Source: Pirellulales bacterium
GTDB taxonomy: Bacteria; Planctomycetota; Planctomycetia; Pirellulales; JAICIG01
DNA length: 64,000 nt
Assembly (NCBI GenBank): GCA_035533075.1
Contig: DATLUO010000194.1
Coordinates: 1 to 64,000 of the forward strand
Direction: 5' to 3'
Shown here: positions 1-64,000 of the stretch, piece after piece
How the letters are laid out: each line of letters starts with the position of its first letter
How positions within the stretch are numbered: position 1 is the stretch's first letter
Position numbers and translations under genes: made by a program
Notes under the pieces: generated by a model
What the model saw: the letters and a program-made list of their open reading frames with translations, nothing else
Database searches by the model: none
What the model was told of the DNA's origin: nothing

Positions 1-710
1 CCCGATCGCCGATCCGCTCGCGGAGCGGGCGGGCTACGTAGCCCGCTTGCTCCGCAAGCGGGAGGGTGACCGGGAAGCGGCGGCCCGCTACCGCAAGCGG
101 CTGTCGGGCGCGTCGTCCTGTAGACGGCCAACGCGAACCCCCGCCGGGCAAGCCGGCGGCATCCGCTCGGAACCAAGACATTCTTATGTTCTATCTCGCG
201 ACTGGCTTGGGTTGGATCGGTTGCAGGCGCCGTGCGTGGCTCCCTGTGTTCTACCGCACCGTTGGCTTGGACCGATTTGTTTTCGATCTCTCACCGCACC
301 TCGACGGGAGCCGGCGGGCCGCATCAGGTCGGTCGACAGCCAAAACCTCGTGTTTCATCGGTGTGGGCAAATTTGCCCACACCGTGCGCGGGGGGTGCGG
401 TCGACCAACAGCCGGCGTCACTGCTCAATGTCTCAGCACGCGCGACCGACCATCGGCCCGCTCTTTTCCCCGTCTGCCAGCAATACGCTTGGCGACCGTC
501 AAAAAATCACCCCCCGCGGAAAAATCCGGCAGGCTCGCCCACCACCCGCCGCCGCTGACCGTTAGACGCCGCCAGCGGCCAGAAAGTTCCGGGGATGTGG
601 CCTGGGTCTCTTTGCATGCCCGGCGGCTGCTGTACGACGGCCCCGGCACTTTGGCCGGTCGCGGCCGTGCGCGGAGGATGGGCTTCCCAGCCCGTCATGT
701 GAACGCCATC
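1..710. other. No confident gene; left edge of window with small palindromes
   Basis: Open frames exist on both strands but none shows a recognisable domain or a convincing start. The first about 100 bases of the + strand translate as a helical, Arg/Glu/Ala-rich segment (LLRKREGDREAAARYRKRL) that could be the 3' end of a gene entering from the left; it then runs into low-quality sequence. Small perfect palindromes lie at 31-44 and 43-61, and a larger one at 359-384. The rest looks like decayed or non-coding DNA upstream of the leftward gene that ends at 711. Confidence 0.4.
359..384. repeat. 26-bp perfect palindrome
   Basis: Positions 359-371 (CGGTGTGGGCAAA) are followed at once by their exact reverse complement at 372-384, with no spacer. 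It sits in gene-free DNA. It could be a protein-binding site, a dispersed-repeat remnant or a cruciform; no T-run follows, so a terminator is less likely. No second copy was seen in the window. Confidence 0.7.
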
Positions 711-2066
711 CTACCCTATGCCCGTGAGGCCGGCCTCTTGACCGTTGCGGAGCATCTCCAGGACCCCGTTGAGGCGCCGGTCAAGGTCTTGCTTGAGCTC
801 CGTCGCGTGCTCTTCGATGAACTTGCCGCTGGTCTGGATCGTGCGGGCTTTGGTGGCCATTTCGCCGATGCGAGCGACCCAGCCCAGCAACTCCTGCACG
901 TGCTGCTCGATGGCCTGCAAATCGAGTCCACCGGCCGCTTCGCGCCGCGCCGCGGCCACGGCCAGCGCTCGGGCGATCTTGTAGGCCGAATCGAAGAACA
1001 AGAGCGGCTTGCCGGCGGCGAGGTCGTCTTTATCGACCGTGCAGTAGAAATCGTCGCCGATGCGGCGGAAATCGCCGATCTCGGCCGGCTCGCTCCCCTT
1101 GGCGAAGGCGAAGATGCCGATGCCGGCGGCACGGTTCTCCTTGGCCGCCTCCAACTCGTCGATCGCTTCCTTCAGCTTGTAACGAGAGTCTTTGGCCTCG
1201 AAAACGATCCTGACGCCCGGCGCGCCGGCCGTCTCGCCCAAGATAGCCACTAAATCGCCGACTTTCTTGCGCGTTTCGCCGGGCGTGCCGCGGACAAACT
1301 CCGTCTCGTCGCCCAGCCCGCGGCCCATCGCCGCGAAGACTTTGTACAGATCGGCCTCAAACTCGATCCCCTTGACGTGCCTACGGGCAGCCTCGGCGGC
1401 GGTGGCCTCTTTGACGCCCAACGCCAGGTTGATCTTCTGAAAACCCTCGTCGAGCAGCGTCTTCAGCCGCGACATGGCCGACTTTTCCTGGTCGAGCGAG
1501 AACTCGGCCAGCACCTCATTGAGCCGGTTTTCCAGCAGCTTCTGCATGCGAGCTTCGATGAGCATGATCACGCCGTCTTTGTTCTTCGGATCGAGCGATC
1601 GGGCGAACAGGCTGTTGGGCCCGACCTGGGCTTCCATCAGTCGGCCGAGCTTGCCGTCGGCCGGATCGAACCATGCGCGGATGATCCGCGCCAGGTGCCC
1701 CTCCTGACCGAGAAAGCCGTCGAGCGAGCGCGGGAGTTGCCCGTCTTTGTCTTTGAAGTAATGCCCGAGGTGTGCGGTCATTTCTTCCTGAAACTCGCCA
1801 ACAAAATCTTTGAAGCGCGATTCGACCTCGGCGAATTTGTCGTGGACGACGCGCATATCGAGCGTCGGGCTGGCCGACTTGATGGCGATGACACCCACCT
1901 TGAGCGCCTCGGCGGCCTTCTCGACGCGCTGGTCGTTGGGGAATTGCGTGATGTAGCCATAGACGATCGGGTCGGTGATCGGCAGCGTCAGTTGGAGCGG
2001 CGCATCGGCGCTTTCAATTTGGTTGGCAACTTCGTGGATCAGGCGGTCAGCGGTGGCGTTCAGCAT
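711..2066 (-). CDS. Coiled-coil protein with PD-(D/E)XK nuclease-like domain
   Basis: A 451-residue soluble protein with no signal peptide. Residues 45-220 are charged and helical (probable coiled coil). Residues 230-325 show a pattern typical of PD-(D/E)XK nucleases: Glu237 in GIEFEADLYKVF, Asp271 in KVGDLVAIL, then Glu290-x-Lys292 in IVFEAKDSR, followed by a helix (ELEAAKENRAAG) and a strand (IGIFAFAKG). Residues 375-440 are again helical. Domain order recalls DNA-processing proteins in which a long helical arm carries a nuclease fold, but I cannot name the family. It stands alone on its strand at the edge of a defence-like region (RAYT, type I restriction genes). A role in DNA cleavage or defence is inference; the nuclease signature is what is seen. 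Confidence 0.7.
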   Translation of the reverse strand: MLNATADRLIHEVANQIESADAPLQLTLPITDPIVYGYITQFPNDQRVEKAAEALKVGVIAIKSASPTLDMRVVHDKFAEVESRFKDFVGEFQEEMTAHLGHYFKDKDGQLPRSLDGFLGQEGHLARIIRAWFDPADGKLGRLMEAQVGPNSLFARSLDPKNKDGVIMLIEARMQKLLENRLNEVLAEFSLDQEKSAMSRLKTLLDEGFQKINLALGVKEATAAEAARRHVKGIEFEADLYKVFAAMGRGLGDETEFVRGTPGETRKKVGDLVAILGETAGAPGVRIVFEAKDSRYKLKEAIDELEAAKENRAAGIGIFAFAKGSEPAEIGDFRRIGDDFYCTVDKDDLAAGKPLLFFDSAYKIARALAVAAARREAAGGLDLQAIEQHVQELLGWVARIGEMATKARTIQTSGKFIEEHATELKQDLDRRLNGVLEMLRNGQEAGLTGIG

Positions 2067-2205
2067 GGTATTGAGTAGTTATCCTGGAAGAATGTTGGAT
2101 GCCCACGTCTCGTTCGACAGGTACTTAACGGGCCGCCGGGGCAGATGTCCGACTTCTTCAACGGTGAGACGGCGATATTTACCAAGACAACGTCAGCAGC
2201 CGGCA

Positions 2206-2352
2206 CAAAGTAGCAGGCACGCTCCGCCGTGCCGTTGCCGCATCACGAGAGACGCCACCACCGGATCCGGCCCGCGCTGCGATCGACGTTGCCGGGAGCA
2301 CAGCGTCCACCGGCTTAAGGCGACGGCACGGCGGAGCGTGCCTGCTACTTTG
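2206..2352. repeat. REP/BIME-like paired palindromic element, left copy
   Basis: A 33-nt arm at 2206-2238 (starts CAAAGTAGCAGGCACGCTCC) is repeated in inverse orientation at 2320-2352, with one mismatch. The roughly 80-bp middle contains a conserved stretch GATCGACGTTG...CCGGCTTAAGG. The same element in the same orientation recurs at 3058-3204, so the two copies bracket the transposase-like gene between them. This is the arrangement described for REPtrons (RAYT gene plus BIMEs). Confidence 0.85.
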
Positions 2353-2420
2353 ACGCTTCGCGCGATGCGGCTTGCTGATTATCTTGGCGGTTGTATGCAG
2401 TTCTCCTGAGAGGCGCAACC

Positions 2421-3065
2421 ATGTGTTTTGAACTGTTTGATCCGCGCGGGGAATTGACGATCCGAGAAGGGACGCTGCCGCACTGGTACCAGCCCGGCGT
2501 GACCTACTTCGTTACCTTCCGCACCGACGATTCGGTCCCGCAGTCGTTGCTGCGGTCGTGGCACAAGCGACGCGACGTTTGGCTGGCGCGCCACGGCATC
2601 GATCCTCACCAGCCCAACTGGAAAGCAACGCTGCGAGAGAGCGCCGAGCTGGAGGACGAATACCACCGCAAGTTTACCCGCGAATTCATGGATTACCTCG
2701 ATCGCGGCTATGGCGCCTGTGTGCTGCGCAGGGCGGCACTGGCGGAAATCGTCGGGCAAAGCCTGCGGCACTTTGATGGAGACCGCTACCACTTGGGCGA
2801 TTTCGTGGTGATGCCGAATCACGTACATCTGTTAGCCTGCCTCATCGGAGGGACCGAAATCGAGGCCCAGTGCCGGTCTTGGAAGACGTTTACGGCTGGC
2901 AAGATCAACAAGTTGCTCGGGCGCAATGGCCGCTTCTGGCAAGAAGAAAGTTTCGATCATCTTGTGCGGAGCGTCGAACAATTCGAGCATTTGCGGCGGT
3001 ACATCGCCGCCAACCCCATCCGCGCCGGCCTTTCGCCCGGCGAATATCTGGCATATGCAAAGTAG
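2421..3065 (+). CDS. REP-associated tyrosine transposase (RAYT, TnpA_REP family)
   Basis: A 214-residue Y1/HUH single-strand DNA nuclease-like protein. The metal-binding HUH motif is H134-V-H136 in MPNHVHLL; the probable catalytic tyrosine is Tyr194 in LRRYIAANP. The N-terminal LPHWYQPGVTYFVTFR segment is typical of RAYTs, which are domesticated relatives of IS200/IS605 transposases that cut and rejoin REP hairpins. I chose ATG 2421 over ATG 2391 because GAGAGGCG precedes it and the family starts near here. Two paired palindromic elements flank it, and its TAG stop (3063-3065) lies inside the first arm of the right element. The protein is full length with no lesion, so the unit may be functional. 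Confidence 0.9.
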   Translation: MCFELFDPRGELTIREGTLPHWYQPGVTYFVTFRTDDSVPQSLLRSWHKRRDVWLARHGIDPHQPNWKATLRESAELEDEYHRKFTREFMDYLDRGYGACVLRRAALAEIVGQSLRHFDGDRYHLGDFVVMPNHVHLLACLIGGTEIEAQCRSWKTFTAGKINKLLGRNGRFWQEESFDHLVRSVEQFEHLRRYIAANPIRAGLSPGEYLAYAK

Positions 3066-3204
3066 CAGGCACGCTCCGCCGTGCCGTTGCAGCACTTCCG
3101 ATGGCGCACCACTGAATCGAGTCACGCGCTCCGATCGACGTTGTCTCGGGCGCAGCGTCAACCGGCTTAAGGCAACGGCACGGCGGAGCGTGCCTGCTAC
3201 TTTG
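3058..3204. repeat. REP/BIME-like paired palindromic element, right copy
   Basis: Arms at 3058-3090 and 3172-3204 are perfect 33-nt inverted repeats. The inner part shares GATCGACGTTG and CCGGCTTAAGG with the left copy (2206-2352). The left arm overlaps the last codons and the stop codon of the RAYT gene, so the repeat supplies the end of its own mobilising gene. The elements are direct repeats of each other, 852 bp apart. Confidence 0.88.
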
Positions 3205-3295
3205 ACGCCTCGGGCGGGGCGTTCGCCAGCGCGATTTCGCCAGCCGGTCGCTTTTCGCCAGTAAAGCGCGCTTGCGTGTCTGAGGCTGCCACAGG

Positions 3296-4756
3296 TTAAG
3301 GCGAAACGGCTGTGGACGCTTCAGCGGTAGCCGTTTGCTGTCGCAAAAACGCTTCGACCCGCCATTTGGCCAATTGGCCGTGAGTTGGAGCGGCGACCGC
3401 CGCGGCAAATCCGCCGGGAGCCGCCGCGGCGGCCGCAGCAACCGGTTTTGGCTCGATATCCTCCGTGAACCGCAGAAGCGCCTTTTGATTCTCGTTCATT
3501 GCGGGTTCCGGCTGTTCTGCGGTCATCGGTGCTGCGGCCATCGCCAGCTTCGGGGATGGCACGCTGAGCGATAAAGGCGTGTCTGTGCGAGGCGGACCTG
3601 AAAGCCGGATCGCCGCGGCGAAGCTGTTCGCTCTGCGGTCCCTCTGGGTCAAGGGTCGAAGGCCCCATTTGTCGGCCATGTATTTGAGCAAGCTCGTGTG
3701 GTCGAACTCGGTCGGCAGCACTCCGCGATCAACCCACGGCGACACCAGTAATGCCGGCACGCGCACACCGAGCTGATCGAAGGTGTATTCCTCATGATGC
3801 TCGTCAGGCGGAACTGCAGCCGGCGGCTCGATGTGATCGTAAAAGCCACCGTTTTCGTCATAGACGACGATCAGCAGCGTCGAGTTCCAGAGTTCGGCGT
3901 TGCTCCGGATGGCGTTGTAGACCTTCGCTAGTAGCTCTTGGGCTGCCACTGTCGAGTGCGGCGGATGGTCGTCGTTTTGCGGCTGCTGCTCGAACGGCAG
4001 GTGGAAGTAATTCGGCTCGATGAACGTGTATTGCGGAAAGCTGCGTTCGTGGCCCGTGGCGTCGCGGAAAAAGCGATCCAGAAAGAAGTAGTGGCGGGCG
4101 TTGTGTGGCTGCTGCTGATGGCGAAGAACCAGCGACTGCGGCACATCGCCATGATAAATGCGCCATGAAATACGACGTTCGTTGAGCCGGTCGTAGATCG
4201 TATCCTGGTTGTAGCTCAGGTAATACCTGGCCGGCGCAAAGCCGTCTGGCATCGTGACCAGACCTTTGGATGTGCCCGAATGCACGAAGAAGCGGTTGGT
4301 CCATGTCGGGCCGGGTACTGACGAGTACCAATGGTCGCAGATGGTGAAGCATTCGGCCAATTCGTGCAACGCCGGTAAGTCGCCTTTGCCAAAATAATCC
4401 ATGATTCGCTGGCGTTCATCGGCCGTGGTGGCTGGATACTCTTTTTCGTATTCCGATACGAATCCCGCATTGCCACCTCGAAGCTGATTCAGGATGTGCT
4501 CCAGTTCGTGCTTCGGATCGGGATTGACGACGGTATCGTTCGATTGCCGCTGGAAGTATTTTCGACCCGCCGAATCCTGATTACTGTATGGCTGCCGCGG
4601 ATCGACGCCGTCCAGGTCGGGATAAACCGACTTGAAGCAGCCCAACATCTGGTCGAACGAATGGTTCTCGAACATCAGCACGACGACGTGCTTGATGGGG
4701 TCGGTCCCGGTCGCTTCCCGCACTCGACCGAAGAGTCGCTGCAACAGTCGCATCAC
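3296..4756 (-). CDS. Phosphoesterase, phospholipase C / AcpA type
   Basis: A 486-residue member of the phosphoesterase family that includes bacterial phospholipase C and acid phosphatase AcpA (alkaline phosphatase superfamily), expected to hydrolyse phosphate esters such as phospholipid head groups. Visible family blocks: HVVVLMFENHSFDQML (residues about 23-38, Glu-Asn metal/nucleophile region), CDHWYSSVPGPTWTNR, VYDENGGFYDHI and VSPWVDRG...FDHTSLLKYM near the C-terminal core. The last about 90 residues are Ala/Pro-rich and probably an appendage. There is no clear signal peptide, although many relatives are exported by Tat, so cellular location is open. It is followed on the same strand by nothing related; hsdR lies just upstream with a 67-bp gap. 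Confidence 0.85.
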   Translation of the reverse strand: MMRLLQRLFGRVREATGTDPIKHVVVLMFENHSFDQMLGCFKSVYPDLDGVDPRQPYSNQDSAGRKYFQRQSNDTVVNPDPKHELEHILNQLRGGNAGFVSEYEKEYPATTADERQRIMDYFGKGDLPALHELAECFTICDHWYSSVPGPTWTNRFFVHSGTSKGLVTMPDGFAPARYYLSYNQDTIYDRLNERRISWRIYHGDVPQSLVLRHQQQPHNARHYFFLDRFFRDATGHERSFPQYTFIEPNYFHLPFEQQPQNDDHPPHSTVAAQELLAKVYNAIRSNAELWNSTLLIVVYDENGGFYDHIEPPAAVPPDEHHEEYTFDQLGVRVPALLVSPWVDRGVLPTEFDHTSLLKYMADKWGLRPLTQRDRRANSFAAAIRLSGPPRTDTPLSLSVPSPKLAMAAAPMTAEQPEPAMNENQKALLRFTEDIEPKPVAAAAAAAPGGFAAAVAAPTHGQLAKWRVEAFLRQQTATAEASTAVSP

Positions 4757-4823
4757 TGACGATCCTTCTTCGAAGTTCTGTTAAACACTGGGCAATTGCG
4801 GCCCAGGGTTAACGCCAATCATG

Positions 4824-7817
4824 TTACGTCGCGCCCTCATCCGCCGTCCGTTCCTTCCGCTGGGCGTACCGATCAAACAGCAGATCGTTCAAAAACGCGG
4901 CGAATTCGGGCTTGTCGTTGATCTGCTTGAAAAACCGGAAGTTCACGTCGATCATGTCCTGCACGTGGTCGCGAACCTTGTGGTCGAACGTCAGGCGCGC
5001 GTTCTCGCGCGTGTTCACCGCGAAGCTGGACGCCATCCCCACGTCGGCGTCGAGCTTCTCCTCCAGCGTCTCCAAGAACTGCTTGTCGTCCTCCGCGAAG
5101 CTCGTCCCGAAGCGGTCGTTGAGCAGCTTGAGGATTTCAGACAGCGGCTCCAGCACCTCGTCGGGCTTGCCGCCGGTCAGGCCGGCCTTCTCGTGCTCCA
5201 GCACGCCCTTGCCCAAGGCCGGTGAGAGCGACTCACGGGCAGCCTGAACCAGACGCACCGTGCTCATGTCGACAAACTTCTTCAACTCGCGCGGCTGCTC
5301 CTCGCGCGGCACCGGCAGCACGCGCAACAGACAACGGCAAAACTGGTAGAGCTGCTCCAGTTCGGGGTCGGCAAAGGGGATCACCTGCCCGAGGAACGAA
5401 TAGAGGTCGGCGTAGCGGTGCAACTGCCCGCGGAACTCGCGGCGATCGTCCTCCTGGCCGGCCTCCACGCGCTCCACCACCGGTTTGAGCGCCGCGTAAA
5501 CCTTCTCCATCACCGCCCGGGGCTTATAGAACGCAGCCGCGAAACTCTCCACGTCGGCCGCGAAGAGAAAGTTGTATTTCTTCAGCGCGCTCTCGACTTT
5601 GTGCAGGTCGTTGGGATCGGTGGCCTCGGCCAGGCTGGTTTGCCCGAAGTAGCGGCCGAACGCCTCTTTGACCAGTTCGGCGTTGTCGGCGAAGTCGAGC
5701 ACGCAGGTGTCGGTTTTGTAGGGCGGCAGCGTGCGGTTCAGGCGCGAAAGCGTCTGCACCGCGTTCACCTCGCCGGCCAGCCGCTTGTCGACGTACATCG
5801 TGTGCAGCAGCGGCTGGTCGAAGCCGGTCTGGAACTTGTTGGCCACAATCAGCAGCCGATAGGGATCGGTGGCGAACTTGGCCGCGGTCTGGGCTTCGGA
5901 AAAACCGTTCATGCCGGCCTCGGTGTATTCCTTGCCGGTCTCCTCGTCTTTGACCGTGCCCGAAAAGGCGATCACGGCCTTCCAACTATAGCCTTTCTCG
6001 TCCAGATACCTGTCAATCTCCAGCTTGTACGAAACCGCCTGCTGCCGCGAGCTGGTGACGAGCATGGCCCGCGCGCGGTGGTCGATCTGGTCTAAAATCT
6101 TGTGGGCCAGGTGCTCGGCGATCACATGCACCTTCTCGCGGATCGTCTTGGGGTTTTCCGACACGAACCGCGTGAGCATCTTGCTCGCCTTCTGCCGGTC
6201 GTACTTGGGGTCTTCCTTGACCTTCTTGAGCAGCGTCCAATAGGTGCGATAAGAGATGAAGTTCTTGAGCACGTCGAGAATAAAGCCCTCTTCGATCGCC
6301 TGCCGCATGCTGTAGAGGCTGAAGGGCATAAAGGCCGGGCTGCCGCCGGGATTCGGCACGCCGAAGATTTCCAGCGTCTCGTGCTTGGGCGTGGCGGTGA
6401 AGGCGAAGGTGCTGACGTGCTGCATGCGTCCGCGGGCCTGCTGGTCTTTCCGCGCCAGGTCGGCCGCGCTTTGGCCCTCTTCGTCGTCGGAGCCGACGCG
6501 CAGCGCCGATTTCATCTCTTTGGCAGCATCGCCCCCTTGCGACGAATGGGCCTCGTCGAGTATCAGGGCGAACCGCAGCCCATCGGCTCTCCAGGGCAGC
6601 GTTTCCTGGCCAAACTTGCGCATCTCCTCCAGCACGACGGGGAATTTTTGCAGCGTGGTGACAATGATCTGCTTGCCGGCCTCCAGCGCCTGCTTGAGAT
6701 GCTTGCCGCCTTCGTCGATGTGCTCGACCAGCCCGGCCGTTTGCTCGAAGGAAGTCACGGTGCGGCTCAACTGGCGGTCGAGCGCGACGCGGTCGGTGAC
6801 CACGATCACCGAGTCGAACACGCGCTTATCGTGGTGGTCGTGCAGCGACACCAGGCGATGCGCGAGCCAGGCGATCGAGTTCGACTTGCCGCTGCCGGCG
6901 CTATGCTGAACGAGGTAGTTCTGCCCGGCTCCGTGCTCGCGGGCATGCGCCACCAACTCGCGCACCGATTCCAACTGGTGATAGCGCGGGAAGACGATCG
7001 AGCGTTTGAGCTTGCCTTGCTCGTCGCGCTCGCGGACGTCCTGCACGAAGTACTGCATCAGGTCGAGCACGCTGTCGCGCGCCCAGACCTCGCGCCACAG
7101 ATAATCGGTGCTGAAGCCGCTGCCGAGCTTGGGCGGCGGATTGCCGGCGCCGCGGTATTTTCCTTCGCCGTCGCCGCGGTTGAAGGGCAAAAAGGCGGTG
7201 TCGTCGCCCTTTAACTGCGTGGTCACATACACCAGCAGCGGATCGACGGCGAAATGGGCCAGGCAGCGGCCGAGCGCGAACAGCGGCTCGCGCTGGTCGC
7301 GGTCGCGGCGGTACTGGACGATGGCGTCGGTCACGTCCTGGTCGTTGAGTGGGTTTTTGAGCTCGGCCGTGAAGAGCGGCAAGCCGTTCAGAAAAAGCAC
7401 CAGGTCGAGGCTGTGGTCGCTCTTTTCGCTGTACCGCGCCTGACGCATGACGGTGAACTGGTTCGCCTGATAGAGCGCGTCGGTGTCGGGATTCAGCGAG
7501 GTTTCGGGCTTCCAGAACGCCAGCCGGAATTTGCAGCCGGTGGCCTTCACTCCCTCGCGTAAAACCGTAACCGTGCCGTCGGCGGTGATTGCGTCGGCGA
7601 CGCGCTTGAGCAACTGATCGCGTGCCGCTTCGCGGTGCTGCTCGACGAATTTTTTCCATTCTTTGGGCTGCGTGGCCTCGACGAAGTCGACGAGCGGCCC
7701 GGGGTCGAGGCAGAGTGCCTTGTCGAACGCCGCCGGCGGCCGCTGGACGTAGTGCGCCGTGACCAGGTCGGCGACGATGGCCGTTTCGAGGGCCTGTTCG
7801 GAGATGGTTTTATTCAT
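4824..7817 (-). CDS. hsdR: Type I restriction enzyme, R (restriction) subunit
   Basis: A 997-residue DNA-translocating restriction subunit. The N-terminal nuclease core shows Asp138 and Glu152-x-Lys154 (LDLVLFLNGLPLFTAELKN). The SF2 motor follows: Walker A HSAGSGKS at 305-312, LILDEAHSS (DEAH 421-424), FAFTATPK near 475, and later RLLIVANKFQTGFDQP and LSRLNRTLPP as motifs V/VI. The C-terminus is helical. Length and motif order are normal for HsdR and no lesion is seen. The complex would need HsdM and HsdS; hsdS (8418-9776) looks intact, but hsdM here is only a C-terminal remnant, so an active restriction complex is doubtful unless a methylase lies elsewhere. A repeat array (7914-8163) separates hsdR from the upstream genes. 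Confidence 0.93.
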   Translation of the reverse strand: MNKTISEQALETAIVADLVTAHYVQRPPAAFDKALCLDPGPLVDFVEATQPKEWKKFVEQHREAARDQLLKRVADAITADGTVTVLREGVKATGCKFRLAFWKPETSLNPDTDALYQANQFTVMRQARYSEKSDHSLDLVLFLNGLPLFTAELKNPLNDQDVTDAIVQYRRDRDQREPLFALGRCLAHFAVDPLLVYVTTQLKGDDTAFLPFNRGDGEGKYRGAGNPPPKLGSGFSTDYLWREVWARDSVLDLMQYFVQDVRERDEQGKLKRSIVFPRYHQLESVRELVAHAREHGAGQNYLVQHSAGSGKSNSIAWLAHRLVSLHDHHDKRVFDSVIVVTDRVALDRQLSRTVTSFEQTAGLVEHIDEGGKHLKQALEAGKQIIVTTLQKFPVVLEEMRKFGQETLPWRADGLRFALILDEAHSSQGGDAAKEMKSALRVGSDDEEGQSAADLARKDQQARGRMQHVSTFAFTATPKHETLEIFGVPNPGGSPAFMPFSLYSMRQAIEEGFILDVLKNFISYRTYWTLLKKVKEDPKYDRQKASKMLTRFVSENPKTIREKVHVIAEHLAHKILDQIDHRARAMLVTSSRQQAVSYKLEIDRYLDEKGYSWKAVIAFSGTVKDEETGKEYTEAGMNGFSEAQTAAKFATDPYRLLIVANKFQTGFDQPLLHTMYVDKRLAGEVNAVQTLSRLNRTLPPYKTDTCVLDFADNAELVKEAFGRYFGQTSLAEATDPNDLHKVESALKKYNFLFAADVESFAAAFYKPRAVMEKVYAALKPVVERVEAGQEDDRREFRGQLHRYADLYSFLGQVIPFADPELEQLYQFCRCLLRVLPVPREEQPRELKKFVDMSTVRLVQAARESLSPALGKGVLEHEKAGLTGGKPDEVLEPLSEILKLLNDRFGTSFAEDDKQFLETLEEKLDADVGMASSFAVNTRENARLTFDHKVRDHVQDMIDVNFRFFKQINDKPEFAAFLNDLLFDRYAQRKERTADEGAT

Positions 7818-7913
7818 GCGTTTGCCAGTCTTGAAACGCCCTGCGGTTGCAGCTCGCCGCCGCGTTTCCAGCTTCTATATGCTCATGATTCGCCGGCGAA
7901 GACGGTTTTCTTG

Positions 7914-8163
7914 CAGCCGGCTTTAGCCGGACTTAGAGTATTTGCCACCAGCTTTAGCTGGTGGTTGTCGCCCCGAGTACCCGTTTCGTTAGCCGGCTTC
8001 AGCCGGCTTTTGCATTTGCGGCTTTAGCCATTGATTCAAAGCCACTTTCCACATTTCGGAAGCCCGGCTAAAGCCGGCTCAACAGCAACAATGATTGGCA
8101 CCCCGGCACCACCAGCTAAAGCTGGTGGCAAAGCGTTGAAAGCCCGGCTAAAGCCGGCTCAAA
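7914..8163. repeat. Array of short hairpin repeats (GCCGGCTTTAGCCGG and CCACCAGCTTTAGCTGG types)
   Basis: Between hsdR and the next gene lie at least six hairpins of two alternating kinds. One is CCACCAGCTTTAGCTGGTGG (7951-7970 and, reversed, near 8109-8128); the other is GCCGGCTTTAGCCGG or its near variants (about 7917, 7993, 8065 and 8142). There is no coding content. The same two hairpin types recur in the same alternating pattern inside the cusA gene at 46858-47041. The array is a dispersed-repeat insertion that breaks the usual tight hsdM-hsdS-hsdR spacing. Confidence 0.85.
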
Positions 8164-8394
8164 TCAAGGCCATGCGTCTCGCTCCTCGGACTGGGTCGGC
8201 GTTGGCCGTTCGAAATCGCCTTGCCAGGCGCCGGCTGTCGCTTGCAGGAACTCCAAGTATTCTTGTTGCGGCACTGACGGTTCCGACTCAATGGTGATCG
8301 ACACTTCGCGGTTCGCCAAATCCCTGCCCAGCGGAACATCGAGGTGTAGCGTGCCGTCAGGGTCGGTCTTCGATTGAACGACAATACGGGTCAT
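8164..8394 (-). CDS. Small antitoxin-like protein of unknown function
   Basis: A 76-residue acidic protein starting MTRIVVQSKTDPDG, with a short beta-rich N-terminus (LHLDVPLG, REVSITIE) and an acidic tail (WQGDFERP...SEERDAWP). ATG 8394 was chosen over ATG 8421 because AAAGGAGAA lies just before it. The upstream ATG overlaps the hsdS stop, so the gene is coupled to hsdS. The layout of a short two-strand domain plus acidic tail resembles antitoxins found before PIN-domain toxins, but no toxin follows: hsdR is next, after a repeat array. Function is unproved; it may be an orphan antitoxin. Confidence 0.55.
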   Translation of the reverse strand: MTRIVVQSKTDPDGTLHLDVPLGRDLANREVSITIESEPSVPQQEYLEFLQATAGAWQGDFERPTPTQSEERDAWP

Positions 8395-8417
8395 CGTTGG
8401 TTCTCCTTTCTCCTTCA

Positions 8418-9776
8418 TCATACCTCGCCTCGCACGTCGATTTGCCCCGTGACGGCGGCGGAAATCAGGGCGGCGCGGTACTCGTGCAGGTGCGCAATGC
8501 CGTCCGCGACTCGCTGGATGAGTGAGTCAGTTTGGCAGCATTGCCGGTCGAGGAAACGCGCGATTTGCTCCTGTTCGCCCATTCCCGGACACGGGAGGTC
8601 CGCGCGCTTCAAGTCGCGGATGTTAATTCCCTGAATCGTCGCCCCAAGCGCACCGGCTTCAAGCTTGGCAAAAAAAGGCATCGAGCGAACAGCGTAGAGG
8701 AGCCAGCGCACATTTACGCCAGGGTGCCGAGCAATTCGCGCCGCGTCTTGAGTAAGATTCGCTCCGCTTAGCTCGGCCGGGACAATTTGTGCGGCGCCAA
8801 TGCTCCCTCGAATGGCGTAAACAATGTCACCTTCCTGGAGGCGGGATCGTGCGTAGCCAGCTTCAATCTCCTTGGATGTTCGGCTCATAAACTCAAGTCG
8901 TAAACGGCCCTCCTCACAGTTCCCACCTTTAACGATTGGGATGCCGTCGTCAACGTGCGGACCAGGAAGCACGATCCCATACATTACCTGGCGCTCGTCG
9001 GGGACCAGGTATCGGAGCTTAGTCATGGTCCAGTGATCAGGAATCGGTCCCCAAAAAGGAGAGCCGGAATCTTTAAGCGGCGCGGCGGGGTCGAGGCCGC
9101 GCGTGACGGCGTGGCTGATGACCGCCCGCCGCTTCTCTTCCAGCAGTGCAATCAGCCGCTCCTTTTGCGCGACAAGGGCGTCGATGGTTGCAGTCTCGCG
9201 GTCGAGGAACGCCGCGATGCAGCATTGTTCCGATAGCGGCGGTACGTTGATTCGGAGGTTGCGAATCAACTCTCCGCTAACGTCCGGCTGGCCACCACCA
9301 TACGACATCGCGACGATTCTTTCACGATTGCCGAGGAACCAATAAAGCACATAGCGAACATCCACTCCCTTGGGCCGAGCCATCGCGAAGCAAGCCTGAT
9401 TAGTAACTGCTGGCCTCGATACGATGCCGAGTTTGCCTATCGTCGCCCCGTAAAGGGCAATTAGCAATGTTCCGGCTGGATAAACCTTCAATGCGGAATG
9501 ATCTATTATCGCTGTTTCGGTGACTGACTTCTGTATGTCATCAAGCCACCCGTCGTTGAGGTCGCCGGTATTAACCCACGGAATATCCCCGCCAAAATAC
9601 GACTGATCGCCGGTGTTGGGTGTCGTCCCGCTACCGGTAGCGTGGAACAACCAAGAAACCTTCTTTACGGCCCAAGTCGTGGGGGCCGAGGTAAGCCACC
9701 GATGCGTTATTGGTCGATATTCCGGATATCGCTTCCAGCAGCGAACAGCGGCCTGATCGCGTATCGTGGTTGTCAT
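8418..9776 (-). CDS. hsdS: Type I restriction enzyme, S (specificity) subunit
   Basis: A 452-residue DNA-recognition subunit with the two-fold layout of HsdS. The first target-recognition domain covers about 20-170 (GDIPWVNTGDLNDG, PAGTLLIALYGATIGKLG). The central conserved helical spacer has ATIDALVAQKERLIALLEEK and AVTRGLD. The second recognition domain covers about 235-390 (GIPIVKGGNCEEG, GDIVYAIRGSIGAA). The closing helix ends RAALISAAVTGQIDVRGE. Each domain reads half of a bipartite site; the target cannot be told from sequence. It looks intact. A run of hairpin repeats (9907-10032) separates it from the hsdM remnant, with which it would normally overlap. Confidence 0.92.
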   Translation of the reverse strand: MTTTIRDQAAVRCWKRYPEYRPITHRWLTSAPTTWAVKKVSWLFHATGSGTTPNTGDQSYFGGDIPWVNTGDLNDGWLDDIQKSVTETAIIDHSALKVYPAGTLLIALYGATIGKLGIVSRPAVTNQACFAMARPKGVDVRYVLYWFLGNRERIVAMSYGGGQPDVSGELIRNLRINVPPLSEQCCIAAFLDRETATIDALVAQKERLIALLEEKRRAVISHAVTRGLDPAAPLKDSGSPFWGPIPDHWTMTKLRYLVPDERQVMYGIVLPGPHVDDGIPIVKGGNCEEGRLRLEFMSRTSKEIEAGYARSRLQEGDIVYAIRGSIGAAQIVPAELSGANLTQDAARIARHPGVNVRWLLYAVRSMPFFAKLEAGALGATIQGINIRDLKRADLPCPGMGEQEQIARFLDRQCCQTDSLIQRVADGIAHLHEYRAALISAAVTGQIDVRGEV

Positions 9777-9906
9777 CGGCGGCCTCCCTGCGCCGGCGGC
9801 AGGTCAGTGGCAGTCCGTCGACGGGCCAAAGTTGCCGGCCCTACGTTGTAGCCGTGCCCGTGTTCCGGCGCCTGATCGGGGCGTGACGGTATGCGTTGGA
9901 CTCCGC

Positions 9907-10032
9907 AATGACGCCCTTTCAGGGCTACGGTATTTGCGCGCCACCGCAACCCAGGGTTGCACCCTGCGCTATCGAATGACGCACCTTCGGTGCTACGGAC
10001 CGGCGCGATTGTCGGGACGGCGTCCCGACAAT
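9907..10032. repeat. Cluster of four hairpin repeats between hsdM remnant and hsdS
   Basis: Hairpins in order: GCCCTTTCAGGGC (9913-9925), CAGGGTTGCACCCTG (9952-9966), GCACCTTCGGTGC (9981-9993) and a 25-bp perfect palindrome at 10008-10032 (ATTGTCGGGACG, G, then its complement). The first three carry the similar flanks ATGACGC and GCTACGG, so they belong to one repeat family; the fourth differs. They fill most of the 292-bp gap between the two genes. Confidence 0.8.
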
Positions 10033-10068
10033 TCGTCCGGCGTCTCTCGCGTGTGTATCGCGCCGCGC

Positions 10069-10662
10069 TCATCCAGCCACCTCCTTCAACAGCCGCAGCA
10101 CGTCTTGCTCGACGGCTTTGATGTCGGCCTCGATTTCCTCCAACGGGCGCGGCGGCTGATAGCGGTAGAAATAGCGGTTGAAGTTGATCTCGTAACCCAC
10201 GATGCCGATGCCGCCGTCCTTTTCGTCGCGGACCGTCTCGTTGACCCAGGCGTCGGGCACGTGCGGCTTCACCTCCCGCTCGAAATAGGCGTAAACGTCT
10301 TCACCCAGCGGCACGTTCTCGGTGTCGCGCAACTCGCTGTCAGGCTCGGGGTTGCCCTCTTCATCGCGACAGATGGCGGCCGTCTCATCACGCTCGCTGA
10401 GGGCGTCGAGAATGGCCCGACGCACCGGCGCGGCCAACCGCAAGCCGGCGTTCGTTACGGCTTCGTCGAAAATGGTCAGAAAATCGGCGCGGTCCTTCAT
10501 CAACGTGTCGGGCAACGTCGCCAGCATGGCACGAATCGCCTTTTGCAGCTTGCGGCCGGCGCGCTCGTCTTCTGCCCGTTCATCGGCGTCCTTCTTTTTG
10601 CTCACGGCCAGGTTCTGAAAGGCCTTCGCCTCTTCCAGCCGCGCAATGGTGCTGCCGAACAT
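10069..10662 (-). pseudogene. hsdM: Type I methyltransferase (HsdM) C-terminal remnant
   Basis: A 197-residue frame matching only the C-terminal part of type I N6-adenine methylases of this locus type: AILDALSERDETAAICRD, DSELRDTENVPL, EVKPHVPDAWVNET, VGYEINFNRYFYRY and RPLEEIEADIKAVEQDVL. The S-adenosylmethionine (SAM) pocket and the NPPF/Y catalytic motif are absent here and in every frame upstream; instead an unrelated + strand gene begins at about 10646. About three quarters of the gene has therefore been lost at a breakpoint near 10660. The remaining open frame is uninterrupted, so the loss may be recent. This leaves hsdR and hsdS without a local methylase. Confidence 0.85.
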
Positions 10663-11425
10663 CGAGGGGCTGATCCGGCGAAACGTGGATCGCTTTCTCT
10701 TCGATCGACAGCTCCGGCGCGACCCGGTTGGCTACGCCGTGTTTGAAAACCTGGAGTCCGCCGTGGCCGATTTGGCCACATCCGGCAAAGCGTCTGTCAG
10801 GGGAACCGACGACGGACGCTTGCGAAGCGCAGCGATTGTTCTGCTGGGCGCCGCCAACGCCGCCTCGACTCCCTGCGATTTTGAGCGATTGCGCAAAGCT
10901 GTCGCGGAAGCAGCCAAGTGGGGCGACGCCCTGGCGGAGCTGGTGACGACCTCGGACAGCGGCCGCGAATGGATGATCGGTTTTCTCAACGGGATCGAGG
11001 CCGACGGCATTGGCTGTTTTCGCGTTTCCGACCTCGTGGCGGCGATTGCCTCACGCGCGCGGGACGACTGGGCGGCAAGGCACGCGGTACCCGCGGGCGA
11101 GCTTGCCTACGAGGGGCAGGACGAGTCGCTTCGCCTGGTGAGGCTCGTGCGGCCCGATGACGGCACCGACACGAGGGACCTATTCGAGATGCTTAAGCGA
11201 ACCGTTCCGGGGCGGATTGCGAAGGAGCAGCAAGCGCGTGTCCGCAAAGGTCTTACGGCGGTCTTTGAGGAGTGGATCCGAACGATCGAAGACGAAGGTA
11301 TATCGCGGCCCAATCAGGCCGAACTGGCCAGGCGGCTGACGATGTCGGCCAAAACGCTGTCCGACTACCTGCAGCGTCTGCGGAGCATTTTGCGGGAAAT
11401 TCTGGGCGAAAAGCCGGACGAATAA
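10646..11425 (+). CDS. HTH protein, first gene of Lon/helical-repeat cassette
   Basis: A 259-residue, mostly helical protein. The C-terminal segment (about 220-255: PNQAELARRLTMSAKTLSDY then LQRLRSILREIL) reads as a helix-turn-helix of the sigma region 4 type, suggesting DNA binding or transcription control. The N-terminal block RNVDRFLFDRQLRRDPVGY looks family-specific. The start is uncertain: ATG 10646 lies within the hsdM breakpoint, and a later GTG near 10690 would fit as well, so the first residues may be foreign. It is followed 40 bp later by two coupled genes, the last with a Lon-type protease domain, and is probably the regulator of that cassette. I do not recognise a named family. 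Confidence 0.65.
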   Translation: MVLPNIEGLIRRNVDRFLFDRQLRRDPVGYAVFENLESAVADLATSGKASVRGTDDGRLRSAAIVLLGAANAASTPCDFERLRKAVAEAAKWGDALAELVTTSDSGREWMIGFLNGIEADGIGCFRVSDLVAAIASRARDDWAARHAVPAGELAYEGQDESLRLVRLVRPDDGTDTRDLFEMLKRTVPGRIAKEQQARVRKGLTAVFEEWIRTIEDEGISRPNQAELARRLTMSAKTLSDYLQRLRSILREILGEKPDE

Positions 11426-11465
11426 GTATCGTGCTGGTTAATGAATCGCAGGCAGGTACAGAGAC

Positions 11466-12428
11466 ATGAAAAGCGAGGGTATACCCATGGCCAGGCAGGA
11501 TCGGGCGGAGCGGCTCCGGCAGGCGATCGTCGAGGCAGCGGCACGGCTGGAGGCAACTGCACAGGAGCCGGCGCGGGCGAGTGGGGGGCCGGCACCGGGC
11601 GATTTATACGTCTTCGAAACGCCCGTCGAGGCGGCCATCGAATGGCTAGTGGTCCGCTTCCACGTCGACGATCCGGCGATTGTATTACTGGCCCCGGCGG
11701 ATGATCTTCCCCTGGCGGGACAATGCGACGTTGGACTATGGCCTGAATTTCTCGATCGACCGCTGACCGTTCGTTGCGGCGAATCGGCCTGGTTGCCCGC
11801 GACCATGTGCGCCGACTATCTCCGGGTTGGAATGGTGCCTGAGGAGGCCGCCGCCGAGGTGCGGCGGGTGATCGCGGGGTTGGCCCGCGGAAATATGCCG
11901 AACGATCCGGTGCGAGAGTGCGCCGAAGCCGACCCCGAGTACATGGCTTGGCTCGACGAGGTGGCTCGTGCGCGACAGGCCCTTGCCGACCGCGGGAAGC
12001 CGCAGCCGCCGACCGGCGAGGGACCGGTTCTTCAGCTCGATGAGCTCGGCAGAGCTCCGCCATCATGGCTCGTCGCGGTCGAGCCGGACTTGGCACTTGC
12101 GGCCAGCGCTGGTGCCGGCTTGACGGCCGATCGTCGAGAGTCGCGCGCACCGGCTTCATTGCGCTGGGCTGAAGTCCCCCTGCGAACCGGTGGTGCGCTG
12201 GTGCTTGCCGCCGATGCTGGCGGCGTGCGTGTGGGCTGGAGGGGAGCTAAAGACGTTGCTCCTCCACAACTTACGGGTTTCGGCAGCGCTGGAAAGCAGG
12301 TTGCAGTGTGGACAAACGGCGAGCGGCCCGACTTCCACAGGGCCGAGCCTGATTTTGTCTGGCTAGACGGGCAGGTGATTCTTCAAGCCGGCAATGGCAA
12401 CCCTCAAACAGTCACAGTCCGATTGTGA
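11466..12428 (+). CDS. Unknown protein, middle gene of Lon/helical-repeat cassette
   Basis: A 320-residue protein of unknown function. Residues 1-165 form a mixed domain (GDLYVFETPVEAAIEWLVV, VDDPAIVLLAPADDLPLAG, then helices up to ADPEYMAWLDEV). After a Pro-rich link, residues 185-320 are rich in beta-strands (GALVLAADAGGVRVGW, KQVAVWTNGER, DGQVILQAGN), which suggests a small sandwich domain. ATG 11466 is taken; ATG 11487 is an alternative. The last bases overlap the next start (ATGA, 12425-12428), so it is co-translated with the Lon-like gene and likely acts with it. No catalytic motif was found. Confidence 0.65.
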   Translation: MKSEGIPMARQDRAERLRQAIVEAAARLEATAQEPARASGGPAPGDLYVFETPVEAAIEWLVVRFHVDDPAIVLLAPADDLPLAGQCDVGLWPEFLDRPLTVRCGESAWLPATMCADYLRVGMVPEEAAAEVRRVIAGLARGNMPNDPVRECAEADPEYMAWLDEVARARQALADRGKPQPPTGEGPVLQLDELGRAPPSWLVAVEPDLALAASAGAGLTADRRESRAPASLRWAEVPLRTGGALVLAADAGGVRVGWRGAKDVAPPQLTGFGSAGKQVAVWTNGERPDFHRAEPDFVWLDGQVILQAGNGNPQTVTVRL

Positions 12429-14284
12429 ACACTCCGTGGCTCACGGCCGACATGGCGGAGGCGGGCACCGAAGCGCTTTGGCGGACCAATCCCGTCTTGT
12501 GCATCGACCGACTCATCGCAATATGGCAGGGATCGGACGCAGCGTGGCTCATGTCGGGTTGGCAACTCGAACGCGTAATGACAGCGCTCAGGGAGCACGA
12601 TATTTTGCTGCCGGTCGGGGTAATCGATCGCTGGGCTCCGGGGCGCGAAATAACGGCCGTCAGCGACCGTCCGGAACCGCGTATTATCGGTCTCGCCATT
12701 GACGAATCCCGAACTGGTCACGTCTTTCCGTTGCGGCCGCTTCGCGACCAAGATTATTGGAGCGTCGATGGGAAGTTACCGTTTAACCATGAAGACATCC
12801 TCGATGTTCTGACCGCGTTGCTGCAGGCGAGCGGCGTCGCGGAGACGTGGACCGTGCCCGAGCGTTTCGCGTTTCGATTCGAGAATTTAACCGGCCTCAG
12901 GGCGCGCGGTGAATCGATGACGATCGCGGCCGCGCTGGCTGTGCTCGACTGCATGACTGGTTTCGGCCTTCCGTTGCTGCGGGCGGCGGCGGTTGTCGTC
13001 CAACTTGAGCCTGGCGGTAGACTGAAAGCGGTGGGCGACGTCCGTGCCAAACTCGATGCCGCAAATCGTGAGTGCGGCCAATTGAGCCTTATCATCTGTG
13101 CGTCTGGCAGCGAGTTTGCTCACGGCGTCGCGACCGAGGTCTGGGAAGTGCAATCGCTTGCCGATCTGGCGGGCCGTTTGCACAATGCTGGCCTCCTGGC
13201 CCCACTGCTCGACGCGGTTGGACCGCTCGATAGGCGAGAGTCGGCGAGAGTGCTGGAGCGACTGAGGTGGCTCGATGACCAAAACCGCTATCGCGAGGCA
13301 GCCGACTTAGGCGACCGCGCTCGTCGATGCCGGTTTTTGCAGCCGATCGACGGGACCATGGCGATCGAGTTTTCGAGACTTTACGCCGCTGCTTGCAGGC
13401 ACAATGGCCGGTTCGCCGACGCGGTTTCTATTGCGGGGGAGGCGCACCATCGAATCGAGGCTCTTGGTCCGCTCACGTCGGACGACGAGGAGGCTGACGC
13501 CGCGGCCGAACATGCCGCAAGCCTTTTCAACGCGCATCGTTTCGCCGAGATTTCGGCGCTGCTCCGCGCATGGGCCGAGAAGGCTCAAAGTGAACCGCGG
13601 CGGTTCAGGCCGTTGACGAGGGTCAAGCTATGGAACACATTGGCCCGCGCCATGGCGATCACCCGAGAGCAAGGCTGGGACGAGTTATTTGCGCGGTCCG
13701 AAGCGCTGCAGCGCCGGTTAGGCGACGGCGGGAACCTTGCGCGAACGACGCATGATCGTATTCACGCCTTATTGCGGCACGGCGATCTGGTGCGTGCAAC
13801 CCAAGCGCTGGAGGAAGCCGATTGGAGTGCGCAATCAACCACCGTTCCTTGGTTGCCGTTCCTCCGCGCAGATCTGGCCCGGCTCGAAGGTCGCGTTTGG
13901 AGCGATGAGGCGCTCGATGAGCGGCTCAAATTAGGCAAGAAGCCGTACTCGGCTTGGATCTACGCCCAAGCGACGGCACGGCAAGCCCCGCGGACCGCGC
14001 GCGACGCAATCGAACGACTGAGGCGAGCAATTAAGCTCTTGCATGACGAGAGCGGCGGCATCGACGGAAATATCTGCAACCTGTTTGCGGCAATGCTTGA
14101 GCTGGCGATCGCGGCTCGATCAGCAGACGCGGAGCGCTGGACTGCGGCCGTCGCTAAGATCAAGGGGTTTCTGGCAACTGCCGCCGAAAATTGCCAGTAT
14201 TACGGGCCGGCGACCAATGCGCTTCCGGCGGCGCCCGACGTGGCCGCGGTCGAGAGCTTGCTCAACCTCGTGCCGTATTTTTGA
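12425..14284 (+). CDS. Lon-type (S16) serine protease domain fused to helical repeats
   Basis: A 619-residue protein. Residues 155-250 align by eye with the Lon proteolytic domain. The Ser block is R-G-E-S164-MTIAAALAVLDCMTG (Lon: DGPSAGxA...TG). The Lys block is RLKAVGDVRAK209LDAAN (Lon: xVLPIGGLKEKLLAA). The Ser-Lys spacing is 45 residues against 43 in E. coli Lon. A strand (LSLIICASGSE) and EVWEVQSLADLAGRL follow, as in Lon. There is no AAA+ motor. Residues 265-619 are paired helices resembling TPRs. The Ser-Lys dyad argues for an active peptidase. It is translationally coupled to the preceding gene; the partner set suggests a regulated protease module of conflict or stress type, which is inference. 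Confidence 0.78.
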   Translation: MNTPWLTADMAEAGTEALWRTNPVLCIDRLIAIWQGSDAAWLMSGWQLERVMTALREHDILLPVGVIDRWAPGREITAVSDRPEPRIIGLAIDESRTGHVFPLRPLRDQDYWSVDGKLPFNHEDILDVLTALLQASGVAETWTVPERFAFRFENLTGLRARGESMTIAAALAVLDCMTGFGLPLLRAAAVVVQLEPGGRLKAVGDVRAKLDAANRECGQLSLIICASGSEFAHGVATEVWEVQSLADLAGRLHNAGLLAPLLDAVGPLDRRESARVLERLRWLDDQNRYREAADLGDRARRCRFLQPIDGTMAIEFSRLYAAACRHNGRFADAVSIAGEAHHRIEALGPLTSDDEEADAAAEHAASLFNAHRFAEISALLRAWAEKAQSEPRRFRPLTRVKLWNTLARAMAITREQGWDELFARSEALQRRLGDGGNLARTTHDRIHALLRHGDLVRATQALEEADWSAQSTTVPWLPFLRADLARLEGRVWSDEALDERLKLGKKPYSAWIYAQATARQAPRTARDAIERLRRAIKLLHDESGGIDGNICNLFAAMLELAIAARSADAERWTAAVAKIKGFLATAAENCQYYGPATNALPAAPDVAAVESLLNLVPYF

Positions 14285-14786
14285 CGTGCGCGGCGAGGTG
14301 CGCGAATTTGCTGTCCGGGCCGCGGAGCAATTCGGGCAGCGCATCAATAGTAAGGTCGAACGGGATCTCTGTCTTCCAGTATCGCCCTTTATGTGTTTCA
14401 TAAAAGGTTGCCGCGTAGCGGGTCTTTCCCAGCAGTAACCAGACGGCGGCCATCGCTGGCGCGCCGGGACTGGTGTGAATGCAGATTTCGACCAGATCGT
14501 CGGCCGTCTCGCGCACGATTCTCGCCAGTTCGCCATCGGCAATGCGGAAGATTCCGACATAGTCGGTTGGTTTTGCCAGCTCGACCGGGATGATCGTCGG
14601 CGTCTTGCCAAGCCATTCGCCGTAGAGTTTGCTCCAAGCAGGCTGGAAATTGCTCAGTAGGCGGATCTCGTCGAACCTCTCGGCATCGACGAGCGCCTTA
14701 ATGGGACCGACCTCACCGGCGGTTGGCTTTGCGCCGCCGAGCTCGGCGAGAATCTCGGCGCCGGCCGAATTTTGCTGCTGGACCAC
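14262..14786 (-). pseudogene. RtcR/CARF-like sensor domain remnant
   Basis: A 174-residue frame resembling the N-terminal ligand-sensing domain of RtcR-type sigma-54 activators: FDEIRLLSNFQPAW, KPTDYVGIFRIADGEL, then the hallmark ICIHTSPGAPAMAAVWLLLG and KTRYAATFY, ending LPELLRGPDSKFAHLAAH. In relatives a first Rossmann strand precedes and an AAA+ sigma-54 domain follows; both are missing. The start is only a GTG at a breakpoint (near 14785), and the end overlaps the Lon-like gene by 23 bp. It is therefore most likely a gene cut at both ends, although a stand-alone sensor is possible. RtcR-type domains sense RNA ends or cyclic nucleotides. Confidence 0.6.
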
Positions 14787-14934
14787 GCTGGCGCTGGCCC
14801 CGTTTCTCTACTGGGTCAACGGCCCCGCCGTTTCCACGGACCAACTCGTCGTCAGAACGGCGCTGGTCGTGCTGGCGGGCTTCGGCGCCGTCGGCCTTCG
14901 GCTGTTCGCCTGGCGCAGTCGCGGCCGAAAGTAG
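14785..14934 (+). pseudogene. 3' fragment of a membrane-protein gene
   Basis: The last about 49 codons of a + strand frame encode two likely membrane helices (TLALAPFLYWVNGPAV and VVRTALVVLAGFGAVGLRLF) and a basic tail WRSRGRK before the stop. Upstream of 14785 the frame is antisense to the sensor remnant, so only the 3' end of the gene is left. It supports a breakpoint at about 14785. The parent family is not recognised. Confidence 0.4.
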
Positions 14935-15029
14935 GAATCCAGCCCTCATCAAGTAAAGCACTCTGCCTGTTACGGCGAACCGCCGCATGCGGTCCATGCC
15001 GCGCCTTCCCAGTAAACGACGTCGCTCTC

Positions 15030-15068
15030 GGTGGGCCGGCGCTCGCAAGCTCGCTGGTCCCACCCTAC
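15030..15068. repeat. Dispersed 39-bp hairpin, copy 1 of 6
   Basis: Imperfect hairpin GGTGGGCCGGCGCTCGC... ending GGTCCCACCCTAC, with inner stems GCGAGC/GCTCGC. The same unit occurs at 42674-42712, 42855-42894, 52223-52261, 52820-52858 and 52877-52915. Here it lies just upstream of the metal-ATPase gene. Confidence 0.85.
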
Positions 15069-15131
15069 GCCGCCGCGCTCCCTCTCCAAACGGTGGCCCG
15101 GAATCGGGCGCGCGGTATACAATCCAGCACA

Positions 15132-17312
15132 ATGGATTCCGCACCCGCCACAACCTCGGCCACGCTCTATGTGCCCGCACTCGATTGCCCCGAAGAGCTG
15201 TCGCTCATCGAGAAAGGTCTGCGACGTCTGCCGGGCGTCGTCGACCTGGCGCCCGATTATCTCAATCGACGCTTGGTCGTCGAGCATGACGCCGGCCTGA
15301 ACGCCTTGGCCATCGCCGCCGAAGTACGGCAGATCGGCTTCGCGGCCGAAGTCGTGTCGCACACCAGCCTGCCCACCGCCTCGCCGCGTGCGCGGATTCG
15401 CCGCAGCACGCTCAGCGGTGCGGTGTTGCTCGTGATCGGGTTTGCCACGCAGTGGTTGCTGCGCTGGCCGGCGGCCGGAAACGCGCTGGCCATCGCCGCC
15501 ACGCTGGTGGCCGGCTCCAGCGTGGCCCGTGCCGGCTGGCGGGCCGTGCGATTGCGGGCTCTCGACATGAATGCCCTGATGACGCTGGCCGCGGCGGGCG
15601 CCTTGGCCACGGGCGATTACTTCGAGGCCGCCACGGCGATGGTCTTGTTCGGAGTCTCGCTGTGGTTGGAAAGTTACAGCCTGACGCGTGCGCGCTCCGC
15701 GGTCCGCTCGCTCATCGAGCTCGTGCCGCCGCAGGCCCATCGCTACGAGGGCGACGAACTGCGCGAGGTGGACGCCGCCCAATTGACGCCCGGCGATCTC
15801 GTGCTGGTCAGGCCCGGCGAGCGAGTGCCGGTCGACGGCGAGGTGCAAGACGGCGCGTCGAACGTCAACCAGTCGCCCATCACCGGCGAAGCGCTGCCGG
15901 TGGAAAAGCAGCCCGGCATGCACGTCTACGCCGGCAGCGTCAATGGCGAGGGCGCGCTCGTCGTGCGTGCCCGTCGCGGGGCGGCCGACAGCACGCTGGC
16001 CCACATTGCGCGGCTCGTCGAAGAAGCGCAGCGCGGCCGCTCGCCCACGGAGCGCTTCGTCGATCGGTTCGCTCGCTACTACACTCCGGCGGTGATCGCG
16101 CTGGCCTTGGTCTTGGCCGTGGCGCCGCTCGTGGCCATGAGCTGGCACGCGCCGTGGGCCGAATCGCACCGGCCCGTCGAGTGGCTGCACCGGGCGCTGG
16201 TGCTGCTGGTGATCGCCTGCCCCTGCGCGCTGGTCATTTCGACGCCCGTGACGATCGTCTGCGGATTGCAGGCGGCGGCCCGCGGCGGCATCCTGATCAA
16301 AGGCGGCGAATTCCTGGAACGTGCCGGGCAAATCGGTTCGCTGGCGCTCGACAAAACCGGCACGCTCACACGCGGAATCGCCGAAGTGTCGCGCCTCGTT
16401 CCCGCACCGGGCGTGTCGGACCAGGAGCTGCTGCGCGTGGCGGCGGCTGTGGAGTGCCGCAGCGAACACCCGCTGGCCCTGGCCATCGTGGCCGCCGCGC
16501 GGCGGCGTCACGTCGAGTGGCCGGCGGCGTCCGGCGTGGTGGCGCTGCGGGGATATGGAGTCCGCGGCGAACTCGACGGACAAACGTTCTTCGTGGGCAA
16601 CTGGTCGCTGTTTTCGCAGCCGCCGCTGGCTGCCGAGGGCGCCCGAGGCCCGACGGCGGCAGTGCGAAGCGTGGCCGAAGCGTTGTTGGCCGATGGCGCG
16701 GCGACGATCGTGCTGGTCGGATCGCAAGAGCGCTTTCTGGGCGCACTGGCGATTGAAGACCGTCCGCGTGCCGATGCCGCGGCGGCACTGGCCGAATTGC
16801 GACGGTTGGGCGTGCGGCCGCTGGTCATGCTTTCCGGCGATCGCAAGCCGGTGGTCCGGCAGATCGCCCAGGAACTGGGTTTGGATGAGTTTCACGCCGA
16901 TCTGCTGCCCCACGAAAAGGTCGACCAAGTGAAAGCCCTGACCATCACGCACGCGCGGCTGGCGATGGTCGGCGACGGCGTGAACGACGCGCCGGCGCTG
17001 GCAGCCTCGTGGTTGGGCGTGGCGATGGGACCGGCGGCCAGCGATACCACGTTGGAGACCGCCGACGTGGTGGTGTTATCGCCGCAGCTTGGGCTGCTTC
17101 CGAAGCTGGTGCGACTCGGCCGCCGCACGCGGGCGATTTTGGGCCAAAACATCGCGTTGGCTTTGGGGATCAAGGCCGCGGTGCTGTTGGCGGCCATCGT
17201 CGGTCCGCAAGAGCTTGCCCGGCTCTGGCTGGCGGTGGCGGCCGACGTGGGGGCCACGCTTCTGGTCGTGGCCAACGGCATGCGGTTGCTGCGGCGATCG
17301 TCGATTCGATAG
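15132..17312 (+). CDS. P-type heavy-metal ATPase (CadA/ZntA type)
   Basis: A 726-residue P1B ATPase that would export Zn2+/Cd2+/Pb2+ across the inner membrane. An N-terminal HMA-like domain has a single-Cys site (YVPALDCPEEL, about 13-23) in place of CxxC. The core shows TGEALPVEK (actuator), the CPC transport motif at Cys363-Pro-Cys365, the phosphorylated Asp407 in LDKTGTLT, CRSEHPLA (the HP locus), and the hinge GDGVNDAPALA. About eight membrane helices are visible. ATG 15132 was chosen because the HMA domain begins there; upstream in-frame sequence is repeat and junction DNA. It stands alone. Zn/Cd/Pb choice rests on the DCPEE and CPC pattern and is moderately sure. Confidence 0.93.
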   Translation: MDSAPATTSATLYVPALDCPEELSLIEKGLRRLPGVVDLAPDYLNRRLVVEHDAGLNALAIAAEVRQIGFAAEVVSHTSLPTASPRARIRRSTLSGAVLLVIGFATQWLLRWPAAGNALAIAATLVAGSSVARAGWRAVRLRALDMNALMTLAAAGALATGDYFEAATAMVLFGVSLWLESYSLTRARSAVRSLIELVPPQAHRYEGDELREVDAAQLTPGDLVLVRPGERVPVDGEVQDGASNVNQSPITGEALPVEKQPGMHVYAGSVNGEGALVVRARRGAADSTLAHIARLVEEAQRGRSPTERFVDRFARYYTPAVIALALVLAVAPLVAMSWHAPWAESHRPVEWLHRALVLLVIACPCALVISTPVTIVCGLQAAARGGILIKGGEFLERAGQIGSLALDKTGTLTRGIAEVSRLVPAPGVSDQELLRVAAAVECRSEHPLALAIVAAARRRHVEWPAASGVVALRGYGVRGELDGQTFFVGNWSLFSQPPLAAEGARGPTAAVRSVAEALLADGAATIVLVGSQERFLGALAIEDRPRADAAAALAELRRLGVRPLVMLSGDRKPVVRQIAQELGLDEFHADLLPHEKVDQVKALTITHARLAMVGDGVNDAPALAASWLGVAMGPAASDTTLETADVVVLSPQLGLLPKLVRLGRRTRAILGQNIALALGIKAAVLLAAIVGPQELARLWLAVAADVGATLLVVANGMRLLRRSSIR

Positions 17313-17391
17313 GCTTGTTTCGGCTAGCAAGACGCCAGGCAGCTCGCCGGCACTGGTCGGCAGCCGGTTGCATGTTCGGGCACGGCAACAA

Positions 17392-18411
17392 CTATCCCGT
17401 CTTCTCCACCTCGAAGCCATGTTGCAGGCGGTGATAGGGCCCGTCGAAAACCTGCGTCGACTTGAACAGCTCGTGGCGGCCGTCGGCGCCTTCTTTGGCG
17501 GTGCTGGCCAGCAGCTTCTGCATTTCGTCCTTCGGCATCGGCTTGAAGTTGCGGGCCACGCCGAGATCCTGGTGCAGATCCTTGCGCGACATGATGCCGC
17601 ACACCAGCGAACTGATCGGCAGCGACAGGGCGTAACGCCGGCAATCTTCGGCCTTCAAGCCGGCCTTGTCGGGCAAGCGCCCCTTGGGCGAGCCGCCGGC
17701 GAACGACTTCATGCCCAGCACGCCGATGCCCTTCTCGTTGCACACCGGCACCACGCGCTTTTGGAAGCTGCGGTAATGGGCGTCCATGATGTTGATCGGC
17801 ATCTGCGCGGTGTCCCAGGCGTAGGGCTTTTCGATCATCTTCAGATGGATGTCGGGGTGCTTGTGCCCGGTGAAGCCGAGGTAGCGGACCTTGCCTTGCT
17901 TCTTGGCTTCGAGCGCCGCGGCCAGGGCGCCCTTGTCGAAAATCCAGTCGGGGTCGTTGTCGTAGTTGATCTCGTGGAACTGCCAGAGATCGAGCCGATC
18001 GGTCTTCAGCCGCCGCAGGCTGTCTTCCAGATGCTTCATGCTGCCGGCGCGGTCGCGAGCGCAGTTTTTGGTCATCAGAAACACTTTGTCGCGCCGCCCG
18101 CCGCCGGCCAGGGCCTTGCCCATGACCTCTTCGCTTTTGCCGTCGTGGTAGTCCCAGGCGTTGTCGAAGAACGTGATGCCCTGGTCGATGGCTTCGTGCA
18201 TGATGGCGACGGCGTCTTTTTCGTCGATGGCGCCGATGTGCCAGCCGCCGAGGCAGAGGATCGAGACTTTCTCGCCGGTCTTGCCCAAGGGCCGCTTGGG
18301 CAGGCCGTCGGAGCTTTCTTCTTGTGCCGCCAACACGTAGTCGCCAATGCCCGCCAGCGCTACGCCCGCGGCGGTCGTCTTGAGGAATTCACGTCGGGCA
18401 GAATCGGTCAT
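17392..18411 (-). CDS. Tat-exported aldo/keto reductase
   Basis: A 339-residue NADPH-type aldo/keto reductase with a twin-arginine leader (ARREFLKTTAAGVALAG), so probably translocated folded to the periplasm. The catalytic tetrad is visible: Asp and Tyr in FFDNAWDYHDG, Lys in FLMTKN, His in LDLWQFHEINY. The C-terminal part fits the family but ends with an unusual YHRLQHGFEVEKTG. I start at ATG 18411, which places the RR motif at residues 6-7; an ATG 51 bp upstream would bury the leader. The substrate is unknown. It lies 78 bp downstream of mqnE on the same strand. Confidence 0.88.
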   Translation of the reverse strand: MTDSARREFLKTTAAGVALAGIGDYVLAAQEESSDGLPKRPLGKTGEKVSILCLGGWHIGAIDEKDAVAIMHEAIDQGITFFDNAWDYHDGKSEEVMGKALAGGGRRDKVFLMTKNCARDRAGSMKHLEDSLRRLKTDRLDLWQFHEINYDNDPDWIFDKGALAAALEAKKQGKVRYLGFTGHKHPDIHLKMIEKPYAWDTAQMPINIMDAHYRSFQKRVVPVCNEKGIGVLGMKSFAGGSPKGRLPDKAGLKAEDCRRYALSLPISSLVCGIMSRKDLHQDLGVARNFKPMPKDEMQKLLASTAKEGADGRHELFKSTQVFDGPYHRLQHGFEVEKTG

Positions 18412-18489
18412 AGCGTGGCTCCTTCGTTGAGAGTGCATGGCAAACAGGTCCGCTGGCCCCATTTTGGCCGACGCGAGAGTTTTGGCAAG

Positions 18490-19626
18490 CTATACCGCCG
18501 CCGCGATCGGCTCGGCCGCCTGCCACTCGGCCCCCTCGCGCACAATGCGGCGATAGAGCGTGTCGCGCTCCACCGGCTCGCGCCCCGCCTCGCTAATCAG
18601 CCGGCAGATTTCGTCAACCGAAAGGACTTCCGGCGTTTCCGCCCCGGCGTCGTGATAGATCAGCTCGTGCCGCACCGTGCCGTCGAGGTCGTCGGCCCCG
18701 TAAGCGAGCGCCGTCTGGGCGGTGCCGATGCCGAGCATGATCCAATAGGCCTTGATGTGCGGAACGTTGTCGAGCATCAGGCGGCTGATGGCCATCGTGC
18801 GCAGGTCCATCAGGGCCGACGGCTTTCGGATGTGGCTCAAGCCGGTGTTGTCGGGGTGAAAGGCCAGCGGAATGAAGGTCTGGAAGCCGCCGGTTTCGTC
18901 TTGCAGATCGCGCAGCCGGATCAGGTGGTCGATGCGGTGGTAGGGCTCTTCGATGTGCCCGTAGAGCATGGTGCAGTTGGTCCGCAGGCCGAGCTGGTGG
19001 GCGGTGCGGTGGATGTCGAGCCAGTTCTGGGCGTCGGCCTTGTGCTCGCAGATTCGGTCGCGGACTTCGGGATGGAAGATTTCGGCGCCTCCGCCCGGCA
19101 TGCTTCCAAGTCCCGCGTCGATCAGCTCCTGCAGGATTTCGCGCACGGGCCGCCGGGTGAGATGCTGGAACCAGTTGATTTCGACGGCGGTCCAGGCCTT
19201 GAGGTGCAGCCGCGGAAAGGCTTGGTGCAGCAGGCGGACGACGTTGACGTACCAATCGAACTTCATCTGATGGTGCAGGCCGCCGACGATGTGCATCTCG
19301 GTGCAGCCCGCCTCGACCGCCTCACGGCCGCGCTCGACAATCTGCTGGTCGCTCATCAAGTAGCCCTTGGGATCGCGCAGGTCGGAGCGAAAGGCGCAGA
19401 ACGTGCAGCGATAGACGCAGACGTTGGTCGGGTTCAAGTGCGTGTTGATGTTGTAATAGGCGGCGTTGCCGTTGATCCGCTCGCGGACCAGGTTGGCCAG
19501 CTCGCCCAGGTCGTTGAGGTGTACTTCCGGGCGATAGAGGTAGACGCCGTCGTCGAGCGTCAGCCGCTCGCCGGTCAGCACTTTGTCGCGGATGGAGGCG
19601 AAGGTGGGTTGCACTGATGATGCCAT
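18490..19626 (-). CDS. mqnE: Aminofutalosine synthase (radical SAM, menaquinone synthesis)
   Basis: A 378-residue radical SAM enzyme of the MqnE/MqnC/CofH group. It would join the enolpyruvyl ether 3-[(1-carboxyvinyl)oxy]benzoate with SAM to give aminofutalosine. The [4Fe-4S] site is Cys70-x3-Cys74-x2-Cys77 in NVCVYRCTFCAF. Other family blocks are EAGCTEMHIVGGLHH, GLGSMPGGGAEIF, LRTNCTMLYGHIE and FIPLAFHPDNT. The adjacent ubiA-, ubiX- and ubiE-type genes support MqnE over the F420 enzyme CofH. No defect is seen. The organism thus appears to use the futalosine route; mqnA, mqnB and mqnC are not in this window. Confidence 0.9.
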   Translation of the reverse strand: MASSVQPTFASIRDKVLTGERLTLDDGVYLYRPEVHLNDLGELANLVRERINGNAAYYNINTHLNPTNVCVYRCTFCAFRSDLRDPKGYLMSDQQIVERGREAVEAGCTEMHIVGGLHHQMKFDWYVNVVRLLHQAFPRLHLKAWTAVEINWFQHLTRRPVREILQELIDAGLGSMPGGGAEIFHPEVRDRICEHKADAQNWLDIHRTAHQLGLRTNCTMLYGHIEEPYHRIDHLIRLRDLQDETGGFQTFIPLAFHPDNTGLSHIRKPSALMDLRTMAISRLMLDNVPHIKAYWIMLGIGTAQTALAYGADDLDGTVRHELIYHDAGAETPEVLSVDEICRLISEAGREPVERDTLYRRIVREGAEWQAAEPIAAAV

Positions 19627-19971
19627 GATGAACTATCTTAATGCGAGATGGGGCGGGCGCAAACCGACGATGGCGACCGAAAAGCGCAAGACACCCCCCC
19701 TTTAGCGAACTGACAAATCTGTCCGTTGCCATGCTAACCGCAATCGGCGACGGCGCGTAACTCGTCGATCGGCTTTTGACATTCACCGTAAAGGCGAAGG
19801 CGGCAACGGCCGACGCACTATCTGTGATCGTCATGCATCACCCCACTTCTGGTGAACTGTCGGAAACCGACAGTTGACACGACAACCACACGTTTCACAA
19901 GCCGATTAGCTTCCGGCGGTTCAACTTCGGTCGCGGGCCAGTTCTCGCGCGGAACGAGCTTCGGTTCGTAG
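19627..19971. other. Gap upstream of mqnE, with one strong hairpin
   Basis: No convincing gene. A perfect 9-bp inverted repeat with a three-base loop, AACTGTCGG-AAA-CCGACAGTT, lies at 19855-19875. It could end transcription from the leftward gene 19972-20394, although no T-run follows. A 59-residue leftward frame (19997-19818, starting MRRATQATDYEPKLVPRENW) overlaps the end of that gene and is only a weak candidate. The region also holds the promoter of mqnE, which I cannot place. Confidence 0.45.
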
Positions 19972-20394
19972 TCAGTTGCTTGCGTGGCTCGCCGCATCGA
20001 CGCATGTTTGACACCAAGCCGTGATTCGCTCTTCATGATCGAAGAAGAGAACGAACTGGCCGTTCGGGTCCGAGACACAGACATCGTCAGCGCCGGGAAG
20101 CCAGAGCTCGTCGTAGTGCCGCACAAAATCCGAAAGCTGCATCTCGACGCCTTCTCGAAGGCTTATCCAGCACGCATGCACGCGAGTGTTTGGCAGATTC
20201 AGCCCGGCCAGCCATGCGGCTACATCAGCCCGCGGCTTGTCCGCGACGTCCAGCATGTTGGTCGGCGCCGGTTCGCATGTTTGATTGTTCAAGAGGTGCG
20301 TTATCCGCGCTATCTCTGCAGCAATTTCGTCAGCTCTTAGCGCCCGAAATCGCGTACTAAGCTCAGCAATCTCGGCGGCTCTTTCAGCGATCAT
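19972..20394 (-). CDS. Hypothetical protein in the menaquinone cluster
   Basis: A 140-residue acidic cytosolic protein of unknown family. The N-terminal 40 residues are helical (AAEIAELSTRFRALRADEIA). The C-terminal half is a compact alpha/beta region with several Trp and Cys (HYDELWLPGADDVC, GQFVLFFDHEERITAWC). The pattern DELWLPGADDVCV...FVLFFDHEE recalls small SUKH/SMI1-like or immunity-type folds, but this is only a resemblance. It begins 11 bp after the ubiA-like gene and is probably co-transcribed with it. A role in menaquinone synthesis is not indicated by any motif. Confidence 0.65.
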   Translation of the reverse strand: MIAERAAEIAELSTRFRALRADEIAAEIARITHLLNNQTCEPAPTNMLDVADKPRADVAAWLAGLNLPNTRVHACWISLREGVEMQLSDFVRHYDELWLPGADDVCVSDPNGQFVLFFDHEERITAWCQTCVDAASHASN

Positions 20395-20405
20395 TGTGCC
20401 TCCGG

Positions 20406-21293
20406 CTATTCCCAGGGTGCATATCCTAAGAACAAATCCACCGTGCCCACCAGAAACAGTCCGATGCTGACCACCGCGTTCACGTGAAAGAACGCCACAT
20501 TGACGCGCGTCAGATCGTCGGGCCGCACCAGGCGGTGTTCATAAGCCAGCAACACTGCCACGGCCAAGATGCCGACAAGATAGATCCAACCCAGCTCGCG
20601 GTACGCCAGCGGCAGCGCAGCCAGCGCGATCACGGTCCCCAAATGGCAAACCGCCGCCACACGCAATGCCCGCACGACTCCTAGCCTGGCGGGCAAACTG
20701 TGCAAGCCCGTTTGCGAGTCGTACTCCACGTCCTGGCAGGCATAGATGACGTCGAAGCCTGCCACCCAGAACATCACCGCCGCCCCCAACACGACCGGCG
20801 GCCAGCCAAGCTCGCCGCGAATGGCAATCCAGGCGGCGACCGGCGCCAGACCCAACGCGGCGCCGAGCCAGAAATGGGCCAGTGCCGTAAACCGCTTGGT
20901 GAAGCTGTAGCCGCAAAGGAAAATCAGCACCGGCAGCGAGAGATACGCCGGCCAGCGATTGGGCAAAAACAAGAGCGTGCTGGCCACAAAGCCGGCGGCG
21001 CAGACCGCGGCGAAGGCCGTGACGCCGGCCACGCTGAGCAGCCCCGCCGGCAAATGCCGCGACCGCGTGCGCGGGTTGGCCGCGTCGAGTTCGCGGTCGG
21101 TCAGGCGGTTGAAGGCCATCGCCGTGCTTCGCGCAAGCACCATGCACAGCACCACGCCCAGCAGGTCTCGCCAGCGCCAGGCGACCGCCCCTTCGCGCCA
21201 GGCCATCACCGCCGCCAACAGCGCAAACGGCAGCGCGAACACCGTGTGGCTGAACCGCACCATCTCCAGCATCAATCGCATGCGGCGGAACAT
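20406..21293 (-). CDS. mqnP: UbiA-type prenyltransferase (MqnP, menaquinone synthesis)
   Basis: A 295-residue inner-membrane enzyme with about eight or nine helices, expected to attach a polyprenyl chain to the naphthoate ring. The first Asp-rich motif is N62RLTDRELD70 and the second is ACQDVEYDSQTG (about 183-194); both bind Mg2+-diphosphate. In genomes that use futalosine, the UbiA homologue beside mqn genes is MqnP, and its neighbours here are UbiX-like, UbiE/MenG and MqnE. The call as MqnP, and not an unrelated UbiA, rests on that context. Start and length fit the family. It begins 3 bp after the ubiX-like gene, so they are one operon. Confidence 0.88.
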   Translation of the reverse strand: MFRRMRLMLEMVRFSHTVFALPFALLAAVMAWREGAVAWRWRDLLGVVLCMVLARSTAMAFNRLTDRELDAANPRTRSRHLPAGLLSVAGVTAFAAVCAAGFVASTLLFLPNRWPAYLSLPVLIFLCGYSFTKRFTALAHFWLGAALGLAPVAAWIAIRGELGWPPVVLGAAVMFWVAGFDVIYACQDVEYDSQTGLHSLPARLGVVRALRVAAVCHLGTVIALAALPLAYRELGWIYLVGILAVAVLLAYEHRLVRPDDLTRVNVAFFHVNAVVSIGLFLVGTVDLFLGYAPWE

Positions 21294-21296
21294 CGG

Positions 21297-21989
21297 CTAC
21301 TCTCCCCAACGGCGCATGAGCGAATGCTCGACGCCAAGCTGATCGAGGACGCGGGCCACCACGAAATCGACCACGTCGCGCAGCGATTGCACGCCATGAT
21401 AAAAGCCCGGCATGGCGGGCAGCACGATCGCCCCGGCCTCGGCCGCGCGGCGCAGGTTGTCGAGCTGCACCATCGAGAGCGGCGTTTCGCGCGGCACCAA
21501 CACCAGCTTGCGGCGCTCCTTCAGATGTACGTCCGCCGCCCGATGAATCAGGTTTACCGAGGTGCCATGGGCCACGCCGCTGAGCGTGCCGCCGGAACAG
21601 GGGCAAACCACCATGCCCGACGTGCGCGAGGAACCGCTGGCGATCGGGGCCAGCAGATCGCGGTAGTGGTGATAGCGCACCGGCAAAACGCTTTCCCCCG
21701 ACACCTTGGTGCTTCGCAGGCCGTCGTCGCCGGCCGCGCGCCGCGCGCGAGTGCCGAATACGGCCTGCATCAAGGCGGGCGTTTTGTCCAACGTGAGCGG
21801 CAACAAATCGTCGAGGGCAAAGTGGTCGAGGTCGACCGACACCCCCAGTTCCTGCTCGATGACCGCGGCGCCGGCCGGGCTGATGACCAGCTCGACCTCC
21901 GCCCCGGCGACCAGCAGTTGCTCCAAAAGACGCACACCGTAGATCGCGCCGCTGGCGCCGGTCATGGCCAGCACGTAATTCGACATCAT
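21297..21989 (-). CDS. ubiX: UbiX-like flavin prenyltransferase
   Basis: A 230-residue flavoprotein of the UbiX/Pad1 group, which makes prenylated FMN for UbiD-type decarboxylases. The FMN-binding N-terminus is MTGASGAIYGVRLL (residues 9-22), and conserved GSSRTSGMVVCPCSGGTLSG and LVLVPRETPLS follow. In futalosine genomes this type is paired with the prenyltransferase and a UbiD-like decarboxylase (MqnL-type step); no decarboxylase gene is in this window. Its start overlaps the stop of ubiE (ATGA, 21986-21989). Intact, with a family-typical length somewhat extended in the middle (about 60-100). Confidence 0.9.
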   Translation of the reverse strand: MMSNYVLAMTGASGAIYGVRLLEQLLVAGAEVELVISPAGAAVIEQELGVSVDLDHFALDDLLPLTLDKTPALMQAVFGTRARRAAGDDGLRSTKVSGESVLPVRYHHYRDLLAPIASGSSRTSGMVVCPCSGGTLSGVAHGTSVNLIHRAADVHLKERRKLVLVPRETPLSMVQLDNLRRAAEAGAIVLPAMPGFYHGVQSLRDVVDFVVARVLDQLGVEHSLMRRWGE

Positions 21990-22693
21990 TTGGTTCCTAC
22001 ATAGAGCGTGGCAATGCCGAACGTGAGCGGGCGAAAGACAACTTCGCCCAGACCGGCCTGTCTCATCCGCACCGCCAACGCCTCGCCGCAGGGAAATTCA
22101 CCGACACTGGCCGGCAAGTAACTGTAGGCTTCGTGCCGATTGCGGGCGAGTGCCTGGCCGATGCGCGGCAACACACGCCGGAAATACCAAAGGTAAACGG
22201 CACGGGCAGGTCTCCACGTCGGCAACGAAAACTCCAACACGGCCACTTTGCCGCCGGACCGGCAGACCCGCGCCATCTCGCTCAGCCCGCGGTCGGTGTC
22301 GGTCACGTTGCGCAGCCCAAAGGCCACGCAGACGATCGAGAAGTAATGGTCCGGAAACGGCAGCCGCTGGGCATCGGCCTCGACGAACGTGAGTTGCCCG
22401 TTGCAGCCGGCATTTTTTCGCTTCGCATCGCCCCGCACCAGCATGGGATGGCAAAAATCGGCCCCCACGATCGTGGCCTGCCCGCCGCTGGCCCGATAGT
22501 AAGCCAAGGCAAGATCACCGGTGCCCGTGCAGAGGTCGAGAATCGGCCCCTCCGCGGCCGGCGGCACGGCGCGGACCGTGCGCCACCGCCAGTAGCGGTC
22601 GATGTTGAGCGACAGCAGATGGTTCAAGAAGTCGTAGCGGCCGGCGATCTCGCCGAACATCTGCCGCACGCGAGCTTCGGATTTGTCAATCAT
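21986..22693 (-). CDS. ubiE: Demethylmenaquinone methyltransferase
   Basis: A 235-residue class I SAM methyltransferase that performs the last step of menaquinone synthesis, C-methylation of demethylmenaquinone. Visible are the family N-terminus VRQMFGEIAGRYDFLNHLLS, SAM motif I ILDLCTGTGDLAL (51-63), FVEADAQRLPFPDHYF, the diagnostic VAFGLRNVTD, and GGKVAVLEFSLP. It is the first gene of the leftward operon ubiE-ubiX-mqnP-(19972-20394), with mqnE downstream. No flaw is seen. It could also be called menG. Confidence 0.93.
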   Translation of the reverse strand: MIDKSEARVRQMFGEIAGRYDFLNHLLSLNIDRYWRWRTVRAVPPAAEGPILDLCTGTGDLALAYYRASGGQATIVGADFCHPMLVRGDAKRKNAGCNGQLTFVEADAQRLPFPDHYFSIVCVAFGLRNVTDTDRGLSEMARVCRSGGKVAVLEFSLPTWRPARAVYLWYFRRVLPRIGQALARNRHEAYSYLPASVGEFPCGEALAVRMRQAGLGEVVFRPLTFGIATLYVGTK

Positions 22694-22712
22694 GGGTTAC
22701 GTTGTCGGCGAG

Positions 22713-22822
22713 CGGTTGGCGATGAGAGATGAGGGATGAGGGATGAGGGATGGCGCTATGAATGGAATCGGGATTCCCAAGACCAAAGACCTGAACCCTG
22801 AATCCTGAACTCTGAACCCTTA
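22713..22822. repeat. Short tandem repeats (GATGAGG and CTGAACC heptamers)
   Basis: About 22713-22754 holds four imperfect copies of GATGAGG/GATGAGA. About 22790-22820 holds four copies of CTGAACC/TTCAGGG-type heptamers, the reverse complement of the array at 42716-42817. It lies in the divergent space between ubiE and the SGNH-like gene. A possible promoter for the rightward gene follows: TTGACA at 22829-22834 and TACCGT at 22852-22857, a 17-bp spacing. Confidence 0.6.
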
Positions 22823-22890
22823 ATCGCCTTGACATCCGACGCAGCGCTGAATACCGTTCCCCAGTTTAACAGGACATCTGCCGAGGTAAC

Positions 22891-23967
22891 ATGTCGAGCA
22901 AGTGCCGATGCACAGCACGGGCCGCACGCGCAACGCTCGGTTGCTCGCTCGTGAGCCTCGGTTTGATTCACCTGGCCCTGTCGGCGCTGGTCGGCTGGGG
23001 ACCGGCCGAGTTTCACGATCCGCTGTATGGAGAGAAGCTCGACCAGCTTCGCAGCCACCTTGCTCGGGCGCCGAAAGGCACGCCGCTCGTGCTGGTGCTC
23101 GGCAGCTCGCGGGCATTGACCGGCCTGAACGCTCGACGGCTCGAACAACGTTTGGCCGAGACGCGACGTCGCCCGGTGGTCGTGTATAACTTCGCGGTGC
23201 CGGGCGGCGGGCCGGTGACCGAGTTGCTGTTGCTGCGTCGGCTGCTCGATGCGGGCATCCGGCCCGACACGCTCATCCTGGAGACGTCGCCCACGTTCTT
23301 CGCCGAGGTCGCGGTGCCCGACAATTTGACGTGGCTGGAAAGCCACGGCATCGGGCTGGGAGAACGAAACTGGCTGGAGAGCTACGGTCCCTTGGCCGAT
23401 CCGCGGTCGGTGACGACGACGTCCGGGGTGCTCGTGCCCTGGTATCGACACCGTTTCGCGCTGGTACGTTGGGTGGCGCGCGGGTTTATGCCCAGCATTC
23501 CCTGGGGAGTTCTTTCGTCCTGGTTCGACGAGCATGGCTGGGAGCCGATCGGCGGCGACCGCCGCAGCGACCAAATGTACGCCCAGTTCGTCGCCGCCGA
23601 GCGAGGCGCACTCGGCCCCTACTTTCAGAACAGCCGTCTTGCTCCCGCCTCTCGACGTGTCTTCCAAGATCTGCTGACGCTGCTCGACAGCCAACAAATT
23701 CGCACGGTGCTGGCTCTGTTTCCCGAAGGCAGCGATCTGCGCCGATGGTGCCCCGCCGAGTTCCGCGCGCGTGTGATGGCTGCCCTCGGGAGCGTTGGTC
23801 GCGAGCGCGAGGTGACGATCGTCGACGGTCACGATTGGTTGAGCGACGACGATTTCTTCGATCCGATTCATCTGATTGCGTCCGGTGCCGACCGTTTCAC
23901 AGATCGGCTGGCCGGCCTCACAGCGTTTTCAGATATTCGAGCACCGCTCGCTTTTCGTCGTCGTTGA
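22891..23967 (+). CDS. Membrane-anchored SGNH-hydrolase-like protein
   Basis: A 358-residue protein with one N-terminal membrane helix or signal anchor (about 15-36), so the rest should face the periplasm. LVLVLGSSRALTGLN (about 66-80) is like block I of the SGNH/GDSL fold, with a Ser at 72 or 73. VYNFAVPGGGP fits block II, LILETSPTFF block III, and the C-terminal DDDFFDPIHL (about 326-335) supplies the Asp-x2-His block V. Such proteins are esterases, acyl-transfer partners or polysaccharide O-acetylation factors. The substrate is unknown. The last 50 bp overlap the convergent cytochrome gene. Some upstream repeats crowd its promoter. Confidence 0.65.
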   Translation: MSSKCRCTARAARATLGCSLVSLGLIHLALSALVGWGPAEFHDPLYGEKLDQLRSHLARAPKGTPLVLVLGSSRALTGLNARRLEQRLAETRRRPVVVYNFAVPGGGPVTELLLLRRLLDAGIRPDTLILETSPTFFAEVAVPDNLTWLESHGIGLGERNWLESYGPLADPRSVTTTSGVLVPWYRHRFALVRWVARGFMPSIPWGVLSSWFDEHGWEPIGGDRRSDQMYAQFVAAERGALGPYFQNSRLAPASRRVFQDLLTLLDSQQIRTVLALFPEGSDLRRWCPAEFRARVMAALGSVGREREVTIVDGHDWLSDDDFFDPIHLIASGADRFTDRLAGLTAFSDIRAPLAFRRR

Positions 23968-25288
23968 GCGCCTCGGGAAAATGGTGCCCGGCGGCGCTCT
24001 TGCCGAACTCGCGGGTGTCGAAGTAGCGTCGGCGCGCCGCACCGTGCCGGGCCTGCTGCGGCACCTCGTCGAAGGCGGTGATTTCCAGCCCGACCTTTTC
24101 GGTGTCGTAACCGTCTTCGCTGCGCGTCCAGACGGCCGGCCGCCGGTCGGGATAAAACAGGTGCCATAAGGTCGGCACCGAACCGTTGTGCAGGTAAGGA
24201 GGCGAGGCCCAGATGCCGTCGAGCGGCGGGGCGACGTAACCCGGCAGATCGTGCTTGACCGCCTTCTCGCCGTAATGACCGAACCAGGTGGCACTATAGT
24301 TGTCGCGCCACGAGGCGGGGATCGAATCGTAGCGCGCCCGGTCGGTGCCCACCACGTCGATCGGCACATTCCGCTCCGGGTAACTGCCGTTGACACCGTA
24401 CGTGCCGTGGCACTCGCTGCAATGCTCGACAAACGGCCGCTCGCCGCGCCGGGCCAACGGGCGATCGATCTCGAACGGGTACTTGGGGGCCTCCAGCGAC
24501 TCGATCCAGGCCAGCACATCGCGATAGTCGCCTTCCCACTGGCGGAATTTCTCCGGCCCGTTCTTGGGCAGCAGCAGAAACTGCATCAGGGCGCGATGGC
24601 TCTTCAGCACGCCGCCGTCGGCATACAGATAGCCTTTCTTCTTGATGTTCCACCAGGGCGGCGCGTCGTGGTCGTGGTGCAAAAGTGTGGGCGGGAAGCG
24701 GTCGCGGTGGACGTTCAGATCGGCGTCGCGATAGGTCAACAGCACGATGCCGAAGATCACGGCGTTGGTGGTTCCGATGGTGGTGCCCAGCGGCATGGCC
24801 GCGCCGCCCAGATCCATGTGCGAAAGCGTCTTGCCCAGCCGCAGCTTGGTTGCCCGCACGTCGTCGGTCAGGGTCTGCAAGGCATAGAGCGTGTTCGGGG
24901 CGCCGGGAATCACCCGGCCGGCCACCTTGCCCCCGTGGCAGGCAAAACAGTTCATCACCCAGCCGCCGCGTCCATCGTCGACATACTGCAAGGCCACTCC
25001 GCCCGTTCGTCCGGGCGCCTCGGTCAGCCCGTAACGGGAAAAGGCCATTTTCCGCCGTTCTTCGGGCGTGGCCTTTTCGGCCCGCGAACGCGACGGTTCT
25101 TCCCAGACCTTCCACAGATCGTCGAACACTTGCTGATCGAAGTCGGGCGGCAAGTAGGTTTTCGTCGTCAGCCAGCGGTAGCCCCGTTCGGCGGCCGATT
25201 CTTCGCCCGGCCGGCGCGCGTTATCGCCGTCGCCGCCCCAGGCGAGCGACGAAAGCGTCGCGCAGAATAAGAACGTGCCCAATCTCAT
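23918..25288 (-). CDS. Secreted diheme c-type cytochrome
   Basis: A 456-residue exported electron-transfer protein. It has a signal peptide (MRLGTFLFCATLSSLAWG) and two heme c sites, CFACH (Cys114, Cys117, His118) and CSECH (about 289-293). The late block PPLDGIWASPPYLHNGSVPT is typical of diheme peroxidase/RoxA-like cytochromes, in which it forms part of the C-terminal heme domain. The partner and substrate are unknown; it might act as an oxidase or peroxidase of the periplasm. It stands alone and overlaps its convergent neighbour by 50 bp. Both heme sites are complete. Confidence 0.85.
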   Translation of the reverse strand: MRLGTFLFCATLSSLAWGGDGDNARRPGEESAAERGYRWLTTKTYLPPDFDQQVFDDLWKVWEEPSRSRAEKATPEERRKMAFSRYGLTEAPGRTGGVALQYVDDGRGGWVMNCFACHGGKVAGRVIPGAPNTLYALQTLTDDVRATKLRLGKTLSHMDLGGAAMPLGTTIGTTNAVIFGIVLLTYRDADLNVHRDRFPPTLLHHDHDAPPWWNIKKKGYLYADGGVLKSHRALMQFLLLPKNGPEKFRQWEGDYRDVLAWIESLEAPKYPFEIDRPLARRGERPFVEHCSECHGTYGVNGSYPERNVPIDVVGTDRARYDSIPASWRDNYSATWFGHYGEKAVKHDLPGYVAPPLDGIWASPPYLHNGSVPTLWHLFYPDRRPAVWTRSEDGYDTEKVGLEITAFDEVPQQARHGAARRRYFDTREFGKSAAGHHFPEALNDDEKRAVLEYLKTL

Positions 25289-25424
25289 TTCGATACCTTT
25301 GCTGCCATAACCGGAGTCTAGGCCGGCGGATTAACGGCCACAAGCGGAAGGTGTGGCGGGACAGGACCAGCGAGTTTGTCGGCCGCCGGTTGACGACCAT
25401 CTCGACATGGCCGCTCCCAATCTG

Positions 25425-27392
25425 CTACAGATACGCCAATCGCAGTTCGACGCGGCGACCGGCGACGTCGAGGTGGCATGTCTGCGAGGTCCGTTTCGCT
25501 TTGATGAAATCGGGAATGGCGCGCAGGCAGGCGTCGAGGAAAACCAGTTCCTCGGCGGTGGCAGAACGCGGAGTGCGGCCCGGCATGAGCCGCATCACCG
25601 CGGGCCACGCTTCCGGCGCGGCGACCGGCCAGCCCAACCGCTCGATGAGCTGCAGATCGACCGCCGCCATGATCTGCGCCTCGTCGTAGCAAACCGCCAA
25701 GGCGCGGTTCTCATCGGGGCCGGCGTAGCCGCCAAGCATCGCCTTGGTGATTTCCAAGTCGTCGTAGACGCAGAGGCCCAACTGCACGCCCGTTCGCCCG
25801 AGCACGACCGCGTATCGCGGGCCCATCGCCGGGTCGTCGCAACGGATTTCGATCGGCACTTCGCCCGGCACGCGGCGCCACGGGGCCTCGCGGAAATAAT
25901 ACTCCGCCGCCTCATAGAACGATTCCATCTGGGTACGGGTCACGCCTTTGCCGTCGGCCAACGCGCACTTCTCGGAGCCGTCGATGCTGCGGGCCAAGTC
26001 GAGACAGAAGTCGTTGAACTCGGGCATTTCGTCAACCAGCCGGCAAGCGATTCCCGCGGCCTCAAGCCGCGGCCGGAGGTGGTCGTAACCATCCGAATCG
26101 GAAAGCTCGATCAGCCGCGGCCGCTGGGCCGGCCGGCCGCGCGTGCCGCACATCGCCCGAACGAGAAACTCCAGCAGCATGTCGGGCGTGGGACCGCCCG
26201 GCGTGTGCGCGGTCAGCAGCGCGCTGGCAGGCGACTTTTCAAGCACGAGTACCGACCACGGCCGATACGCCCCTTCGCGTTCGTTCATGACCCACGCCGG
26301 CGACCGCACAAAGTCGGCCTGCCACACCGCGTCGGTCTGAGGAAAGTCGCGGATATCGACGTCCTCGGCGGGCGGCTTGTCTTCCTGCTCGAGCAGGCGG
26401 TGCATGCCTTCGAGCATTTGCCCGACCGGTTGCGGATCTTTTTCGCACCGGCAGCCGACGCCGATTTTCGCCAGCCAAGGTTTCCAGGCATCGCACAAGT
26501 CGCGACGGCCCACGACCAGCTCGGCGGGCCGCGCGGGCTTGCCGTCGAGCGGACGGATAAAGGCCGGCACGAGCTCGTTCCAGGCCACCACTTCCGTAAG
26601 CGGGCGGTCGATCACGGTCATGACCCGCATCTCTTGGCCTTCGATGTTCGCCACGCCGAACAGCCACATCGCCCCATCGTCGCCCGGAAGCCCGTCGTCG
26701 CCCGGCCGCTCGTCTTGGCACCTCCTCAAACCGACTTGCCACGTTTCGCGCCGCGACGGGAGCGACCGCAGCTCGTCGTGCGGGAAGCGGCGCGGCACGT
26801 CATCCGCCTGCGCGCTCGCTGGTGGAACCTTCAAAATCCGCCTCGCCCACACCGCGGCACCCGGCACCGACCGCCAGGCCGGCAGGAACAGGCGGGCGCA
26901 GCCAAAGGCCCGCTCGGCGGTGCTCGCGTCGAACCGCACCTCGCGGCGCGCGTCGACCAACTCCTCTTGCAACAGGTAGCGTTTGAAACCCGGTTCCAGC
27001 CGGTCGGCCTCGACCAGCAGCCGCTGCGCCTCGTCGCTGTCGCCGCGGTGGCGGAAGGCATCGAGCGCCTGAACGAATCGCCACACGCCGGAGTGTTCGT
27101 CGCGCTCGCGCAGCAACTTCTCGAGCTCGCCGAACCTGCCTAGCTCGAACAAGCACGACGCCAACCAATAGCGCGCAAAGTGCGGATCGTCGGGATCCGT
27201 TACCAGCAGGTCGCGAAAAAAGAATTCGGCCTCGTCATAATGGCCGCTGGTCCACCTCGCGCACGCCACTTGAAGCCTGGGCGGCGTGGCGCCGGGCCTG
27301 GCCTCGCCGTGTGGCCCGACCGAAACCCCTTGTGCCGCAACCCGCGCCCGCCGAGGCTGTTTTTTCTTGTCCTTGCCGGCCTTTCGTGACAT
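25425..27392 (-). CDS. Large TPR-containing protein of unknown function
   Basis: A 655-residue soluble protein from ATG 27392, where a basic tail MSRKAGKDKKKQPRR begins; the longer frame to 27470 runs into likely promoter DNA. Residues about 50-130 form TPR-like helix pairs (HYDEAEFFFRDLLVTDPDDP, FARYWLASCLFELGRFGELE). The middle part alternates strands and helices (RPAELVVGRRDLCDAWKPWL, LIELSDSDGYDHLRPRLEAA). The C-terminal domain has AAEYYFREAPWRRVPGEVPI and YAVVLGRTGVQLGLCVYDD. The middle and C-terminal blocks resemble DUF6930 and DUF7309, from memory and unchecked. No catalytic motif is seen. It is a single gene. Confidence 0.6.
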   Translation of the reverse strand: MSRKAGKDKKKQPRRARVAAQGVSVGPHGEARPGATPPRLQVACARWTSGHYDEAEFFFRDLLVTDPDDPHFARYWLASCLFELGRFGELEKLLRERDEHSGVWRFVQALDAFRHRGDSDEAQRLLVEADRLEPGFKRYLLQEELVDARREVRFDASTAERAFGCARLFLPAWRSVPGAAVWARRILKVPPASAQADDVPRRFPHDELRSLPSRRETWQVGLRRCQDERPGDDGLPGDDGAMWLFGVANIEGQEMRVMTVIDRPLTEVVAWNELVPAFIRPLDGKPARPAELVVGRRDLCDAWKPWLAKIGVGCRCEKDPQPVGQMLEGMHRLLEQEDKPPAEDVDIRDFPQTDAVWQADFVRSPAWVMNEREGAYRPWSVLVLEKSPASALLTAHTPGGPTPDMLLEFLVRAMCGTRGRPAQRPRLIELSDSDGYDHLRPRLEAAGIACRLVDEMPEFNDFCLDLARSIDGSEKCALADGKGVTRTQMESFYEAAEYYFREAPWRRVPGEVPIEIRCDDPAMGPRYAVVLGRTGVQLGLCVYDDLEITKAMLGGYAGPDENRALAVCYDEAQIMAAVDLQLIERLGWPVAAPEAWPAVMRLMPGRTPRSATAEELVFLDACLRAIPDFIKAKRTSQTCHLDVAGRRVELRLAYL

Positions 27393-27444
27393 TTTGACCT
27401 CCGTGTTTTTCGTGTGCCGCGCAACTCGCGCGGGATTGCGGCCA

Positions 27445-27705
27445 TTATAATACATCGCCTCGATTGTCAAAGCTCAAGCAATTCCGATTCGTGTGAATGA
27501 GCGTTGATGAGTGTTCGAGGAATTCCAGACCTAGCGAGTTAAGGGCGAAGCCAACCCACTGACGCCAGGGAGTATCCTTCTCGCAAACCAGATCGGCCCG
27601 CGGAAACTCGATTTCCAGCAGCTCCTTCGGCACGCGCCACCTTTCGATCGCGCGATCGCCATCGGCTGTTGCCGCGCGCTGCCTCACAGAATAGGCGACC
27701 GACAC
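27445..27705 (-). CDS. Possible small protein or gene fragment
   Basis: An 86-residue frame with GTG start. Its middle, VPKELLEIEFPRADLVCEKD then PWRQWVGFALNSLGLEFLE, looks like real coding sequence, whereas both ends are of low quality. The homolog is not recognised. It may be the remnant of a longer gene. The lack of a convincing start and its position directly before the TPR gene make it doubtful. Confidence 0.3.
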   Translation of the reverse strand: MSVAYSVRQRAATADGDRAIERWRVPKELLEIEFPRADLVCEKDTPWRQWVGFALNSLGLEFLEHSSTLIHTNRNCLSFDNRGDVL

Positions 27706-27852
27706 GTCGCCCTACGTGGGGGCCAGAAAAGCTGCTGCGCTCGGCCGAGCATTCAGCCTTTCAGGTGGTGGCGTCGATGACCCGGCCCGTTCGTAAGGGG
27801 ATGAAAGATGATGTTTGGCCAGGGCGCTCCTATCGAGAAAACTGCCAGGCAT

Positions 27853-28061
27853 CTAACGCTCATCGCGCTCGGCGGAGCAAGCCTCGGTCAGGGAGCCGGG
27901 AATGACGGCCAATGCCTGCCGGACCTCTTCCAAGGTAATACTCGGATCTCCCTCCGAAAGGCAGTACGTCAGAAACGCCTTGTCCTCGATCTCGACAGCG
28001 GCGTCCGCTTCTTCATCGATGCGGACGATGACCCGTTGCTTGCTTGAATCTGCTTGAACAT
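27853..28061 (-). pseudogene. Frameshifted small antitoxin-like gene
   Basis: One frame starts at ATG 28061 (MFKQIQASN) and is soon lost. The adjacent frame then reads QRVIVRIDEEADAAVEIEDK, AFLTYCLSEGDPSITLEEV and RQALAVIPGSLTEACSAER to TAG at 27853-27855. Joined across one frameshift near 28035 they make a compact protein of about 69 residues, with a strand-rich start and acidic helical end. The second frame has no start codon of its own. This argues for a recently broken gene, or a sequencing error. Its role is unknown; size and acidity suggest an antitoxin. Confidence 0.4.
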
Positions 28062-28116
28062 CCGTGGCGGATCGGAGGGCAAATCGGTCTCACCGTCGGC
28101 CGCCAGGTGAAACGCG

Positions 28117-29301
28117 TCACGCGGCGCGGCGCAGTCCGCCAAGTCGCCCGCCGGCGATGGCGTCCAGCAAATCCAGCAGTTCGCGCTCGTAACGCTCGGC
28201 GTTGAACCGCAGCGCCTGCTTGCGGGCCAGCGAGGCGGGAAACTGATGCGGATGGGCCTCGAACCAACGCAACGCCGCCACCAGCGCTTCGGGCGTTTGC
28301 TCGTCGAAAAACAACCCCGTGCCGGCACGCCGCTCGTCCGCCGGCACGATCGTTTCCGTCGCGCCGCCGCGGCCATACGCCACCACCGGAGTGCCGCAGG
28401 CTTGGGCCTCGACCGGCACGATGCCAAAATCCTCTTGCCCCGGAAAAATCAGCGCCCGGCAACGGCGGAGATAATCGCGAATCACCTCGTCGGGCTGCCA
28501 GCCCAAAAAAGTAGCGTGCCGCCCGGCCAGCCGCTTCAGCCGCCGTGTTTCGGGCCCGGAGCCGATGATAACCAGATCGCGACGCATGCGCCGGCAGGCT
28601 TCGATCGCCAGCTCGGTTTTTTTATAGGGCACGAGTGCCGACACGCAGAGATAGAAGTTCTCGCGGCCCACCGCCGCCGGCGCGTAAAAGTCGGTATCGA
28701 CCGGCGGGTAGATGACCTCGCTGGGCCGATCGTAGCAATCGGCGATCCGCCGCGCGACCGTCTGGCTGATCGCCACGTAGTGGGTCACGCGGTGACTGCT
28801 GGCACGGTCCCACTCGCGAATGCGGTCGAGAAGCTGGTCGCGCGTCGACGACAACGTGCGGCGGGGAAGACCGAGCACGGACCCCAGCCGGCCGGACGGC
28901 TCCGGGGCCGCCCGATCTGCGAAGTAATCGTCGCGCAACTGCCAGGCATAACGCATGGGCGTGAAGCAATAGCAGACGTGCGGCACGCCCGGCGGCGGTT
29001 GCACGCCCTTGGCCACGGCGTGGCTGAAGCTGACCACCAGGTCGATGTCGGCCGGCAGACGAAAGCTCTCGATGGCCCGCGGCATGGCCGGCAGCCAATA
29101 ACGGTAGTGCCGCTCGATCCAGGGCAATCGTTGCAAGAAACTGGTGTTGATGCGCATTCGCTCGATCTCCGGCGCCAGCCGTCCCCGCGCGTGCAGCAGC
29201 GTGAACAGCTCGGCGTCGGGAAAGCGCCGGCAAAGCGCGGCCAGGCACTTTTCGCCGCCCCGCATGCCGGTGAGCCAGTCGTGGACGAGAGCGAGTTTCA
29301 T
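28117..29301 (-). CDS. Glycosyltransferase family 4
   Basis: A 394-residue GT-B glycosyltransferase that would move a sugar from a nucleotide donor to a lipid-linked or polysaccharide acceptor at the cytoplasmic face. The N-terminus MKLALVHDWLTGMRGGEK and the segment VPHVCYCFTPMRYAW are typical. The C-terminal donor domain shows RENFYLCVSALVPYKKTELA, ATFLGWQPDEVIRDYL and the ExxCG-like FGIVPVEAQACGTPVVAYG. There is no membrane segment. It is divergent from the HAD gene (45-bp gap) and has no other polysaccharide gene nearby. Sugar and acceptor are unknown. Confidence 0.88.
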   Translation of the reverse strand: MKLALVHDWLTGMRGGEKCLAALCRRFPDAELFTLLHARGRLAPEIERMRINTSFLQRLPWIERHYRYWLPAMPRAIESFRLPADIDLVVSFSHAVAKGVQPPPGVPHVCYCFTPMRYAWQLRDDYFADRAAPEPSGRLGSVLGLPRRTLSSTRDQLLDRIREWDRASSHRVTHYVAISQTVARRIADCYDRPSEVIYPPVDTDFYAPAAVGRENFYLCVSALVPYKKTELAIEACRRMRRDLVIIGSGPETRRLKRLAGRHATFLGWQPDEVIRDYLRRCRALIFPGQEDFGIVPVEAQACGTPVVAYGRGGATETIVPADERRAGTGLFFDEQTPEALVAALRWFEAHPHQFPASLARKQALRFNAERYERELLDLLDAIAGGRLGGLRRAA

Positions 29302-29346
29302 CGTCTACCTTATAGTGGGATTCATCGGAATACAGAACACAGAAAC

Positions 29347-29940
29347 GTGATCCGCGGACTGATCTTCGATCTGGACGGCACGCTCGTCGATTCGGGCCTC
29401 GACTTCGATCGCATCCGCCGCGAAATGGGCCTCGTCGAAAAGCAGCCGATTTTGGAAGCGCTCGCCGACCTTCCCGAACCGCGGCGAAGCGAGTGCTGGG
29501 CCATCCTCGACCGGCATGAGCGCGAGGGCGCCGAACGGGCCACGCTGATGCCCGGCGTGGCCGACTTGATGGCCGCCCTGGAACGACGCGGGCTTCGCCG
29601 GGCGGTTTTTACGCGAAACGGGCGGCAGGCGACGCTGCTCACCCTGCGGCGGTTGAATCTGCACTTCGACACGGTCGTCGCTCGTGAAGACGCACCCGCC
29701 AAACCCAACCCAGCCGGAATCTGGAATATCTGCGCGATCTGGGGACTGCCGCACGAGCAGGTGGCGATGGTGGGCGATTATCTGTTCGATATCGAGGCGG
29801 GGCGCCGGGCCGGAGTGCGGACGGTTTGTTACGCGGCCGGCCGCACGTTGGCCGACGTCGAAGCCTGGGGCGCGGGGTTCGCGGTCGAGTGTTTCAGCCG
29901 GCCCGAAGAATTCCTGGCTTGGCTGGAGCATTCGGGCTAG
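29347..29940 (+). CDS. HAD-family phosphatase
   Basis: A 197-residue haloacid-dehalogenase-type phosphatase. Motif I is IFDLDGTLVDSG with Asp8 (nucleophile) and Asp10. Motif II is AVFTRNG (Thr), motif III is the Lys of AKPNPAG, and motif IV is VGDYLFDIEAG. A helical cap lies between motifs I and II, as in the phosphoglycolate phosphatase subfamily. GTG 29347 is used, because motif I must lie near the start and no nearer ATG exists. The substrate is unknown. A frame reaching far upstream is antisense to the GT4 gene and is not used. Confidence 0.88.
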   Translation: MIRGLIFDLDGTLVDSGLDFDRIRREMGLVEKQPILEALADLPEPRRSECWAILDRHEREGAERATLMPGVADLMAALERRGLRRAVFTRNGRQATLLTLRRLNLHFDTVVAREDAPAKPNPAGIWNICAIWGLPHEQVAMVGDYLFDIEAGRRAGVRTVCYAAGRTLADVEAWGAGFAVECFSRPEEFLAWLEHSG

Positions 29941-29996
29941 GGGGCTTCTCGCCGATTTGCTACCATCCGGCCCCATTTTCGATGCGAGGAAACTCT

Positions 29997-31040
29997 ATGC
30001 TGTCCGGCCGGAGCAGGTTGGTGTTGGTAATCGGAAACTCACTGTTCGCGAGCGTGCTGTGCGGACCCGCGCTGGGTCAGGACGCGCCGCGCCGCAACGC
30101 ACGGACGGCCAACCGTTCGGCTCCGCCGGCGCCGCGAGCGGGCAAGAGCCAGTCGGTATATGGCCCGAAAGCACCGCCGCAGGTCGCCGCCCGCCCCCAC
30201 ACCGCCCTGGGCGGCAGGCTCGGCCAGTTCGCCCCGCAGCCGCGGCGGCCGCAGGCCTCGTGGGGCCAACTTTCGCCGGAAGAAGAATCGGAACTCGAAC
30301 TGGTGCTTCAGGCCTGGGAGAAGCAAACGAGCGAAGTGAAGACGCTGTATTGCACCTTTCAAAGCTGGAAATACGACAAGGTCTTCGGCAAAGCCGACGT
30401 GCCAAGCCGTATCTACCGCGGCGTCATCCTCTATGCCGCGCCCGACAAGGGGCATTACCGCATCACCGAAGAAGCGGAAGACCCGACGGTCGATCCGCCG
30501 TCGTTTGTGAAGAGAGACGGCGAATATTGGGTCTGTGACGGCAATGCCGTCTATGAGTTCAATTACAAAGAAAAACAGCTCATCGAGCGCCGCTTGCCCG
30601 ACGAATTGAAGGGCAAAGCGATCTCCAACAGCCCCCTGCCATTTGTGTTTGGCACCACCGCGGCGCAGATGCGCCAGCGCTATTGGATGCGACTCGTCAC
30701 GCCGCCCGATCTGGTGGGCAAAAAAATTCTCTTGCGAGTGGAACCGATGCACCCCGAAGACAGGGCAAACTATCAGCGTGCCACCGTAGTCCTGGCCGAG
30801 AAACAGATGATGCCGAAGGCGGTCAGCCTGGAACTGCCCAACGGCAACAGCATCAATTATCTCTTCGACCCGCCATCCATCAACAATCCGTGGAAGAAGT
30901 TCTGGGGGGTGTTCGAGGTGCCGGGGACGCCCCGCGGCTGGAAGCGGATCGTGGAAGATCCGCCCACCCCTGGCAATCGCCCCGCGCCTCCCGCCGACAG
31001 TCAGACACTGCGCGTGCCGATCGGTCCACGTCGCAAATAA
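29997..31040 (+). CDS. Secreted TIGR03009-type protein
   Basis: A 347-residue exported protein with signal peptide (SRLVLVIGNSLFASVLCGPALG) and a Pro/Arg/Ala-rich linker (residues 30-85). The following domain fits TIGR03009, a family I know only from planctomycetes: WEKQTSEVKTLYCTFQSWKY, VILYAAPDKGHYRI, YWVCDGNAVYEFNYKEKQLI and PLPFVFGTTAAQMRQRYWMR. It resembles lipoprotein-carrier LolA-like folds in outline. ATG 29997 was chosen because GAGGAAACTCT precedes it; an in-frame ATG lies 15 bp upstream. Function is unknown. It is the best taxonomic hint in the window. Confidence 0.8.
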   Translation: MLSGRSRLVLVIGNSLFASVLCGPALGQDAPRRNARTANRSAPPAPRAGKSQSVYGPKAPPQVAARPHTALGGRLGQFAPQPRRPQASWGQLSPEEESELELVLQAWEKQTSEVKTLYCTFQSWKYDKVFGKADVPSRIYRGVILYAAPDKGHYRITEEAEDPTVDPPSFVKRDGEYWVCDGNAVYEFNYKEKQLIERRLPDELKGKAISNSPLPFVFGTTAAQMRQRYWMRLVTPPDLVGKKILLRVEPMHPEDRANYQRATVVLAEKQMMPKAVSLELPNGNSINYLFDPPSINNPWKKFWGVFEVPGTPRGWKRIVEDPPTPGNRPAPPADSQTLRVPIGPRRK

Positions 31041-31079
31041 GCCACCTGCGCCTCGTGTGTGCCTTCGCACCGGCAACGA

Positions 31080-31307
31080 TCACTCCGCACCCACGAGCTC
31101 ATACACTCGGCCGTGCTTGAGTAGCCAAGGTCTGTCGCCGCTCTCCGCGGGGGCCGCGACCTCTTTCAACAATTCGACTTTCTCGGCTTCATAACACGGT
31201 TCGGAGGGATCGTCGGCCGGGATGACCATTTCCACGTCGACCGCGACGACAAACCGGCCACTTTCAATGAGCCGCGTTCTGGTCACTCGCTTGCCAGCGA
31301 TCCGCAT
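31080..31307 (-). CDS. Small hypothetical protein
   Basis: A 75-residue protein (MRIAGKRVTRTRLIESGRFV...), with a strand-rich N-terminal half, an acidic middle and the ending WLLKHGRVYELVGAE. ATG 31307 is three bases after the TAA of the preceding leftward remnant, so the two were once coupled. The size and pairing fit a toxin-antitoxin partner, but there is no recognised motif. Its 3' end is convergent with the TIGR03009 gene. Confidence 0.5.
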   Translation of the reverse strand: MRIAGKRVTRTRLIESGRFVVAVDVEMVIPADDPSEPCYEAEKVELLKEVAAPAESGDRPWLLKHGRVYELVGAE

Positions 31308-31310
31308 GGC

Positions 31311-31426
31311 TTACTCCTCGTCGAAAAAATGCACCATCTCGCGACTCCGACGGACCAAGCGGTATTGGGCGACGGAGCGAAACTTTCGGTGGTGATACCG
31401 TTTGGCAAGATGTAAAGAGCATCTCT
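31311..31426 (-). pseudogene. 3' remnant of a small gene cut by a hairpin repeat
   Basis: The last about 33 codons read HLAKRYHHRKFRSVAQYRLV then RRSREMVHFFDEE and stop at 31311-31313. Upstream the frame runs directly into the repeat at 31427-31514, so the 5' part is missing or replaced. The tail looks natural (basic, then acidic end) and is coupled to the next small gene. Confidence 0.35.
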
Positions 31427-31514
31427 GTAGGGAACGGACTCCGTGCCGTTCCGGAAAGTGCGATTCGACGGTATTTGGCCGGTTCACAGAACGGCACGGA
31501 GTCCGTTCCCTACA
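31427..31514. repeat. Paired 26-nt perfect inverted repeat
   Basis: Arm 1 (31427-31452) starts TGTAGGGAACGGACTCCGTG; arm 2 (31489-31514) is its exact reverse complement; the spacer is 36 bp. Each arm is itself nearly self-complementary, so the element can form two small hairpins or one long one. No second copy was seen in the window. Confidence 0.85.
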
Positions 31515-31545
31515 GAACACGGCGGGTTTTTCTTGACGGCGCGCT

Positions 31546-31614
31546 TCAATCCCAGCCACCGTTGAACAGCGTCCTGAGGAGCAAAGGCGCAAAAGGCTCC
31601 TCCTTGCCATGGCG
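31546..31614 (-). pseudogene. Tiny remnant of an ars-linked outer-membrane gene
   Basis: A leftward frame ending at TGA 31546-31548 reads KEEPFAPLLLRTLFNGGWD. The intact protein at 40490-41485 contains DEPFTPLLLRNFFTDGWDDP, which agrees at 13 of the 19 positions. It is therefore probably a leftover of a second copy of that gene beside the other ars operon. The similarity was found by eye only. Confidence 0.35.
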
Positions 31615-31663
31615 GCACTGCACGTTCCTCTCTTGACTTGGGCGCCATTGCCGCATATCGTTC

Positions 31664-31679
31664 ATCGTTGATAAACGAT
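31664..31679. promoter_or_regulatory. Candidate ArsR operator upstream of arsR
   Basis: ATCGTTGATAAACGAT, a perfect 6-bp inverted repeat with a 4-bp centre, starts 35 bp before the GTG of arsR. An extra ATCGTT at 31657-31662 extends it. A nearly identical site lies before arsD (32060-32075). The spacing and symmetry fit a dimer of an ArsR/SmtB repressor. Confidence 0.65.
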
Positions 31680-31698
31680 TTTAATAAGGACCGAAACG

Positions 31699-32031
31699 GT
31701 GAACGCCAAACGACGCTGCGTGACGCCGGCCGATCAGGCATCGCGGCCGGTCCCGGACAGCCGCGACAAAGACGAGGCGCTCGCGAAGCTGGCTTGGGCC
31801 CTCGCCCACCCGGCCAGGGCGCGCATTCTGCGCATCCTGCTGGCCCGAGAGGCGTGTATCTGCGGCGAGCTCGTCGATCAGATGGACCTGGCCCAATCGA
31901 CGGTGTCGCAGCACCTGAAAACCCTCAAGGAGTCGGGCCTGATCACGGGCGAGATCGACGGGCCCAAAGTTTGTTACGGCGTCAACACGGCTGTGCTGGC
32001 GCGGCTCAAGCAGCTCGTCGCCGCGCTCTGA
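31699..32031 (+). CDS. arsR: ArsR-family metalloid-sensing repressor
   Basis: A 110-residue winged-helix repressor. The recognition helix is LAQSTVSQHLKTLKESGLI; EACICGELVDQM supplies a Cys-x-Cys pair just before it, the As(III) site of classic ArsR proteins. The N-terminal 25 residues are an unstructured tail. GTG 31699 is used, with AAGGA ten bases upstream. It starts the rightward ars unit, and inverted repeats before arsR (31664-31679) and before arsD (32060-32075) are likely its binding sites. Arsenite or antimonite should release it. Confidence 0.92.
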   Translation: MNAKRRCVTPADQASRPVPDSRDKDEALAKLAWALAHPARARILRILLAREACICGELVDQMDLAQSTVSQHLKTLKESGLITGEIDGPKVCYGVNTAVLARLKQLVAAL

Positions 32032-32043
32032 GCGGTTTTTTTT
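32021..32043 (+). terminator. Rho-independent-type hairpin after arsR
   Basis: CCGC-GCTCTGA-GCGG followed by eight T. It overlaps the arsR stop codon. It would separate arsR from arsDA or attenuate read-through. The stem is only 4 bp, so it may be weak. Confidence 0.5.
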
Positions 32044-32059
32044 CAAACAATCAGCGTTA

Positions 32060-32075
32060 ATCGACGATAAACGAT
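32060..32075. promoter_or_regulatory. Candidate second ArsR operator, upstream of arsD
   Basis: ATCGACGATAAACGAT differs from the arsR site (ATCGTTGATAAACGAT) at two positions. It lies 45 bp before arsD, after the hairpin that follows arsR. This suggests that arsDA has its own promoter under the same repressor. Confidence 0.6.
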
Positions 32076-32119
32076 AATAATTCGTGACAGTCCGCGTCTT
32101 TGACAGAAAGGACAAAACC

Positions 32120-32482
32120 ATGACATTGCTCCAAGTCTTCGATCGGCCGATGTGCTGTCCGACCGGCCTGTGTGGCCCAAACATCGACCCCGTGCTGCCG
32201 CGTTTCGCCGCCGACCTGGACTGGCTCAAAGGGCAGGGCGTGGCGGTCGAGCGTTACAACCTCGCGCAGCAGGCGTCGGCCTTCACGGCCCACCCTGATG
32301 TCCAGCAACTGCTGGCCCGGTACGACGTGAAGTGCCTGCCCCTTATCCGCGTCGACGGCCGCGTGGTGGGCAAGGGGGTTTACGCGTCTCGCGAAATGTT
32401 GGCCCGCTGGTGCGGTCTGCAGCTCAGCCAGCCGCTGGCGCAAGCCGCGGCCAGTGCGTGTGGACAGGCGGGCTGTTGTTAA
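32120..32482 (+). CDS. arsD: Arsenite metallochaperone ArsD
   Basis: A 120-residue chaperone that hands As(III) to ArsA. The metalloid-binding Cys12, Cys13 and Cys18 (RPMCCPTGLCG) are in the same positions as in classic ArsD. The thioredoxin-like fold is suggested by LLARYDVKCLPLIRVDGRVV. A further Cys cluster closes the protein (CGQAGCC), as in some ArsD proteins. ATG 32120 follows GAAAGGAC. arsA begins 16 bp downstream. Confidence 0.95.
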   Translation: MTLLQVFDRPMCCPTGLCGPNIDPVLPRFAADLDWLKGQGVAVERYNLAQQASAFTAHPDVQQLLARYDVKCLPLIRVDGRVVGKGVYASREMLARWCGLQLSQPLAQAAASACGQAGCC

Positions 32483-32498
32483 GAAAGCGAGACACCGC

Positions 32499-34214
32499 AT
32501 GGACTTTCTCCAAACTCCCACGCGGAACATCTTTTTCACCGGCAAGGGCGGCGTCGGCAAGACCTCGCTCGCCTGCGCCACGGCGGTCACGCTGGCGGAC
32601 CGGGGCGAGAAAGTGCTGCTGGTCAGTACCGACCCGGCCAGCAACCTCGACGAGGTGCTGGGCACCGAGTTAGGACACGAGCCGACGCAGGTGCGCGGCG
32701 TGCCCAACTTGTGGGCCCTGAATATCGACCCCGAAGCTGCGGCGCGCGAATACCGGGAGCGAATGGTCGGGCCGTACCGGGGCGTCTTGCCGGATGCGGC
32801 AGTGGCCAGCATGGAAGAACAGTTCTCGGGTTCCTGCACGATCGAGGTCGCGGCCTTCAATGAGTTTGCCCGTCTGCTCGGCGACCGCGAAGGCACCGCC
32901 GGCTTTGACCATGTGATCTTCGACACCGCGCCGACGGGGCATACGTTGCGGCTGATGTCGCTGCCTTCCGCTTGGGACGGCTTTTTGGCTACGAATACCA
33001 CCGGCGCGTCGTGCCTGGGGCCGCTGGCCGGCTTGCAGGCCCAACAGCAACTCTACCGCGACGCCATTCAGGCGCTCGCCGACTCGTCGACGACCACGCT
33101 CGTCCTGGTCAGCCGGCCCGATGCCGACGCGTTGGGAGAAGCCGAACGGACGAGCCAGGAACTGTCGGCGCTGCGGATCGACAATCAGCAGCTTGTCGTC
33201 AACGGCGTATTCGTGGCCACGGACAAGTGCGACCCCGTCGCGCTGGCGATGGAACTGCGAAGCCGCGAAACGCTGGACCAGATTCCCGCCGGGCTGACGC
33301 ACTTCGTCCGCACCATACTGCCCTTGGCGCCGCGCAACCTTCTCGGAGCCGATGCCCTCCGCGCTTTTGTTCGCGGAGAATCCTTCAAACCGATCGCGGA
33401 TCGCCCGCGGCGCGCGGCCGCATTGCCATCCCTGGACGGCCTGCTGGACGAACTGGCCGCCGCCGGCCATGGTGTGATTTTGACGATGGGCAAGGGGGGC
33501 GTCGGCAAGACGACGGTGGCCGCGGCCCTCGCGGTCGCCCTTGTCGAGCGAGGCTTTCCGGTTCACCTGACGACCACCGATCCGGCGGCGCACGTGTCGG
33601 ACGCGGTGAACGGTGATCGGCCGAACCTAACGATCAGCCGGATCGACCCGCGGGCCGAGACCGCCGCCTACACCGCCGAGGTCATGCGGACCGCCGGCGC
33701 TTCGCTCGACGAACAGGGCAAGGCCCTGCTCGAAGAAGATCTGCGCTCGCCATGCACGGAGGAAATCGCGGTCTTTCAGGCCTTCGCCCAGACCGTGGCG
33801 GGCGGAGAGAAGGGCTTCGTCGTTCTCGACACCGCTCCGACCGGGCACACGATTCTCTTGCTGGATGCGGCACTGGCGTACCACCGCGAGGTGACCCGGC
33901 AAAGCAGCGGGATGCCCGAATCCGTCCAGAAGTTGCTGCCGCGGCTCCGCGATTCGCGATTCACGCGGGTGCTGATTGTCACGCTGCCGGAGGCCACGCC
34001 GGTGCATGAAGCGGCGAAGTTGCAACGAGACCTTCTACGGGCGGGGATCCAGCCGTTCGCCTGGGTCGTCAACCAAAGCCTGACCCCGCTCGTGGTGACC
34101 GACCCGGTGCTTTTGGCGCGCCAGGCAGAGGAGGCCGCGTACCTCCGCGAAGTGATCGACCAACAGGCGGGGCGGATCGCGATTCTTCCGTGGCGGAAAG
34201 ATCCAAAGGTTTGA
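32499..34214 (+). CDS. arsA: Arsenite-stimulated ATPase ArsA
   Basis: A 571-residue duplicated ATPase that energises an arsenite pump. Two deviant Walker A (P-loop) sites are seen: FTGKGGVGKTSLA near residue 14 and MGKGGVGKTTVA near 330. The signature DTAPTGHTLRL (first half) and DTAPTGHTILLL (second half) are both intact, so both halves can bind ATP. Cys residues for As(III) lie in GSCTIEVAAF and SPCTEEIAVF. ATG 32499 was chosen just before the first P-loop. ArsA normally works with ArsB; the exporter in this window is Acr3 in the opposite unit, so the real partner is unclear. Confidence 0.95.
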   Translation: MDFLQTPTRNIFFTGKGGVGKTSLACATAVTLADRGEKVLLVSTDPASNLDEVLGTELGHEPTQVRGVPNLWALNIDPEAAAREYRERMVGPYRGVLPDAAVASMEEQFSGSCTIEVAAFNEFARLLGDREGTAGFDHVIFDTAPTGHTLRLMSLPSAWDGFLATNTTGASCLGPLAGLQAQQQLYRDAIQALADSSTTTLVLVSRPDADALGEAERTSQELSALRIDNQQLVVNGVFVATDKCDPVALAMELRSRETLDQIPAGLTHFVRTILPLAPRNLLGADALRAFVRGESFKPIADRPRRAAALPSLDGLLDELAAAGHGVILTMGKGGVGKTTVAAALAVALVERGFPVHLTTTDPAAHVSDAVNGDRPNLTISRIDPRAETAAYTAEVMRTAGASLDEQGKALLEEDLRSPCTEEIAVFQAFAQTVAGGEKGFVVLDTAPTGHTILLLDAALAYHREVTRQSSGMPESVQKLLPRLRDSRFTRVLIVTLPEATPVHEAAKLQRDLLRAGIQPFAWVVNQSLTPLVVTDPVLLARQAEEAAYLREVIDQQAGRIAILPWRKDPKV

Positions 34215-34503
34215 GCCGTCGTGTGCGATTTCGCCCGTTCGCGCGCCCGGCAGCGCGCCTGACCTGCAAATGCCGCCGCAAAGGACGGCGATCTTGGTGA
34301 ACACGCGACATGGGAGTGGGTTGTTCAGGCCCGTTGTTTTCGCGAGCGCTTTGGCACCTGTCATGCTTAATTCGAGGAAGTGCGCGGGCATCGGCTCACT
34401 TATCACCAGCTTCGGCGCGCGGCGTGCATCACTCGTCTCCGCTCGAGTCGACGGCTTTTGCCAATCTGTGGGGTTCCTTGGCCAACAAAGGAGAACGTCA
34501 ATC
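34215..34503. other. 289-bp gap between arsA and the ferredoxin gene
   Basis: Open frames on both strands (the ferredoxin frame extends upstream to 34270, and there is a leftward frame) show no recognised domain. AAAGGAGAACG at about 34487-34497 is the ribosome site of the ferredoxin gene. The gap could hold a promoter; I see no clear ArsR-type inverted repeat. Confidence 0.4.
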
Positions 34504-35169
34504 ATGGCAGCGACCCAGACGCCCGCGCCAAGCGCGGCGCAGGCCGCATGGCACGGCATTCCGCGGAGGGAAATCCCTTGGTTTCCAGCCATTGACGAAC
34601 AAGCCTGCATCAACTGCGGCCTCTGCTACGTGACTTGCGGCCGCTTGGTTTTTGAAATGGACGAGGCAAAGCGGAAGGCCGTGGTGGTTGAGCCCTACCG
34701 CTGCATGGTCGGTTGCACCACCTGTGGCAATATCTGTCCGACGGAAGCGATTGCTTTCCCCGACAGGAGTGTGGTCCAGAAGATCGAGCGGGAGAACAAG
34801 ATTCTCAAGCTCGTGCATCAGGAAGCGAAGGCCAAAAAGGCCAAGGTCGCCCTCGACAAGGCGCGCGCCAGGGCGGCGGAGACGGTGTCCGCCATTGTTC
34901 CCCAGGTCGAATTCGAGGTGGCGGGCGACTTTGGCGACAAGCGCTTCATGATGCAACTTTACGAGTTCATCAAGGACCGCGATTGCGACGTCGTGCAATT
35001 CGCCATGGAAAACCCCACGCTCAAAGGCACCCTCGGCGGCAAGGCGCCCTCGCATTGCCGCTTTCGGCTGGTCTCCGAATGCTATGAGAACGTTCAACCG
35101 TATGTCCAAGGGATTCACGAGTTGATTCAGCGGAATGGGCTGGTGCTGACAAACGAACGCAAGGTTTGA
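34504..35169 (+). CDS. 2x[4Fe-4S] ferredoxin with helical C-terminal domain
   Basis: A 221-residue iron-sulfur protein. The first cluster is Cys35, 38, 41 and 45 (CINCGLCYVTC); the second is Cys67, 71, 74 and 78 (CMVGCTTCGNIC, Cys-x3-Cys-x2-Cys-x3-Cys, followed by Pro). After a charged helix (IERENKILKLVHQEAKAKKA), residues 140-221 make an unknown domain (FMMQLYEFIKDRDCDVVQ, CRFRLVSECYENVQPYVQGI). It sits between arsA and an ABC exporter, so it may feed electrons to an arsenic or organo-arsenic redox step; that is inference. ATG 34504 was chosen for its strong AAAGGAGAA. No signal peptide. Confidence 0.8.
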   Translation: MAATQTPAPSAAQAAWHGIPRREIPWFPAIDEQACINCGLCYVTCGRLVFEMDEAKRKAVVVEPYRCMVGCTTCGNICPTEAIAFPDRSVVQKIERENKILKLVHQEAKAKKAKVALDKARARAAETVSAIVPQVEFEVAGDFGDKRFMMQLYEFIKDRDCDVVQFAMENPTLKGTLGGKAPSHCRFRLVSECYENVQPYVQGIHELIQRNGLVLTNERKV

Positions 35170-35180
35170 TTGGCCCGGCG

Positions 35181-36371
35181 ATGCGCACGGCAACAACGCA
35201 AGAAGTATCGGAAGCACGCGGCACGTCAGCCAGTCCCGCGGTCGTCGCCGCCAGTCAGGCGGCGGCCACGCAGAGCGGACCTTCCTTTGGTCCGGAAGCC
35301 CACGCAGTCGAAAAGGCGGCGATCTCGAGAAAGAAGCTCGCGCGTGTGGTTTTGCTTTTGCTTGTCGCCGGCTTCGCCGCCACGGGCGCGCTAACCTGGC
35401 CTTGGCCATTCGTTCACGAGCGCAAGCCCGCCAGTGAGCTGGTTCTTTACGGGAACGTAGACATTCGGCAGGTGCAACTGGCTTTCAACGGCAACGACCG
35501 GATTGCGGCCATGCACGTCGTAGAAGGCGATCGCGTGCGGCAAGGCCAACTGCTGGCCACGCTCGACGCGCGCCGCCTGAAAGCGGCAGCCGAGCGCACC
35601 GCCGCGCAGGTCGAGGCCCAAAGGCAAGTCGTGGCGCGATTGGAGGCGGGAACGCGGAGCGAGGAAATCCGCAAGGCCCGCGCCGACGTGCAGTTGTCAG
35701 AAGCCGACCTGAAAAACGCCAAACGGACCTATGGCCGTTGGGGCTCTCTGGCCGAGTCGAAGTCCGCTTCCCAACAAGAGGCCGACGTCGCCGAAACCGC
35801 CGCCGAGGTGGCCGAGGCGCGACGCAACGCCAATCAAGCGTTGCTCGATCTGGCCGTCGCCGGCCCGCGGAAGGAGGACATCGCCGAGGCCAGCGCCACG
35901 CTGAAGAACGTCGAGGCCCAATTGGTCCTGGCGGAAACCGAGTTGGCCGACTGCTCTCTGTACGCGCCCAGCGATGGCACCGTCGAAGACCGCATCCTGG
36001 AACCGGGCGACATGGCTTCGCCCCAAAAAAGCGTTTATACCCTCGCGCTCAGCGACCCGGTCTGGGTGCGGGCCTATCTCTCGGAACCGGACCTGGGGAA
36101 GATAAGTCTGGGAATGGCCGCCGAGGTCGAGACCGACAGCTATCCCGGCAAGCGCTATCGGGGATGGATCGGCTTCATCGCGCCCACGGCCGAATTCACG
36201 CCGAAATCCGTGGAGGTCCGCCAACTTCGCACTCGCCTGGTTTATCAAGTTCGCGTGTTCGTCAAGAACCCGCGCGACGAGCTTCGGCTCGGCATGCCTG
36301 TGACGGTATACGTGCCCTTGGACCAGCCTCGCCCCGCGGAAGGCTGGGCGGAGAGGAAAGCCGCTGAGTGA
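35181..36371 (+). CDS. HlyD-family membrane-fusion protein of ABC exporter
   Basis: A 396-residue inner-membrane-anchored adaptor. A basic Ala-rich N-tail is followed by one membrane helix (ARVVLLLLVAGFAATGALTW), then the barrel-sandwich half IRQVQLAFNGNDRIAAMHVV, a long coiled coil (about 130-250), and the second half DCSLYAPSDGTVEDRILEPG. It ends with a beta-barrel segment. This is the layout of YbhG. ATG 35181 is used; the ATPase gene begins one base after its stop, so the exporter is one operon. It should link the ABC pump to the cell envelope. The cargo is unknown; the arsenic setting is suggestive only. Confidence 0.88.
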   Translation: MRTATTQEVSEARGTSASPAVVAASQAAATQSGPSFGPEAHAVEKAAISRKKLARVVLLLLVAGFAATGALTWPWPFVHERKPASELVLYGNVDIRQVQLAFNGNDRIAAMHVVEGDRVRQGQLLATLDARRLKAAAERTAAQVEAQRQVVARLEAGTRSEEIRKARADVQLSEADLKNAKRTYGRWGSLAESKSASQQEADVAETAAEVAEARRNANQALLDLAVAGPRKEDIAEASATLKNVEAQLVLAETELADCSLYAPSDGTVEDRILEPGDMASPQKSVYTLALSDPVWVRAYLSEPDLGKISLGMAAEVETDSYPGKRYRGWIGFIAPTAEFTPKSVEVRQLRTRLVYQVRVFVKNPRDELRLGMPVTVYVPLDQPRPAEGWAERKAAE

Positions 36372-36372
36372 A

Positions 36373-38202
36373 ATGGTTGCCAACTCGTCAAACGGTGAAA
36401 CGCCAACTTTGGGTGCTGATTCACGCGCCGCCGTCATCGAGTTTCGCCGCGTCGACAAGGGCTTTGGCGCCGGGCGCAAACGCACTCAAGCCCTGCGGAA
36501 CGTCAGCTTTGGCGTGCGCCGTGGAGCGGTGACAGGGCTGATTGGTCCCGACGGCGCCGGCAAGACGACCCTCATGCGGCTGGCGGCGGGGCTGTTGGCG
36601 CCCGAAGCGGGCCAGGTCGTTGTTTTGGGCAGAGACGCCTCCGGCGACTCGCTGGCCGTGCAAAGCACCATCGGCTACATGCCGCAACGGTTTGGCCTGT
36701 ACGAGGATCTCACGGTGGCCGAAAACCTCGCTCTTTACGCCGACCTGCAAGGGGTGCCCCATGAACAGCGAGCGGACCGCTACCGCGAGCTGCTGGGCAT
36801 GACCGGGCTGGCGCCGTTCACTCGCCGCATGGCCGGCCGACTCTCGGGAGGCATGAAGCAAAAACTGGGGCTTGCCTGTACGCTCGTCCGATCGCCGCCG
36901 GTATTGCTGCTGGACGAACCGACCGTGGGCGTCGATCCCGTCTCGCGGCGGGAACTCTGGTCCATCGTCTACCGTCTCGTCGAGCAAGAGGGAATGAGCG
37001 TGCTTCTCAGCACGCTGTATCTGGACGAGGCCGAACGGTGCCATGAGGTCGTGGTGCTGCACGAGGGCGAGGTCTTGGGACAAGGTCCACCGGCGAGTTT
37101 TAGTTCGTCTTTGCAGGGCCGCACTTTTGTGGTGTCGGCGCCCGCCGCGAAAAAGCGCGACGTTCAAGCCCGGCTGCGCTTCGCTCCCGGGGTGGTCGAC
37201 GCCGTGATTCAGGGCGATCGGGTGCGGTTGGTCCTGGAGAGCGGGCTAGCTTCTGATGCCCAGCGATTCCTTTCGGAGCGGGCGGGCGCTTCCCTGGAGC
37301 GCGTGCCGCCGCGGTTTGAAGACAGCTTCATCGCCATGCTTCAATCGCGCCGGCCGAGAGCGGCCGTTGAGGAATGGACGAATGGCGAAAAGGAGGCAAC
37401 GAGCGCGGTTCCCGCGGCCTTGCCCCCAGCGGCGGCCGCTTCGCAAGAAAGCGTGATCGAAGCGCGCGGCGTCGAACGGCGGTTCGGCGACTTCGTCGCG
37501 GTCAACCGCGTGACGTTCGACGTCAGGCGGGGCGAAGTCTTCGGTTTGCTGGGGGCGAACGGCGCGGGCAAGACGACCACTTTCCGGATGCTGTGCGGCC
37601 TGCTCCCGGCCAGCGCCGGCGCGCTGCGCGTCGCGGGAGTCGACGTTCGCCGCGCGGCGGCCGCGGCGCGGGCCCGTCTGGGTTACATGTCGCAAAAGTT
37701 TTCCCTGTACGGCAATCTCAGCGTGCGACAAAACTTGCGGTTTTTCAGCAGTGCCTACGGCTTGTCGGGCCGACGCCGCGCCGACCGCTTGGCCTGGGCG
37801 CTGGAACAGTTTCAACTTGAACCTCTGGCCGATGCGACCAGCGCCGAGCTGCCTCTCGGTTACAAACAGCGCCTGGCCCTGGCCTGCGCCCTGATGCACG
37901 AGCCCGACATTCTCTTTCTCGACGAGCCGACCTCCGGCGTCGATCCGCTGGCGCGACGCGAATTCTGGCATCGCATCAACCAGCTCGCGGCACGCGGCGT
38001 GACGGTGCTCGTGACCACCCACTTCATGGAGGAAGCCGAGTATTGCGACCGGCTGGCCATCATGGCCAGCGGAGAAATACTCGCCCTCGGCACTCCCGAA
38101 GACGTCAAGCTTCTGGCCCGCTCGACCACGCGACCAGAACCGACCATGGAAGAGGCGTTCATCCACCTGATCGAAGGCGGGCGGCGAGGACAGACCGCAT
38201 GA
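36373..38202 (+). CDS. Fused double ABC ATPase of exporter (YbhF type)
   Basis: A 609-residue protein with two ATP-binding cassettes. The first has Walker A IGPDGAGKTT (about 57-66), signature LSGGMKQKLG and Walker B VLLLDEPTVGVDP. The second has GANGAGKTT (about 395), a changed signature LPLGYKQRLALA in place of LSGG, and FLDEPTSGVDPLARR. A linker (about 300-360) of low complexity joins them. The fusion matches YbhF, which serves with the two ABC-2 permeases that follow. Its end overlaps the next gene by 4 bp (ATGA). Confidence 0.92.
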   Translation: MVANSSNGETPTLGADSRAAVIEFRRVDKGFGAGRKRTQALRNVSFGVRRGAVTGLIGPDGAGKTTLMRLAAGLLAPEAGQVVVLGRDASGDSLAVQSTIGYMPQRFGLYEDLTVAENLALYADLQGVPHEQRADRYRELLGMTGLAPFTRRMAGRLSGGMKQKLGLACTLVRSPPVLLLDEPTVGVDPVSRRELWSIVYRLVEQEGMSVLLSTLYLDEAERCHEVVVLHEGEVLGQGPPASFSSSLQGRTFVVSAPAAKKRDVQARLRFAPGVVDAVIQGDRVRLVLESGLASDAQRFLSERAGASLERVPPRFEDSFIAMLQSRRPRAAVEEWTNGEKEATSAVPAALPPAAAASQESVIEARGVERRFGDFVAVNRVTFDVRRGEVFGLLGANGAGKTTTFRMLCGLLPASAGALRVAGVDVRRAAAAARARLGYMSQKFSLYGNLSVRQNLRFFSSAYGLSGRRRADRLAWALEQFQLEPLADATSAELPLGYKQRLALACALMHEPDILFLDEPTSGVDPLARREFWHRINQLAARGVTVLVTTHFMEEAEYCDRLAIMASGEILALGTPEDVKLLARSTTRPEPTMEEAFIHLIEGGRRGQTA

Positions 38203-39362
38203 ACGAAGGCGACGGGCAACGGCACGTTCCCGATCGGCCGCGGGGCGGGGGCGCCATGCGCCTCCGCGGACTGGTGCGGAAAGAGTTTCTGCAGGTGCTG
38301 CGCGATCCGAGCAGCATCGCCATCGCCTTCGTGATGCCGGTGGTGCTGCTCTTGATCTTCGGCTACGGACTTTCACTCGACGCGGAACACGTGCCGCTGG
38401 CCGTGGTCGTCGAGCAACCGAGCGCCGACGCCGCCAGCTTCGTCAGCGCGTTCCAGCATTCCCGCTACTTCGACCCCATCCCCATGTCGACGATGAACCA
38501 GGCCGAGCAGGCGCTGCGGACACGCCAAGTGGACGGCATCGTCCATCTCCGCGAAGACTTCGCGCGGCGGCGGCGCGGCCCCGGTGGCGCTCGCGTGCAG
38601 ATCATTCTCAACGGCGTCGACGCCAACACCGCGCGGTTGGTCCACGGTTACGTGACTGGGGCGTGGGAAAAATGGCTCGAGCACGAGGCGCAAACGAGCG
38701 CGGTGGGCGAGCAAACGCCGGTGCGCGTGACGGAGCGGGTCTGGTTCAATAGCGAGCTGCGCAGTCGAGACTTTCTCGTTCCGGGGCTGATTGCCGTCAT
38801 CATGACGCTCATCGGCGCTCTGCTGACCGCCATGGTGATGGCCCGCGAGTGGGAACGCGGCACGATGGAGGCTCTGCTCGTCACGCCCGTCGCCGTCCGC
38901 GAGATCCTGCTGGGGAAACTCATCCCCTATTTTGTTCTGGGCACGGGAGGACTGGTGTTGTCGGTGGCCGCCGCCGTGTGGCTGTTTGACATTCCGCTGC
39001 GCGGCTCGCTCGCCGTGCTGTTCGCCGCCTCCGCGCTGTTCCTGCTGGCGGCCCTGGGAATGGGGTTGCTGATTTCCATCGTGGCGAAGAATCAGTTCGT
39101 GGCGGGACAGGTCGCCATCATTGTCACGTTCCTGCCCGCCTTCATTCTGTCGGGCTTCATTTTCGATATCGGCAGCATGCCGCGCCCCATCCAGGCGATC
39201 ACGCACCTGATTCCTGCGCGCTATTTGGTGTCCATACTGCAAACGGTCTTCCTGGCCGGCGATGTGCCGGGAATCATTCTGCCAAACGGCGCGGCGTTGC
39301 TCGTCATGGCGGCCTTCTTCCTGGGCTTGACCCGCTGGAAATCGCGCAAGCGGCTGGAGTGA
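38199..39362 (+). CDS. ABC-2 type exporter permease 1
   Basis: A 387-residue inner-membrane protein with one N-terminal helix (IAIAFVMPVVLLLIFGYGLS), a large periplasmic domain (about 55-185) and five helices at the C-terminus, including LIAVIMTLIGALLTAMVMAR and IPYFVLGTGGLVLSVAAAV. The conserved EWERGTMEALLVTP is the ABC-2 coupling segment. This is the YbhS/YbhR topology. ATG 38199 overlaps the stop of the ATPase gene. A dimer with the next permease is likely. No substrate can be read from it. Confidence 0.9.
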   Translation: MNEGDGQRHVPDRPRGGGAMRLRGLVRKEFLQVLRDPSSIAIAFVMPVVLLLIFGYGLSLDAEHVPLAVVVEQPSADAASFVSAFQHSRYFDPIPMSTMNQAEQALRTRQVDGIVHLREDFARRRRGPGGARVQIILNGVDANTARLVHGYVTGAWEKWLEHEAQTSAVGEQTPVRVTERVWFNSELRSRDFLVPGLIAVIMTLIGALLTAMVMAREWERGTMEALLVTPVAVREILLGKLIPYFVLGTGGLVLSVAAAVWLFDIPLRGSLAVLFAASALFLLAALGMGLLISIVAKNQFVAGQVAIIVTFLPAFILSGFIFDIGSMPRPIQAITHLIPARYLVSILQTVFLAGDVPGIILPNGAALLVMAAFFLGLTRWKSRKRLE

Positions 39363-39365
39363 GAA

Positions 39366-40481
39366 ATGACCGTCTGGCAACGGGTGTTCGCCCTGATCAT
39401 CAAGGAGTTCCTGGCGCTGCTCAAGGACCCCAAAAGCCGCTTCGTGATTGTCGTTCCGCCGATCATTCAGTTGCTCGTGTTCGGCTATGCGGCCACCTAC
39501 GATCTGAGCGACATTCCCTACGCCGTCTATAACGAAGACACGGGGCCGGACGCGCGGGAACTGCTGGCCGGGTTCCGACTTTCTCGTCATTTTCGCGAAG
39601 TCGCCCGGCTGACGCACGACGGCCAGATCGTTCCGCTGATCGACAACCGCGAGGCGTTGCTGGTGGTACACGTCGGCCCGCGCTTCAGCCGCGACTTGGC
39701 GACCGGCGGTTCCTCGCGGGTGCAGGTGCTCGTGGATGGCCGCGATTCCAACACCGCCCTGCTGGCGTTGGGCTATGTCAGAAGCATCGTCCACCGTTTC
39801 AACGTCCAATGGGCGGCACGCCACGGACAAGCGAAGCCGCCCGCTCAACTCGAGATGCGCCCCTGGTTCAACCCGAACCTGCAAAGCCGCTGGTTCATCG
39901 TTCCGGGCATCGTCGCACTGCTGACCTTGGTGGTGACGATGCTGGTTACGTCGCTGTCGGTCGCGCGAGAGCGCGAACAGGGCACGTTCGATCAATTGCT
40001 GGTCACGCCCTATCGCCCGGCCGAGGTGCTGATGGGCAAGGCCCTGCCCGGCTTTTTCATCGGCGTGGCGGAAGCCACACTCATTATCGCCACGGCGGTA
40101 TTTTGGTTCGAGGTTCCGCTGTTGGGCAGCCTACTGACGCTTTACACGGGGGTGGCGTTGTTCCTGGTCTCCGCGATTGGCGTGGGCCTGATGATTTCCT
40201 CGCTGGCGGTGACCCAGCAGCAGGGCCTGCTTGGCGCGTTTCTGTTTTTGGTGCCCGCCATTATTCTGTCGGGTTTTGCCACGCCGATCGCGAACATGCC
40301 GCCGTTGCTGCAGCGTCTCACCTTGCTGAATCCGATGCGTTATTTCGTGGTGGTGCTGCGGGGCGTATTCCTGGAAGGCACGCCCTTTAACATGCTGCTC
40401 GGCGAGTTTTGGCCCATGGCCTTAATTGGTGTCGTGAACCTCGCCGTGGCGGGATGGCTCTTTCGCCGGCGGTTGTACTGA
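39366..40481 (+). CDS. ABC-2 type exporter permease 2
   Basis: A 371-residue paralog of the preceding gene (start 3 bp after its stop), with the same topology: an N-terminal helix (FVIVVPPIIQLLVFGYAATY), a periplasmic domain and five C-terminal helices. The ABC-2 coupling segment is REREQGTFDQLLVTPYRPAE; NPMRYFVVVLRGVFLEGTP is the family end motif. It completes a four-gene exporter (adaptor, double ATPase, two permeases). The 3' end faces the convergent ars-linked gene, 8 bp away. Confidence 0.9.
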   Translation: MTVWQRVFALIIKEFLALLKDPKSRFVIVVPPIIQLLVFGYAATYDLSDIPYAVYNEDTGPDARELLAGFRLSRHFREVARLTHDGQIVPLIDNREALLVVHVGPRFSRDLATGGSSRVQVLVDGRDSNTALLALGYVRSIVHRFNVQWAARHGQAKPPAQLEMRPWFNPNLQSRWFIVPGIVALLTLVVTMLVTSLSVAREREQGTFDQLLVTPYRPAEVLMGKALPGFFIGVAEATLIIATAVFWFEVPLLGSLLTLYTGVALFLVSAIGVGLMISSLAVTQQQGLLGAFLFLVPAIILSGFATPIANMPPLLQRLTLLNPMRYFVVVLRGVFLEGTPFNMLLGEFWPMALIGVVNLAVAGWLFRRRLY

Positions 40482-40489
40482 GCGGCGTA

Positions 40490-41485
40490 TTAGAAGCCTT
40501 TCACAAAGAAGAACGTCAGCCGGTTGCCGAACGGATCCGGGCCGACAAGCGGAATCTCATAGCCGCCGGCCAGGAAGTATTCCCCGCCCAAGTGCGTGCG
40601 GAAACCGGGCGTGAGGCTGAAAAAGGTGTGGCCCGGCGCACTGCTGAGATTGTTGTGCATATTGGCCGAAACGTAGTATTGGAAGTCGCCGATCAGGAAA
40701 CGATCGTGCTCGGTGATCGTTTCCCCGATGGCCAAGATCGACTGCAGGTTCGTCGGCAGCACGTTGAAGTTGTTCAGCGGAACGTCGAGGCCCATCGAAC
40801 CACGCATGCTCCAACGGCCGGCGAAATGATGCCAGAACTGCACGTCGGGAAAGAGTCTCTCCAGGCCGTTGAAGGTCGAAAGCGTGCCGGTGGGCATGCG
40901 CGTGCGGAGGCCCGCGATCACCGACGTCCGCCGCGATTCGTGCAGCATCACCCGCGTCGTGATGTTGAAGTCGCCGAACGCGGTGGCGCCCCCCACTCCG
41001 CCGATGCTGCTCGCCGTGGTCACGAATGGCTCGTCGAGGCTGATCCACAGCCGGCGGCTCAGGGGAGACTGGAACTGAAACAGCCCCAGGTTCGCGTCCT
41101 GCCCCGAGGGCAAACCTTCGGTGTTCGTGTAAACCAGCACCAGGTTGCGAAAAAACAGGCCGTCGGCCGAGTTGACCCACCCTTGCCGCCGTGGCATATC
41201 GGCATCTTCGGGCGGCGCGATCCACGGGTCGTCCCAGCCATCGGTGAAGAAGTTCCTGAGCAGCAACGGCGTGAACGGCTCATCCGTGCCACTGCCAAAA
41301 ATCGACTCCGCCACGACCTCCAACGGGCCATAACGCCGCCGCGCGCGCGGAACCAGGACTTCGTCCGACGGCCCGGCGTCGTCCATGACACCGCTTTGGC
41401 CGAACGAGTCTTGCGCCGCTGCGAACACGAGCATCGCAACCGCGACCACAACCGCCGAGCGTCCATGCCGGGCCGGGTTCCGCAC
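40490..41485 (-). CDS. Putative outer-membrane protein at end of ars operon 2
   Basis: A 331-residue exported protein with an N-terminal signal (AVVVAVAMLVFAAAQDSFGQ). The body is rich in alternating short strands, Gly and aromatic residues (LFFRNLVLVYTNTEG, TAFGDFNITTRVML, GLRTRMPTGTLSTFNG, GEYFLAGGYEIP) and ends in FFFVKGF, a terminal aromatic typical of beta-barrels. GTG 41485 is used because AAAGGAGTC precedes it. It begins 13 bp after acr3 and is the last gene of the leftward operon. I infer a barrel or porin-like role in metalloid resistance; I know no named family. Confidence 0.6.
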   Translation of the reverse strand: MRNPARHGRSAVVVAVAMLVFAAAQDSFGQSGVMDDAGPSDEVLVPRARRRYGPLEVVAESIFGSGTDEPFTPLLLRNFFTDGWDDPWIAPPEDADMPRRQGWVNSADGLFFRNLVLVYTNTEGLPSGQDANLGLFQFQSPLSRRLWISLDEPFVTTASSIGGVGGATAFGDFNITTRVMLHESRRTSVIAGLRTRMPTGTLSTFNGLERLFPDVQFWHHFAGRWSMRGSMGLDVPLNNFNVLPTNLQSILAIGETITEHDRFLIGDFQYYVSANMHNNLSSAPGHTFFSLTPGFRTHLGGEYFLAGGYEIPLVGPDPFGNRLTFFFVKGF

Positions 41486-41498
41486 TGTTGACTCCTTT

Positions 41499-42650
41499 TT
41501 ACGACGGTTTCGACAATCGCTCCAACGACGCGGTCGGCCGCTCGCTTGGTGAACTCGATGCCGCAACGACCTCATTCGACCGAAAGTATTGTTGCCGCAG
41601 GGCCAGCGCCACGTTGACCAGCCCGATCAGCACCGGCACCTCGACGAGCGGGCCGATGACGGCCGCGAACGCGGCCCCCGAATCAATGCCGAATACGGCC
41701 ACCGCCACCGCGATCGCCAATTCGAAGTTGTTGCTGGCCGCGGTGAAGGAGAGGGTCGTGGTCTTCGAGTAGTCGGCCCCCAGCATCTTGCCCATCGCGA
41801 AAGACACGGCGAACATGACGACGAAATAGATCGCCAGCGGCAGTGCCACCCGCAGCACGTCGAGCGGCAGCCGAACGATCGACTCCCCTTGCAGCGAAAA
41901 CATCACCACAATCGTAAACAGCAGCGAGATCAGCGTGATTGGGCTGATGCGCGGAATGAACACCGACTCGTACCACTCGCGTCCGCGAGCGCGCACCAGC
42001 ATGAAGCGAGTAATCATCCCGGCGAGAAACGGCACGCCCAAATACACGAACACGCTTTGCGCCACGGCGCTGATGGTAATTCCAGAGAGATCGACCTCGC
42101 CAAAGTTGACACCCAACAGTGGCGGCAAGACCTTGAGAAACACGAAGGCGTAGGCCGAATAGAAGAACACCTGGAACACGGAGTTGAAGGCCACCAGGCC
42201 GGCCGCATACTTCGGGTCGCCCTCGGCCAGATCGTTCCAGACGATCACCATCGCGATGCAACGCGCCAGGCCGATCAACACCAGGCCCACCGCGTAGTCG
42301 GGCTTGTCCGGCAATAGCAGCACCGCCAGCGCGAACATCAGCACCGGCCCGATGATCCAGTTCTGCACCAGCGACAGTCCCAGCACGCGCGTGTTGCGAA
42401 ACACTTCGCCGAGTTTCTCATAGCGGACCTTCGCCAGCGGCGGGTACATCATCAGAATCAGGCCGACCGCAATCGGGATGGACGTCGTTCCCACCGCCAA
42501 CTGCGTGACGCCGTTGACCAGGCCCGGCGCGAAGTTGCCCAGGGCCACTCCCGCCAACATGGCCAGAGCGATCCACAGCGTCAGGAACCGGTCGAGCCAC
42601 GAGAGGCGCGGCGGGCGGTCACAGGCGCACGAGGGGGTCATTTCGAACAC
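41499..42650 (-). CDS. acr3: Arsenite efflux permease, Acr3 type
   Basis: A 383-residue membrane protein with about ten helices that expels As(OH)3. The family block [20 protein letters not shown] has the conserved Cys needed for transport, with [20 protein letters not shown] next and [20 protein letters not shown] in the second half (the Acr3 motif with Thr, Ser and Asn-Asn). A short Cys-bearing N-tail (SCACDRPP) precedes the first helix. It lies between the reductase gene and the putative outer-membrane gene; 240 bp of repeats separate it from the reductase gene. An ArsA is encoded in the other unit. Confidence 0.93.
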
Positions 42651-42673
42651 TTCCTTTCTCTCGATGTTTCTCT

Positions 42674-42712
42674 GTAGGGTGGGACCAGCGAGCTTGCGAG
42701 CGCCGGCCCACC
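42674..42712. repeat. Dispersed 39-bp hairpin, copy 2
   Basis: GTAGGGTGGGACCAGCGAGC then TTGCGAGCGCCGGCCCACC. The opposite-facing copy 3 lies at 42855-42894, and the heptamer array fills the space between them. Confidence 0.85.
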
Positions 42713-42715
42713 GTC

Positions 42716-42817
42716 ACAGGGTTCAGGGTTCAGGGTTCAGGGTTCAGGGTTCGGGGTTCAGGGTTCAGGGTTCAGGGTTCGGGGTTCAGGGTTCAGGGTT
42801 CGGGGTTCAGGGTTCAG
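42716..42817. repeat. GGTTCAG heptamer tandem array
   Basis: About fourteen head-to-tail copies of GGTTCAG, with interspersed GGTTCGG variants. A shorter array of the same unit is at about 51993-52030, and a reversed one at about 22790-22820. Unique, non-palindromic spacers are absent, so it is not a CRISPR. Confidence 0.9.
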
Positions 42818-42854
42818 AAATACTTGAGTTGACCTTTGCCTGGCGCCTAATCTT

Positions 42855-42894
42855 GGTGGACCGGCGCTCGCAAAGCTCGCTGGTCCCACCCTAC
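42855..42894. repeat. Dispersed 39-bp hairpin, copy 3
   Basis: Reverse orientation to copy 2 (GGTGGACCGGCGCTCGCAAA...CCCACCCTAC), with one extra A. Its end overlaps the stop region of the arsenate-reductase gene. Confidence 0.85.
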
Positions 42895-43928
42895 TTGCCA
42901 ACTTGCCGTTCCAATTGCCGTCGCGCTTTGAGCATCACGGCGAGCATGAGCCGGCCCAGGTCGTCGCGCCGTTCCGCGTATTTCGCGGCCTCATATTCGC
43001 TGTCGTCGTAGGCTTTGGGGTCGAGGTAGGGCATCGAGATGCGCCGCGACGCGCCTTTGACCAACGGGCATTCCGCGTCGGCTTGCGTGCAGACCATCAC
43101 GGCCGCGAAGCCGCTCTGTGGGTTGGCGGAATGGCCGTAGTGCTTGGAGAATTCGATGGTTTCCATGGTCGAGGTTGCGTCGCTCGACGCTTCACCCCAG
43201 CGCACCACGTAGCTTGGATTCGGCGACCCCTCCGCGCCTCGCTCGGCCTCCTCGCCGGTCGGCTCAATCTCGACGCCGATCGCCCGCAACGCGATGATCG
43301 TCCGCGGGTTAAAGGCACTCGGCGCCGTGCCGCCGCTGTAACAGTGGACCTGCGGCAACCCCCAGTAAGCGGCCGCCGCGTTGCCCATCGTGGCTCCCAG
43401 GATGCTGCGGCGGGAGTTGCCCGTGCAAACGAAGAGGATCGCCAGCGGCCTGCCGGGCTGGTAGTTGGCCGCGATCCACTCCGCCAGCTTCTCGCCGGCC
43501 GCGAGATGTGCGGCGTCGATCCGTTCGAAGGAGGTTGTCAAAGCGTCGAGGTGAGCCGCGACGCGGGGCAACAGCCGGCGGCGCGTCTTCGGCGCTTGCG
43601 AGTCGAGCGCTTGACGCATTTCGGAGGCTTGCAAACGGTCGTCGGCGCCGGCCAGCGTGTGGTAGGTTTTCGCATCCATCAGGTTGTTCTCAATTGCCCG
43701 GTTGGTGATCGTCCCGTCTTTGGCCAGCGCGGCCGTAAGCAGCGCCTTCGTCCGCTCGTCGTGCCTGGGATCGGCGGCTTCCGCGGTACCAAACCGCTGC
43801 ACCGTCCAAAGTGCCCGAACGAAGGCGCCGGCGTCTCGCTTTTCATCTCGTTCAACGGCCAAGCAGACCGCCGCCGCCGCAATCAGCCCAAACACGCCAA
43901 ACCAACAGCAGACCCTGATGATCGTCAC
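42891..43928 (-). CDS. Arsenate reductase-like protein with membrane anchor and N-terminal domain
   Basis: A 345-residue two-part protein. The C-terminal part is a low-molecular-weight phosphatase-type arsenate reductase: Cys168-TGNSR-Arg174 (CX5R) and the resolving pair in VCTQADAECP (Cys-x6-Cys), as in thioredoxin-coupled ArsC. The N-terminal about 155 residues start with a hydrophobic segment (VCCWFGVFGLIAAAAVCLAV) and are otherwise helical and of unknown role. If the segment is a signal or anchor, reduction would occur outside the cytoplasm, which is odd for ArsC. It lies between arsR2 and acr3. The reductase Cys triad is complete. Confidence 0.82.
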   Translation of the reverse strand: MTIIRVCCWFGVFGLIAAAAVCLAVERDEKRDAGAFVRALWTVQRFGTAEAADPRHDERTKALLTAALAKDGTITNRAIENNLMDAKTYHTLAGADDRLQASEMRQALDSQAPKTRRRLLPRVAAHLDALTTSFERIDAAHLAAGEKLAEWIAANYQPGRPLAILFVCTGNSRRSILGATMGNAAAAYWGLPQVHCYSGGTAPSAFNPRTIIALRAIGVEIEPTGEEAERGAEGSPNPSYVVRWGEASSDATSTMETIEFSKHYGHSANPQSGFAAVMVCTQADAECPLVKGASRRISMPYLDPKAYDDSEYEAAKYAERRDDLGRLMLAVMLKARRQLERQVGK

Positions 43929-44001
43929 GATGCCTCTCCGCGCGTTACGTTACATATCTGCCTAAACATATATATCTGTCGAAAAAAACAGCGCCAGGCC
44001 G

Positions 44002-44367
44002 TTAGCGTTCATCGCCGCACGGTGCGACCCTTTTCAACCGCTCGCGGTCGCGGCGTAGCTCTTGCATATCGGTCAAACAGGTGTGGAGGCAAACCATGAT
44101 GCCGCGATGGAGATTGGTTTTTGCCTTCGCCAACCGGTAATGCACCCACAGACCTTCCTTGCGGCCCGTGACCAGCCCACGTTTGCGAAGATACGCCAGG
44201 TGCCTGGATACGGTCGGCTGGGGCAGTTCCAAAGCTTCGTGGATATGGCAGACGCAAACTTCGTCGGCTTCCAAGAGCAGGTGCAAAATGCGCAGCCGCA
44301 CCGGATCGGCCAAGGCCTTGAGCAGTTGGCTGGACGCCTTCAGGGAATCGGTAGCGACGGCTGGCAT
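44002..44367 (-). CDS. arsR: ArsR/SmtB-family repressor, second copy
   Basis: A 121-residue winged-helix repressor. DEVCVCHIHEAL (Cys-x-Cys) precedes the recognition helix LPQPTVSRHLAYLRKRGL; the wing is GRKEGLWVHYRL. A C-terminal extension has two further Cys (MVCLHTCLTDM), which may add to the metalloid site. It is the first gene of the leftward ars operon. Upstream (about 44375-44395) an AT-rich tract lies in otherwise GC-rich DNA and may hold promoter and operator. It differs clearly from the arsR at 31699, so the two units may respond separately. Confidence 0.92.
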   Translation of the reverse strand: MPAVATDSLKASSQLLKALADPVRLRILHLLLEADEVCVCHIHEALELPQPTVSRHLAYLRKRGLVTGRKEGLWVHYRLAKAKTNLHRGIMVCLHTCLTDMQELRRDRERLKRVAPCGDER

Positions 44368-44403
44368 GCGTTTGACCGAATATAGTGTCGGCCAGCGGAG
44401 GCG

Positions 44404-44550
44404 TCAAGTGGGGCATGGCTTCTCCGGCAAATTATCGTACTCGTCCCAGTCCTCGTGCTTGACTCTCTCCCACGCCAGGGCCGCAAGCTCTTCCCTTGTC
44501 CAGCGCGGCTGGGCCGCCGGGTGAGCTGCTGCGAATCCCGTGGCGGCCAC
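44404..44550 (-). CDS. Very small protein (48 aa), possibly gene 3' remnant
   Basis: A GTG-started frame reads VAATGFAAAHPAAQ, then RWTREELAALAWERVKHEDW and DEYDNLPEKPCPT. The second part looks like a natural amphipathic helix with an acidic Trp/Tyr tail. It lies 52 bp after the small gene at 44603-44815 on the same strand and could be its partner, or the tail of a degraded gene. Coding nature is inferred from composition only. Confidence 0.35.
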   Translation of the reverse strand: MAATGFAAAHPAAQPRWTREELAALAWERVKHEDWDEYDNLPEKPCPT

Positions 44551-44602
44551 CGGTCAGCGGCCAAGTCTGCGACTGGAAGCCGCCAATGTGTGCAGAAATC
44601 GG

Positions 44603-44815
44603 CTACTGCTCGGACCGACTACGTTCCCTGGCGAGGCGAACCAGCGTTTCCGCATCCCAGTTGGGCAGGATTTGATCGCGTTCCTTGGTATAGTCGCGCG
44701 GGCTGACTTCATACTGCTGAAGAAAGCGAACAGCATTGACCCAGCCAAGAGAAGCCACCAACACTTCGAACCCGCGCTGGCGGAGCTCCACCGGACTGGT
44801 GATGATCGGGGTCAT
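44603..44815 (-). CDS. Small hypothetical protein, antitoxin-like size
   Basis: A 70-residue protein, MTPIITSPVELRQRGFEVLV, ASLGWVNAVRFLQQYEVSP, RDYTKERDQILPNWDAETLV, RLARERSRSEQ. It appears to be a single helical domain. ATG 44815 is coupled to a 21-codon frame just upstream (44877-44812), whose stop overlaps its start. I recall similar orphan proteins near toxin-like genes, but have no certain family. Confidence 0.5.
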   Translation of the reverse strand: MTPIITSPVELRQRGFEVLVASLGWVNAVRFLQQYEVSPRDYTKERDQILPNWDAETLVRLARERSRSEQ

Positions 44816-44877
44816 GGCAACACCTCGCGGGCAAGATTCACGGGATTGACGACACGAACCTTCAAATCGAACATCAT
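44812..44877 (-). CDS. 21-codon frame coupled to the next small gene
   Basis: Reads MMFDLKVRVVNPVNLAREVL plus a final P and ends in a TGA that overlaps the ATG of the 70-residue gene (the bases run ATGA). It may be a leader peptide that couples translation, or the remnant of a longer gene. Very short; coding not certain. Confidence 0.3.
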   Translation of the reverse strand: MMFDLKVRVVNPVNLAREVLP

Positions 44878-44887
44878 CCTCTCGACT

Positions 44888-47800
44888 CTACATTTGCCCT
44901 GCCGCTGTGCGCCGCTTCTCTTCTTGCAGTCTCAACCACCGCCCGCGGCGGACCCAATAGAACCGCACGGGCAAGAACAGGTCAACCACTTCGTCGGAAA
45001 TCAGCAGCCCGCCCAGCACCGGCAAGGCCATCGGCGCCAGGATCTCGCCGCCCACACCTTTGGCAAACACCATCGGAAAGATGGCGATGATCGCCACGCC
45101 TTCCGTCAACAGCTTGGGCCGCAGCCGGTGCACCGCGCCTTCGATCACCGCCTGACGCAATTCGGCCAACGACTCGATATTTTCCAGCCCGCCGCGCTTT
45201 TCGATCGCTTCGCGCAGATAGACCAGCATGATGATGCCCGTCTCGGTGGCCATGCCGAAACAGGCGATGAAGCCCACCCACACCGCCACGCTGAAATCCA
45301 TCGGCGGCGCGTCCCAGCCCTGCACGATCTTGGGGAACAGGTACATGAAGAACGCCCCGCCGGCCAAGGCTTCGGGCACGGCCAGCATCATCAGGATGGC
45401 GTCCATCAGGTCGTTGTAGGTCAGATAGAGAATCACGAAGATCAGCACGATCACCACCGGGAACACCACCCGCAGCGTCTTGGCCGCCCGCACCTGGTGC
45501 TCGAACTCGCCGCTCCATTCGATGTGGACGCCTTCGGGCAGCTTGACCTTCTGGGCGACCACGCGCTGCGCCTCGTCGACAAAGCCCACCACGTCGCGGC
45601 CGCGCACCATGAGCGTCACGTAGTTCAAGAGTTGGCTGTTTTCACTTTTGATCATGGCCGGCCCGCCGGCCACGCGCACGTCGGCTACGGCGCTCAGCGG
45701 GATCAATGGCTTGCCGCGGGCGGCATGTCCCGGCGAGGCCGCGTGCCCGGCGCTCTGGCCCGTGGTGTTCATCGCCTCGCCCGTGGAACCGGCAGTTGAC
45801 GCCATCGACGAGCCGCCGCCGGTGGCCATGCTGCCCGGACTGACCAGCAAACGCCGCACGCTCTCTTCGTCCTCGCGTTCGCTGCGCGCATAACGGATGC
45901 GCACGGGGAAGCGGTCGCGGGCCTCGACGGTATAAGTGATGGCCTTGCCCGCCAGGGCCACTTCAATCTCGTTCTCGATGTCTTCCACCGAGATGCCGTA
46001 GCGGGCGGCGTTCTCGCGGTCGATGTCGATCTCCAGGTAACCCTTGCCCATGAACGGAGCGGCGATCACGTCGCGGGCGCCGTTGATGGGCTTGAGCGCC
46101 GCCTCCACCTCCTTGCACACGCGATCGATGGTGTCGAGATCGGGCCCAAATACCTTGACGCCGATGTCGGTGCGCACGCCGGTCGAGAGCATTTCGATGC
46201 GGTTGATGATCGGCTGCGTGAAGATGTTGCTCCAGCCGGGCACCTGCAGCACGCGGCCCATTTCGTCGTCGACCAGGTCGCCCTTGGGACCGGTCTGCCG
46301 CGGCCAGAAGAAGACCCGCTGCTTGAAGTCGCTCTCCAGTTGCTCGCGCAAGGCGACGAAGGGCCGCAGCGCGCCGGCGTCGAACGGTTTGCCAAGTTGG
46401 TCGTCGAGCGACGCCGTGGCGAATTTTTCCGCTTCGGCCGCGTGCGCGGCCCCGGCAAGCTGTCCGACGTTCTTCGCGGCCTTGACGGTTTCTTCCAGGG
46501 CGTACCAGCAAAACTCGCGGACGCCTTCGTCGAACAGTTCCCAATTGACGTGCTTCACGCGGTCGCGCCACAGATCCATGCGCCGGTGCTCGACCGCGGC
46601 CAGCAGCTCGCCGGCGAACGTGCGATGCTCGCCGCCCAGCGCCTCGGCCACCGCGTTGGCCAGCGTGCGAAACCGAGAGTCGTGGAGCTCCAAAGCTTCG
46701 GCCTCGTCGTCGATCAGGCCACGTTCTTTGAGCGATCGTGCGACATCCTGGCTCAACTGCGTCACGTCTTCCAGCGACGGGTTCTTGGCCAGCCAGTGGC
46801 CATACTTGGTGGTCAGCTCATCGACCAAGGGGTCGCCTTCCGACGCGCCTCCGTCTGCCACCAGCTTTAGCTGGTGGTAGCCAGGTCCGTCAACTTGGCC
46901 GGAGCCGGCTTTAGCCGGGCTTCTCGACCGTGTGCCGGTCGTCGTGGCCGGTGAACTGGGCGACGGGGTAGGAAGCCCGGCCAAAGCCGGCTCAAGGGAA
47001 ACCTTCTTGTCCCCCGAACCACCAGCTAAAGCTGGTGGCAAATGGGAGCCTCCCTCGGCTTTCTTGTGCTCCATTTCCGCACCGGTCTGCCGCAATGTTT
47101 CGTTCACAGCGAAGCGCGTCAGTTCGCGCTTCAGATCGCTTTCCATCTCTTCATACCGCAGCAAGGCCAAGTCACGCAGCGTTTCGTCGAACCGCTCCAG
47201 CGCCTTTTGCGTGGCGTCGTTCACCAGATTGTTCCGATCGTCACCGGTCGTCGCGGTCAGATAGCCTTGCTTTTCCAACGCCGCGAGTTCGACTTCGACT
47301 TGCGCACGAGCATCGTTGAACTTCAGCACGCGCTTGGGCCACAGCTCACGTGGACGGAAGTTGACGAACGTCTCGACCATATCCAGCGGCGAGGGGTCGG
47401 TCGGCGTGTTTGCCCGGCCCGCCTTGCCGATCACCGACTCGACCTCGGGGAAACCACGCAAGAGCGCATCGCGGGCCTTCAGATCGTCGCCCGATTGCGT
47501 CACGCTGGCCCGCGGCACCGTGATCGGCATGTCGAGCGTCGTGCCTTCGTCGAGGGCGGGCATGAACGCCACGCCGATCTTGGGAAACTTGTAGGCCCAA
47601 AGGCCGATCAAAATCAGGCTGGTCAAGGTGGTGGTTTGCCAAAGCAGTCGGCGCTGTGTGCGAAAGGCAATCCAGAACAGCGCCAGCACCGGCACGCCGG
47701 CGCAAGCGACAATGAACCACGCCAGCCATTCGACCGGATTGATGCGTCCCATAAGCACTAGCGGCACGGTGAACGCGCTGAACGCGGAACCCATCCAATT

Positions 47801-49672
47801 TCCCGCCCAGACAACTCCGCCCGCCAGGGCCATCAGCGCGACGGCGATCAATACCAGTCCACAATCTCCCCAAAACGCTTTGAAGTCGGGGCCGTGCTTG
47901 CCGGTGATGGACATCACGGTCAACGACGTCACCAGGAAGAAAACTCCCAGAAACGTCTGCCGCCAGGCGATTTCGCTCGCCCCCTGCCCGATGATGGCCT
48001 GCAAGGGAAACATGCCCGCCGCCAAAATCAACAGCACGGCGAACATCCACATCACCAGGTTCCGCCGCGGCAAGGCCCACGTCAGCAGCGGCTTGTAGAT
48101 GTTGATGAAGCTGCGGACGATCCAGTTCTCTTCCTCGCTCCGCAACCGCCCCTTGATGAACGTGGGAATCAAGGCCGGCACCAGCGTGATCGAAATCAAG
48201 GCCACACCGAACAGGGCGAAGCTCTTGGTGAACGCCAGCGGGTGAAAATACTTCCCTTCCCGCCCGCTGAGCATGAACACGGGAATGAACGAAATCAGCA
48301 TGATCATCACCGAGAAGAAAATCGGCCGGCCCACCGTGCGGCAGGCGGGGATCACCAGCTCGCGGATGTCGCCCGTCACCCGGCGGTCGCCAAAATGCTC
48401 CTTCAGCGCGTGCGTGGCGTTCTCGACCATCACGATCGCCTGGTCGACCAGGATGCCGATCGAAATCGTGATGCCGGCCAGCGACATGATGTTGGCCTGG
48501 ATGTCGATGATGCCCAGCATGCGCAACAGCCACATCGTCAGGAACGAAAACAGCACCGCCAACGGCAGCGTGATGCAAATCACGAACACGCTGCGGAGGT
48601 GCGAGAGGATCAGCAGGATGGCGACCGAGGCGATCAGCATCTCGTGCCACATCACTTCGCTGAGCGTGTGAATGGCGCCGTGAATCAGCCGCGTGCGGTC
48701 GTAGGCCGGCACGATGTGAACGCCTTCGGGCAAGCCCGGCTGAATTTCCTGAATCTTCTGCTTGACCCGCTCGGTCACTTCCAACGGGTTTTCTTCGTGC
48801 CGCATCAGCACCACGCCGCCCACCACGTCGTTGCCGTCCTTTTCATACACGCTGCGGCGGAACTGCGTGCCAAGTTGCACTTTGGCGATGGTCTTGACGT
48901 AGATCGGAACGCGGTTGACCTCCTTGATGACGGTGTTTTCGATGTCGGCTTTGTCTTTGATCCAGCCCAGGCCGCGGACGATGTACTCGGCGTTGTTCTT
49001 TTGCACCACTCCGCCGCCGGCCGGCATGTTGCTCTTCGAGACCGCCGCATACAGCTCGCCCAGGGTGATGCCGTAGGCCCGCAGGGCTTCGGGCCGCACG
49101 TCGATCTGATATTCCAGCGGCGTGCCGCCCACGTCGGCCACGTCGGCCGCGCCCGCCGCCGCGTTGAGCTGCGGGGCGATGTAGAACTTGTTGAGCGCCC
49201 AGAGCCGGCCCGAGTCGACCGGGTTCGAGGGACTGTCTTCCACCGTATACCAGAAAATCTGCCCCAAGGCCGTGGCATCGGGCGCCATGTAAGGCAGCAC
49301 GCCCGGCGGCAGGAAGTTGGCGGCTTCGGCCAGCTTTTCGGTGACGCGCTGCCGGGCGAAGTAAAAGTCGATGTCGTCCTCGAAGATCAGCGTGATCATC
49401 GAGAAGTTGAACTCGCTGCTGGAGCGCACGGCGCGCATGCCGGCCAGCCCTTTCAGCTTGAGCGAGAGGGGATAGGTCACCTGGTCTTCAATTTCCCAGG
49501 GGCTGCGGCCCATCCAATCGGTGAACACGATGACCTGGTTTTCGCTCAGGTCGGGGATGGCGTCGACCGGCGTATGGAGCATGGCATAGACGCCCGCCAC
49601 CGTCAGCGCGGCGCCGAGAATCAGCACCAGGAAGCGGTTGCGGATCGAGGCTTCGATGATGCGTTCAATCAT
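44888..49672 (-). CDS. cusA: Oversized CusA/CzcA-type RND metal efflux pump
   Basis: A 1594-residue inner-membrane proton-driven metal pump; typical relatives have about 1040 residues. The N-terminal half is standard (LLHTPVDAIPDLSENQVIVF; the TM4-type GILVDQAIVMVENATHALKE). Later come PALDEGTTLDMPITVP and, after a long insert, NIFTQPIINRIEMLSTGVRT. Extra parts: added membrane helices at about 590-690; a mostly helical insert of about 360 residues (about 47330-46240), in which hairpin repeats encode roughly 877-940; and a Ser/Gly/His-rich loop (about 1285-1325). The core is intact. cusB lies upstream on the same strand. Substrate Cu/Ag or Zn/Co/Cd is not decided. Confidence 0.9.
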   Translation of the reverse strand: MIERIIEASIRNRFLVLILGAALTVAGVYAMLHTPVDAIPDLSENQVIVFTDWMGRSPWEIEDQVTYPLSLKLKGLAGMRAVRSSSEFNFSMITLIFEDDIDFYFARQRVTEKLAEAANFLPPGVLPYMAPDATALGQIFWYTVEDSPSNPVDSGRLWALNKFYIAPQLNAAAGAADVADVGGTPLEYQIDVRPEALRAYGITLGELYAAVSKSNMPAGGGVVQKNNAEYIVRGLGWIKDKADIENTVIKEVNRVPIYVKTIAKVQLGTQFRRSVYEKDGNDVVGGVVLMRHEENPLEVTERVKQKIQEIQPGLPEGVHIVPAYDRTRLIHGAIHTLSEVMWHEMLIASVAILLILSHLRSVFVICITLPLAVLFSFLTMWLLRMLGIIDIQANIMSLAGITISIGILVDQAIVMVENATHALKEHFGDRRVTGDIRELVIPACRTVGRPIFFSVMIMLISFIPVFMLSGREGKYFHPLAFTKSFALFGVALISITLVPALIPTFIKGRLRSEEENWIVRSFINIYKPLLTWALPRRNLVMWMFAVLLILAAGMFPLQAIIGQGASEIAWRQTFLGVFFLVTSLTVMSITGKHGPDFKAFWGDCGLVLIAVALMALAGGVVWAGNWMGSAFSAFTVPLVLMGRINPVEWLAWFIVACAGVPVLALFWIAFRTQRRLLWQTTTLTSLILIGLWAYKFPKIGVAFMPALDEGTTLDMPITVPRASVTQSGDDLKARDALLRGFPEVESVIGKAGRANTPTDPSPLDMVETFVNFRPRELWPKRVLKFNDARAQVEVELAALEKQGYLTATTGDDRNNLVNDATQKALERFDETLRDLALLRYEEMESDLKRELTRFAVNETLRQTGAEMEHKKAEGGSHLPPALAGGSGDKKVSLEPALAGLPTPSPSSPATTTGTRSRSPAKAGSGQVDGPGYHQLKLVADGGASEGDPLVDELTTKYGHWLAKNPSLEDVTQLSQDVARSLKERGLIDDEAEALELHDSRFRTLANAVAEALGGEHRTFAGELLAAVEHRRMDLWRDRVKHVNWELFDEGVREFCWYALEETVKAAKNVGQLAGAAHAAEAEKFATASLDDQLGKPFDAGALRPFVALREQLESDFKQRVFFWPRQTGPKGDLVDDEMGRVLQVPGWSNIFTQPIINRIEMLSTGVRTDIGVKVFGPDLDTIDRVCKEVEAALKPINGARDVIAAPFMGKGYLEIDIDRENAARYGISVEDIENEIEVALAGKAITYTVEARDRFPVRIRYARSEREDEESVRRLLVSPGSMATGGGSSMASTAGSTGEAMNTTGQSAGHAASPGHAARGKPLIPLSAVADVRVAGGPAMIKSENSQLLNYVTLMVRGRDVVGFVDEAQRVVAQKVKLPEGVHIEWSGEFEHQVRAAKTLRVVFPVVIVLIFVILYLTYNDLMDAILMMLAVPEALAGGAFFMYLFPKIVQGWDAPPMDFSVAVWVGFIACFGMATETGIIMLVYLREAIEKRGGLENIESLAELRQAVIEGAVHRLRPKLLTEGVAIIAIFPMVFAKGVGGEILAPMALPVLGGLLISDEVVDLFLPVRFYWVRRGRWLRLQEEKRRTAAGQM
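46858..47041. repeat. Hairpin repeats inserted in frame inside cusA
   Basis: Four hairpins: CCACCAGCTTTAGCTGGTGG at 46858-46877, a GCCGGCTTTAGCCGG type at about 46910-46922, GCCCGGCCAAAGCCGGCTC at about 46974-46992, and CCACCAGCTAAAGCTGGTGG at about 47020-47040. They read in frame as ALAGG, EPALAGLP, SPAKAGSG and HQLKLVAD. They are the same two kinds, in alternation, as the intergenic array at 7914-8163. Confidence 0.88.
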
Positions 49673-49868
49673 GGGAGGGTTTCATCGGTGGCGGAAAAGG
49701 AACGGTCAAGATTAACGGCCACGGATGGAACACGGATAAAGAATGAAAGGGGACGGCCTGGAGGTAAACATTCGTCAAGGATCGAACCAGCACACTCCTT
49801 AGTTTGTGGCGTGGCGACGGTCATCGTCTGGCACGGCCCAGCGACATTCTTTGTTTTTAATCCGTGTT

Positions 49869-51986
49869 TCATCTGTGTTTCATCCGTGGCTTTCCCCGCT
49901 CTTTCAGATCCTTGACCTTGGCGAGCGCCTTTTTCGGGTCGGCTTTCGCGCCCTCTTCGCACCCGGCGCAGCAGAGGAACACCGGCTGACCATCGATCAG
50001 CAGCTTTACCGGCTTGCCCATCGAGCCGAGCCGGTTCTCTTCTTCCACCGGGCAAAAGCGCTGCTCCTCGGCCAACTTGCGGTCCTCGGGCGAGAGCTTG
50101 GCCAGCGCGCCCTTGATCCGCGCATCCGGGTCATTCTTGGCCGGCCTGGACGGCGCGGGTGTCGGCGCCTTCGCCGCATCGCCGCTGGCGGGCCTGCCGC
50201 CGCGCAGCTTGGTCACTTGCGCCAACGTTTTCTCCGGATCTTCCAGCGCCTGCTTCTTGCAGCCCGCGCAGCAGACGAACACCGTCTGGCCGTCCACCTC
50301 GAGCTTCACCGGCGGACCCATCGATCCCAAGCGGTTGTTCTTCAAGATCGGACAAAACTTTTGCGACTCGGCGGTTCGCCGGTCTGCCGGCGAAAGACCG
50401 GCCAACGCGGCCTCGATCTTGGCGTCGGGATCCTCGGGCGTCGACGGTCGCACGGTGGTCACGCCGGAGCCGCTCTTCGATCCGCCGCCGCTGCCCCCAA
50501 AGTAGATCGAGCCGGCCGCCGGGTTGAGCCGCGTTTCCGCATCGACCAGAAACGAGCCCGTCGCCACCACCAAATCACCCGGCTTCAGTCCCGACAGCAC
50601 CGGGTAAAACATCGCACCCTGGGGCCCGTTCATGCGCGGCCCCAGCTCCACCTGCACCCCCTCGAACACGTTGGGCAGGCTCTCGCGGTAGACGATCCGC
50701 TGCTTGCCCGTATCGATCACCGCGCTTTCCGGCACGGCCAGCACCAGCCCTTCGCCGAGCTGGGCCTGACGCGGAGCATCGTCGGCCACCGCGTCGCGGA
50801 GCATCTCCACGTCGCGCGGCGGCACTTCGATGGTCACGGTCGCGGTCGTGCCGGGACGCAGCTTGTGGCCGGGGTTGGGCAGCTCGCAACGAATCGTGAC
50901 GGTGCGCGTGGCCTCGTCGACGTGCGGATAGACGAACGCCAGCTTGCCGTGAAACGGCTCGCCCGGAAAGGCACGGCTGGTGGCCACGACGGGCAAGGCA
51001 TCCGGGCTGTCGGCGGGAATCGGCCGGTGCGTCTGCCGCTGAGGCAAAAAGGGAAAATCTTCCTCATACACCTGGGCCTGAATCCAGACGGTCGATAGGT
51101 CGGCCACGTCGTAGAGCGGCGTGCCCGTCTCGACGTACTGCCCCTCGACGACGTACTTCTGGATGATGTGCCCGGTGATCGGCGAGCGAATCTTGAGGTG
51201 CGTATTGGCCTTGCCGGTCTTGGCCAGCTCGTCGAGCTGGTCGTCGCTGATGCCCAACAGCCGCAGCCGCTCGCGCGTGCTGGCGGCCATTCGCCGGTCT
51301 CCGCCCTGCACGGCACCGACGAACTCGCGCATGCCGCTGTAGAGATCGGGGCTGTAGAGATCGGCCAGCACCTCGCCGGCGTCGACGGTGGTGCCCGTCT
51401 CGTTCACGTACAGCTTGTCGATTCGTCCGCCGACCCAGGCGCTCACTTTCCGCTCTTCGCGTTCGTTGAACTCGATGAAGCCCACGGCGCTCACCTGCTT
51501 GGTCAGCGGCACGTAGTCGGTGCTCCAGGTGCGCACGCCGGCCAGCACCACGCGATAGGGCGAGATCTGCACGCGGTTGACCACGCCGGGCGGCAGGGCC
51601 TCTTCGTGGACGTCGCCCTTTTTGCGCTTCGAGAGCGGCATGAAGCAGATCGGGCATTTCTCTTTGCTGTTGTCGCGGACCACCGCGGGATGCATGGGGC
51701 AGAACCACTCGACGTCGCTCGACGCGACCGTGGCCGCTTCGGCCGGGCGGGTATAGCGGTCGTAGTAGGCGACCAGCGTGTCCCATTGCGTGATCACGAT
51801 GCCGATGGCCGCCAGGATGCCGATGAACCGCAGCCGGGCCAATTTGACCAGGATGATGAAATCGAACCACCACCAGGCTTTTCGCCAGCCGGTGAGTTCG
51901 GGCGGGGCGCGCAGGCCGCCCTCGTCGATCGGTTCGGGTTCGTCGTGTGGCGGCGGCGGCAGGCGGTTGTTGTAGCGGTCGGACAT
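49869..51986 (-). CDS. cusB: CusB-type adaptor with extra Cys-rich metal-binding domains
   Basis: A 705-residue membrane-fusion protein of the metal pump. One membrane helix lies at about 48-68. It is followed by a heavy-metal-binding domain, WFCPMHPAVVRDNSKEKCPI then CFMPL (94-118). The adaptor body includes SPYRVVLAGVRTWST, IRSPITGHIIQKYVVEG and DSPDALPVVATSRAFPGEPF. The C-terminus (about 540-705) holds two related repeats, each with FCPI/FCPV, NRLGSMG, a strand pair and VCCAGCKKQA or LCCAGCEEGA. These could take up Cu(I) or Zn(II) and pass it to CusA. No cusC-like outer-membrane gene is in the window. Confidence 0.9.
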   Translation of the reverse strand: MSDRYNNRLPPPPHDEPEPIDEGGLRAPPELTGWRKAWWWFDFIILVKLARLRFIGILAAIGIVITQWDTLVAYYDRYTRPAEAATVASSDVEWFCPMHPAVVRDNSKEKCPICFMPLSKRKKGDVHEEALPPGVVNRVQISPYRVVLAGVRTWSTDYVPLTKQVSAVGFIEFNEREERKVSAWVGGRIDKLYVNETGTTVDAGEVLADLYSPDLYSGMREFVGAVQGGDRRMAASTRERLRLLGISDDQLDELAKTGKANTHLKIRSPITGHIIQKYVVEGQYVETGTPLYDVADLSTVWIQAQVYEEDFPFLPQRQTHRPIPADSPDALPVVATSRAFPGEPFHGKLAFVYPHVDEATRTVTIRCELPNPGHKLRPGTTATVTIEVPPRDVEMLRDAVADDAPRQAQLGEGLVLAVPESAVIDTGKQRIVYRESLPNVFEGVQVELGPRMNGPQGAMFYPVLSGLKPGDLVVATGSFLVDAETRLNPAAGSIYFGGSGGGSKSGSGVTTVRPSTPEDPDAKIEAALAGLSPADRRTAESQKFCPILKNNRLGSMGPPVKLEVDGQTVFVCCAGCKKQALEDPEKTLAQVTKLRGGRPASGDAAKAPTPAPSRPAKNDPDARIKGALAKLSPEDRKLAEEQRFCPVEEENRLGSMGKPVKLLIDGQPVFLCCAGCEEGAKADPKKALAKVKDLKERGKPRMKHR

Positions 51987-52267
51987 AGGGTTGAGGGTTC
52001 GGGGTTCAGCGTTCAGGGTTCAGGGTTCAGGTGGCTCGGGCAGAGCCTGGCCAGTTCGGCGCCGGCGCTGCCGAATCGCTTTGCGGCCAGGCGATGCCCC
52101 GGTGCTTCGTTTGGCGTGCAATCCAAAATCCAAAATCGAAAATCCGAAATTCGGCGGGGCGGCCGCGACACGGGCCGGCCGTTGGTGCTAACCCTCCGGT
52201 CCCGTGTGCGGCCGCCGTCTCCGTAGGGTGGGACCAGCGAGTTTGCGAGCGCCGGCCCACCAGTCGC
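51987..52267. repeat. Repeat-filled gap: heptamers, AATCCAAA tracts, hairpin copy 4
   Basis: About 51993-52030 carries five GGTTCAG-type heptamers. About 52120-52153 has ATCCAAA/ATCGAAA/ATCCGAAA near-repeats. The dispersed 39-bp hairpin (copy 4, GTAGGGTGGGACCAGCGAGT...) is at 52223-52261, just before the stop of the next gene. No gene is seen. Confidence 0.75.
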
Positions 52268-52786
52268 CTATTTCTTCTTCGGCGCCACGCCAAGCTGCTC
52301 CTTGATCTTGTCGTTCTCCGCCTCGGCCGCCTTGAGCTCGCTTTCGAGTTTCTGGCAGCAATCGCAAATCGCTTCGCTGTCCGACCCGCCGGTCTTGACG
52401 GCTACGTCGGTGAGCATCTGGCAAAGCTCATCACACGTGGCCAAATGGGCCTCCATTGCCGCCAGCGGCTTTTGCAGCTTTTTGTCTTTGGCGGCTTCGG
52501 GCTTCAGCTTGGCCAACTCCTTCTTGGCGAGATCGACGTTCCGCTTGACCTCGGCCACGTGCTGTTGCGTGATTTCCTTGGGCACGGCCTTGTAGTTCTC
52601 GCCGTAATAGTTCAGCACGCGGGCGTGCTCCATCGCCGAGCGGTGATAGGCTGAGGTCGAATGCGGCAGATAGTATTGGCCGGTGATTTTGCGGTCGGCA
52701 CGAGAGCTCAGGTCTTGGGCGACAATCGCGCGGTGGGCCACCATCATGGTTCCGGAGATCGCCAGAACGGTCAGCAATCGTTTCAT
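52268..52786 (-). CDS. Exported helical protein with clustered Cys
   Basis: A 172-residue protein with a signal peptide (KRLLTVLAISGTMMVAHRAI then VAQ). Residues 60-130 are a Lys/Glu/Ala-rich helix (VKRNVDLAKKELAKLKPEAA). A Cys motif CDELCQML precedes CDCCQKLESEL. His/Tyr lie in the N-terminal part (LPHSTSAYHRSAMEHAR). The composition and place between cusB and small metal-binding secreted proteins suggest a periplasmic metal buffer. This is inference; the family is not known to me. Two convergent hairpin repeats stand before its start. Confidence 0.65.
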   Translation of the reverse strand: MKRLLTVLAISGTMMVAHRAIVAQDLSSRADRKITGQYYLPHSTSAYHRSAMEHARVLNYYGENYKAVPKEITQQHVAEVKRNVDLAKKELAKLKPEAAKDKKLQKPLAAMEAHLATCDELCQMLTDVAVKTGGSDSEAICDCCQKLESELKAAEAENDKIKEQLGVAPKKK

Positions 52787-52819
52787 CGTTTTAGTCCCTT
52801 AAGTTGTTCGTGTTCAAAG

Positions 52820-52915
52820 GTAGGGTGGGACCAGCGAACTTGCGAGCGCCGGCCCACCGTTGGCGAGGTCGATTATGGTGGGCCGGCGCTCGCAAGCTCG
52901 CTGGTCCCACCCTAC
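52820..52915. repeat. Dispersed 39-bp hairpin, copies 5 and 6 as an inverted pair
   Basis: Copy 5 at 52820-52858 (GTAGGGTGGGACCAGCGAAC...) and copy 6 at 52877-52915 in reverse, 18 bp apart. Together they can form a 96-bp cruciform. They lie between two Cus-linked genes. Confidence 0.85.
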
Positions 52916-52936
52916 GGACTTCGGGTCAGGTCAACT

Positions 52937-53584
52937 TCAACAGCCGCACCCCATGCCGGCCATGCGCATCGCTCCGCCGGACGCTTTTTGCGACGCGGCG
53001 GGCGCTTGTTTGCCATTCATGCCCGACATGCCGCCCATGTTCATCATGCATCCAGGGCACATTCTCATGTCGTCCATGCCGCTCATCGCGCCCTGACCCA
53101 TGCCCGGCATGTCGCCCATCTCGTCCATCTCCATGCCGGCGTGTTCGTCCGCTGGCGCGCTGCGCTTCGTGGCATCCGGCTTCGTCGCTTTGAGCTTCAG
53201 TTTCATGCCGCAGATCGGGCAGTCGGTCGGCTTGGTCCATTGGACTTGCGGGTGCATCGGGCAGGTATAGATCGGCGCGGCGGGAGCCTTCGCCCTGGCA
53301 GCCACGGTGCGAACGGCCGGTGAGGCGGCCGATGGCTTGCCGCGGGCAATCGCGGTCGTGGCAGCGCCGGCTGGTGCGCGGTTGGTCGCGGGCGCCGTTT
53401 GGGCCAGCATCGGAGCGCGTCCGGCGATCTTGCCGCTGGCCACGGCGCGGCCGCCGCCGTAACCGTAGCCGCTTCCGCCCGACATGGCGCAGCCCCCACC
53501 ACCGCCGCCACCGCAAGCCAACGCGGGCAACCCGGTTGCACTGACCACGCCGCCGATCACGAGCATCGAAAACAACTTCTGCAT
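52937..53584 (-). CDS. Exported metal-binding protein (HMBD and Met/His-rich tail)
   Basis: A 215-residue secreted protein from ATG 53584 (MQKLFSMLVIGGVVSATGLP, then cleavage near ALA-CGG). The mature part starts with a Gly/Cys run, then low-complexity Ala/Arg sequence. Next is a heavy-metal-binding domain YTCPMHPQVQWTKPTDCPIC then GMKL (about 106-128). The tail is rich in Met, Asp, His and Cys (MEMDEMGDMPGMGQGAMSGM, MCPGCMMNMGG), as in copper-binding proteins. It is likely a periplasmic Cu/Ag chaperone or sponge for CusBA. It starts within the same run of small leftward genes. Confidence 0.78.
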   Translation of the reverse strand: MQKLFSMLVIGGVVSATGLPALACGGGGGGGCAMSGGSGYGYGGGRAVASGKIAGRAPMLAQTAPATNRAPAGAATTAIARGKPSAASPAVRTVAARAKAPAAPIYTCPMHPQVQWTKPTDCPICGMKLKLKATKPDATKRSAPADEHAGMEMDEMGDMPGMGQGAMSGMDDMRMCPGCMMNMGGMSGMNGKQAPAASQKASGGAMRMAGMGCGC

Positions 53585-53644
53585 TTCATTCTCCTTCACA
53601 ATCGAGGTAGTTGAGAAAAAACCAACGCATCGACCTCGCCTGAC

Positions 53645-53697
53645 TTGTGGTGCAGGCGTCCCGCCTGCGGAAAGCAGGCGGGACGCCTGCGCCACAA
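53645..53697. repeat. Hairpin repeat with 17-bp stem
   Basis: GCAGGCGTCCCGCCTGC (53652-53668), spacer GGAAA, then the exact complement (53674-53690). The outer TTGTGG/CCACAA adds to the pairing. Intergenic, upstream of the HMBD-protein gene. Confidence 0.85.
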
Positions 53698-53720
53698 CCG
53701 CCCCGGCCGTTTCCGGCGGC

Positions 53721-53750
53721 CCCGGCCCAAGACGAGAGTCTTGGGCCGGG
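53721..53750. repeat. Hairpin with 13-bp stem
   Basis: CCCGGCCCAAGAC (53721-53733), loop GAGA, and the exact complement to 53750. It is next to the 53645-53697 repeat but of another sequence family. Confidence 0.85.
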
Positions 53751-53834
53751 TAATGCGCCGAAATCAGCGGTGCTGAGATTGGCCGTCGTGGCTCGTCTCA
53801 ACGCAATTCATGGTGGGCGGTGCCCGCCCTGCCG

Positions 53835-54131
53835 TTAGTAACCCAGGATCTTCCGAGTGGCCGAGTACGAGGGGCCGCTGGAACCGTTCGAGCGGTAGCT
53901 CCGCATCGACGGCGCACGGTACGCGCCGGGCGCGGCGGAGTAACGCCGGATGGTTTGCGTTCGCGGCCGTGCCGCGGCCGCGGGAGCGCGAGGCGCCGGG
54001 GCCCGCGCCGTGGCGGGGGCCGGCGCCGCGGTCGTGCCCATCGGGCAACCGCCGCTGGCGGCGCGTGCCGAACTGGCGCCGGTTAAGGTCATGGCCGCGA
54101 CGACAACAAGCATGGAAAACGTCTTCAACAT
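53835..54131 (-). CDS. Small secreted Ala/Pro/Arg-rich protein
   Basis: A 98-residue protein with a signal peptide (MLKTFSMLVVVAAMTLTGAS then SARA). The mature part begins GGCPMGTT and is low in complexity (PAPATARAPAPRAPAAAARP), ending in a Ser/Tyr-rich segment and GY. The signal is very like that of the HMBD protein at 52937-53584 (MQKLFSMLVIGG). One Cys-Pro-Met suggests weak metal binding. It probably belongs to the same Cus-linked set; function not known. Confidence 0.6.
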   Translation of the reverse strand: MLKTFSMLVVVAAMTLTGASSARAASGGCPMGTTAAPAPATARAPAPRAPAAAARPRTQTIRRYSAAPGAYRAPSMRSYRSNGSSGPSYSATRKILGY

Positions 54132-54335
54132 AAAACACTCCTTCTATCGAGTGCGCCGCCGACTTCCGCCTGGAGGTCGCACCGGCGCGGTCTCACCTGA
54201 TTGAAAATCGGCACACTGCGGCGGTCCGCGCTCGCGGACGAAAGGCCGAGTGTCGCCTTCGCTTAGGAAACGGGCCAAAACAGCCCTACGCGCGCAGCAT
54301 CAAGCGCTGCGCGAGCACGAAGGAGAAAGAGAGAA

Positions 54336-54815
54336 TCAGATCAAGAGCGACCGAAAGACGATGACTCGGTCAAGGGGTGGGCCGCTATCGAACTCGGCCG
54401 CGTCCACGATAAACGAGGGGTGGACCAGCGCGCCGACTTGCTGAACGACCGCGACGACGGCCGGAGCCTGATCGCACGGCACGCTCACAATTTGCGGCGC
54501 CACGCTCGGCGCCGAGAGAATCGGTTTGCAGCACGCCTTGGATCCGATGCCCGCGTGGTCTGACTGGCCGCCATGACAGCAGAAGCCGCCACCACAGCAA
54601 TCGGCTTCCGCATCGGCTGTTTCGTGCGCGCAGCAACTCGCTGCGCAGGCAGTTTGATTCGCGGCAGAATGCTTTTTGGCCGGCAGGTGCTGGCAGAAAA
54701 GCTTCACGTGGCCGTTGGCACACAGGCATGCGGTGCTGGGCATGCCGGCCCACGCAGCCAGGGGAATCATCACCCAGGCTACGGCGGCCGACAGTCGTGT
54801 GCGGAAAAAGGTCAT
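54336..54815 (-). CDS. Cys-rich exported protein of the metal island
   Basis: A 159-residue protein from ATG 54815. A signal peptide (RLSAAVAWVMIPLAAWAGMP) is followed by Cys-bearing motifs CLCANGHVKLFCQHL, ACAASCCAHE, DCCGGGFCCHGGQ and KACCKPI, 14 Cys in all before residue 105. The tail is hydrophobic with short strands. Such spacing suggests disulfides or metal thiolate clusters at the cell surface or periplasm. The ATG that lies 180 bp upstream gives a poor extension and is not used. It belongs with the other small secreted proteins of the Cus region. Confidence 0.65.
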   Translation of the reverse strand: MTFFRTRLSAAVAWVMIPLAAWAGMPSTACLCANGHVKLFCQHLPAKKHSAANQTACAASCCAHETADAEADCCGGGFCCHGGQSDHAGIGSKACCKPILSAPSVAPQIVSVPCDQAPAVVAVVQQVGALVHPSFIVDAAEFDSGPPLDRVIVFRSLLI

Positions 54816-54907
54816 GGCCAAACGGCTCGATTTTGCGAAGTCCGCGCGCATCATCGGCATGCGCACCACGTCAACTTGGCCAATTCTTCCCTTAGAGGGC
54901 CCAATTG

Positions 54908-56671
54908 TCAAGGGCCTTCGATGCTTGGGCGGCCTGTTTTCCGTTGAATGCGGTGGCTGCGCCCCAGGGCCGGCACGCGCCTCAGGCAAAGCCACGAGCA
55001 GGCGAGCGCGATGAAGAACGGCGCAAATTCAAACCAGGTCACGACATAGTCGAAAAATGGCCCGCCGGCGTAAGGCGTGCCGAGAAGCCCCGGCTGCGGA
55101 TAGTGATACACAAGCCAGAAACGAAGGTAATAGAGCATCGCCAGCCCGCTGAGCGCGAGCCACACCCGCGAGCGCGCGAAAGGCAACAGCGGCATGGCCC
55201 AAGTCCAATACCACGGATTTCCGGTCGGTAGCAGCAACCAAAACCAGGCGACCGTCAAGAAGGCCTGGCGGAGAAAATCTTCGGCCGACGAACACCGGGT
55301 GGCGCGCCAGGCAAAGCTTCCCGCCAGCAGCAAAAACACCAGCGCCGTTATGGCGCGAGTGAACAGAAACGGCGCGACATCGGCATCAAGCCCGAGCCTG
55401 TCGACGAGCGCGCCGGCCAGCGCTCTGCGACAACCCTCGGGCACAAGCGAAAACCAGGCCCGCTCGCGCGCCGGCAACTCTTCGGTCGGGCGAACGTTTT
55501 CCATGACCAGCAGGAACAGAAAATCGTTCATCTCCCAATAGCTCAGAAAGGCGCGCACGCTCTGGCTCGGGTCGCGCGGCGCGAGGTCAGTCTCTTCCGG
55601 CGGCAAAGGCGGATGCTCGGCGCCGGCTTGCTCGACCGATGGCGGCGGCTTCCACGCGGGACCGACGCGACTCGGCCACATGGGAATTAACACCAAAACG
55701 GTCGTGGCTATGAAGAAGAACGACGCGATCGCAGCCGCTCGCCAGCCGCACCGCGCGGCGATGGCCAGCAGCAACAGCGGCGCGAGCACGACGGGGTAAA
55801 GCTTGGCCCCCACCGCTAATCCAAGGACGACGGCAAGTCGTAGGTCAGGCTTTCCAGCCTGACAAACGTCAGGCTGGAAAGCCTGACCTACAGGAAACAA
55901 CGCTTTGACCGCCAGGTAACTGGAGAGAGCTGTAAGAAATACGGCCAGACTGTCCAAATGCCCGCTGTTGGCGATTTCTTTGATCACCAGCGGACACCAG
56001 GCGTAAATCACCACGGCAGCCGCTGGCCGGCCGACGCGGCGTAGCAGCTTGATGACGATCGCCATTGTCAACACGTCGAACAGCACGAACCAGGCCTTCA
56101 TGATCGTCATTCGCGTCCGCACGGAGGCCGCGTCCGGCGTCATGGCGGTCGCCAATGCGAACACGACCTGGCCCACGGGCGGATAAATCGTGGGCAGCTC
56201 GCTAAAGTGTACGCGGGCCAGGATCCCGGCCAACACCGGCGAACGATCGCGCAGAGCCACGAGCTTCGCCAGATCGCCGGGCAAGTCGTCGGCAATGTCC
56301 GCGGCAAGCACTTGCTGCGGTGCATACCGGAAGGGATTGACGCCCGCGGCGCTTGCTGCGCCGTCCCAGAGATACCGATAGAGGTCGATCTCTTCGATCG
56401 GACCGGAAAACAGCAACAGACCGCGGAAAATCACCGCTCCCGCGATGACGATCCACAGCGACTCGCGACTCCGAGTTGTGCGCATGGCGATGCCGACGGC
56501 GGCAAGGTAGCAGGCGAAGCACAGAGCAAACAAGCTGAGACTCACCAGCAGCGAGTGGCCGCCGGAACCTTCTTCGTGCAGGCTTTGGCCACTGGCGGCG
56601 ATGAGCAGGTAAGCGCACGCTGAAACGGCGCCCAGCGTGAAAAGCGATGATGTGGAGGAAATGCGCTTCAC
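54908..56671 (-). CDS. GT87/DUF2029-type membrane glycosyltransferase with repeat-coded insert
   Basis: About 587 residues, with 10 to 12 membrane helices. The first outer loop holds PIEEIDLYRYLWDGAASAAG (Glu-Glu-Asp type catalytic loop), then VNPFRYAPQQVL and IYPPVGQVVFAL, a pattern of the polyprenol-phosphate mannosyltransferases of GT87. LPTGNPWYWTWAMPL and GGPFFDYVVTWFEFAPFFI come near the end. An in-frame hairpin repeat at 55840-55891 adds VGQAFQPDVCQAGKPDL after about residue 260. GTG 56671 overlaps the ynfA stop (GTGA); GTG 56701 is an alternative. The final about 20 residues (RSHRIQRKTGRPSIEGP) look foreign. Confidence 0.78.
   Translation of the reverse strand: MKRISSTSSLFTLGAVSACAYLLIAASGQSLHEEGSGGHSLLVSLSLFALCFACYLAAVGIAMRTTRSRESLWIVIAGAVIFRGLLLFSGPIEEIDLYRYLWDGAASAAGVNPFRYAPQQVLAADIADDLPGDLAKLVALRDRSPVLAGILARVHFSELPTIYPPVGQVVFALATAMTPDAASVRTRMTIMKAWFVLFDVLTMAIVIKLLRRVGRPAAAVVIYAWCPLVIKEIANSGHLDSLAVFLTALSSYLAVKALFPVGQAFQPDVCQAGKPDLRLAVVLGLAVGAKLYPVVLAPLLLLAIAARCGWRAAAIASFFFIATTVLVLIPMWPSRVGPAWKPPPSVEQAGAEHPPLPPEETDLAPRDPSQSVRAFLSYWEMNDFLFLLVMENVRPTEELPARERAWFSLVPEGCRRALAGALVDRLGLDADVAPFLFTRAITALVFLLLAGSFAWRATRCSSAEDFLRQAFLTVAWFWLLLPTGNPWYWTWAMPLLPFARSRVWLALSGLAMLYYLRFWLVYHYPQPGLLGTPYAGGPFFDYVVTWFEFAPFFIALACSWLCLRRVPALGRSHRIQRKTGRPSIEGP
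55840..55891. repeat. Hairpin repeat (24-bp stem) inserted in frame in GT87 gene
   Basis: GTAGGTCAGGCTTTCCAGCC then TGAC (55840-55863), loop AAAC, and the exact reverse complement (55868-55891). On the coding strand it reads VGQAFQPDVCQAGKPDL. I recall QAFQPD-type inserts in many planctomycete proteins. No lesion to the frame results. Confidence 0.9.
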
Positions 56672-57003
56672 GCGTAGCGAGGCCAATACATCATCAAACA
56701 CACCCCGACCAATGCAATGCAGGCGCCCACGACATCAGGCAAGTCGGGCCGGTTGCCGTCAAAGTACCAGCCCCAGCCGAGCGAGAGCACGATAAAGAAC
56801 CCACCATAGGCCGCGTACACACGGCCAAAATGGCTCGACTGAAACGTCGGCACGATCCCGTAGGCCACCAAGACCGCCGCGCCGGCAAGGCCCCACCAGA
56901 CGGGCCGAGCGTCGCGCAGCCACTTCCACACCAGCCAGCCACCGCCAATCTCGCAGAGGCCCGCCACAAGGAATAACAGCAACGATTTAATGAGCGAGGT
57001 CAT
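56668..57003 (-). CDS. ynfA: YnfA-family small membrane protein
   Basis: A 111-residue inner-membrane protein with four helices, of the UPF0060/YnfA family, related to small multidrug-resistance transporters. Typical are LCEIGGGWLVWKWLRD, AYGIVPTFQSSHFGRVYAAY, GGFFIVLSLGWGWYFDGNRP and the end GACIALVGVCLMMYWPR. A drug or cation export role is suspected in the family, not settled. It overlaps the GT2 gene before it by 4 bp and the GT87 gene after it, so the three form one operon. Confidence 0.93.
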   Translation of the reverse strand: MTSLIKSLLLFLVAGLCEIGGGWLVWKWLRDARPVWWGLAGAAVLVAYGIVPTFQSSHFGRVYAAYGGFFIVLSLGWGWYFDGNRPDLPDVVGACIALVGVCLMMYWPRYA

Positions 57004-57767
57004 GATCGGCGGCGCGTAAGACCGTATTTGGCAATAACAAAGAGAATCTTATACCCGGCCTTGATCGTGCCGACCAGCGTGCCGCTGATTTTGCTCTGGC
57101 CGATGCGACAGCGATAAGAGACGGGCACTTCGAGCGTCCGCAATCCCGCACGCGCGGCCTTGATTTGCATCTCGACCGTCCAGCCAAAGTTCTGGTCGAC
57201 CATGCCGAGCGACTTGAGGGCTTGATAGTCGATGGCGCGAAACGGCCCCAAGTCGGTGTAGTGGGCACCGAACAGCCACCGCATCAAGAAGCATGCCAGG
57301 CGATTGCCCCACACGCTTTGCGGCGGCATCGCCCCCGCCTGGCGCTCGCCCAACAGCCGCGAGCCCAGCACGAAATCGGCCTTGCCTGCGAGAATCGGCG
57401 CAACCAGGTCGGGCAGCCGCTCGGGATAATCGCTGTAGTCGCCGTCGAGAAAGACCACGACGCGCGGCGGCGGTTGGCCCGCCGCAATGGCCCTTTCAAT
57501 CTCCGACAGGCCGCGCAGGCACGCGGCGCCGTATCCCCGTTGACCTTCTTGAACGACACTCGCCCCGGCGGCGGCCGCGGCCTCGGCGGTCCCGTCGGTC
57601 GAAGCGTTATCGACGACGATCACGCGCGCGACGGCCGGCAGATCGGCCAGCACGCGCGGCAACGATTGCTCTTCGTTGAGCGCGGGAATGACGACATAAA
57701 CGCCGGCCCGCTTCGCGGCGGCGTCTTCCGCCGCGCCGGCGGTCGCCGCGGTGGACTCGATGGGCAT
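57000..57767 (-). CDS. Glycosyltransferase family 2
   Basis: A 255-residue GT-A enzyme like dolichol- or undecaprenyl-phosphate sugar transferases. Family blocks are VYVVIPALNEEQSLPRVLAD (22-41), RVIVVDNASTDGTAEAA, the metal-binding VVFLDGDYSDYPERL, and NFGWTVEMQIKAARAGL, then RIGQSKISGTLVGTIKAGYK. There are no C-terminal membrane helices. ATG 57767 was chosen since the domain starts 20 residues on. Together with the GT87 gene it may supply a lipid-linked sugar and use it in the envelope. The stop overlaps the ynfA start. Confidence 0.9.
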   Translation of the reverse strand: MPIESTAATAGAAEDAAAKRAGVYVVIPALNEEQSLPRVLADLPAVARVIVVDNASTDGTAEAAAAAGASVVQEGQRGYGAACLRGLSEIERAIAAGQPPPRVVVFLDGDYSDYPERLPDLVAPILAGKADFVLGSRLLGERQAGAMPPQSVWGNRLACFLMRWLFGAHYTDLGPFRAIDYQALKSLGMVDQNFGWTVEMQIKAARAGLRTLEVPVSYRCRIGQSKISGTLVGTIKAGYKILFVIAKYGLTRRRS

Positions 57768-57777
57768 GGCGGGGCCG

Positions 57778-58371
57778 TTAATCTTGCGGCGATGACTCCG
57801 ACCGACCAGCCGCCTGCAAGTCGTCGTTGGAGAACACGAGATCCGCCTTGGCCTTTTGATGGCATTCAATGCAGCTTTGCACCTTGCCGGCCAGCGCCTT
57901 GCCGCGCTGGTCAGCCGGCGCTCGCATCACCTTGCCGTCGGGCGTGTACTTGATCCAATACCAGTCGTAGTGCGCCGGATCGGCGCCTTTGGAGCAATAC
58001 ATGACGCTCACGGCCTTGAGCGTTTCCTTGTCTTCGTCGTATTCCTCATTCACGATCACCGAGCCATATTCGAGCCGCGCGGGGTCTTTGGCGGCGACGG
58101 TATTAAGATAGCTCTTCACCCACGGACCGTGCGGCTTTGGGGCCGGACGTGGATCTTGCTCGTCGGCGGCCAAGCGCGACCAATCGCGGTAGGGCGCCGT
58201 CATGGTGATGTGCTTCCAAAACGATTGCTGAAACTCCGCCGGCGTTTGCGGCCGCGCCTGACGAGGCGGACTCAGACGGCTGCTGCCCGAACCTTGGGCC
58301 ATCGCGGTTATCGGAAATAGCAGGACGAGCGAGACGAGATTTGGAAAACGGCGCATGGCAGACTTGACCAT
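57778..58371 (-). CDS. Cytochrome P460-like exported protein
   Basis: A 197-residue protein with a signal peptide (FPNLVSLVLLFPITAMAQGS). The cytochrome P460 pattern is seen: HGPWVKSYLNTVAA, YGSVIVNEEYDED, LKAVSVMY, HYDWYWIKYTPDGKV, and heme-c site CIECH (Cys167, Cys170, His171) before QKAKADLVFSNDDL. P460 enzymes oxidise hydroxylamine, while many members are of unknown role. The Lys cross-link of true P460 cannot be checked by eye. It starts at ATG 58371 (or 58356). Last in the leftward set, 10 bp before the GT2 start. Confidence 0.82.
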   Translation of the reverse strand: MVKSAMRRFPNLVSLVLLFPITAMAQGSGSSRLSPPRQARPQTPAEFQQSFWKHITMTAPYRDWSRLAADEQDPRPAPKPHGPWVKSYLNTVAAKDPARLEYGSVIVNEEYDEDKETLKAVSVMYCSKGADPAHYDWYWIKYTPDGKVMRAPADQRGKALAGKVQSCIECHQKAKADLVFSNDDLQAAGRSESSPQD

Positions 58372-58500
58372 GAAGCGGCTCCTTTCATCGCGTGAGCGGT
58401 TGTTGCGATTCGAGCGATGTCAGCACCGCCAGCGCTCGTGAAACAACATGACTTTACACATTCCGGCGTGCGGAACAAGGGGCGGTGCCGCAAAGCGGCG

Positions 58501-58692
58501 GTAGAACCGGGGCGGCGAAGGGGCCGCGATCACCAGCGTCTTCGAGGCCATCTTGCCTAGCAGAATTATAGCCTGGGAGGCTTTTTGCCGTACTTGGCTT
58601 CATATCGGGCCGCGAACTTTGCCTCCAGTTCCGGATGGCAGACAAAACACTGAGAATCAGGGCGGTCGTGGTCGGCGCACCAATCGCCTTTC
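58501..58692. repeat. 192-bp direct duplication, copy 1 (with 3' fragment of Cys-rich lipoprotein gene)
   Basis: Matches 59768-59959 at a constant offset of 1267 bp, with only scattered mismatches (about 93 % by eye). On the minus strand it carries the final about 40 codons of the lipoprotein gene that is complete at 59833-60183 (TAA stop here at 58566-58568, TAG there) plus about 65 bp of downstream sequence. The match ends sharply at 58692, where arsM-like sequence begins. Confidence 0.88.
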
Positions 58693-59070
58693 GAGCGGTT
58701 TGCGCGCCGTCACGGGTCCTCCCTGCGTGCAGCCCGAGGTTCGGTAGCCGGTCCAGCCATGAACCATCTGCTCGGTCATGTCCACGCCAATCACTCTGCC
58801 CGAGGGCCCAACTTGGCGAGCGGCCGGGATGCTGTCCATCCCGGCGCCACAACCGAGATCCAGCACGGTGTCGCCGGCCCGGAATTCACCGAGGGCCCGC
58901 GGGTTGCCCACACCGGCGAATGACTCCGTGAGCGAATGGGGTAAAGCGTTGATCTCGGCGGCGTCGTAGCCGAGTGCTTTGGCGCTTTCAGGCCCGATGG
59001 CCTGTTTTCCGTTAAATGCGGTGACTACAATGTAGCTGTGCGGATGGTGCGGCACGGCACAAGGAATCAA
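58657..59070 (-). pseudogene. arsM: Truncated arsenite-methyltransferase-like gene (N-terminal part)
   Basis: The frame reads AFNGKQAIGPESAKALGYDA, AEINALPHSLTESFAGVGNP, then SAM motif I TVLDLGCGAGMDSIPAA and VGPSGRVIGVDMTEQM. This is the start of ArsM-type As(III) SAM methyltransferases. After about residue 115 it breaks off; by 58692 it enters the duplicated lipoprotein fragment out of frame and stops at 58657. The methyl-transfer and As(III)-binding Cys parts are lost. It must be non-functional. It is a third sign of arsenic genes in the window. Confidence 0.8.
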
Positions 59071-59119
59071 GCTGGAACGCGCGGAGAAGGCGTCGGAACC
59101 GCCCTTAGAGACGCCCGCT

Positions 59120-59470
59120 ATGAGTACTCCGCTAAGCCGGGAGGAGCGACTTAGGGAGTATTTTCATCGGCTTGGCGGCCAGCCGGCCTCGCAAACCGCT
59201 GAGGAAGCACTGACGAGGATCGTTCGGACGCTCGAGGAAGTCGAAGATGCCCACAGTGGGATACCGAAAAGTGAGCCACCGCCGCCGATGAACCTGCCCG
59301 ACGGTCGGATGTATCCACCTCAAGCGGATAGAATCGTTCGGCACCGCGACGGCAGTATCACGGCGCGGACTCGTGGCCACGATATCTCCATCGGCAGCCA
59401 GGGAAGCATTACGATCAGGAGCAGGCAGACAGGGGAGATCGAATTTCACCAGCCTAACGCGGGGAATTGA
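59120..59470 (+). CDS. Hypothetical protein, first of a small pair
   Basis: A 116-residue soluble protein. Residues 1-50 are helical (EERLREYFHRLGGQPASQTA), then a Pro-rich link (SEPPPPMNLPDGRMYPP), then strands (ADRIVRHRDGSITARTRGHD, ISIGSQGSITIRSRQTGEIE). It is followed one base after its stop by the next gene. The two-gene layout, with an acidic partner after it, recalls toxin-immunity pairs, but no motif proves it. It lies between the arms of the 192-bp duplication. Confidence 0.5.
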   Translation: MSTPLSREERLREYFHRLGGQPASQTAEEALTRIVRTLEEVEDAHSGIPKSEPPPPMNLPDGRMYPPQADRIVRHRDGSITARTRGHDISIGSQGSITIRSRQTGEIEFHQPNAGN

Positions 59471-59471
59471 G

Positions 59472-59771
59472 ATGGGATTCGCTGAAGATTTTGCTCGCTT
59501 TGCGGACCAATTAAGAAAAAGCCCTTATGAATGTTTGAGTGAAATAAGCTTTTTCCCTTCCGGTGCATTGTCGATGCGCGTTCGCACCGGAAGCCGATCG
59601 TTCGACTTGGACTATTTTCCAACGGAATCGCGGTTCTGCGTGGACGAATTGGCCGGCGACGAGGCGTTCGACACGGGCTATCGCTTCGGTTTCGACAATT
59701 TAGAGGCCGCGAAAGCGAAGCTACTGAGCCTCTTGGAAGAGGCACGAGTTGCTCCTGCCTACGAGCAGTAG
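59472..59771 (+). CDS. Hypothetical acidic protein, second of a small pair
   Basis: A 99-residue acidic protein starting MGFAEDFARFADQLRKSPYE with strands ISFFPSGALSMRVRT and SFDLDYFPTESRFCV and a closing helix (LEAAKAKLLSLLEEARVAP). ATG 59472 is one base after the stop of the first gene, so the two are coupled. The antiparallel-strand core between two helices is like that of immunity or antitoxin proteins. Its stop codon lies at the border of the duplicated 192-bp segment (59768). Confidence 0.5.
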   Translation: MGFAEDFARFADQLRKSPYECLSEISFFPSGALSMRVRTGSRSFDLDYFPTESRFCVDELAGDEAFDTGYRFGFDNLEAAKAKLLSLLEEARVAPAYEQ

Positions 59772-59959
59772 AACCTGCGCGGCGAAGGGGCCGCGGTCGC
59801 GAGCGCCTTCGAGGCCATCTTGCCTAGCAGAACTATAGCCTAGGAGGCTTTTTGCCGTACTTGGCTTCATATCGGGCCGCGAACTTTGCCTCCAGTTCCG
59901 GATGGCAGACAAAGCACTGAGAATCAGGGCGGTCGTGGTCGGCGCACCAATCGCCTTTC
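59768..59959. repeat. 192-bp direct duplication, copy 2
   Basis: Copy 2 of the segment at 58501-58692. It begins at the stop of the small rightward gene and ends within the lipoprotein gene, which continues intact to 60183. This copy is therefore the source, and copy 1 the derived fragment. Confidence 0.88.
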
Positions 59960-60183
59960 TTCTGGAAATCAGCGGCAACTTGAGAGTTACACTGCCCGCA
60001 CTGCTCTTCGGGAACTCCGTGCTCGTCGCACCACCAACCTTCGTGGCGGTGATGGCCCGAGTCCTGCGCGGCCGATTGCGACGGCTGGCCGGCCCCTGGT
60101 GGCGTAGCACCAGAATGTCCACACCCAAGAACAAGTAAAAACGAAGGCAAAAGTGCAACCGATGTTTTAGAAAACGCGTTCAT
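59833..60183 (-). CDS. Cys/His-rich lipoprotein linked to CzcA
   Basis: A 116-residue lipoprotein: signal SVALLPSFLLVLG-Cys21 (lipobox LVLGC). The mature chain carries two Cys/His knots, HEGWWCDEHGVPEEQCGQC and GDWCADHDRPDSQCFVC, like those at the N-terminus of some CzcB adaptors. It likely binds metal at the outer face of the inner membrane or the outer membrane. It is 27 bp after the czcA stop and in the same operon. A 3' fragment of this gene is duplicated at 58501-58692. Confidence 0.75.
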   Translation of the reverse strand: MNAFSKTSVALLPSFLLVLGCGHSGATPPGAGQPSQSAAQDSGHHRHEGWWCDEHGVPEEQCGQCNSQVAADFQKKGDWCADHDRPDSQCFVCHPELEAKFAARYEAKYGKKPPRL

Positions 60184-60210
60184 CGTTCCGTCCTTTCCAA
60201 GTACAGCGGA

Positions 60211-63200
60211 TCAAGAAGCCGACGCCAACTCCGGTCCGGCAATCGGGCCGTCCACCGACTCGGCCGACGCAGGCCTGGCCAGCGGCCGATTGAAAATCAA
60301 ATACAGCACACGCAACACCAACAGGGACATGACCATCGCCCCAATCACGCCGCCGATCACGACGGTGGCGAGCGGACGCTGGACCTCGGCCCCCATGCCG
60401 TCGCTCAGCGCCATGGGCAAAAAGCCCAAACTGGCGACCAACGTTGTCATCAGCACCGGGCGAAGACGGGTCACGGCCGCCTGGGTGACGGCTTCATCGA
60501 GCGGAACCCCTCGCTCGCGAAGCTGCCGGATGTACGAAACGAGAATCATGTCGTCGAGCACCGCCACGCCCGACATGGCGATGAACCCCACGCCCGCCGA
60601 AATCGAAAACGGCATGTCGCGCAGCCAGAGGGCAAAGATGCCCCCGACCCAGGCGAAGGGGATGCCCGTAAACACGCGCAGCGCATCGACGACACTGTGG
60701 TAGGTCAGATAGAGCAGCACAAACACCAGCAGCAGGGAGAGGGGCACCACGATCGACAGCCGGGTTTCGGCGCGCTGGAGATTCTCGAATTGGCCGCCGA
60801 ACTCGATGCGATAGCGGCCGGTCGGCAGGGCTATCTGCTCGGCGATCTTCCGACGCGCTTCGGCCACAAAGCTGCCCAGGTCGCGGCCCCGCACGTTGGC
60901 CGTCACCGTGATGCGGCGTTGCCCCCATTCGCGCGTGATGGTCGACGGCCCCTCGACGGTTTCGATCGTGGCCAGCCGCGCCAGCGGAATTCGCTCGCCC
61001 GCCGGCGTCGCCACCAGCATCTCGCCGATCGCCGCGGGGCTGGCCCGCAACCGCTCGGGCAAGCGGGCGACCAAGGGAAAGCGCAACTGCCCTTCGACAA
61101 TTTCGCCCAACGGCTTGCTGCCGATTGCCTCGACGACCTCCAGCACCGTCTTGGCGGGAACGCCATAGCGGGCTAGTTCTTGCTGCTTGACCTTGATTTG
61201 CAGCACCGGCTGGCCGGTGATCTGTTCGACGTTCAGATCCGCCACACCCTCAATCGAGCGCAGCACCGCTTCGATCTCTTTCGCCTTTTCGACGAGCACG
61301 TCGAAATCGTCGCCGAACAACTTCACCCCGAGGTCGGCCCGCACGCCCGAGACGATTTCATTCATCCGCATCTCGATCGGTTGGGCAAAGCTGAGCTTCG
61401 TGCCGGGAAAGTCGCGCAACAAGTGGTCGAGCTTCTCGGTCAGCTCGGCCTGGCTGGCGGCTTGCGTCCATTGCGCGCGTGGCTTGAGCGTGATGAAAAT
61501 ATCGGTCAATTCGACGCCCATCGGGTCGGTGGCCACCTCGGCCGTGCCGATGCGGCTCCAAACGTGCTCCACTTCACGTGGAAACGCGGCCAGAATCGCC
61601 TTTTCCATTTGCGTGTTCGAGCGCACCGACTCGGCCAGATCGGTGCCCGCCAGCCGCACGACGCCGACGGCGATCGCCCCTTCCGAAAGCTTCGGCACGA
61701 ATTCCGAACCGAGGTTGGGGGCGATCATGCCGAACGCCACCAGCAAAACACTGGCGGCCAGCCCCATCACCGCCAGTTTGTGGCGCAGGGCAAAACGCAG
61801 CACCGGGTAGTGAATCGTGTGGGCCAGGCGCATCAACAGCGGCTCGCGCTCCTCGATCGTTCTGGGCAAGAAGAAACTCGCCAGCACGGGCATCCAGGTC
61901 AGCGACAAGACCATCGAGCCCAGCAGGGCGAAGATCACCGTCAGCGCCATGGGGCGAAACATTTTCCCTTCGATGCCTTCCAACGTCAGGACCGGCAGGT
62001 AGACGATCATGATGATCAGCTCGCCGAACATCGTCGGTTTGCGGACCTCGACGGCGGCGGCGCGAACGATTTCCAGGCGGCTTTTGCCGGGCGAGGCGCG
62101 CGACAAGCGCCGCACGCAGTTTTCGACCATCACGATCGAACTGTCGACGACCATGCCAAAATCGATCGCCCCCAAGCTCAGCAGGCTGGCGGCGACGCCA
62201 AACTCCAACATGCCGCAGAAGGCGAACAGCATCGAAAGCGGGATGGCCGAGGCCACGATCAAGGCTGCCCGCAGATTGCCGAGAAAGGCAAACAGCACGG
62301 CGACGACGAACAGCCCTCCCTCGAACAGGTTTTTTCGCACCGTGTCGATCACGAAGTCGACCAACTCGGTGCGGTCGTAGACCGGCACGACGCCGACGTT
62401 GGGCGGAAGGTTCTTTTGGATGGCGGCGAGCTTGTCCTTCATCGCCCACGTGACTTGGTGACTGTTTTCGCCCATGAGCATGAAGCCCAGGCCGAGGACC
62501 ACTTCGCCCTTCCCGTCGGCCGTGACGGCGCCGCGGCGAATCTCGTGGCCGATCTCCACGTCGGCCACGTCAGCCACGCGGACCGGCACGCCACCTTCGG
62601 CCCTGATCACAATCCTCCGCAACTCGTCGAGGCTGGTGGTGCGGCCCACGCCCTGCACCAGCAACATTCCGCTCGGCTCGCTGATGTTCCCGCCGCCGAC
62701 GTTGAAGTTATTCTGTTCGACCGCGGCGACGGCCTCCGAGAACGTGAGTTGGTGCTTGATGAGCCGCTCGGGATCGAGGCGGATCTGATACTGCTTCTCG
62801 AAACCGCCCCAGGTGTTGATCTCGGCCGCGCCAGGCACCGTTCGCATCGTGGGCCGAATCACCCAATCGTGAATGGTGCGAAGATCGGTGACACCGGTTC
62901 CCTTACCCGTGACGATGTAATGAAACACCTCGCCGAGACCCGTGGCGACCGGTCCCATCTTCGGCCGGCCGATGCCGGCCGGCATGGCGACCGTGCCCAG
63001 GCGTTCGTTTATCTGCTGCCGCGCAAAATAAAGATCGGTGCCGTCGGCGAACACCACGACCACCTGCGACAGCCCGAACTTGGAGATCGAGCGAAGTTGT
63101 TCGATACCCGGCAACCCGCTCAGCGCCTGTTCGATCGGAAAGGTAATCAGCCGCTCGATGTCTTCAGGCCCCAGCGCCGGGGCCACGGTGTTGACTTGCA

Positions 63201-63345
63201 CTTGCACCGGCGTGGTGTCTGGGAAGGCGTCGACATCGAGACGCGCCAGCGACATTCCGCCGGCGACGACGGCCGCCAGCACGCCCAGCAGCACGAGCAG
63301 CCGGTTGCGCAGCGAGAAGTCGATAATGCAGTTGAGCAGATCCAT
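60211..63345 (-). CDS. czcA: CzcA-type RND heavy-metal efflux pump
   Basis: A 1044-residue inner-membrane RND pump of normal family length. Seen are LARLDVDAFPDTTPVQVQV at the N-terminus, DGTDLYFARQQINERL, and the TM4 proton-relay segment LGAIDFGMVVDSSIVMVENC, in which Asp residues define the heavy-metal group. Pore-domain blocks are GSEFVPKLSEGAIAVGVVRL and FAQPIEMRMNEIVSGVRADL. The C-terminal half ends with about six helices. The ATG overlaps the TGA of the adaptor gene (TGATG at 63343-63347). The long frame beyond 63345 is antisense or out-of-frame to that gene and is not used. It probably exports Co/Zn/Cd. Confidence 0.93.
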   Translation of the reverse strand: MDLLNCIIDFSLRNRLLVLLGVLAAVVAGGMSLARLDVDAFPDTTPVQVQVNTVAPALGPEDIERLITFPIEQALSGLPGIEQLRSISKFGLSQVVVVFADGTDLYFARQQINERLGTVAMPAGIGRPKMGPVATGLGEVFHYIVTGKGTGVTDLRTIHDWVIRPTMRTVPGAAEINTWGGFEKQYQIRLDPERLIKHQLTFSEAVAAVEQNNFNVGGGNISEPSGMLLVQGVGRTTSLDELRRIVIRAEGGVPVRVADVADVEIGHEIRRGAVTADGKGEVVLGLGFMLMGENSHQVTWAMKDKLAAIQKNLPPNVGVVPVYDRTELVDFVIDTVRKNLFEGGLFVVAVLFAFLGNLRAALIVASAIPLSMLFAFCGMLEFGVAASLLSLGAIDFGMVVDSSIVMVENCVRRLSRASPGKSRLEIVRAAAVEVRKPTMFGELIIMIVYLPVLTLEGIEGKMFRPMALTVIFALLGSMVLSLTWMPVLASFFLPRTIEEREPLLMRLAHTIHYPVLRFALRHKLAVMGLAASVLLVAFGMIAPNLGSEFVPKLSEGAIAVGVVRLAGTDLAESVRSNTQMEKAILAAFPREVEHVWSRIGTAEVATDPMGVELTDIFITLKPRAQWTQAASQAELTEKLDHLLRDFPGTKLSFAQPIEMRMNEIVSGVRADLGVKLFGDDFDVLVEKAKEIEAVLRSIEGVADLNVEQITGQPVLQIKVKQQELARYGVPAKTVLEVVEAIGSKPLGEIVEGQLRFPLVARLPERLRASPAAIGEMLVATPAGERIPLARLATIETVEGPSTITREWGQRRITVTANVRGRDLGSFVAEARRKIAEQIALPTGRYRIEFGGQFENLQRAETRLSIVVPLSLLLVFVLLYLTYHSVVDALRVFTGIPFAWVGGIFALWLRDMPFSISAGVGFIAMSGVAVLDDMILVSYIRQLRERGVPLDEAVTQAAVTRLRPVLMTTLVASLGFLPMALSDGMGAEVQRPLATVVIGGVIGAMVMSLLVLRVLYLIFNRPLARPASAESVDGPIAGPELASAS

Positions 63346-64000
63346 CAGTTGTGACAATCGCAGCCCGCCCCCAGATTGCTTCTCAGCAATTGAGCCAGGA
63401 TCGCGGCGCTTCCCTGGGTGGCCAGTACCTCGCCGGGCAAAGCGCCGGCGAGCAATTCGACGTACTCGCCGTCGCGCGCTCCGGTGCGCACTTGCCGAAC
63501 GTGAAACAGCTTGTAAGAACCCTCTCGCAAGTAATCTTTGTCGCGAACGAAGATAAACCGAGCGTCGCCGGTCGATTGCACCGCCTCGGCGGGCACGACG
63601 ACGGCGTTCGGCTCCTCTCTCACTACAATCGTGCCGGAACCGAACGTTTGTCCGCGGAGCCGGCCGTCCGCGTTGTTCAATAGCACGCGGACTTGCAGCG
63701 TCCGGGTATGTGCGTCGACGGTCGGACTGATCCAAGAGATATGCCCTTCGGCCCTTTGCGAGCCATCGTCGGCATCAAACCGCACGATCAGCCCCGAGGT
63801 AACGTATCTGGCATCCTCTTGGCGAACGTTGAGCAAGAGCCATAGCCGGCGGGGATCGGCCACTGTCAGCAGCACCTTGGTGGTTTCCACGACCTCTCCC
63901 GCCACCACGTCGGAACTAAGCACGACGCCGTCATAGGGCGCGCGAAGCGGAATCAGGTTCGTGGTCTTCGCGCCGGCGGGAAGCGCCGACAGGCAGTTTG
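63345..64000 (-). CDS. czcB: CzcB-type adaptor, C-terminal part (runs off the window)
   Basis: The 3' part of a membrane-fusion protein gene that enters from the right edge; at least 217 codons are present. At the edge the frame reads NLIPLRAPYDGVVLSSDVVA, the barrel-sandwich motif. VETTKVLLTVADPRRLWLLL, SWISPTVDAHTRTLQVRVLL and VVVPAEAVQSTGDARFIFVR follow. It ends with a short Cys-His tail (GAGCDCHN), perhaps a metal site. The stop overlaps the czcA start. The N-terminal part and start are not in the window. Confidence 0.9.
   Translation of the reverse strand, partial: NCLSALPAGAKTTNLIPLRAPYDGVVLSSDVVAGEVVETTKVLLTVADPRRLWLLLNVRQEDARYVTSGLIVRFDADDGSQRAEGHISWISPTVDAHTRTLQVRVLLNNADGRLRGQTFGSGTIVVREEPNAVVVPAEAVQSTGDARFIFVRDKDYLREGSYKLFHVRQVRTGARDGEYVELLAGALPGEVLATQGSAAILAQLLRSNLGAGCDCHN

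Follow-up and report, generated by a model that had tools for sequence, protein, structure and literature searches.

A planctomycete REPtron whose RAYT gene takes its stop codon from a REP foot, and related RAYTs nested in host genes

The unit at positions 2206-3204 of the window (the whole stretch of 64,000 nucleotides analysed here) is very probably a REPtron, in which a single-copy RAYT gene is flanked on both sides by its cognate REPs. These REPs form inverted pairs of the BIME/REPIN-like kind, of which there are two in direct orientation. Two direct 147-bp elements enclose the one RAYT gene, and each consists of an inverted pair of 33-nt arms with an 81-nt core between them. In the left element the first arm (REP 1, 2206-2238, plus strand, GTAG foot 2210-2213) is followed by the core (2239-2319) and by the inverted second arm (REP 2, 2320-2352, minus strand, GTAG foot 2345-2348 on that strand), and the right element repeats this order with REP 3 (3058-3090, plus strand, GTAG foot 3062-3065), the core (3091-3171) and the inverted REP 4 (3172-3204, minus strand, GTAG foot 3197-3200 on that strand). 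Complementarity between the arms extends to 32/33 positions in the left and 33/33 in the right element. Every arm is a classical REP with a GTAG foot and a hairpin, in the order CAAA-GTAG-CA, hairpin (GGCACG ... CGTGCC) and then GTTGC or GTCGC, so that four REP arms flank the gene, two per side and in inverted orientation. The RAYT gene (2421-3065, plus strand, 214 aa) begins with the ATG at 2421, immediately preceded by GAGAGG, and ends with the TAG at 3063-3065, which lies within the foot of REP 3. The sequence-only reading that preceded this analysis had described the two direct elements with their inverted arms and shared core, the HUH histidines H134 and H136 with the catalytic Tyr194 and the position of the stop codon; all of these are present, the residue numbers are correct when counted from the ATG at 2421, and the TAG forms bases 2-4 of the foot in the arm 3058-3090. 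Its designation of the unit as a REPtron is likewise borne out by the HUH-Y protein, by the GTAG REPs on both sides and by the dispersal of the same REP in the genome.

Profile searches score the protein below the curated cut-offs. Pfam Y1_Tnp scores it at 20.5 bits, below the cut-off of 23, and NCBIfam REP_Tyr_transpos (NF047646) at 69.8 bits (E 2e-19), short of the equivalog cut-off of 80, and hence it is a RAYT in the wider sense rather than an NF047646 equivalog. H134, H136, Y194, W173 and Q174 are invariant across 31 aligned homologs. The AlphaFold2 model (pLDDT 91.3) has the HUH motif and the single catalytic tyrosine in a predicted Y1 fold, and its best PDB match in a Foldseek search is 4er8 (E 4.1e-6, probability 1.00, TM 0.47/0.59), the E. 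coli TnpA-REP with a bound REP hairpin, which is also the only PDB entry matched by sequence with E < 0.01 (E 8.4e-4). Comparison with six homologs gave dN values of 0.23-0.38, with dS saturated in three of the six pairs (L069, L071, L072) and at 1.5-3.1 in the other three; in those three pairs with estimable dS, dN/dS amounts to 0.12-0.26, well below 1, and the gene is therefore kept by purifying selection. On this evidence the protein seems functional. The genome has another RAYT of the same group, on contig C26, which is 58% identical and ends at a REP whose stem differs, in line with every RAYT having its own REP. A few kb from it, a 330-aa open frame carries two Y1_Tnp domains (G000:C26:19509-20291).

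The REP family to which the arms belong is small, with about 30 places in the genome, while REPs usually exceed 100 copies according to the text of PMC2817692. An exact search of the 8.54-Mb genome for the pattern GTAGCAGGCACN(3-12)GTGCC gave 22 places, whereas its reversed control gave 0, and a covariance model, with which 150 of 7476 first-look candidates were scored, finds 32 places at E <= 0.1, 30 of them at E <= 1.2e-5. GTAG is invariant across the 22 copies, which were themselves collected by a pattern containing GTAG. The stem covaries among them: 99.4% of the cells are paired, seven cells are changed on both sides, and the covariation score was reached by 0/500 shuffles. Pair 16-23 is A-T in 14 copies, G-C in five and G-T in two, and pair 17-21 is C-G in 20 and G-C in two. 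Inverted arrangements within about 550 bp account for 12 of the 22 copies (in the window, on C193, at C194:96434-96539 and on C35), and the remaining 10 are solitary. On C193 three copies are joined head to tail, repeating exactly every 33 nt (L155:1628-1717, equal to C193:238627-238716), one inverted copy lying 100 bp off, which indicates that tandem amplification of the arm is possible. Several copies are situated close to contig ends, at a distance of no more than about 300 bases (C168:8398 of 8660, C240:23529 of 23749 and C289:30602 of 30886), as if the assembly had broken at repeats there.

The 147-bp composite has a different distribution from its arms. It occurs twice in the 8.54-Mb genome, both times at the RAYT locus and without a solo copy, and its core is represented in the collected loci, beyond that locus, by no more than two isolated 11-mers and a 19-mer that has three mismatches. 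The pair is called REPIN-like here because an inverted REP pair is present but the unit is not repeated through the genome. As single-stranded DNA the two elements fold with -60 and -62 kcal/mol (z -9.5 and -11.7), and 0/200 shuffles folded as well. A lack of further element copies, which the sequence-only reading had named as a refutation, is the case for the composite but not for the arm, which is dispersed. The suggestion that the unit may be able to move its own BIMEs agrees with the roughly 30 REP places, but the composite lacks a second copy outside the locus.

As had been noted from the sequence, the arms are nearly identical between the two elements (65/66 positions, 98.5%). The cores agree at 59/80 aligned positions (74%; Fisher p = 1e-5 for the difference), the left core resembling the right one most in its right part (GATCGACGTTG ... 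ACCGGCTTAAGG), and the 147-bp elements as wholes are therefore not near identical. That the unit might be young or still active had been concluded from the arms; this is not supported, since a recent duplication would have left arms and cores alike, and arm identity thus says nothing of youth. On sequence grounds, the likeness of the arms rather points to constraint on them or exchange between them.

An empty site for the unit was not found when the gene to its left (711-2066, without a match in Pfam, NCBIfam or PADLOC) was compared with 146 genomes of the order, where matches reach only 29-35% identity. The region of this gene has a second partial copy in the same genome (window 339-1691 against C47:89-1444, L175, about 84-86% identical), which was considered as an empty site and rejected, as the homology ends at window position 1691, short of the RAYT unit. 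Genes for type I restriction R and S subunits are also found near the unit (window 4824-7817 and 8418-9776, both on the minus strand); an HsdM accompanying them was not seen, as 0/18 N6_Mtase (PF02384) matches of the genome lie on this 140-kb contig.

The overlap between stop codon and REP is real and recurrent, and it is already known in outline. The text of PMC3733652 describes that flanking ORFs often receive a TAG from GTAG termini and that REPs can overlap the 3' ends of transposase genes, and that of PMC2817692 reports REPs at or near RAYT stops. In the window, the last sense codon (AAG, 3060-3062) is REP sequence as well. Among RAYT matches in 112 loci, 98 were scored after three duplicates, one match without a stop and 10 long-running frames (continuing more than 90 nt beyond the alignment) had been set aside, and one more (L076) was dropped at a contig edge. 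The resulting 97 RAYTs end with TAG in 55 cases, compared with 81/234 other ORFs of the same loci (Fisher p = 2e-4), and a second nearby copy of the stop-site sequence (22 or more of 26 bases) was found for 52/97 RAYTs and 37/234 ORFs (p = 1e-11). TAG, adjoining hairpin and second copy nearby coincide in 32/97 RAYTs and in 16/234 control ORFs, and since the latter also qualify, the stop in a repeat is not peculiar to RAYTs. Among the 38 RAYTs that have both TAG and a second copy, 27 have their best copy 520-950 nt upstream of the stop, and in 23 of these 27 it is direct, which is the layout of the window itself. The stems of the hairpins at RAYT stops vary freely, and the loop is TCC in 27/44. 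On a quick tree with many weak forks (106 rows, of which 95 have a scored stop type), the stop-in-REP state is scattered over 41/95 scored rows with 27 changes; a single inherited trait was rejected as its explanation, given a mean of 32.8 changes after shuffling. In the window's own genome, 3/22 REP feet end an ORF of at least 100 aa, namely the RAYT and two others. These two ORFs, in L153 and L158 (C278:16325 and C29:100065; 323 aa and at least 391 aa), take their TAG from the same REP foot. Across a wide RAYT family, a large share of the genes have a GTAG foot that also serves as their stop codon.

In some homologs, the RAYT frame continues into a host protein on both sides. The search for such nested RAYTs was seeded with L144, a locus from Limisphaerales (Verrucomicrobiia), in whose class 84/286 genomes have a RAYT match. 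An open frame of at least 100 aa on either side of the RAYT was present in 27 of 40 loci, a set made up of the best matches rather than drawn at random; one more locus, L193, is cut by a contig end. By HMM or partial match, the hosts include ClpB four times (L144, L141, L192, L194), CarB three times (L146, L217, L219), LeuRS twice (L213, L218), ValRS (L207), PriA twice (L202, L190), RecG (L187), an SNF2 helicase, three DinG-like helicases (a label for Helicase_C_2/DEAD matches), two HsdR-type proteins, two MmeI, other DNA methylases, a glycosyltransferase and others; the loci behind these remaining hosts include L196, L197, L199, L200, L056 (HsdR-type), L205, L214 and L215. Aligned with the E. 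coli K-12 proteins, the ClpB of L144 matches over 856 residues, 492 of them identical, with a single insert of 232 aa, and the CarB of L146 over 1065 residues, 644 of them identical, with a single insert of 267 aa. The alignment gap was clean in 5/9 hosts (L144, L141, L146, L217, L219); in L192, L194 and L218 the automatic gap intruded into the guest, as it did in L213 by five residues. Both histidines and the tyrosine are kept in 29/29 nested RAYTs examined, between which dN is 0.2-0.5 with synonymous sites near or at saturation. The interrupted gene is the only copy above the family cut-off in 2/2 genomes for LeuRS and 3/3 for CarB, in genomes whose completeness is not stated. Among the RAYT matches listed for the window's own order, a single one (G028, L056) falls within a frame of more than 600 aa, its host being of the HsdR type. 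Separately, a RAYT is fused in frame to the C-terminus of a D-Tyr-tRNA deacylase in two genomes, at L198:1420-2685 (minus strand) and L206:700-2145 (plus strand), and these two RAYTs are sisters on the tree (98/76).

The nested RAYTs are bracketed by repeats as well. A near-identical 24-mer (20 or more of 24) occurs on both sides in 26/27 cases, direct in 18 and inverted in 23, compared with 1/27 when sides of different loci were paired as a control. On the coding strand, the GTAG feet are read as GTA-G in 18/24, in the third frame in 6/24 and as TAG in 0/24, the last being excluded by construction because the frame is open; read in another frame, the foot is no stop. The REPs that bracket the nested RAYTs encode linkers. 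The guests of ClpB form one clade (support 100/99), and that insertion is therefore old and inherited, while sister guests occur in hosts as unlike as ValRS and an HsdR-type protein (support 99/91), which implies that units have moved. In open-licence PMC articles, no description of RAYTs inside host genes was found; the text of a survey from 2018 mentions that unexpectedly long proteins of the RAYT family were set aside as gene fusions or annotation errors (PMC6006769). The nested cases bear on the question of whether RAYTs move as units or move REPs only, they provide empty sites at the protein level and a means to date insertions, and they represent a transposase long tolerated within the apparent sole copy of an essential gene.

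By homology to TnpA-REP, the RAYT of the window would most likely bind the single-stranded REP hairpin via its GTAG foot and, as in E. coli, Tyr194 would most likely cut and rejoin REP-bounded single strands. Over time, such activity may have scattered the REP to its observed places, with the RAYT as the presumed agent. The right REP directly adjoins the coding sequence, much as the right terminus does in a compact element of the IS200/IS605 kind, and its invariant GTAG offers a TAG in frame, which is why the gene ends there; the overlap would tie the 3' end of the gene to the terminus that the enzyme recognises. Apart from this REPtron reading, the overlap could be a selected device, the hairpin acting in the messenger (termination, stability) or in recognition of the gene in cis by its product. 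Its recurrence over a divergent family with freely changing stems would fit, but the 27 changes on the tree amount to frequent loss or gain, and this REP also terminates two other ORFs, one of 323 aa and one of at least 391 aa; moreover, no special function is needed for the overlap, because GTAG termini often give a TAG to flanking ORFs (text of PMC3733652), and such a device appears improbable. Even less probable, to the point of being hardly credible, is that the unit is an insertion sequence of the IS200/IS605 type with REP-like ends: the catalytic fold and the hairpin ends are shared, yet the genome holds no near-identical second copy (the next RAYT being 58% identical), the ends belong to a dispersed REP family with a GTAG foot, and the nearest structural match is TnpA-REP.

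A less remote alternative, though still an unlikely one, regards the whole unit of REP pair, RAYT and REP pair as a mobile cassette, of which this site would be one insertion; the gene could then be lost by recombination between the direct elements, with one solo element left behind. The direct elements on both sides of the RAYT argue for it, as do the sister RAYTs of the relatives in different REP-bracketed host genes, with the uninterrupted host proteins as empty sites; the single copy of the unit, the lack of a solo 147-bp element in the genome and the failure to find an empty site for the window locus argue against it. A broader and tentative proposal, in which we place slightly more but still limited confidence, is that in the PVC group whole REP-RAYT cassettes are mobile and exist in either of two states, depending on the frame in which the REP foot is read: a gene standing alone and stopped by the TAG, as in the window, or an in-frame guest domain in conserved, often essential host genes, in which GTAG is read mostly as GTA-G (Val) and the hairpin becomes a linker. 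The guest state is observed in the relatives; we infer that the unit in the window is part of this mobile system, with the frame as the switch. As it stands, the window unit is an ordinary, well-kept planctomycete REPtron with a neat but known overlap. Unlike it, the intact in-frame RAYTs in essential genes are not ordinary and deserve separate study.

With the gammaproteobacterial REPtrons and their TnpA-REP, the unit shares an HUH-Y protein, GTAG REP hairpins on both sides, a dispersed REP and inverted pairs. It differs from them in its planctomycete origin, in its protein of 214 aa, the core of which is preceded by a long N-terminal part, in its small REP family, in the two direct 147-bp REP pairs and in the stop within the REP foot. 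As in REPINs and BIMEs, inverted REPs around a spacer fold into one long hairpin, whereas in the window the core measures 81 nt and the pair exists just twice, each time at the RAYT. The GTAG families described in the text of PMC3733652, the PVC group included, resemble it in the GTAG foot, the '3'ov' overlap of transposase genes and the TAG stops, while the REP of the window (GTAGCAGGCAC...GTGCC) was matched to none of the 24 families of that paper as described outside its figures. Transposons of the IS200/IS605 group have the catalytic domain and the hairpin ends in common with the unit, which in contrast is single-copy, has ends that form a genomic REP family and contains no TnpB-like gene among its ORFs.

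Follow-up and report, generated by a model that had tools for sequence, protein, structure and literature searches.

IS200-type TnpA transposases act on single-stranded hairpins at the ends of their elements (PMC6006769). REPINs and BIMEs, which are associated with the RAYT transposases (TnpA_REP), consist of hairpin doublets in inverted orientation that are scattered through genomes, mostly between genes, and their Y1 transposase gene is flanked by hairpins of its own type (PMC3116915, PMC2817692, PMC6006769); the element described here shares both properties. PATEs of Haloquadratum walsbyi are, again like the present element, transposase-free and bounded by near-terminal palindromes related to IS200/IS605 ends, and some of them arise by core loss; PATEs have been described as fused ends of IS605-type elements (PMC3119063). 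With respect to translated palindromes, Rickettsia RPE and the intragenic REPs of O. terrae, Thauera, and others are, as here, both read in frame and found between genes (PMC3733652). Indeed, REPs inside genes, in clusters coding for 43–82 amino acids, are known from several bacteria, and their tolerance in linkers has already been argued (PMC3733652), while frame-keeping REP insertions have been reported inside tnpA itself (PMC6006769). The statement in the initial annotation that use of one hairpin both between genes and as protein code is rarely noted was, given these reports, too strong.

The window, that is, the whole 64,000-nucleotide stretch analysed, contains an intact cusA/czcA gene (44888–49672, minus strand) for a heavy-metal RND pump of 1594 amino acids, the product of which exceeds the family cut-off of TIGR00914 (CusA/CzcA; 907.2 bits versus 701). 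A gene for a cusB-type membrane-fusion partner lies upstream of it (49869–51986, minus strand; PF16576 HlyD_D23, 212.6 bits). The pump carries an extra, mostly helical domain of roughly 300 residues (46148–47440, minus strand) that is common to planctomycete orthologs and is missing from a Saprospiraceae relative. The hairpin block described below does lie within an insert of about 360 residues, as annotated, but the planctomycete orthologs that have the domain around the block contain no hairpins; the wider insert was not made by them but is a conserved domain normal for planctomycetes. Elsewhere in the window, the heptamer CAGGGTT forms tandem arrays, with 14 copies at 42717–42817 and 6 copies at 51987–52031; the former array is enclosed by the arms of an inverted repeat (about 42676–42712 and 42858–42895) around GTGGGACCAGCGAGCTTGCGAGCGCCGG, which looks like another palindromic element.

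Four hairpins of two families are found inside cusA—namely B (CCACCAGCTTTAGCTGGTGG, 46858–46877, plus strand), C (GCCGGCTTTAGCCGG, 46904–46918, plus strand), c, an inverted C with one mismatch (46977–46991, minus strand), and b, an inverted B (47019–47038, minus strand). These positions were borne out and lie far beyond chance, with 0.01 and 0.04 matches expected from shuffles of the whole window. The cusA copy has TCTG/CAAA at its ends, comparable to the TTTG/CAAA recurring outside hairpin B in other copies, and from these recurrent ends the limits of the whole palindromic element can be placed at 46854–47042 (minus strand). The block, which is in frame in both length and phase, thus comprises 189 bp or 63 codons, slightly more than the about 60 residues at 46858–47041 that had been annotated. 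No stop interrupts the coding frame through it, and since its length is divisible by three and a stop-free frame is available, insertion left cusA open; the resulting stretch reads HLPPALAGG...SPAKAGSG...HQLKLVAD. Also as annotated, the same hairpins make up a non-coding array at 7916–8158 (no strand assigned), a long form with the order C B C c b c and no open frame across it, whereas the cusA copy, with the order B C c b, is without the outer C hairpin, a point that counts against the explanation given below. Folded as single-stranded DNA, the cusA element and the array gave z values of −11.4 and −10.1, respectively, relative to shuffled sequence. No Rfam family matched the hairpin element near its gathering score, ruling out a known RNA family as the identity of the element.

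The genome (8.54 Mb in 296 contigs) contains 39 exact B hairpins, versus none for a reversed-pattern control. The genome-wide search proposed in the annotation yielded 45 hairpin clusters, of which 37 contain two or more hairpins, in a regular C-B-C then c-b-c order; this census relied on pattern searches, which miss strongly diverged copies. The consensus of 50 half-elements is TGTTTG-CCACCAGCTTTAGCTGGTGG-T...TGA-GCCGGCTTTAGCCGG-GCTTCTCGA, with the foot TTTG at hairpin B and mainly TTGA/CTGA, mostly TNGA-like, at hairpin C. Nearly all clusters lie outside convincing genes, except for a single copy internal to a coding sequence and two borderline cases. Open frames over the other clusters were inspected and then scanned for protein families, and only for the cusA copy was homologous protein seen to either side; L128 and L133 were rejected as further in-frame coding copies, their open frames matching no family. 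Of the 84 ways of combining copy, strand, and frame, 8 give an open frame, and only 5 of these also have a length divisible by three, so that harmless coding insertion is expected to be rare; one was found. In a partial element, B C, at L131:3072–3137 (G000:C162), the open frame is shared with an upstream cytochrome c domain, and the element may extend the C terminus of that protein. A near-full B C c b c element at L124:3033–3258 (G000:C96), which precedes a glycosyltransferase family 9 domain in the same frame, is probably 5′ non-coding. Two diverged copies in tandem at L147:2737–3183 (G000:C271), with the B hairpin more mutated, possibly represent an older subfamily.

A candidate enzyme is encoded in the same genome. 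An intact, single-domain IS200-type Y1/HUH TnpA of 142 amino acids (G000:C218:5051–5476, minus strand) exceeds the IS200/IS605 cut-off (NF033573, 65.5 bits versus 55) and contains the motifs HVH (HUH), WQ, and YIANQKEHH, the last with the catalytic Tyr. Its gene sits between C-B-C-c and b-c-b-c, with subterminal hairpins at both ends (L139/L208), an arrangement also seen in its relatives (L209–L220). Among the Y1 transposase genes of the genome, it is the only one found with B/C hairpins, so that the case for movement in trans rests on association.

That association extends to other genomes. The exact B hairpin is present in 4 of 247 genomes of the order, and the closest TnpAs (100, 82, 65, and 62% identical, with the next at 50%) are encoded in exactly these four, in each case with hairpins beside tnpA; such a coincidence would have a probability of about 7e-9 at random, the true figure being weaker on account of kinship and the choice of the top four. 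A search of 392 genomes of the phylum added only one further TnpA below 1e-30 (59% identical), in the genome with the most hairpins (10), its gene lying 65 bp from one of them. Three genomes of the same family speak against the association, having the hairpin while no TnpA was detected in them at 1e-30; one of these is congeneric with a TnpA carrier, and the gene has probably been lost or left unassembled. The hairpins flanking TnpAs at 46–51% identity are related ones with a loop of the same kind, TTTA on one side with TAAA on the other, or else TTCA/TGAA, and the variant hairpin CCCGGCRTTTAYGCCGGG is found in all nine genomes with these TnpAs versus none of three genomes that lack the gene. 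In G220 and G356, the copies carry outer ends of their own, TTAG/CTAA and the longer CCGTTGCTTG/CAAGCAACGG. Thus, with TnpA relatives having their own hairpin variants and copies their own ends, the hairpins and TnpA have changed together. None of the hairpin copies seen in other genomes, G001, G050, G220, and G356 among them, was a clear coding copy. A second planctomycete Y1 TnpA clade (L224, L225, L228, L229, L234, L237) has its own recurrent hairpin beside its genes, CCCAGGGC-loop-GCCCTGGG or close to it.

Taken as a whole, these observations make it very probable that the cusA block is a copy of a non-autonomous REPIN- or PATE-like element, mobilised in trans by TnpA and tolerated as protein. 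The dispersed element would be built from a B-C half-unit and its inverted counterpart c-b, in some copies with an additional outer C, and would work in the manner of a REPIN or PATE. The resident TnpA would recognise the B/C hairpins on single-stranded DNA and move or copy two-ended, gene-less derivatives in trans; one such copy would have entered the extra helical domain of CusA at a variable linker, leaving cusA open and the element translated as a disordered loop of 63 residues. The association of the hairpins with TnpA across genomes is observed, and it is from this that we infer that TnpA moves the element. An improbable alternative is that the cusA copy arose through gene conversion or recombination among the repeats instead of through TnpA. 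The many near-identical copies could recombine, and one pair, L113 and L145 (G000:C6 and C257), has flanks as well as the element in common, in inverted orientation, which reflects either duplication of a region or variation between strains in the assembly. However, the cusA flanks share nothing with other copies beyond the palindrome, and the hairpin–TnpA association is tight across families.

That the block is an insertion is indicated by comparison with orthologs, which had been proposed as a check. In an alignment of about 50 cusA orthologs, the block is absent from all of them, and their linker, measured from one conserved anchor to the next, is 36–54 residues long, with a mode of 40, versus 105 residues in the window CusA; subtraction of the 63-residue element leaves 42, comparable to the mode. 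Protein conserved in place of the block despite diverged hairpin DNA, the finding that had been named as contrary evidence, was looked for and not seen in any of these orthologs. A near-identical strain with an empty site was not present in the collections searched, and as the nearest orthologs are only about 75% identical, the exact ends and timing of the insertion are not fixed. The block is also alone in the gene in being without a codon-position signature, with a GC3 minus GC2 of −0.03, whereas the 1405 windows of cusA clear of the block average 0.44 and never fall below 0.11. An AlphaFold model of the domain fragment, made with 28 orthologs, gave pLDDT values below 50 at fragment residues 138–197—the element occupying about 134–196—and confident helices on either side, at residues 66–128 and 202–219, so that the block is predicted to be a disordered loop between two helices. 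The suggestion that its place in a non-conserved linker explains its tolerance is supported by both this model and the variable linker length in orthologs.

It is presumed that the pump is made and works, and with the predicted disorder, the variable linker, and the unadapted codon use, the translated loop is probably neutral. Selection for the insert, with the 63-residue loop altering or regulating the pump—compare the speculation on REP-tagged repair genes—is very unlikely. Such selection would fit the intact, stop-free frame, given how few of the combinations above preserve it, but codon adaptation is lacking, disorder is predicted, and the insert is found in one species only, at a site that is a variable linker.

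Two remaining explanations are very improbable. A misjoin of a repeat into cusA would be conceivable in a genome that is split into 296 contigs and probably metagenome-derived, since repeats cause misjoins, but cusA is in frame on both sides of the 63-codon block and the linker minus the block approximates the ortholog mode, neither being expected of an artefact, which makes it hardly credible. The other view, that the block belongs to the conserved planctomycete CusA domain as such and bears hairpins by chance, draws on its position inside that domain and is just as implausible, being already refuted by the absence of exactly this stretch from the orthologs, in addition to the occurrence of the same DNA in non-coding places and the missing codon-position signature.

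There is a slim chance that the cusA copy is still mobile, with precise excision by TnpA giving rise to two in-frame forms of the pump, with and without the loop. Were this so, protein length would vary reversibly under the action of a new REP-type system with an IS200 subclass 1.2-like transposase instead of a RAYT.

No description of this hairpin family or TnpA clade was found in the literature searched. What looks undescribed is the TnpA clade with the subclass 1.2 signature, together with its hairpins; translated intragenic REPs are already known. A single genome here contains one mobile hairpin family in both non-coding and translated copies, along with its candidate enzyme, and empty orthologs serve as the control; this suggests that REP-like amplification extends beyond RAYTs to IS200-type TnpAs in Planctomycetota. 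Compared with REPINs and BIMEs, the element has no GT[AG]G 5′ foot, its feet being TTTG and mostly TNGA-like, and the enzyme is ruled out as a RAYT by YIANQKEHH, which has the Y---Q of IS200 proteins and not the Y...NP motif (Table 1, PMC6006769). As in PATEs, C-B-C and c-b-c occur both in dispersed copies and around the resident tnpA; unlike PATEs, which have no terminal inverted repeats (PMC3119063), the element is one long inverted repeat, its halves being inverted copies with several hairpins per end, and its host is a bacterium. The RPE, O. terrae, and Thauera cases (PMC3733652) belong to unrelated taxa and are likened by description, not by hairpin sequence, and here a candidate transposase was identified. 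As to class, TnpA_Y1 class 3 is likewise present in Planctomycetes, accompanied by multiple copies of atypical hairpins, but its Y----Q motif, 178 amino acids, and CnGA foot, compared with Y---Q, 142 amino acids, and a variable foot, rule out membership (PMC6006769). The motifs and length instead fit subclass 1.2 (WQ, YIKNQKEHH, ~148 amino acids), an assignment made by motif only, and while that subclass is listed without REPs (PMC6006769), the TnpA described here has hairpins beside its gene.
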